Of a DNA stretch of 22,473 nucleotides, positions 1 to 22,473 are shown piece by piece (within the stretch, counting starts at the first letter, position 1; every line of letters begins with the position of its first letter). The notes under the pieces were generated by a model. It was not told where the DNA came from, did not search any database, and worked only from the letters and a program-made list of their open reading frames with translations. The position numbers were made by a program, and so were the translations under genes. The DNA lies in assembly GCF_000198775.1 (NCBI RefSeq), contig NC_014722.1:26620-49092 (forward strand), written 5' to 3'. Source of the DNA: Mycetohabitans rhizoxinica HKI 454. GTDB lineage: Bacteria > Pseudomonadota > Gammaproteobacteria > Burkholderiales > Burkholderiaceae.

Positions 1-493
1 AAGGCAGATTGAAATCGAATCGGAAACGGCGATTGTTTTCATCGTACCGATAGCTATATATTTGTTTGAGATCGAAAGGCTCTCGTACCAACTGCGCATC
101 CATAAAATAAAAGCCCTGCGATAGGGCTTCGGCCTGCGTTGCCTCATCCGAGCGCAAATCCAGAATCGCGCGCCGATAGTCGTTTTCCGTGACCGGTGAG
201 CATGTTAGTGCCCAATCTGGACCGAACGTCAATGGAAAAATTCGCTTCCGATTTTTTTCTTCACGCCGTTGCACATCCGCGGGATTGAGCGTCAGCAGAT
301 CCTTGAGCGGATGCGTGTGCCGATAGGCTAGATCGGCCACGTTATAGGTGAGCGCCTGCAAGAACGTTACACCTGGATCGTGCTCGCCAAACTCGGTCCA
401 TTGTTGACCGGCGAGCGTACGCAACGTGTCCAATGCCGTGGCCCACAGGCTATCAAAGTGAATCGCGTCGTATTCCTGTTCAGCGTCATCCAT
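1..493 (-). CDS. Baseplate J-like protein of eCIS (Afp12/Pvc12-type), N-terminal part, runs off window
   Basis: Reading leftward from an ATG at 493, the frame stays open to the window edge and gives about 164 residues. It begins MDDAEQEYDAIHFDSLW. Residues around 30-70 carry the pattern EFGEHDPGVTFLQALTYNVA followed by DLAYR and KDLL, typical of the start of gp47/baseplate J proteins: an acidic DPG(I/V)T element, then an amphipathic helix. In Afp/PVC particles this protein works with its larger partner Afp11 to build the baseplate wedges that hold the sheath in the extended state. It follows the giant baseplate gene by 75 bp, in the canonical 11-12 order. The Shine-Dalgarno is weak (GGGGC about 9 bases upstream). 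In-frame sequence upstream is open to a stop at 557-559 without another convincing start. The C-terminus is not visible. Confidence 0.75.
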   Translation of the reverse strand, partial: MDDAEQEYDAIHFDSLWATALDTLRTLAGQQWTEFGEHDPGVTFLQALTYNVADLAYRHTHPLKDLLTLNPADVQRREEKNRKRIFPLTFGPDWALTCSPVTENDYRRAILDLRSDEATQAEALSQGFYFMDAQLVREPFDLKQIYSYRYDENNRRFRFDFNLP

Positions 494-568
494 GCGATAA
501 GCCCCAGCCGATAAAAGTGCCTGTTCCCTGGCGCGTAGACGGTGTGTGCCGTCGAATCAACAGCGGGC

Positions 569-3500
569 TCATATTGACTCTGCTGTCCGGCGATACAATA
601 GGATCGAGTCTTGCTCGCCGCCCATCGCAAGCATTAAGCCATTGCCACTTAAGCTCACACTTGTGCCGAATCCTGTTTCCGCCTCAAGCGTTTGCAACAA
701 GGTAGGATCGGGACCATTCACACCGATCCAAATTTCAACCTGCTTACCATCAGCAGTGCCGGCGGCCAGAACATAGCCAGTATCGCTCAGACTCACGCTG
801 GTCACCGGCTGGGCCAATGAGATGCCCTTACCGGCACGTTGCCAGATGCCGTTTTGTATCTGATTAATAGTGATATCCGTTTGATACGCGCACGCGATCA
901 CCTGCGCGTTCCGGCTGAGAGTGGATACAGTACTTGAAGCACTTTCCAGTGGGACAAGCTTGTCAGGATGATGGATCACGTCCGAGTACACATAAACGAC
1001 CGTATCATCCTTGTAGTTTGCGACTAAGGGAAGCGTTCCGCCGCCATTGAGATCAATCGGGCGACCGTTCCCATCCGGCAGCGTTACCGGGCTCCTCTGT
1101 CCTTCCTGATATGTATTGTTATTGAGTGTCCAGAAACGAAGACACCCTTCTTCCTGAGCCACAGCGATGAACTGCCCGTTGCCCTCAACGCTAAGATCCG
1201 TCACGGTGCCTTTTTCTATGCCCACCTCGAAGCTTGGGCCAATGCCAAACGGCTGGTTATTGAGCAGATCAAACTGCACGGCGGTACCGCGAAGATACGC
1301 AATTCCAGGACAGGCATGCGGCCCAGTCAACTCAAATATGACCGTCTGACCAGCAACTAGGTCAATGTGGCGCCATTGGCTGTCTGGTCCATAAATGGCA
1401 ATGGCCGGCGTGTCAGGCGACTTAGTCACATCGACCGCCAGATACTGACCGTCATGGCTAACGCGTACGCGATTGCCAACCAGAGTATAGTCTGCCGGGA
1501 GCTTCACCTGCTGCGGTTGACCAAAAAGCGTTGACGTACGTTCGCCAAACGTGAGTACCAGCGCCTCTAGACCGTTTGCCTCAACGGTTCGCGCTTGCCC
1601 ATCGAGCAATAGGCTTTTTACCCGCATCACAATCGGCAAACGTTCGATGAAAGCAAGCATCGCATAGTAGTCGAGTGTTACGCCTGTACGAACTTCACCC
1701 GGACTGGAGCCGTTGGCCCAAGGCATATACTGGGCGCTGAGCGCCTGTGCCACTTGCCGATAGCCCTGATCAGGATTCGTGCTCGCAGTAAAGTCGATTG
1801 TATAGGCGACCGGGACATCGCGATAAGCTGGATTGCCGATTTCAAGGTTAAGCCATAGCGTCGCTCTGTCGAGAATAAATTGCTTCATCTGCTTCAGCCG
1901 CGACGCATTGAATGCAGGACGCAACCGGTCACCGCTATCGGATTGATCAGGCGTTGGAATGACGACCAGGCGCTGAATTAAAGGATGAGCGTTCGGATCA
2001 TCTTTGTCTTGCACGCGGGGGGCAGCCTCTCGTACGTCATGAATTTCCGTATAACGCTCCGTGAGCAATTGCCGGATATCGCCCCATGTCAATGCACGGC
2101 CGCGGTGATGCAGGCACTGGGCAATTCGTTGATAAAATCTCCCTGTTTCTTCCACGGGTTGGCCGCCCTCGGAAGGCCAGGGTTGTGTGATAGTTTGCAG
2201 ACCTTCGATGGGCTCGACACTGCGCGTGACCGTATCAGCAGGCAGGGGCGTGGTCAGATGATCTGCGGCAATATGCTCAACATTGACAAGCGTAGCCGTC
2301 ATGCAATTGACGTTCAGGCCTAACAGCCACGGAAAATCAGAAGGTCGCACCGCATCGTCACTGACCGCAAAACCACCCTGCTCCCCATCGTGCTCATGTT
2401 GGGCAGGCGGCTTGAACTGTGCGCGTACCCAATAGCGCCCTGCGGGCATGGCCGGGTCTTGGTGGCTCGCATCGTGCGGCAACGTTGTCCGCCATAAGCC
2501 GGACATTGACAATTTTCCTGTTTTATCATGCACCTGCATGTCCAGCGTTTGCCAGCAGCTCTTCTTATCCTTGTCCTGGGAAAGATAGTCCCAAGACAAC
2601 AGCACATCGGGATTGGCCGCTCGTACTTTCCAGTACAGCGCCAAATCTTGCCCCGGCTGTATCCCCGAGAAGCCCAGCATTAATTGACGCGCTGGCTGGC
2701 CCAACTCGCGGGCCATTGGCGCATCGTCCGCACAATGACCAAATGGCGTAAGTCGGTATTGGGTGTCGAGTGCAGCCGTCGATAGTTTGTACGACACGGA
2801 CAACGAGGCCCACTGCGGCGTATACGGGGGATGAAGCCGGATAATCGTAGGCGTCTTCTTATAGAGCGGTGCATTCTGAGAACTTTGATAGACGGCATGC
2901 TCAAAGTCTTGGCCTGTCAGTTTGAAACGAAGGTACTGGTCCCAATGGCGCGGATCGGTATCCCCGATGATCGTGGCGGTCAGCGCATCAATCGCGTTAA
3001 AGGCTAACGAAGCGCCGATCGGTGGCGAAGCGTTTCCCGGGGATTTGTCTTCAAATAGCGGAAGTCTACCGTCATCTGATAAATTGCTCGTCATTGCCGG
3101 TTGACGGCTCGCCACGGTCATTTCGACCGTGAAAACCTGATTATTCTCGGGTACGCGACCGCCATAAATGGCATAGCCAAACTTCTCATCTTGACCATCA
3201 ACGCTGTCCCATTCATACCAACTCTGGAAACTCTGCGTAGGCAATCCCATCCAACTTGGATTTAGCGTGATTGTCAGCTTACAATCCGGCTTGTTGCACC
3301 AGTCCGGCGACATCAAATAAAAGCTGCTGTCCAATACAGGGGAATCACCGAATGGCTTGTTTTCTTTATCTATTTCCGTCACACCGCCATCGGTCGCCAT
3401 GAGCACGTGGGGAGAATTGAGCACGGTTACGTTGATCTGCGTAACGCCTGGAATCCCAGCCGACGAATGCATCATCTTGAGCAACGGCATAGAATCATTA

Positions 3501-5434
3501 AAGCCATCCAACCCTGCGGGCAACGCTATTGCGCCTTGACTGGCCTGTAATACAAACGAAGCCTTTTTATCATCATCGATCTCCTCAGAGTTCTGCAAGG
3601 GAATCCAACTTCTGTTCTCTCCGCTCACCCATGCACTCAGGCCCTCTCTTGCTCCGATAGAGGCATCAAACATCACTTCGATCATACGCTGCCCGCCCGC
3701 AACGGCCAGCACCGGCGAAGCAATGGCGCAACCCGATTCAGACGGAGGCGAGAGCGAGTGCCGGGTAGGCTGGCTTGTTGTCGATAACTCATACAACACG
3801 AATAACGATGTCCACCGAGGCGTATACGGAGGATGGAGTTCGATAATCGTAGGCGTCTTCTTATATTGCGGCGCGACGAGTGAATTCTGATAAGCGGCAT
3901 GCCCAAAGTCCTGGCCCGTCAATTCGAAACGAAGATACTGTTTCCAGTCGTGCGGATCGGTACTTTCAATGATGGGGGCGGTGAGTGTCTCAATCTCGTT
4001 AAAGGTTAACAAGGCGCCTATCGGCGGCGGAGCGTCTCCCGACGATTGATTGTCGTATAACGGGACCGTTTCACCGTCTGATTGACCATTTGCCACCGTC
4101 ATTTTGACCGTGAACGCCTGATTATTCGCGGGTACGCCACCGCCGTAAATGGCGTAACCAGACTCTCCATTCTGGCCGCCCACGCTGTCCCATTGGTACC
4201 AATCGTGGAAGTTCTGCGTGGGCAATCCCGTCCACGCCGGATTCAGTGTGATGGTTAGCGTACAATCCGGCTTGTTGCACCAGTCAGGCGACATCAAATA
4301 CAAGCTACTGCCCAATGAGGGAAATTCCCCGAATGGCGTGCTCTTTTTACCTGTTTCTGCCACACTGTCATCGGTCGCCATCATCACCTGGGTGGAGTTG
4401 TGCACCGTAACGTTAATCTGCTTAACACGTGGAATATCAGCCAATGGACACGTTATCTTGAGCAACGGCACGGGATCGTTAAAACCATCCAACCCCGCGG
4501 GCACCGCTATGGCGCCCTGATCGGCCTGTAATACAAACACCGCCTTCCAGGCATCAGGCGGCATACCGATGATGGGAAGCCTCTTTAGGGGAACCCAACC
4601 TTTCTCCCCGCTCATCCATGCACTGAGATTCTGGTCTCCTTCCATCAGGCCACCGACACCATCAAACATCACCTCAATCTCGCGCTCCCCTTGCGCGACA
4701 GCCAGCACCGGCGAAGCAACCACGCGCCCGCGCACCACGGTCTGGTCCCTTTGAGGATCGTAACTAAATAGCCGCACCCCTTCGTTTGGCCACACCGTGG
4801 CAGACTGACCAAGCGTATCAAGCACCACCCGCTTCGTGGCAGGATGTTGGATTTGAGGGTTATCGTTATGGTTTTCCGACTGATACCAGCACACGTCCGT
4901 GAGCATCGCCTGATTCACCCACACATCCTCATCCAGCCGATATTCCAATGGTGTTCCTGCACTATCCTGGCCCGCACTGAACCGTTCACCGGCCGGCAAC
5001 ATCAAGCTTGGCTGGCTTGGCGTAAATGACAGCATCACCTGATCCGGCACAGCAGGCTTTTCCCGCACACTAAGCTCGTCCCGGTAATAAAGCGCGCGAT
5101 GCCGAGCCGGTATCGTGTTAAACAGGTCTCGCGGCACGTTGAGCGAGGCTAAAAATGCGACCAGAAAGGCTTGCTGGGAAGGCAGCAAACCATTGGGCTG
5201 AGCTACCGCCTTAAGTAAGGCCGCGACGGGGTCGACTGAATCACCGGCTTCATCGGACGGGAAAAAAAACTTCTTCCACGACTCATCGTCTTTCTCAAAG
5301 CTGCCCGGCTTGGCAAACGGATCATCAAATGGCAGCAAAGCTGCATAGTCTCGCCAAGTCTCTAAGTGCCATGCCAAATCGCGTTGATCCAGTATGAACG
5401 ACTCTTGAGGCGATAATGTCTTCTTCGCTGCCAT
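569..5434 (-). CDS. Giant eCIS baseplate protein (Afp11/Pvc11-type) with internal duplication and C-terminal propeller-like extension
   Basis: This 1621-residue protein is the likely large wedge subunit of the eCIS baseplate. Residues 1-235 form an Afp11-like N-terminus (LDQRDLAWHLETWRDY; later LPAGERFSAGQDSAGTPLEY). Residues 239-552 and 571-886 are two clearly homologous copies of one module; both contain LMSPDWCNKPDC and KKTPTII.LHPPYTP. Residues 890-1295 resume the family core, including LMLGFSGIQPGQDLALYW near 918 and a C-terminal wedge region ending near YYAMLAFIERLPIVMRVKSL. Residues about 1296-1621 show repeated beta-strand patterns such as VRVSHDGQYLAV, TDLSVEGNGQFIAV, TSVSLSDTGYVLAAG and TSVSLSGNGLMLAMG, suggesting WD40-like blades. 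Without duplication and extension, roughly 960 residues remain, close to what I remember for the family. It starts 51 bp after the gp25-like gene, with an A-rich leader and no obvious Shine-Dalgarno. The PAAR gene usually found just before it is missing here. Confidence 0.82.
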   Translation of the reverse strand: MAAKKTLSPQESFILDQRDLAWHLETWRDYAALLPFDDPFAKPGSFEKDDESWKKFFFPSDEAGDSVDPVAALLKAVAQPNGLLPSQQAFLVAFLASLNVPRDLFNTIPARHRALYYRDELSVREKPAVPDQVMLSFTPSQPSLMLPAGERFSAGQDSAGTPLEYRLDEDVWVNQAMLTDVCWYQSENHNDNPQIQHPATKRVVLDTLGQSATVWPNEGVRLFSYDPQRDQTVVRGRVVASPVLAVAQGEREIEVMFDGVGGLMEGDQNLSAWMSGEKGWVPLKRLPIIGMPPDAWKAVFVLQADQGAIAVPAGLDGFNDPVPLLKITCPLADIPRVKQINVTVHNSTQVMMATDDSVAETGKKSTPFGEFPSLGSSLYLMSPDWCNKPDCTLTITLNPAWTGLPTQNFHDWYQWDSVGGQNGESGYAIYGGGVPANNQAFTVKMTVANGQSDGETVPLYDNQSSGDAPPPIGALLTFNEIETLTAPIIESTDPHDWKQYLRFELTGQDFGHAAYQNSLVAPQYKKTPTIIELHPPYTPRWTSLFVLYELSTTSQPTRHSLSPPSESGCAIASPVLAVAGGQRMIEVMFDASIGAREGLSAWVSGENRSWIPLQNSEEIDDDKKASFVLQASQGAIALPAGLDGFNDSMPLLKMMHSSAGIPGVTQINVTVLNSPHVLMATDGGVTEIDKENKPFGDSPVLDSSFYLMSPDWCNKPDCKLTITLNPSWMGLPTQSFQSWYEWDSVDGQDEKFGYAIYGGRVPENNQVFTVEMTVASRQPAMTSNLSDDGRLPLFEDKSPGNASPPIGASLAFNAIDALTATIIGDTDPRHWDQYLRFKLTGQDFEHAVYQSSQNAPLYKKTPTIIRLHPPYTPQWASLSVSYKLSTAALDTQYRLTPFGHCADDAPMARELGQPARQLMLGFSGIQPGQDLALYWKVRAANPDVLLSWDYLSQDKDKKSCWQTLDMQVHDKTGKLSMSGLWRTTLPHDASHQDPAMPAGRYWVRAQFKPPAQHEHDGEQGGFAVSDDAVRPSDFPWLLGLNVNCMTATLVNVEHIAADHLTTPLPADTVTRSVEPIEGLQTITQPWPSEGGQPVEETGRFYQRIAQCLHHRGRALTWGDIRQLLTERYTEIHDVREAAPRVQDKDDPNAHPLIQRLVVIPTPDQSDSGDRLRPAFNASRLKQMKQFILDRATLWLNLEIGNPAYRDVPVAYTIDFTASTNPDQGYRQVAQALSAQYMPWANGSSPGEVRTGVTLDYYAMLAFIERLPIVMRVKSLLLDGQARTVEANGLEALVLTFGERTSTLFGQPQQVKLPADYTLVGNRVRVSHDGQYLAVDVTKSPDTPAIAIYGPDSQWRHIDLVAGQTVIFELTGPHACPGIAYLRGTAVQFDLLNNQPFGIGPSFEVGIEKGTVTDLSVEGNGQFIAVAQEEGCLRFWTLNNNTYQEGQRSPVTLPDGNGRPIDLNGGGTLPLVANYKDDTVVYVYSDVIHHPDKLVPLESASSTVSTLSRNAQVIACAYQTDITINQIQNGIWQRAGKGISLAQPVTSVSLSDTGYVLAAGTADGKQVEIWIGVNGPDPTLLQTLEAETGFGTSVSLSGNGLMLAMGGEQDSILLYRRTAESI

Positions 5435-5485
5435 AATAAATTTTTTTATGCTGATCGTAAGAGAACGTTCTATTTATCCGGCTGC

Positions 5486-5926
5486 TCATTGTGCAAGCCA
5501 CCCTCCCTGTGGACTGCCGAAATTCAGCCTACCACCGACATGCTGCACCGTATTGTTCAAGGGAATCCGGTAAGCAATGTCGATATTGAGCGTCCACGGC
5601 GAATTGCTGTCCGGTCTGAAATCAATTGAGACCAGCGTGCCCCGGGGCTCGTAGGTTTGAACCGCGTCACTGATCATCTGGCGAATTTCGGTGCGTAGCC
5701 CATCGCTGATGTTCTCAAACACAAAGGCTTGTAAATCACACCCATAGCCTGCGCGCATGACCCGTTCGTAGGGCTGCGTACTAAACAGTACCTGCAAACT
5801 TTCTTTGATATTGTCCGCATCGCGTGACATCATCACTTGCGCTGCTTTTGGCTTACCGGAGACACATTCGAACTGCACCGGAAACTTCCAGCCGCATCCA
5901 AGCTGATTCTGAGGTCCGTTCGCCAT
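5486..5926 (-). CDS. gp25/TssE-like baseplate protein of eCIS (Afp9/Pvc9-type)
   Basis: This is a 146-residue protein of the gp25-like lysozyme-fold baseplate family, which joins the tube/sheath initiator to the baseplate wedges and nucleates sheath assembly. Visible family features are the SRDADNIKESLQVLFST helix, the PYERVM(R)AGYGCDL motif at about residues 50-70, and the C-terminal ...NLDIAYRIPLNNTVQHVGG strands; gp25 proteins commonly show ER-hydrophobic-x-PxFG at the equivalent place. I chose the ATG at 5926 (MANGPQNQ) because GGAGGA sits immediately upstream at ideal spacing. An in-frame ATG at 5938 lies inside that ribosome binding site and has none of its own. It starts 20 bp after the spike gene ends and is followed 51 bp later by the giant baseplate gene. 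Confidence 0.85.
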   Translation of the reverse strand: MANGPQNQLGCGWKFPVQFECVSGKPKAAQVMMSRDADNIKESLQVLFSTQPYERVMRAGYGCDLQAFVFENISDGLRTEIRQMISDAVQTYEPRGTLVSIDFRPDSNSPWTLNIDIAYRIPLNNTVQHVGGRLNFGSPQGGWLAQ

Positions 5927-5946
5927 CCTGTCCTCCATTCATACGA

Positions 5947-7707
5947 TTAACCCAAGTTGACCTGGCCGCCTTTGAGGTCAGCCTTGGCTGAGCCCTGCAG
6001 CGAAAGCGTTTGCGATTTGGCGCTTAGGGAAGTCCCGCCCATCTTCATTTCAGATTGACCATTTTTAAGGGTGAGACCTTCTTTGGCTTCTACCGTGATT
6101 TTTTTCGCATCAAGCGCGAACGCTTCTTCGCCATGCAAGCGCAGGCTTGCCTTAGACAGTACCAATGCCGTCTTCTGCGCTTCCAACGTAAGCGTGCCAC
6201 CGTCCTTGATGTCAAAAAGCCATTGGAATTGTGTCTTGCCGTCTTTCGCCAACACCAAGCCCTTCTGCTCGTTTTTCTCGCTCGGCTCGAACGGCGCCTT
6301 GTTTTTCGGGTTATGCACAGCGCTGACGATCACTGGAAAACGCGGATCGTCACTCAGAAACGCCAGCATCACCTCGTCATCAGCTTCCGGATACAAGCAT
6401 AAGCCACTGCCTTTGCTGGCATAGGCCATGCCGGGCCGCACCCAGACCGGTGGCTCCTGTCCTGGTGTGCCTCCCAGGCCCGGCACACGCACCGCCATAC
6501 ACCCCCAACCAGTCGGGTCCTTTTCACGACCAGGCTTCACAACCACACCGGGTGCCATACCTTGGACCCTTGGCATCAAGGGCGCATCGATCTCAGGTAC
6601 TTGAAGGCCGATCACGGCGTTAGGCCGGCCCGTCGTCACGATCGTCTTACCTTGGCCAGCACCGATCCATTGGTGCCGCACTTCGGCAATCAGCCCCTTG
6701 CCATCGAAAGTGCCATAGCCTGACAATTCTAAGGTTTGTCCAGGTGCCAGTTTAGCCGTTGCTTCACTCCAATCCACCGTGAACTCCGCCTGGGTACCCG
6801 CCAGTTGGCAACCTAACAAGCGGGCATCCGCGAAAGATTGCGCTTCCGTCTCGCTAAGCGGCAAGCCTGCGTTCAGTGTCCAGTGCATCGCATCGGACGC
6901 AGCATAGGTGAGCGGCTTGAATACGCCCGATCCGACTGCCGGAGATTTCGCCTTCACAGACCGGCTTTTCTGCTGCGCGACATCCCAATAATTCACGCTC
7001 AATTGGCTCGGTAGTCTTCGGCTATCACGCCGGTACTTCATGTCACGTAACTCGATCCCGGCATTCTGCTTCGCCGCTTTTAAGACGAGGCCTTGGGGCG
7101 CTTGCCCAATATCCGGTTTGAGGATCGACACCGATTGTTCTGGAGCACCGATCAACCAGACCGGATACGCGCTAATCCGGCTCATCAACCAGGCCCAGTC
7201 CGAGCAAGACCATTGGATCAGCTGTGCGTGCGAAACTGTCATGCCATCGACTTTTTTCACCTTGATGCCGTGCTCCTTGAACAGCTTTTGCAGAGCCTGG
7301 GCATCGGTGAGCTTTTCGCCTTTTTGAGTCAACACTTGACTGCGGTGGCTGTTGGCCATTTTCTGCAACTCATGGACCACCTCGAGCTGGCACGTTAGTT
7401 GCCGTTGCACATAGCTTGGGTTCAGTGGCCTGGCAACCATCCCATCAAAAATCGGAACGCGCGTGCCCGTTTCATCCGTGTAGCTGATCTTGACGGCATG
7501 GGCTGGCCGCCATGCTTTGTCTATCTGGCTTAACGATGCCCAGCTGTTAGCTGGATCTTCTATATCCACTCGGCACGTTAACCGGGCCATTGGGATCCGG
7601 TTGACCGTATACTGAACTTCCGCTTCAATCACCGTTAAACCAAGCTTGGACAGCGGCTGGCCTTGCACCTGGATGTCAAATTTTTTACTCGCAAAGGGCA
7701 GCGCCAT
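5947..7707 (-). CDS. VgrG-like central spike protein of eCIS (Afp8/Pvc8-type)
   Basis: This protein of about 586 residues trimerises to form the hub and needle below the inner tube. Residues about 5-350 look like the phage late-control D/gp27 hub (MARLTCRVDIEDPANSWASL; TVSHAQLIQWSCSDWAWLMS; PAHAVKISYTDETG). Residues about 375-465 form the gp5-like OB fold (GWGCMAVRVPGLGG...WVRPGMAYASKGSGLCLYPE...DDEVMLAF). The remaining about 110 residues are Lys/Gly/Ser-rich short repeats ending KADLKGGQVNLG, the expected triple beta-helix needle. No extra effector domain follows, so it is a plain spike. The LysM gene's TGA overlaps the GTGATG here: starts at 7710 (GTG) or 7707 (ATG) are both possible, and I prefer ATG after the GGGGGG run. 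The separate PAAR-like tip protein would cap this needle. Confidence 0.88.
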   Translation of the reverse strand: MALPFASKKFDIQVQGQPLSKLGLTVIEAEVQYTVNRIPMARLTCRVDIEDPANSWASLSQIDKAWRPAHAVKISYTDETGTRVPIFDGMVARPLNPSYVQRQLTCQLEVVHELQKMANSHRSQVLTQKGEKLTDAQALQKLFKEHGIKVKKVDGMTVSHAQLIQWSCSDWAWLMSRISAYPVWLIGAPEQSVSILKPDIGQAPQGLVLKAAKQNAGIELRDMKYRRDSRRLPSQLSVNYWDVAQQKSRSVKAKSPAVGSGVFKPLTYAASDAMHWTLNAGLPLSETEAQSFADARLLGCQLAGTQAEFTVDWSEATAKLAPGQTLELSGYGTFDGKGLIAEVRHQWIGAGQGKTIVTTGRPNAVIGLQVPEIDAPLMPRVQGMAPGVVVKPGREKDPTGWGCMAVRVPGLGGTPGQEPPVWVRPGMAYASKGSGLCLYPEADDEVMLAFLSDDPRFPVIVSAVHNPKNKAPFEPSEKNEQKGLVLAKDGKTQFQWLFDIKDGGTLTLEAQKTALVLSKASLRLHGEEAFALDAKKITVEAKEGLTLKNGQSEMKMGGTSLSAKSQTLSLQGSAKADLKGGQVNLG

Positions 7708-8468
7708 CACGCCCCCCTAGAGCCAGGCACACGCAAAAATTGGCCGGGTGTCAAAGCCTCCAGGCTATCCAAATCATTTTCACGGGCGTACGATAGATAA
7801 TCGCTCGCCGTCGTTTGGCTCGGCACAGACCACGCTCCCTCGGCAATATGAGCCAATGTGGCACCATCTGGAACGGGCCCGCCCTCGTACAACATACTGA
7901 CTTGCCCCGTACTACCACTGCTACCGCCTTGGCCGCCCCCCTGCGACACATTGCCGCCGCTGCCACCCTTGCTTCCCATATCCAACTCCAACTCTTCAAG
8001 AAACTGGACCGAGAGGTTGGCACGTTGAGGCGCGCCACTGCGGTCAAAGAGCGAGCATGTCACCGTCATGTTCGTCATCCAGCCGGTAAACTTCATTTGC
8101 CCCGCCCAGCCAAAATTGCCCCATTCGACCTTAACAATGTTGGGCGTACGCACCGCACCGTTGATCCTAAAAAACGTGATGTACAGACTAGACAACTGCT
8201 CATCGACGCTTGTTTTGCTGTCTGGCAAACTGCTGTCTAGGATCAACTCCACCGCCAGCGTGCTGGGTGTCACCGCGCCAAATTTGACACGGGTATTGGA
8301 GCTATCGGCCAGCGACTCTTCCCGAAAATTCGCACCATACCCAATCGTCAATGACTCGGGGTTATACAAAACTTCGAAAGGCCCTGCCAAGTTCTTGAGC
8401 GCTCCCCCCTTGTCCAGCAAATAGGGCGTCATTTTCAATTTCTTCAGTGACTGATCGCTCCCGCTCAT
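7707..8468 (-). CDS. LysM-domain tube/baseplate connector of eCIS (Afp7/Pvc7-type)
   Basis: This is a 253-residue protein. Residues 1-165 resemble the gp53-like connector domain of Afp7: MTPYLLDKGG near the start, then the FEVLYNPESLTIGYGANF and SLPDSKTSVDEQLSSLY patterns and WAGQMKFTGWMTNM. Residues about 166-195 are a Gly/Ser-rich linker (GGSGGNVSQGGGQGGSSGS). The end (about 205-253) is a LysM-like fold with DGATLAHIAEGAW and ALTPGQFLRVP. In Afp/PVC this protein clamps the spike hub to the first tube rings; the LysM is structural there rather than necessarily peptidoglycan-binding. The start at 8468 has a strong GGAGGTAG ribosome binding site 4 bases upstream and overlaps the previous gene's stop as ATGA. 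Its own TGA overlaps the spike start. The pattern of neighbours is canonical. Confidence 0.85.
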   Translation of the reverse strand: MSGSDQSLKKLKMTPYLLDKGGALKNLAGPFEVLYNPESLTIGYGANFREESLADSSNTRVKFGAVTPSTLAVELILDSSLPDSKTSVDEQLSSLYITFFRINGAVRTPNIVKVEWGNFGWAGQMKFTGWMTNMTVTCSLFDRSGAPQRANLSVQFLEELELDMGSKGGSGGNVSQGGGQGGSSGSTGQVSMLYEGGPVPDGATLAHIAEGAWSVPSQTTASDYLSYARENDLDSLEALTPGQFLRVPGSRGA

Positions 8469-8677
8469 ACGCTACCTCCGTGAACATCACTGCGCCATTC
8501 ATCACGCAATCGTTCAATGACCTGCCGCACAATCGCATCCACCCAGCGCGCCTCACACGGCGCTGCTTCCCGAGGAGGTATGGGCGACGCAGCCGTACCC
8601 AATGCGGTCACCGGCACACTCCGTGTCCCTGGCGTACCGATGCGCGCCTCGATGATTAATTCATGAATCTCGATCAT
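8465..8677 (-). CDS. Small eCIS protein, DUF5908-like (Afp6/Pvc6-type)
   Basis: This 70-residue protein opens with MIEIHELIIEARI, the (I/P)EI.EL(V/I)I start that marks the short DUF5908-like proteins found between the second tube gene and the LysM gene in eCIS loci. The middle is Pro/Ala-rich (TAASPIPPREAAP) and residues about 45-62 form a probable helix (ARWVDAIVRQVIERLRDEW). Its exact job is not well established; position and conservation imply an assembly or baseplate role. The ATG at 8677 overlaps the preceding stop as ATGA and its own TGA overlaps the next ATG in the same way, so its translation is coupled on both sides. A longer reading from 8710 is possible but would extend into the previous gene. 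Confidence 0.75.
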   Translation of the reverse strand: MIEIHELIIEARIGTPGTRSVPVTALGTAASPIPPREAAPCEARWVDAIVRQVIERLRDEWRSDVHGGSV

Positions 8678-9216
8678 GCCACCAACCCCATCCACTGCAC
8701 ATCCCGGCAAGCAAGCTCCATCGTATTAAGCAAGACGGTGTTGCTATTGGCATCGAGTTCACCCCATTGCAGCTTCACGGGCAACGCGTCCATGCAAATC
8801 CAACTACACAGCGGCAACGACGATGAATCGAGCAACAAGATGGCCACCACTAGGTACCGACTTTTGAATTGACGCATCGTGTCGATGAACATTGTCGTCA
8901 ACGGCGATAATGTCGTGACCCCGCGCTCCAAAACAATATTCTCCTGTGTGAGTTCCTTTGGTAAGTGAATCTGGTTAATAGGATCACCACCTTGATGATA
9001 CATCTGTGTTTGGATTGTCCGGCCCAGTCCGCTAATGCGTTGAAAACGAAAATCAACGACCGTTGGTAGTACATTGAGTGCTTGAAGATTACCCGTGAAT
9101 CGCCAATTCGTCTTAGCAAAGACTTGGACTAAAAACCGGTGGCTATGCATATAAAAATCACCGGTAATCGGCGCCTTAGCCATCGCCTCGGCAGTTGATA
9201 ATATTGCACTGCTCAT
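8674..9216 (-). CDS. Second inner tube protein of eCIS (Afp5/Pvc5-type, gp19-like)
   Basis: This 180-residue protein of the T4 gp19/Hcp-like tube family probably forms the first tube ring next to the spike hub. Family features are FRFQRISGLGRTIQTQMYHQ, LPKELTQENIVLERGVTT (compare LNITLRRGVIKG in the first tube protein) and, near the end, DALPVKLQWGELDANSNTVL followed by LNTMEL, parallel to the main tube protein's AFPSKLSGPSFDATSNEVSI. The start is the ATG at 9216 (MSSAILSTAEAM), which overlaps the TGA of the third sheath gene as ATGA and has GGAGAAAG about 8 bases upstream. A longer in-frame reading from 9435 lies wholly inside the sheath gene and is spurious. Its TGA overlaps the DUF5908-like start. 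Confidence 0.87.
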   Translation of the reverse strand: MSSAILSTAEAMAKAPITGDFYMHSHRFLVQVFAKTNWRFTGNLQALNVLPTVVDFRFQRISGLGRTIQTQMYHQGGDPINQIHLPKELTQENIVLERGVTTLSPLTTMFIDTMRQFKSRYLVVAILLLDSSSLPLCSWICMDALPVKLQWGELDANSNTVLLNTMELACRDVQWMGLVA

Positions 9217-10619
9217 GATGTCGCTTTCTCCGTCGATTCCGTTAGCACAGCATCGCTGCTCGTTTGAAACAACACGCGCAGCTCGATAAATTCTGCCGGA
9301 TATTGCATCGCAAGCTTCGCGATCAGAATTAACCGGCCCGATCGAATATCTTCTGTCGTCATGCTCTCTCCAAGTCCTAACAAGACCTGGAACGCATCGC
9401 TTTCTTGTGCCCCAGCCAGTCCGCCCGCGAGCCATAGATCGCGTAGCCAGGCACGCGCCAAGCTTTTAAGCGTCGTCCACGTAATCGGGGTATTCGGCTC
9501 GAACATCGTATAACGGCCAATGTTCGTTAATGTGGTCTCGATATAGGTCAGCGTGCGCCTTACCTGGACGTAGCGCCACCGGTCCGGAAACGGTGGGGCA
9601 ACCAACGTGCGGCAGCCCCATACACGCACTCTGCGCCCAACAAAGCTTCGAATCAGATTAATGCTGATTTTATTTTCATCGAATAACGGCGGCTCAGAGA
9701 GCAACACATCACGCCAGTTCCGATAGTTAGGCCGGATTACTTGGGTTAATTCAATATTGGCCGGTGCTTTCCAAATACCACGATCGCGGTCGATTTTACC
9801 AATCGCCGCCACCACAGCGCCTGAGGGTGGAACGACGATTTGGCGTCGAATCCCCTGATGTCCGTCATCGTAATCAACGTAATAGTTCGTTTGCAGACGC
9901 GGCCAATACACCGCACCGCGCGCCCGCTGTGCCTCATCCATTGAAGCCAGTCCATTCAAACACTGGCGCACAAGCTTCGGATTGTCCGGCGCATCGAGCA
10001 CGACAAAAACTTGCCGATGGGATTGGGTTGTGCTTAATAACTTTTGCCACACCGACATCCAACGGTCTACATCTTCCGACTGTTCCTCTTGATTGCTCAA
10101 CCGGCCGCTGTCGCTTGCCTGATAGTACCGGGGTGCCGATAGCATCACCATATCGGGCACCGCTAGTAGCGTTGCATCTAGCGCCTGCTCAAGAAGATGA
10201 TTCCAGTCAATTCTGGTGATGCAATCAGCAATTTCTTGCCGTGCGTAATAGTCGTCTCCTTCTGGCAAATCCGTATAGCTTCCCAATGAAACACCATAGC
10301 ATGCACTACCACCGTTATCAAAATAATGCCTCACGGTGTAATAGAAAGCGGCTTCCTGTGTCAACGGAACCAATGGATTGCCAGATAACGGAAAACCACC
10401 AAAAACCTGCGTAAAGTCTTCAAATGTATTTAGCAGAACAGGTGATTTTGGACACTTAAATTCTGGATCCTGTGACTCCGGATCTTTTTTCGTATAGCCA
10501 GCAAACAATGGCACCGTCGTATCGGCCGGTGTCGTCGTACGGGCTTCCTCTTGAAAATTGAAACTGACACCAGGTTGTTCGTGATGCACTGTTCGAACTC
10601 CAAAATTCGTAAAACTCAA
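9213..10619 (-). CDS. Contractile sheath protein, third paralogue (Afp4/Pvc4-type)
   Basis: This is a 468-residue sheath protein and the longest of the three. Shared sheath landmarks are EEARTTTPADTTVPLFAGYT near the N-terminus, RHYFDNGGSACYGVSLG at about 110-126, the hallmark DRDRGIWKAPANIEL, RVWGCRTLVAPPFPDRWRYV, and a C-terminal FEPNTPITWTTLKSLARAWL module. The end deviates from the other two: FIELRVLFQTSSDAV replaces FIILRF(T/S)Q and adds a short tail. In Afp/PVC the fourth gene product forms the sheath layer nearest the baseplate. The start is read as TTG at 10619 (an in-frame stop lies two codons upstream), with GGAGG about 12 bases before it; this assignment is moderate. It begins 48 bp after the second sheath reading frame and ends in a four-base overlap with the second tube gene. 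Confidence 0.85.
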   Translation of the reverse strand: MSFTNFGVRTVHHEQPGVSFNFQEEARTTTPADTTVPLFAGYTKKDPESQDPEFKCPKSPVLLNTFEDFTQVFGGFPLSGNPLVPLTQEAAFYYTVRHYFDNGGSACYGVSLGSYTDLPEGDDYYARQEIADCITRIDWNHLLEQALDATLLAVPDMVMLSAPRYYQASDSGRLSNQEEQSEDVDRWMSVWQKLLSTTQSHRQVFVVLDAPDNPKLVRQCLNGLASMDEAQRARGAVYWPRLQTNYYVDYDDGHQGIRRQIVVPPSGAVVAAIGKIDRDRGIWKAPANIELTQVIRPNYRNWRDVLLSEPPLFDENKISINLIRSFVGRRVRVWGCRTLVAPPFPDRWRYVQVRRTLTYIETTLTNIGRYTMFEPNTPITWTTLKSLARAWLRDLWLAGGLAGAQESDAFQVLLGLGESMTTEDIRSGRLILIAKLAMQYPAEFIELRVLFQTSSDAVLTESTEKATS

Positions 10620-10667
10620 CGCATCTCAACGCCTCCAAACGACACTTGGTGTGCCAAACTCAAGCGC

Positions 10668-12100
10668 TCACTCGTCTTGCTGTTTCTGCGAGAACTGCAA
10701 GATAATAAATTCGGCCGGACGCGCCGCAGCGATCCCAACTTTAACGATCATTTTGCCCGCGCGAATATCGGCATCGGTCATCGTCACATTCTTGCCTACC
10801 TGCACGAAATACGCCTCTTCCGGTTTCGCGCCCTGCAAGCCGCCCTTGCCCCATATCGCGTACAGGTAAGTATCAATCGCCGCACGAACTTTTTCCCATG
10901 TCGGCTGACTGTTCGGCTCGAACACCACTTGCCTCATCGCGGCCTTGATATCCCGTTCAGCCGCATTAAATAAGCGCCGCACGGGGATATACCGCCAACG
11001 CTTATCAGGATTGTCGTCGGTACCATTCTGCGTCCGGGCTCCCCAAACCACATAAGCTTGTTGATTCGTAAAATATCGGATTGCATTGATACCTACTGGA
11101 TTCAGTTTCTCCTGATCCTCATCGGTCACCTTCACCGGCTGGGGTGCTTTCTGGAGTACTTGCTGGGGTGTTGGGCAAGGCCACACCGTCCCTTTTACCG
11201 ATGACAAGGTCACATTCGCCGGGGCCTTCCATACGCCACGCAATGCATCGGTACGCGCATAGACGCCCGCCATGACCCCACTTGCACGAAGAGGAATGGC
11301 TGACAACGACCTAATCTTTCCAATCAGTTCTTCTTTATCCCTCTGTTCCGCGTCATTTTTTGGCTTGTGATCAATCAGCGATTCAAGTGTTTGCGGCAAG
11401 GGTGATCCGGCAGATGAAAAACTTTTAAAATTTCCACTTAATGCAATCTGTCTATCATCAGGTATTGTCATCTGGTACTTCATCTGCAATGCTGGATAGT
11501 AAATCGCAACCTGTTCCTTATTGCCGAAATCGACATTCTTTACATTGTCAAGATTACTGTCCGTCAGCACAAAATAGCCGAGGTTTTTCTGCGGATCGAT
11601 CAAGCTTCTAAAGACAGTTTTAACGTTATTTGGCTCTGACAATGCATTTCCACAATAGCACAGTAGTGAAATGTCGGGATAGGCTAGAATTGCACTTTCA
11701 ATATCGGATGACGGTGTTACTGTCTGTCCGTTATTAATTGACAAAATATAGCACGGCCCACCACCATTTTCGAATACGCCTGTACCGATACGGCACTGGC
11801 GGAGTCGGGCACAACATCCCACGTACCTGTAATGGCATCGTTAGTCACTTTGAGCACGGCAGACTTTAAATCAAGCGTGCTAACAAACTGCTTAGTAAAT
11901 TCAGCCCAGTTATTCACTCTGACGCAGGCTACAGGGTCTGCGCCCTCTGGTATTGAAATTGGAGGATCCTCTTTATTTTTCCCGGGTTTAAAAAACTGCC
12001 CAACAAACACTGGAATGGCCGTTGCACCAGACAGCACACTCAGCGACAACGAATGGTCTTCTTCGATGTATACGCCAGGAACTTTATAAGGTCCGCCCAT
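10668..12100 (-). pseudogene. Contractile sheath protein, second paralogue (Afp3/Pvc3-type), interrupted by a one-base frameshift
   Basis: The gene starts at ATG 12100 (MGGPYKVPGVYIEEDHSLSL) with a good GAGGATAG ribosome binding site. This frame is sheath-like up to SASAVSVQAY, then switches to YSKMVVGRAIF and soon stops. The matching continuation is in the next frame: FENGGGPCYILSINN, then TDALRGVWKAPANVTLS, VVWGARTQNG, RWRYIPVRRLFNAAERD and the classic end AEFIILQFSQKQQDE at 10668. The other two sheath genes have YFDNGGG at the junction, so one T (one A on the plus strand) is missing at about 11773-11774. Adding it restores an uninterrupted sheath of about 477 residues. Either this is a real inactivating mutation, a sequencing error, or, less likely, recoding; the local bases do not make a classical slippery heptamer. 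The 3' part is otherwise undecayed, favouring a recent change or an error. Confidence 0.85.
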
Positions 12101-12169
12101 GACTATCCTCACTATTTCTATATTTCTTAATTTTCTAGTACATCCTATCCGCTCGATCAAGCATTCACA

Positions 12170-13381
12170 TTACGCGGCGTGCATATCCTGAGTGAAGCGC
12201 AAAATAATAAACTCCGCAGGGAATACGGGCGCCATGCCAACTTGAACAATCATTTTGCCTTCGTTGATCTCGGCCTGTGTCATCGTCACCCCCAGCCCTA
12301 ACCGCACAAAGTACGCCTCCTCCGGCTTCGTGCCCATGAGTCCGCCCGCCTTCCAAATACCATACAGATATGCGTCGATTGCCGCCCGCACCTTCTCCCA
12401 CGTCGGCTGGTTATTCGGTTCAAATACCGCAAACGCCATCGCCCGTTTAATATCTTTTTCCGCCGCACCGAATAGCCGCCGCACCGGCACGTATCGCCAA
12501 CGCTCCTTCTCGCTGTCGTCCGCCAGCGTGCGCGCACCCCACACCAATGGCACGCCTGTCTGAAAGCAGCGAATGATGTTCAAGGGTTTGGTATATTGAT
12601 TGTAGATTCCCTGGATTGCATCGGATACGACAAACTTAGGCACGACCCTGCCTTGTAACTGAACATTGGCTGGCGCCTTCCACACGCCCCGGTCACGATC
12701 AACAGAACAATATGCGCCGGCAACCGCCGCGCTCACCGGGATATCCAGTGTTACCGGCACCTTCGCATTCTTATCCTCCTTGACGTACGTTGCCCACTCT
12801 GCCCTCAAAGGAGGATAGTACGCAGCAGCATATGACGTATTAGTATATGTGTCCATGTCCTTAGCGTCCCCTTTAAGCGGCTCTAGGGGGCCATCCAGAA
12901 TTGCAAAGCGCGATTTGCCTTCTGCGCATAGACCTGTACCTGGCGTAAAAACCTTTTCCGACAACTTAGCTCCCGCTTGAACAATTAACGTCACGTCATC
13001 CAGCTCGGGTACGGTCTTAAATAAAGTATCTTTATCATTACCTTCTCCGTTCGTCGGACACACATAGCAATAGCCACCGCCATTGTCAAAATAGGTTTTT
13101 AAAGCGATATAAAGCGGGCAATCAAGCAGACGCTTCTTAGGAGGATTTTCTGCCTCAGCATTTGCTACGGTCTGAACACCGGGTAAATTCATGAACGCCA
13201 TCCACGAATCGATACGGGCCGGCGCCGAAATTAGGTCTTTATTAACCGCCTTATCTTTATCTTTATTAGTTGAACCGTCAGGGTCATACGCAATCACCGG
13301 CACCGCGGTCGCCCCACTAGTGATCGCCAAAGACAAACCCCGCTCTTCTTCGACATAGACACCCGGCCAATCGTAAGCCAT
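12170..13381 (-). CDS. Contractile sheath protein, first and probably major paralogue (Afp2/Pvc2-type)
   Basis: This 403-residue protein probably makes up most of the sheath whose contraction drives the inner tube through the target membrane. Landmarks are WPGVYVEEERGLSLAITSGA (5-24), TYFDNGGGYCYV (96-107), VDRDRGVWKAPANV (227-240), LVWGART (279-285), RWRYVPVRRLFGAAEKDI (294-311) and the C-terminal EFIILRFTQDM (390-400). These match the Afp2/Pvc2 group: an N-terminal extended strand and a C-terminal beta-alpha module that interlock neighbouring subunits. Its compact size, shortest of the three here, suits the bulk sheath subunit. The start has GAGGTGAG six bases upstream. It lies 53 bp after the main tube gene, and 69 bp separate it from the second sheath gene. 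Confidence 0.92.
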   Translation of the reverse strand: MAYDWPGVYVEEERGLSLAITSGATAVPVIAYDPDGSTNKDKDKAVNKDLISAPARIDSWMAFMNLPGVQTVANAEAENPPKKRLLDCPLYIALKTYFDNGGGYCYVCPTNGEGNDKDTLFKTVPELDDVTLIVQAGAKLSEKVFTPGTGLCAEGKSRFAILDGPLEPLKGDAKDMDTYTNTSYAAAYYPPLRAEWATYVKEDKNAKVPVTLDIPVSAAVAGAYCSVDRDRGVWKAPANVQLQGRVVPKFVVSDAIQGIYNQYTKPLNIIRCFQTGVPLVWGARTLADDSEKERWRYVPVRRLFGAAEKDIKRAMAFAVFEPNNQPTWEKVRAAIDAYLYGIWKAGGLMGTKPEEAYFVRLGLGVTMTQAEINEGKMIVQVGMAPVFPAEFIILRFTQDMHAA

Positions 13382-13434
13382 GTTCTCACCTCAATTAAGA
13401 TAGGCACTGGCGGCATGTGCCGCTGATCGCGCTT

Positions 13435-13884
13435 TCAGTGGAATGTCATCGTCAATCGGTCAGCTACGAGCGTCAACTCTTCGATCGATACCTCATTGCT
13501 TGTCGCATCAAAGCTTGGCCCCGACAATTTGCTCGGAAATGCATTTGTCACATTCCACGTCACCAGCAACGCGGTGCCCGCCTCGTCGGTTAGGCTAATC
13601 GAGAGGTCCCGCTTGTCGATCAGATTCTTCGATATTTTGCTAATCCAGTCATACAGCTCGTTTTTACCCTTGATCACGCCCCGCCGCAACGTGATATTTA
13701 ACTCACTGCTCTGCCCGGGCATCCGGTACACATGTCCCGCTCCATCCTTATAGGTAATCGTCTCAAATCCCAAATCCAGCCCCGAGACATTGCTAAACGC
13801 CATCTCGTCTTTGCCAAGCGTCACTTTGAACCGGTAAACCGGAATCGGGTAATCTGTTGCGATTTGATCTGCCGTGGTTGCCAT
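13435..13884 (-). CDS. Inner tube protein of eCIS (Afp1/Pvc1-type, gp19/Hcp-like)
   Basis: This 149-residue protein is expected to stack as hexamers into the hollow tube that carries cargo inside the sheath. The N-terminal YPIPVYRFKVTLGKDEMAFS and SNVSGLDLGFETITYKDG, the central MPGQSSELNITLRRGVIKG, and the C-terminal NAFPSKLSGPSFDATSNEVS and EELTLVADRLTM are the strands typical of contractile tail tube proteins. AGGAGAGGTT stands just before the ATG at 13884. As the first gene of the operon (order tube, sheath, sheath, sheath, tube) it probably follows the main promoter, which should lie within the 420-bp leader to its right. Both the reading frame and the family landmarks are intact. Confidence 0.92.
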   Translation of the reverse strand: MATTADQIATDYPIPVYRFKVTLGKDEMAFSNVSGLDLGFETITYKDGAGHVYRMPGQSSELNITLRRGVIKGKNELYDWISKISKNLIDKRDLSISLTDEAGTALLVTWNVTNAFPSKLSGPSFDATSNEVSIEELTLVADRLTMTFH

Positions 13885-14304
13885 AACCTCTCCTTTATTG
13901 TTTATTAGGAAACCTTGCGTCCCGATTGCATCATGAGCCTGTGCCGTTTGACTGGCGCGTATTGCGTATTAGTGGAAACGACATACCGTGCCGCTCAGCG
14001 ATATCTTGATCCGCTGACAGACGCGCCCAGCTCATCGGCGGTAATACGTCGCTTCATTGAGAGAATGGATTGACCGGCTAAGCAAGTCGAGCTTCAACGC
14101 TTCGAATATCGGCACCCGCCCGCGGCTGAGCAAACGATAAAGGCCAATTTAGTATTGTCATCTTCGTATCCTTTTTATGCTTCGTGGTTTTGACAATTCA
14201 CCCGGTTCGCGCTGGACCCTCACCTCTGACTCGGTTCCTGCGCCAGCACCGCCCGAGTGATGCTTCGTTCGCAGTCTCGACAGTGTATCGCCGTGGCTAA
14301 AAGC
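13885..14304 (-). promoter_or_regulatory. Leader region upstream of the eCIS operon; no convincing gene
   Basis: This stretch of about 420 bp precedes the first tube gene and must contain the promoter of the main eCIS operon, unless transcription comes through from the PAAR-like gene. I see an AT-rich stretch (TAATAAACAATAAAGG) just before the tube start but no pair of clean -35/-10 boxes. On the minus strand an AAGGA site precedes a 27-codon reading frame at 14078-14161 (starts MTILNWPLSF). In another frame a run near 14030-14145 reads SRGRVPIFEALKLDLLSRSI. I recognise neither; both could be the remains of an older gene. Confidence 0.3.
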
Positions 14305-14326
14305 TTAGTTCAGTGCGAAAAATAGT

Positions 14327-14600
14327 TTAGTACAATTTATTCTTGTAATAGACGAGGGAAGTGGCCTCGGTTGTTCGGACATTTTTCTGTAATTTTTCGC
14401 CACCCTCGTTCGACAACACATTGTCGCGCCAACTTTTTTGCTCTGCATTGACACTCGGATGCCCCGGCCTAGCACGGCCTCGATGAACGCGTTCGCTGTC
14501 AACTGGCTGCCTTGGTTCGTGTTTACGATTTCGGATTGCTCGTAGCGTGCAAACGCTTCCTCGAGCGCTTCGACAGCGTGCGCACGCGTCATCGACCAAT
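14327..14600 (-). pseudogene. IS3-family transposase OrfB (integrase core) remnant
   Basis: The minus-strand reading VEALEEAFARYEQSEIVNTN followed by QGSQLTANAFIEAV and GIRVSM matches the second half of the DDE integrase core of IS3-family OrfB, where the usual signature is NTDQGSQFT. Three defects are visible. The catalytic Asp is replaced by Asn (NTNQGSQ). The frame shifts in a run of six A's after GIRVSMQSK, so that KSWRDNV continues in another frame. A second shift after RDNV is needed to give FVER-like WR sequence. The first catalytic Asp and the rest of OrfB are absent. It is in the same orientation as the OrfA piece at 14870-15338 but separated by unrelated sequence, so the two may or may not come from one element. 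Confidence 0.7.
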
Positions 14601-14860
14601 CTCATGGCCTTCCCAGCGCAGCAGGCATGTAAGCGGCGGGTAAAACGAAGGTGGTAACGGCCACCACCCGGAAGGTTGCGGTGCTGCTCTACAGCGCGAT
14701 GCGTTTCGGCAGGACGTACGCGGTTCCCGGCGCAGATCCATTACGAACAGCGCTACAGGGAGCGGGCCATCCAACGATTACATCGGCAAGCGGCGGAATT
14801 CGTCTTCTCATTCAACCTGTACAAGGCGTTTCTTAGAAATCGTCTTATCTTCTTGCTCAT
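14601..14860. other. IS-derived debris between two IS3 pieces, possible plus-strand transposase C-terminus
   Basis: No intact gene is present. On the plus strand a reading frame over about 14676-14909 includes HYEQRYRERAIQRLHRQA, then AEFVFS. The pattern Y-x-x-R/Q-YRER-x-x-x-L-x-R-x-A resembles the C-terminal tail of some bacterial transposases, but I cannot name the IS family with confidence. The minus strand carries only broken frames. This is best seen as the scar of one element inserted into or deleted from another. Confidence 0.3.
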
Positions 14861-15338
14861 TTCCTCGAAGCCTGTCCGATTGAGTAAGGCTACTTCTGGG
14901 CGATTTTAGCGAGCTTCGGTCAAAGGCCGGGCCATCTTGTTCTTCTTCTAGTCCGCCACATTCATAGTAATAAAGGGTGCGCGACATCCCCACTAAGCGG
15001 CATACACGCGCCAGACTCACGGTGAGATGCTGTCTTAGGTGATCGATTAACTTGCGACGCTTGTGTGTGCTGAGACTCTGCGCTCGAAGCGCCTCGCTTA
15101 GCACTTCACTATCGCGTTCGAGTGATTTCACACGCTGGCGCAACCGTGCGTTTTCCCGCGTCAGTGTGGTAATACGCTCAAATACAGGCACACTCAGGCC
15201 GTCATAACTTCTTTTTAGTTGATAAAGCGTCGTCGCACTGATACCCCATCGGCAACAAACTTGAGGCACCGTCTCACCCTCACGGAGTGCTTGTAACACC
15301 TCTATGATTTCAGTTGGATTGAGCTTATGGTTTCTCAC
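14808..15338 (-). pseudogene. IS3-family transposase OrfA with the first part of OrfB, truncated
   Basis: The 176-residue frame starts with an OrfA helix-turn-helix (NPTEIIEVLQALREGETVPQ, then VCCRWGISATTLYQLKRSYD), continues with the leucine-zipper-like coiled coil (ITTLTRENARLRQRVKSLER, then DSEVLSEAL), and then KRRKLIDHLRQHLTVSLARV, followed by CRLVGMSRTLYYYE, the start of IS3 OrfB. After about residue 130 (near 14950) similarity stops and the last 45 residues look like foreign sequence. The DDE catalytic core is missing here; an integrase-core scrap lies 200 bp further left. In complete IS3 elements OrfA and OrfB are joined by programmed frameshifting; here the OrfB-like part is in the same frame. 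Start is GTG at 15338; an upstream ATG ends at once. Confidence 0.75.
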
Positions 15339-15400
15339 GTCATGTTATTCCTATCATTGAACAGCATGAGAAAATGGTATGAGAATACAGTGGTTTTTAA

Positions 15401-15421
15401 ATAGGTGGGCAACCTATGCCC
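15401..15421 (-). terminator. Two overlapping small hairpins at the end of the PAAR-like gene
   Basis: ATAGGT (15401-15406) can pair with ACCTAT (15412-15417), and GGGCA (15407-15411) can pair with TGCCC (15417-15421). The two stems share bases and exclude each other, and the second touches the PAAR stop codon. On the minus strand the first is followed by TTTAAAAACC, only a poor U-tract. It may be a weak terminator or the outer end of the neighbouring IS remnant. Confidence 0.3.
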
Positions 15422-15837
15422 TAGTTCGCTATCACATTGATATTGGGATTGGCCATCACGGTAGCCTTGCCCGAAACGGGTGGATGGGGTTGTGGAACGG
15501 GGGGCGTACCCGGTATTTGTGCCGGAACTGTGATGGTACATAGAATATCCCAACTGGGCGCGATAATGACAGGCAGCGGGCTCTTTGTTCGCTTGGCGGT
15601 TTCGGCCTGGGTGACCGTTAGAATAGCGACGCCTGGAATGGAGGCCGATGCCGTCTGATAGCTAGCTGTCACGATGATTTTCTTTTCATCGCCAAGCTGA
15701 CAAACCGGCCGCCCCTTGACCTTGGCAAAACCGCTTCCCGACAGGGGTCGTGGAGGAATCGGGGGCACGAATAGTACATCCTGAATTTGAACCGGAAAAA
15801 CCAGCATAGCGCCCGTCACGACGATCGGCTTGCCCAT
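15421..15837 (-). CDS. PAAR-like spike-tip protein of eCIS (Afp10/Pvc10-type), displaced upstream of the operon
   Basis: This is a 138-residue protein rich in Pro, Val and Gly. It opens with MGKPIVVTGAMLVFPVQIQD, has GSGFAKVKGRPVCQLGDEKK near residues 34-53, and a proline-rich end with VPAQIPGTPPVPQPHPPVSG followed by KATVMANPNINVIAN. This layout (a short strand, a G.G.A.V.G.PVC..GDE element, then a PxQIPxPP tail) is what I recall for the Afp10/Pvc10 tip proteins, which cap the spike and sharpen it. In the usual order the gene sits between the gp25-like and Afp11-like genes; there the window has only 51 bp. A strong GGAGATC ribosome binding site precedes the ATG at 15837, so the gene looks functional. 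IS remnants lie immediately downstream, and the gene is in the same orientation as the main operon. Assignment is by pattern memory, so moderate. Confidence 0.62.
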   Translation of the reverse strand: MGKPIVVTGAMLVFPVQIQDVLFVPPIPPRPLSGSGFAKVKGRPVCQLGDEKKIIVTASYQTASASIPGVAILTVTQAETAKRTKSPLPVIIAPSWDILCTITVPAQIPGTPPVPQPHPPVSGKATVMANPNINVIAN

Positions 15838-15917
15838 CGATGATCTCCATTACCTTCAGCTAAAAGTCGACCACTCCATTACCACGTCCCGCGAAATCTA
15901 AAATAGGATTCTTTTCC

Positions 15918-16232
15918 CTATAAGGGAATCACAAAATCAGTGTATTTCAATAAATAGCCATCGGATATCAATAAGTGCAACGGTTCAAACAACGCCTGTG
16001 CAACAAGAAGCCAATCGAACGGGTCATGATGGATAGCCGGTAGATGGCGGGCCATTGCAGCGTAAGTTGCCCGCACCGACAATTCTGACAAGCCGCCAGC
16101 GTCGATTTCCGACAAGAGCAGACTCACGTTAGCATCAAGCTTGTCCAGACTGGCCGCGAATACTCGCGCTGCTGACAAAACACTGTCTGCGTCGAGCCTC
16201 GCTGAAAGTACATAACACGCTCTTAATTCATA
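15918..16232 (-). pseudogene. PIN-domain (VapC-like) toxin, C-terminal remnant
   Basis: The frame reads about 105 residues leftward from just after a stop at 16233-16235. The last part, LPAIHHDPFDWLLVAQALFE followed by PLHLLISDGYLLKYTDFVIP, is the C-terminal half of a PIN-domain ribonuclease toxin; the usual signature is HxDPFDRLLVAQA. The N-terminal half with the first catalytic Asp (typically LLDTHxLLW) is missing, and the first stretch reads YELRACYVLSARLDAD instead. The customary Arg in DPFDR is Trp here. No antitoxin gene is visible next to it. The best start in the remaining frame is TTG at 16178 and is not convincing. This looks like the leftover of a toxin-antitoxin module, perhaps part of the mobile material around the eCIS locus. 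Confidence 0.65.
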
Positions 16233-16235
16233 CTA

Positions 16236-16404
16236 GTCCATCCTAACTCGCCCAGTCAACGCTTTTCAAAAGCTGGCTCTTCCACATATCGTGTGAAGTT
16301 TCGAGTCTCAAGTTAGCCGAGGTGGCCTTGCAAAATCGGACATCCTGGTAAGTGGAATGTCCGGGGCTTGAGCCGGCGATAATGCTGGCAAAGGAATCCA
16401 GGAA
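16236..16404. other. Gene-free stretch before IS3 OrfA fragment; likely IS upstream region
   Basis: I find no protein similarity here in any frame. The section from about 16350 onward (TGTCCGGGGCTTGAGCC, then AAAGGAATCCAGGAA) looks like the non-coding leader and ribosome binding site of the IS3-type OrfA that follows. No clean terminal repeat pair can be matched because the other IS end is gone. Confidence 0.3.
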
Positions 16405-16614
16405 ACGACGAAGAGAACGAGATGGCAGCACTCATCGGCGGTCAAAGCAAAGATGGCACTGGGGGCGGTCAAGGGTGAGCGAACGCTGGTGGAATTGGCG
16501 CACCCATTCAATGTGCACCCGAATCAGTTCACGGAATGGAAGCGGCAATTGCAAGAGCGTGCGGCCGATGTGTTCAGCAACGTCGCCAGCGCGTGCCCGA
16601 GAATCAGTGGGTGA
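16405..16614 (+). pseudogene. IS3-family transposase OrfA fragment, start codon lost
   Basis: On the plus strand, in a frame without an ATG start, the sequence reads TKRTRWQHSSAVKAKMALGA, then VKGERTLVELAHPFNVHPNQ, then FTEWKRQLQERAADVFSNVA, the helix-turn-helix region of IS3-family OrfA proteins (pattern KAKVALxAxKGE(K/R)TLxELAxxFxVHPNQ). ACG stands at 16405-16407 where ATG would give the expected MTKRT start just after an AGGAA motif, so the start appears mutated. After FSNVASA the frame ends at TGA 16612-16614 and similarity is lost, leaving out the coiled coil and all of OrfB. It differs clearly from the other OrfA at 14808-15338, so at least two separate IS3-type elements have landed here. 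Confidence 0.72.
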
Positions 16615-16636
16615 ATAATCTACCACTGCGCCCTGC

Positions 16637-16997
16637 GTAATATTGCGCAATGTCGATTTATGGTATCTTGGTGCGGAGCATACCGCCCTTAACAAGATCA
16701 ACCTGGAGATTCGTCATCGAGAAATTGTTGCCGAGGCTGACATCACGCGACTGATACTCAAACTCTCTGAATAAAGAACCGCCGTTATTGTTAGCCATCG
16801 ACTCGCATTGACCCGATTTGTCGAGCGCAATCTTCGTATTAAACTAAGGGCGACTCATTGAGGAAGGATCTCATGATGACCTCATAAGACAAAGTGGAAA
16901 ATATGCACGGATGTTCCATAGCCAAGCTATGTTTTACCAAGATAGCACTCGAGATTCGGGGACTTTTGTAAGACAGTGGTCCGAGAACTGGGGTTAA
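16637..16997 (+). pseudogene. Decayed ABC-exporter ATP-binding domain (internally deleted, stop and frameshift)
   Basis: In one plus-strand frame 16637 onward reads VILRNVDLWYLGAEHTALNK, then INLEIRHREIVA, the opening of an ABC exporter nucleotide-binding domain just before Walker A. The frame goes directly to EADITRLILKLSE, a TAA stop (16772-16774), then RTAVIVSHRLALTRFVER, the H-loop region (SHR). Walker A, the signature and Walker B are gone, so an internal deletion has occurred. A one-base shift near 16825-16850 leads to RLIEEGSHDDLIRQSGKYAR, then MFHSQAMFYQ and a TAA at 16995-16997: the classic C-terminus of ABCB-type exporters. Its stop overlaps the stop of the convergent outer membrane factor gene in TTAA. 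The transmembrane half is absent; IS3 OrfA debris sits at its left edge. Confidence 0.75.
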
Positions 16998-18430
16998 AAT
17001 GCGTCATCACCACCCCCCAGTGCCTTGTATAGATTCATTTGGTTGTTAAGCTGGTTCAGGCGATTCAGCGCGGACGTACTTTGCGCGTCGCGCAGCCGCT
17101 GCTGCTCGTCGAGCCACGGCTGCACACTGGTTGCACCGGCTACGAAGCGGGCCCGCGCGAGTGCTTCCGCGCGCTGTGCTTGCAGGAGCGACAGCGTGCG
17201 CTGTTCGCCTTCACGTTCAAGCTGAACGCGTGCGGACAATGCGTTCTCGACCTCTCCGAGCGCGGTGTACAACTGCTGGCGAAAGTTGACGACGGCTTCC
17301 TCGTATTGTGTCCGCGACACCTTGATCTGCAGCTGCATCGTGTTCCACTGGATAAACGGCAGCGCGAGTTCAAGGCTAAGCGCCGCGACAGGATTCGACA
17401 GCACACGCTCCAGGCTCGCGCTTGACGTGCCGACCGAGCCCGTTAGCGTGAACGACGGATAGAAACGGGTACGCGCGACGTCAACGTTCGCGAGCGACTC
17501 GCGTAGCCGGCACTCGGCCGCGCGCAGGTCTGGACGCCGCCTAAGCAAGTCGGCGGGCAGACCCGCTGGCACCACCGGCAGCACCCGGTGAGGCAGCGCG
17601 GCCGGTTCGGCGGCCCTTGCCTGCGGCGGGCGATCAAACAAGATCGCGAGCGCATGACGGTTCTCGGTACGCTGCTGAATCAGTTGCATTTGGGCCGCAC
17701 GCTGCACGGACAAGCTCTGCTCGGCCTGCGCGACGTCAAGGCCGGATACCGCGCCCGCCGCGTGGCGCGTACGTACCAGCGCGAGCGTGCGCTGTGCATA
17801 CGCGATGTTCGCGTTGCCAAGCGCGATCTGTTGGTTCAGATAGCCAATCTGCCAGTACAGCGCAGCGATCGTGCCGATCAGCGAGAGCCGCGCCGCGTCG
17901 TGGTCGGCCTGCGTCGCGGCGGCTTTCCAACGCGCCACGTCGCGCTGCGCGGCAAGCTTACCCCACAGGTCAAGCTCGTAGCTAAGCGAGCCGTACAGAT
18001 TGCTCGCGTGCGATGTCTGGCGCGAATCGGGCGTGCGCGATACGCGGCCGTTGCCGCCAAGCGTCGCGGTGGGGGCCAAGTTGGTGGCGACGAGACCTGC
18101 TTGCAGTTGTGCGCGATAGACACGGATCGCGGCGGCGGCGAGGTCGTTGTTTACGGCAAGCGCGTCGTCGATCAACCGATCGAGCACGGGGTCCCCGAAG
18201 CCGCGCCACCAGTCGGTCGGAATCAGCGCAGTTGCGCAAGGCTCGGATGTGTCAGAGACGGCGGAGCAAGGCGTCTTTGTCGTCGCACCGGCCGCGTCGT
18301 ACGCGCTCCAATGTGCGGGCAGCTTCACGGCGGGCAGTGACTGGCGACGCGCGTTCACGCAGCCAGCGAGCAGCACAGCGGCACATACGAGCGAGAGCAG
18401 GTGGCGGGGGACGGTCGGAATGTGGATCAT
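16994..18430 (-). CDS. Outer membrane efflux lipoprotein, TolC/OprM/NodT family
   Basis: This 478-residue outer membrane factor completes the MacA-MacB pump across the outer membrane. A lipoprotein signal peptide is evident: PRHLLSLVCAAVLLAGC, with the lipobox LLAG|C and the modified Cys at residue 24. Two outer-membrane-factor repeats follow: WWRGFGDPVLDRLIDDALAV, then NNDLAAAAIRVYRAQL; and LPADLLRRRPDLRAAECRLR, then ESLANVDVARTRFYPSFTLT. LSYELDLWGKL is the typical first beta-strand, and LELALPFIQWN its counterpart in the second repeat. It begins 12 bp after the macB stop, with a weak ribosome binding site, as the last gene of the operon. The C-terminus (QMNLYKALGGG) is complete. It belongs to the NodT branch used by MacAB- and RND-type pumps; substrate cannot be told from the sequence. 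Confidence 0.93.
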   Translation of the reverse strand: MIHIPTVPRHLLSLVCAAVLLAGCVNARRQSLPAVKLPAHWSAYDAAGATTKTPCSAVSDTSEPCATALIPTDWWRGFGDPVLDRLIDDALAVNNDLAAAAIRVYRAQLQAGLVATNLAPTATLGGNGRVSRTPDSRQTSHASNLYGSLSYELDLWGKLAAQRDVARWKAAATQADHDAARLSLIGTIAALYWQIGYLNQQIALGNANIAYAQRTLALVRTRHAAGAVSGLDVAQAEQSLSVQRAAQMQLIQQRTENRHALAILFDRPPQARAAEPAALPHRVLPVVPAGLPADLLRRRPDLRAAECRLRESLANVDVARTRFYPSFTLTGSVGTSSASLERVLSNPVAALSLELALPFIQWNTMQLQIKVSRTQYEEAVVNFRQQLYTALGEVENALSARVQLEREGEQRTLSLLQAQRAEALARARFVAGATSVQPWLDEQQRLRDAQSTSALNRLNQLNNQMNLYKALGGGDDAF

Positions 18431-18442
18431 GAGAGCGTCGCC

Positions 18443-20419
18443 TTAATCGCGCGCGAGCGCATCGATCGGATCAAGCCGCGCTGCATTGCGTGCGGGTATG
18501 AAGCCGAACACAACGCCGATCAGTGTCGAACACAAGAATGCGGTGACGATCGAGCCGATGGAAAACACCATTTTCCATTGGGTGACAAACAAAGCGAATA
18601 CGAAACGTGTGCCGAATGACAGTACAATGCCCATTGCGCCGCCAATCAGGCACACCATCACAGCTTCTATGAGGAACTGCTGCATGATGTCGCTTTGCCG
18701 GGCGCCGATGGCCATCCGGATGCCAATTTCGCGCGTTCGCTCGGTGACCGATACGAGCATGATGTTCATCACACCAATCCCGCCGATAATAAGCGAAATC
18801 ATCGCAATCAGCGATAGCAAGAGCGTCAGCGTCTGACCGGTCTTCTCAGCCGTCTTGACCACATTGTTCACGTTGTAAGTGAAAAAATCTTTGCGACCAT
18901 GGCGCTGCATCAACAGCTTCACGAGGCTATTCTCGGCCGTCGTGCTCGGCTGACCGTCGCGTACCCGTACCGTGAGGCTATCGAAATGGCGCTGGCCGAA
19001 CAACCGACCACTTGCCGTCGTGTAGGGCACCCATACGTTTAGGCTCTTCACGTCGCCAAATGCACTCTTCTTGTCCGCCGTCACACCGATCACGACGCAC
19101 GGTAGATTGTCAACAAGAATAACTTCGCCAAGTGGATTCGAGTCTGCGCCGAACAACTTGCGACGCGTGTTTGGGTCAATCACCACAACTTGTGCCTGAC
19201 GGCGTACGCCGTCAGGGCCGAAACCGACACCTTGCGTGAGTTTTATCCCGCGCACCTGAAAGTAATGTTCGCTGACGCCGTTCACGAGTGCGTTGACGTC
19301 GATGTTTCGGTAGCGTAGCAGCAGACTGCGCGACGTCTCGGGCGTCACGCTGTCGACGTAGTATTGTTCAGCAAGCGCAGTCACGTCGGCGGGCATGAGC
19401 GTCTGGATCGTGTGTGCCTGATTGTCGCCCCAGTCACGGCCCGGGTAGAAGCTGATTGTGTTCGTGCCAAGGCTCGCAATCTCAGCGAGCATGTAGCGCT
19501 TCGCGCCTTCGCCGATCGCGACGATTGATACGACCGACGTAATGCCGATGATAATGCCGAGCGTTGTCAGGATCGTGCGCAGTCGGTGCGATGCGAGCGC
19601 GAGCCATGCCATCCGAAATGCCTCGGCAAAGCGACCGGCGCTTGCCGACCAGCTGCGCGTGGGCGGTGGGGGTGAGATGGCCCGCGCATCCACGGTGGCG
19701 CATACCGGCCCTAACGCGCCATCCGTGACAGGCGTGTTCGGCCGGTCCGCGACAATTTCGCCGTCGCGGATTTCGATGATCCGGCGTGCGTGCGCGGCGA
19801 TATGCTCATCGTGCGTGACAATGATGACCGTATGGCCGAGCGCGTTTAGCTCTTGCAAAATCCGGATCACGTCTTGACCGCTTTTCGAATCGAGCGCGCC
19901 CGTCGGCTCGTCGGCGAGAATGACTTCACCGCCGTTCATCAACGCGCGTGCGATGCTGACGCGCTGCTGTTGTCCGCCAGATAGCTGGCTTGGCCGGTGC
20001 CCGGCGCGCTGAGCCAATCCAAGACGCGCAAGCAACCGCTTAGCGCGTGCATGCCGCGCAGCGGGCACGCTGCCCGCATAGACAGCCGGCATTTCGACAT
20101 TCGCCGCTGCACTCAGGTGTGGCAGCAGGTGGTAGCGCTGAAAGATAAAGCCGAAGCGCTCGCGACGCAAGCGCGCGAGTTCATCGCTGTCCAGTTCGTG
20201 CGTCTCGCATCCATCGACCCGGTAGCTGCCCTCGCTTGGATGATCGAGGCAGCCGAGGATGTTCATCAGCGTCGACTTGCCGGAGCCCGACGCGCCAACA
20301 ATCGCAACAAACTCACCCGCGTTGAGCGTCAAACTTACGTTTTTTAATACGACCACGTCGCGATCGCCGGCCGGAAAGCGTCGGGTAACGCCAACGAGTT
20401 GCAGCAGTGGCCAGGTCAT
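18443..20419 (-). CDS. macB: MacB-type ABC transporter, ATPase and permease in one chain
   Basis: This inner membrane component of the tripartite efflux pump has about 658 residues. N-terminal ATPase (numbering from the GTG at 20425): Walker [10 protein letters not shown] (44-52), signature LSGGQQQR (148-155), Walker [13 protein letters not shown] (168-179), H-loop His205. The linker is Pro/Arg-rich, then [20 protein letters not shown] (279-298) forms TM1, followed by a large periplasmic domain, and the C-terminal end has three TMs around [37 protein letters not shown] and [16 protein letters not shown], ending [17 protein letters not shown]. This is the standard MacB architecture and length. 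MacB drives periplasmic substrates outward by mechanotransmission. GTG at 20425 overlaps the macA stop as GTGA; I prefer ATG at 20419, with GGGAG seven bases before it. Homologues act in macrolide, enterotoxin, pyoverdine and lipopeptide export. Confidence 0.95.
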
Positions 20420-20421
20420 CG

Positions 20422-21612
20422 TCACACTCCCACGTCCGACGCAGTGTTACCCGTGTCGGACGCATCGCCGATCACAACACGCTCACCGGCTTTTAAGCCG
20501 GCTAGCACCTCGACTTTCACATTGTTGTTGATGCCGATGCGGATCTTGCGAGTCTCAAGTTTGTCGCCTGCGCCCAACACGCGGACTGTGTACAGACCAT
20601 CCTTGTCTTTTGCGCCGAGCGCGGCGACCGGGATGATGAGCGCGTTGCGCGCGGTGCCGAGCAGCACGCTGACCTGCGCGGTCATTGCGATGCGCAGCCG
20701 ATGCCCGGGATTGGGCACCTCAAACAACGCGTTATAGAACACGGCGGTATTCGGCTTGGACGCGCCGCCGCCCATCACACCGAATGTCCCTTGCGTGTCG
20801 AGAAAGTTTTGCGGCGCGGGCTCGATCGCGCGCAGCTTACCGTAGTAGCGCTTGTCAGGCTCGCCAAGGATCGTGAAGTACGTGTTCTGGCCCGGGTACA
20901 CACGCACCACATCGGCTTCAGATACCTGAGCCTTCACAGTCATCGTGTCGAGATCGGCAAGCTTCAGGATCACCGGTGCCTGCTGCTGTGCGATTACGGT
21001 CTGACCTTCCTGCGTGACAATGGCAACGACCTCACCGTCCATCGGCGCGATGATCCGCGTATAGCCGAGGTTGACCTGTGCGGTCTCGGTGTGGATGCGG
21101 GCCGAGCGGATCTGCGCGTCGAGCGATGCGAGATTCGCGCGCTGCACTTCGAGCGCCGATTTCGCGGCTTCGTAATCTTGCCGAGAGGTCGCGTCTTCCG
21201 GCAGCATCTGCTGTTGGCGACGGAATGCAAGCTCGGCCTGCATCAGTTGAGCGGCCATCGCGCGTTTCTGCGCGGCAAGGTTCTGCTCGTTGGCTTGCGC
21301 TTGGCGCAGCGCATTGTAAGAGAGCACCGGGTCGATCTCCGCGAGCCATTGTCCTTGCGTAACCTTGTCGCCAAGCTTGACCTTTAGCGATTTCAATTGT
21401 CCCGACACCTGCGCGCCGACGTCGACCTGCTTGAATGCCTGCAGCGTGCCCGTCGCGAGCACCGCGTTCTCTAGGTCGCCGCGTTCGACTTTCGCGCTCA
21501 GGTATTGCGCATGCTTGTCCCGCGCAAAAAAATGCAGTGACAGCGCGGCAACCAGAACGATGGCGACAACACCAACTACCGCGGCACGCCCATGGCGAAA
21601 ATTTTTCTTCAT
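20422..21612 (-). CDS. macA: MacA-type periplasmic adaptor (membrane fusion protein)
   Basis: This adaptor of 396 residues from MKKNFRHGRA has one N-terminal membrane anchor (about residues 10-28, AAVVGVVAIVLVAALSLHFF). The lipoyl half-motifs (TGTLQAFKQVDVGAQVSGQL, then KSLKVKLGDKVTQGQWLAEI) and RIIAPMDGEVVAI flank a helical hairpin (ANEQNLAAQKRAMAAQLMQA to NLASLDAQIRSARIHTETAQ), whose tip docks onto the outer membrane factor. The beta-barrel domain (LADLDTMTVKAQVSEADVVR) and membrane-proximal domain follow, ending DASDTGNTASDVGV. Upstream in-frame starts to 21702 exist, but they add a strange 30-residue extension; ATG 21612 gives the usual MacA layout although no good Shine-Dalgarno precedes it. 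It overlaps macB by GTGA. With the promoter expected in 21613-21890, macA, macB and the outer membrane factor gene form one operon. Confidence 0.93.
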   Translation of the reverse strand: MKKNFRHGRAAVVGVVAIVLVAALSLHFFARDKHAQYLSAKVERGDLENAVLATGTLQAFKQVDVGAQVSGQLKSLKVKLGDKVTQGQWLAEIDPVLSYNALRQAQANEQNLAAQKRAMAAQLMQAELAFRRQQQMLPEDATSRQDYEAAKSALEVQRANLASLDAQIRSARIHTETAQVNLGYTRIIAPMDGEVVAIVTQEGQTVIAQQQAPVILKLADLDTMTVKAQVSEADVVRVYPGQNTYFTILGEPDKRYYGKLRAIEPAPQNFLDTQGTFGVMGGGASKPNTAVFYNALFEVPNPGHRLRIAMTAQVSVLLGTARNALIIPVAALGAKDKDGLYTVRVLGAGDKLETRKIRIGINNNVKVEVLAGLKAGERVVIGDASDTGNTASDVGV

Positions 21613-21894
21613 GTATGGCGGAATTTTCAAGCAAATCCGAGCATGTGAATGCAATACGATACGGACTATGATACCGAAAGGTACTGGCCACATCGTTCTC
21701 ACCTACTGCTTCATAAAATCTCGGACGCGAGGCACAGCAGAAGGAGCATTGCTGGAGCTGTCTGAGCTTGGTCGCTCTCATTGGGCACGCCGGTCTGCTG
21801 CCGCCTGGTCGAGTCATTGGTCCATTCGGATGGCAGATAAAGCTAGTAAGCTTTACTGACTGCTTGTCCTTCCTCGCAAAACCCGTTTCATTAT
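21613..21894 (-). promoter_or_regulatory. Upstream region of the macA operon
   Basis: This 282-bp stretch separates macA from the IS701-like fragment and should carry the macA promoter. I see no convincing -35/-10 pair or operator. On the minus strand TTTCGGTATCATAGTCCG and TATCGTATTGC are AT-rich patches within 60 bp of the start, but they fit the consensus poorly. Open frames across it are out-of-frame extensions of macA. Confidence 0.25.
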
Positions 21895-22116
21895 TCAGTT
21901 AGACCATGGCAACCTTGACACAAAGTGATGCAGCATTTTATGCTGCACGACCACGCGCTGTGGTTCTAGGTGTGACACCAGCGGGTTAACATCGTTGCGC
22001 TGGATTAGCAGCATTCGGCCCCGGCAATAGCTGATCAACCTGCAGCGACGATCGCTATGCCGCACTGCTTCGCTCGAATGTCCCAGATACTCTTCAAATG
22101 GAGTTTTCCAACCCAT
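21895..22116 (-). pseudogene. IS701-like transposase, N-terminal fragment
   Basis: The 73-residue frame from ATG 22116 (GGAGAAG before it) reads MGWKTPFEEYLGHSSEAVRH, then SDRRCRLISYCRGRMLLIQR, then NDVNPLVSHLEPQRVVVQHK, then MLHHFVSRLPWSN. This fits the beginning of IS701-type transposases (roughly W...FE.YL..L....GHADRR..L..YC.GL.LP..RKSVEP and AQH.SL.HFV..A.WSD). It ends at a TGA exactly after PWSN where the family continues for about 350 more residues, so only the N-terminal tip survives and the DDE catalytic residues are gone. The fragment lies upstream of macA in the same orientation, with its broken end toward macA. The family name is from memory of its N-terminal pattern and should be checked. 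Confidence 0.6.
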
Positions 22117-22440
22117 CACTTCTCCAGGCAAAAACAAAGAAGCTTTTATCACGGCTTAATTCTTAAGGTATCTTAAATTTAGCCAGTGTTGTACTAGTAC
22201 TCAGCCACGACATGCGGCATCCCTTGGTGTGATGCATGCGGTGTTTCCTTCAATTTTCATGCTTGCATTTCACACTTTAGGTCTGGCGTCAACGAGGTTT
22301 GCAAAAAAAACAACGCTCAACCTTTGCAGTATTCTATTTCTTTATTAAGCTGTCTACACCTATGCCGTTTAAACGACATAGGCTTGGAAGCCACTTATAT
22401 ACATGGGTGGCGCTTTCTTAGCTACGGAAAGGAGATTCTC
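22117..22440 (+). promoter_or_regulatory. AT-rich control region before a plus-strand gene
   Basis: This 324-bp region contains no gene that I can support. It has an A8 run at about 22303-22310, AT-rich stretches (TATTCTATTTCTTTATTAAG near 22330-22350), the 24-bp palindrome listed separately and a strong AAGGAGATT ribosome binding site just before the ATG at 22441. It is the likely promoter and regulator-binding region for that gene. I cannot assign exact -35/-10 boxes. Confidence 0.4.
22359..22382. repeat. 24-bp near-perfect palindrome, candidate operator
   Basis: CCTATGCCGTTT (22359-22370) is followed directly by AAACGACATAGG (22371-22382). The two halves are reverse complements except for one pair (G versus A). 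There is no loop, so a dimeric DNA-binding protein site is more plausible than an RNA terminator. It ends 58 bp before the ATG at 22441, in the position expected for an operator overlapping or following a promoter. Confidence 0.5.
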
Positions 22441-22473
22441 ATGGATCAGCACCAAAGTATGCATCAGGAAGCA
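22441..22473 (+). CDS. Start of an unidentified plus-strand gene, cut by the window edge
   Basis: An ATG at 22441 follows AAGGAGATTCTC, a nearly ideal Shine-Dalgarno at good spacing, and the frame (MDQHQSMHQEA) stays open to the window end. Only 11 codons are seen, so no family can be named. It is divergent from the macA operon, and because such pumps are often next to their regulator or to a peptide-synthesis cluster, the full gene would tell what the pump exports. Confidence 0.5.
   Translation, partial: MDQHQSMHQEA

Follow-up and report, generated by a model that had tools for sequence, protein, structure and literature searches.

Pvc11 and Afp11, from the Photorhabdus PVC and the Serratia Afp, are the described baseplate wedge proteins with which the protein studied here can best be compared; their core is homologous and their eCIS gene neighbourhood alike. 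In related systems, six Afp11-Afp12 heterodimers are reported to surround the spike as a hexamer (PMC8894136). In AlgoCIS, an outward movement of the Afp11/Afp12 equivalents together with Alg9 is proposed to trigger contraction of the sheath (PMC13314943). The tail fibres are regarded as the main target-finding parts of eCIS, the cage of Alg11 being a proposed exception (PMC8894135). An Afp/PVC-type cluster of the species analysed here was recorded in 2014 under the name Burkholderia rhizoxinica (Rbrh_00107-00122, PMC4122934), and an adenovirus-shaft fibre has been published for Mycetohabitans rhizoxinica HKI 454 (PMC12923769).

The window, i.e. the whole stretch of 22,473 nucleotides that was analysed, covers bases 26620-49092 of a 2,755,309-base contig in the 3.75-Mb genome of this strain. 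The following eCIS genes are found at its beginning:

2..493, minus strand: start of the Afp12-type wedge partner gene, which runs on beyond the window
569..5434, minus strand: Afp11/Pvc11-type baseplate wedge gene, 1621 codons plus stop, named by homology to solved wedge proteins
5486..5938, minus strand: gp25-like baseplate protein (Afp9 type), PF04965 E 2.5e-20
5947..7710, minus strand: spike protein (Afp8 type), PF04717 E 1.1e-10
7707..8468, minus strand: contractile injection system tube protein (Afp7 type), PF19266 E 1.7e-26

By homology, the 1621-aa protein is classed as an Afp11/Pvc11 wedge protein of an eCIS. It matches Pvc11 (9qgl_A, E 7.6e-132; 6j0n_J, E 1e-111) and Afp11 (6rao_I, E 1.2e-83), and also All3317 of the tCIS and the baseplate J-like protein 7aeb_G. 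The setting is that of an eCIS operon, with genes for gp25, spike, CIS_tube, sheath, tube, tip, tape measure, AAA and Pvc16 near afp11. Outside the window, on from Afp11, follow Afp12, the fibre-type genes, a methyltransferase, the tape measure, the AAA ATPase and Pvc16.

Some further features of the locus can be mentioned here. The Afp12 gene (L003:4219-7112, minus strand, from window position 493) is present as two overlapping frames of 425 and 562 aa, and its one ambiguous residue lies away from the frame split. In strain B8, Afp12 is a single 963-aa ORF; here the frame may be truly broken, or the sequence may contain an error. The gene for the spike tip (PF19267, 15421-15837, minus strand) is located upstream of the tube gene, past a transposase-like ORF (14808-15338), instead of standing between the gp25 and Afp11 genes. 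Upstream of the eCIS genes, window positions 16994-21702 (minus strand) encode an export set of the MacA-MacB-TolC type (HlyD, MacB/ABC, OEP).

The locus contains three fibre-type genes, so named from their mutual likeness, a Pfam adenovirus-fibre match below the cut-off and the published M. rhizoxinica fibre. The 560-aa fibre-type protein (L003:2484-4166, minus strand) is built from two modules in tandem, both similar to the adjoining 289-aa fibre-type protein. The third fibre-type gene is directly followed by one whose product (L002:17830-19569, minus strand; L005:18499-20349, plus strand) is homologous to protein lysine methyltransferases 1 and 2 and matches PDB entries 5dnk (E 2.2e-69) and 5doo (E 6.7e-57), which are presumably Rickettsia enzymes. 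A 4-base overlap between these two genes is seen in strain B8. The methyltransferase homologue might methylate the fibres or another part of the particle, or it might be cargo.

Besides the core that it shares with Pvc11, the wedge protein has the following parts on either side of this core:

3749..4729, minus strand: duplicated wedge domain, first copy, residues 236-562, 62% identity to residues 568-896 (E 1.7e-141)
2747..3733, minus strand: duplicated wedge domain, second copy, residues 568-896, overlapping the start of the Pvc11-delimited core
1541..2833, minus strand: conserved wedge core, residues 868-1298, from the Pvc11 alignment
1523..1540, minus strand: short linker, residues 1299-1304, with hand-set boundaries from the core end to the first propeller strand

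The duplicated domain of about 330 residues is present as a single copy in the four homologues compared (P0023, P0024, P0028 and P0034). By analogy with the Alg11 cage, its tandem duplication could make the wedge larger.

At the other side of the core, Pvc11 stops where the Mycetohabitans propeller starts: residues 868-1305 of the query align with residues 486-901 of Pvc11 (9qgl_A, 905 aa). For the remaining solved wedge proteins the alignment stops at query 1267-1290, and the phrog_33902 match stops at residue 1295, which is profile position 1010 of 1020. Among 28 Afp11 proteins, 14 end 0-26 residues past the core. Longer ends are left in the six Mycetohabitans orthologues (323 residues), Pseudomonas kielensis P0028 (469), two copies of the same-genus paralogue 2 (385 each), two of paralogue 3 (196 and 168) and P0035 (175), next to two distant rows (104 and 67) in which the core alignment ends early. 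Because half of these Afp11 proteins end at or shortly after the core, and in view of the Pvc11 boundary, the C-terminal domain must be seen as an addition. The original prediction, which had set this extension apart from the normal wedge, is borne out in this respect.

The same genome contains two other Afp11 copies, at 1.69 Mb with a different 385-residue C-terminal extension and at 2.40 Mb with one of about 196 residues. Neither extension gives a Pfam propeller match, nor any other Pfam match there. In the genus, two such further Afp11 types (L029:7186-10560, L040:8304-11678, L030:8011-11781 and L041:7390-11106) possess extensions of 385 and 168-196 residues, parts of which look alike by eye. 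The sister extensions differ, and thus the Afp11 end varies between clusters of one genome. This turnover of end modules marks it as a hot spot of change.

The repeat region had been placed in the last 325 or so residues. It corresponds to window positions 569-1549 (minus strand), i.e. residues 1296-1621 (326 residues), without an inner stop, and all eight peptides quoted in its support are present in the translation. The last 317 residues or so most likely form a WD40-type beta-propeller with seven blades, for which the support of each blade is given as the number of shuffles that were as good:

572..1522, minus strand: WD40-type beta-propeller, residues 1305-1621, seven blades as read
1481..1522, minus strand: N-terminal strand, residues 1305-1318 (modelled strand 1308-1311, model residues 19-22)
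1349..1480, minus strand: blade 1, residues 1319-1362, four modelled strands, 101/500 shuffles as good
1223..1348, minus strand: blade 2, residues 1363-1404, 207/500
1082..1222, minus strand: blade 3, residues 1405-1451, 0/500
947..1081, minus strand: blade 4, residues 1452-1496, low model confidence, 112/500
821..946, minus strand: blade 5, residues 1497-1538, low model confidence, 6/500
686..820, minus strand: blade 6, residues 1539-1583, 0/500
572..685, minus strand: blade 7, residues 1584-1621, three strands, 0/500

These figures derive from a leave-one-blade-out test with 500 shuffles on blades delimited by hand, in which blades 1, 2 and 4 singly reach no significance. The "at least five repeats" proposed originally are thus best read as seven blades, but only blades 3, 5, 6 and 7 are supported alone. 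Since blade 7 itself contributes three strands, the N-terminal strand is proposed to close the ring there.

Several comparisons support the repeats and their fold. A looser regular expression of the motif, composed after the sequence had been viewed, is found 4 times, where 2000 shuffles give a mean of 0.0045 and a maximum of 1. The ten best self-alignment windows have a mean score of 41.0 (28.0 +/- 2.7 in 200 shuffles, maximum 36.5); the single best window, at 44, lies below the shuffle maximum of 53. The C-terminal piece passes the Pfam WD40 cut-off (PF00400, 30.6 bits versus 27, E 4.3e-7), in line with the WD40/YVTN-like blades that had been suspected. On the whole 1621-aa protein the same profile scores 21.1 bits, under the cut-off. 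FG-GAP_2 (PF14312) stays under its cut-off of 23 on the Mycetohabitans propeller (13.2 bits, E 0.11), and the NCBIfam search yielded no family. In WD40 repeats, the GH and WD dipeptides are usual but do not occur in every member. On inspection, both dipeptides are absent here, and a Trp at the strand-c place is found in blades 3 and 6 only.

The PDB sequence matches of the domain are the PkwA WD40 domain and the WRAP-T propellers, which we take to be designed proteins. In accordance with the original prediction, a propeller fold was obtained by structure prediction (pTM 0.72) from an alignment that included WD40 proteins; modelling from close orthologues alone, without WD40 proteins, failed (pLDDT 35). 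With the former model, the fold search returned WDR61 and two further propeller chains, presumably Gbeta and RACK1. A closed ring of about seven four-stranded blades is thus suggested by model and fold match, but blades 4-5 are of low confidence, the alignment contained WD40 rows, and blades 1, 2 and 4 are not significant singly. A profile made from the close-orthologue alignment, which consists mostly of full-length wedge, finds wedge proteins only and no WD40 chain in the PDB.

The propeller is kept within part of the genus. Four of the eight Mycetohabitans genomes, all large (3.3-3.75 Mb) and from four species, contain the gene with the propeller, and no match to the gene was found in the other four (1.1-1.2 Mb). 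The propellers of the orthologues named Mycetohabitans, M. rhizoxinica among them, are 84-87% identical to the present one. Among 61 genomes (own and relatives) nine show a match, in one case (G024) to the WD40 blades only. This genome, of another genus in the same family, encodes a 1433-aa protein (L043:7352-11653, minus strand) that matches at 29% over residues 1486-1615, the last WD40 blades.

The class sample contains a match in at least 16 of 369 genomes and the order sample in at least 33 of 399, both counts being lower bounds with at most two candidates scored per genome. C-terminal length was compared for 17 class-search genes and for 25 of the 31 further order-search genomes (leaving out L095, L102, L104 and three genomes without loci). 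Artefacts aside (L058, cut by a contig end; L094, where the match stops early; L077, with an internal TAG and sequence beyond it that resembles the next gene), more than 200 residues past the match were found, besides this gene, only in G187/G396. A Pfam propeller-type family is present in 5 of 23 Afp11 proteins, namely four from Mycetohabitans and P0028, in a set from which a length rule excludes proteins much shorter than the query.

Mobile elements were searched as well. Matches were found in 44 plasmid records, none with 80% coverage of the query, and the best 20 of these matches all stop by query residue 1298. No propeller relative of similar length was found at E 0.001, none in phage records and none in viral contigs, the latter search being sensitive to close relatives only. 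In a structure search, the model matches 158 predicted viral proteins (E <=0.001), including phage and giant-virus propellers; these matches fit any propeller and are uninformative on origin. Of two further scans, each with a propeller relative, one gave 2 loci and the other none; both were left out of the results.

A common origin with the propeller of P. kielensis finds no support: phmmer finds no match between P0028 and the Mycetohabitans propeller, and the best BLAST piece spans 17 residues (E 0.009). In the Afp11 tree, P0028 clusters with its propeller-less sister P0030 (100/100). The Mycetohabitans clade clusters with proteins that likewise lack a propeller, among them P0022 and P0023 (88/99). 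The tree carries long-branch warnings, including G006C18 with P0033, and leaves out P0038, P0039, P0040 and the G187 type. Both propeller-bearing branches stand beside propeller-less ones, and therefore two separate gains appear likely and three possible from these sequences. The third would concern G187/G396, from one genus of the same class, where about 350 residues contain BNR/Asp-box-like repeats by eye (Pfam Sortilin-Vps10 E 0.12, under the cut-off). This stretch precedes the apparent last strand of the Baseplate_J protein, and the G187 gene belongs to an eCIS that also includes CIS_tube and Tail_P2_I genes; judged by its repeats, this lineage has probably added a propeller at or near the same end too. 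We take the Mycetohabitans propeller to be one among several end modules that eCIS wedge proteins have acquired separately.

P0022 is filed under the fungus Apophysomyces sp. BC1034. It is a close Afp11 without propeller, joined to other eCIS parts, and probably comes from a bacterial endosymbiont of Apophysomyces.

The rates of change were compared along the protein, with dN/dS values as means over four genomes and six pairs (three genomes and three pairs for the third fibre). The wedge core is the most conserved part (identity 0.960, dN/dS 0.14). The propeller shows an identity of 0.878 and a dN/dS of 0.39, and similar rates are seen in residues 553-867, the second duplicated domain (0.837 and 0.40), and in residues 1-235 (0.927 and 0.44, at a dS of just 0.080); residues 236-552 show 0.912 and 0.26. 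The dN/dS of the propeller also lies near that of the outer part of the third fibre (0.33) and above that of its inner 230 residues (0.13), which suggests a domain that is constrained, yet evolves more freely than docking onto a conserved base would imply. In six distinct propellers, the DA and BC loops vary at 22/58 positions versus 6/48 for AB and CD (Fisher p 0.004), a contrast that is post hoc and uncorrected, excludes the inner loops of blades 4-5 and depends on a middling model. Strands vary as often as loops (35/148 versus 46/184). The site variation is compatible with both a variable binding face and relaxed constraint.

By analogy with other systems, the propeller on Afp11 may be an accessory recognition platform, for which an outside target would be likelier than the conserved fibre bases; we consider this plausible, though at somewhat less than an even chance. 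The short linker connects the propeller to the end of the normal wedge. With six wedges per particle, a copy number taken from related systems, six propellers would stand at the baseplate rim and could bind a surface or ligand on the cell met by the machine. They would help to hold or orient the baseplate, with the fibres doing the main binding, and one propeller per Afp11 would provide six rigid platforms coupled to the wedge movement at firing. The role suggested originally (extra binding, anchoring or fibre docking) would fit such a platform.

The recognition platform is favoured by the retention of the domain in four large genomes, by the more frequent variation of the DA and BC loops and by the presence of a terminal propeller in another lineage and probably in a third. 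The Alg11 cage, with its proposed attachment role (PMC8894135), and the beta-propeller lectins of eCIS tail fibres (PMC12923769) are precedents for such a platform. An outside ligand is preferred because the propeller changes faster than the fibre base, but this rate argument is weakened by the similarly high value of residues 1-235. The rate is thus not special to the propeller, and its strands vary like its loops, as they would under simple relaxation. In the tCIS, moreover, the solved C-terminal extension of Cis11 contacts a fibre protein (PMC8894136).

This last contact points to another possibility, somewhat unlikely in our estimation, in which the propeller would act as a fibre-docking clamp that binds the machine's own tail fibre(s) and steadies or cocks them until a target is met. 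The Cis11 extension touches Cis13 in the thylakoid-anchored system (PMC8894136), eBAP2-type fibres were modelled as possibly binding Pvc11 (PMC12923769), and the three fibre-type genes at the propeller locus, one with two tandem modules, would suit such a clamp. So would the lower variation of blades 6 and 7, which lie beside the closing strand (11/83 positions versus 70/249 elsewhere). However, at the eCIS loci L032 and L030 of the same genomes, two fibre-type genes or a doubled fibre occur with no propeller. The dN/dS of the propeller also exceeds that of the first 230 residues of the third fibre (0.13, with 0.33 beyond) and of the whole 560-aa and 289-aa fibres (0.22 and 0.26).

Alternatively, the domain could be a structural ornament or assembly aid, which braces the enlarged wedge or represents a near-neutral gain, with no ligand outside the wedge. 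The equal variability of strands and loops would be expected then, as would the tandem duplication in the same Afp11, the equally high dN/dS of its second copy and of the N-terminal part, and the different extensions of the sister copies. Beta-propellers, however, are mostly interaction platforms, and this one is kept in four species with a dN/dS below 1, which makes a mere ornament quite unlikely. An anchor to the producer's own envelope or to a cytoplasmic partner, as in thylakoid-anchored systems, is improbable: the tCIS is held to its membrane by baseplate and fibre extensions, but PMC8894136 assigns this anchoring to Cis12 and Cis13 and not to the Cis11 end, and hints of membrane binding were not noticed in the domain sequence.

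The recognition platform can be generalised further. The Afp11 C-terminus would then be a general socket, occupied repeatedly by recognition propellers of different types (WD40 in Mycetohabitans, FG-GAP in Pseudomonas and a BNR-like one in the third group). These would equip the baseplate with a further ring of heads for receptor binding or sensing, independent of the fibres and directly coupled to the moving wedge. We regard this wider proposal as unlikely overall. If the domain is of a binding type, its place on a wedge that moves at firing would make it a second, direct site where target contact is read. With four species that possess the propeller, some beside propeller-less paralogues, the question is testable.

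Outside Afp11, the closest relatives in sequence and fold are prokaryotic WD40 proteins (PkwA, cyanobacterial NB-ARC proteins and others), whose blades have diverged less from one another than those of Mycetohabitans; to our knowledge, none of these occurs on an injection machine. The Afp11 of P. kielensis (P0028, 1358 aa) has propeller-type repeats after the core, at the same end. These belong to FG-GAP_2 (above the cut-off) and follow a stretch that looks fibronectin-like by eye, whereas those of Mycetohabitans are of the WD40 type. No account of a propeller on Afp11 was found in the open-licence literature (subscription papers and preprints were outside the scope). Extensions of Afp11-family wedges (tCIS, AlgoCIS) and propellers on eCIS fibres are already known; the propeller on the wedge may be new.

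Cis11 (All3317) of the tCIS is also an Afp11-family wedge with a C-terminal extension, which is reported to contact the fibre Cis13 (PMC8894136). Because its match stops at query 1267, this extension is not the present domain by sequence. Alg11 of AlgoCIS is likewise enlarged, with extra, possibly sugar-binding domains, but here the extra part sits inside the protein (domain IV, residues 278-643) and encloses the spike in a cage, for whose carbohydrate-binding modules a role in attachment has been proposed (PMC8894135). The beta-propeller lectins described on eBAP3 tail fibres of eCIS (PMC12923769) share the propeller fold with the Mycetohabitans domain, but are placed on the fibres and not on the wedge.
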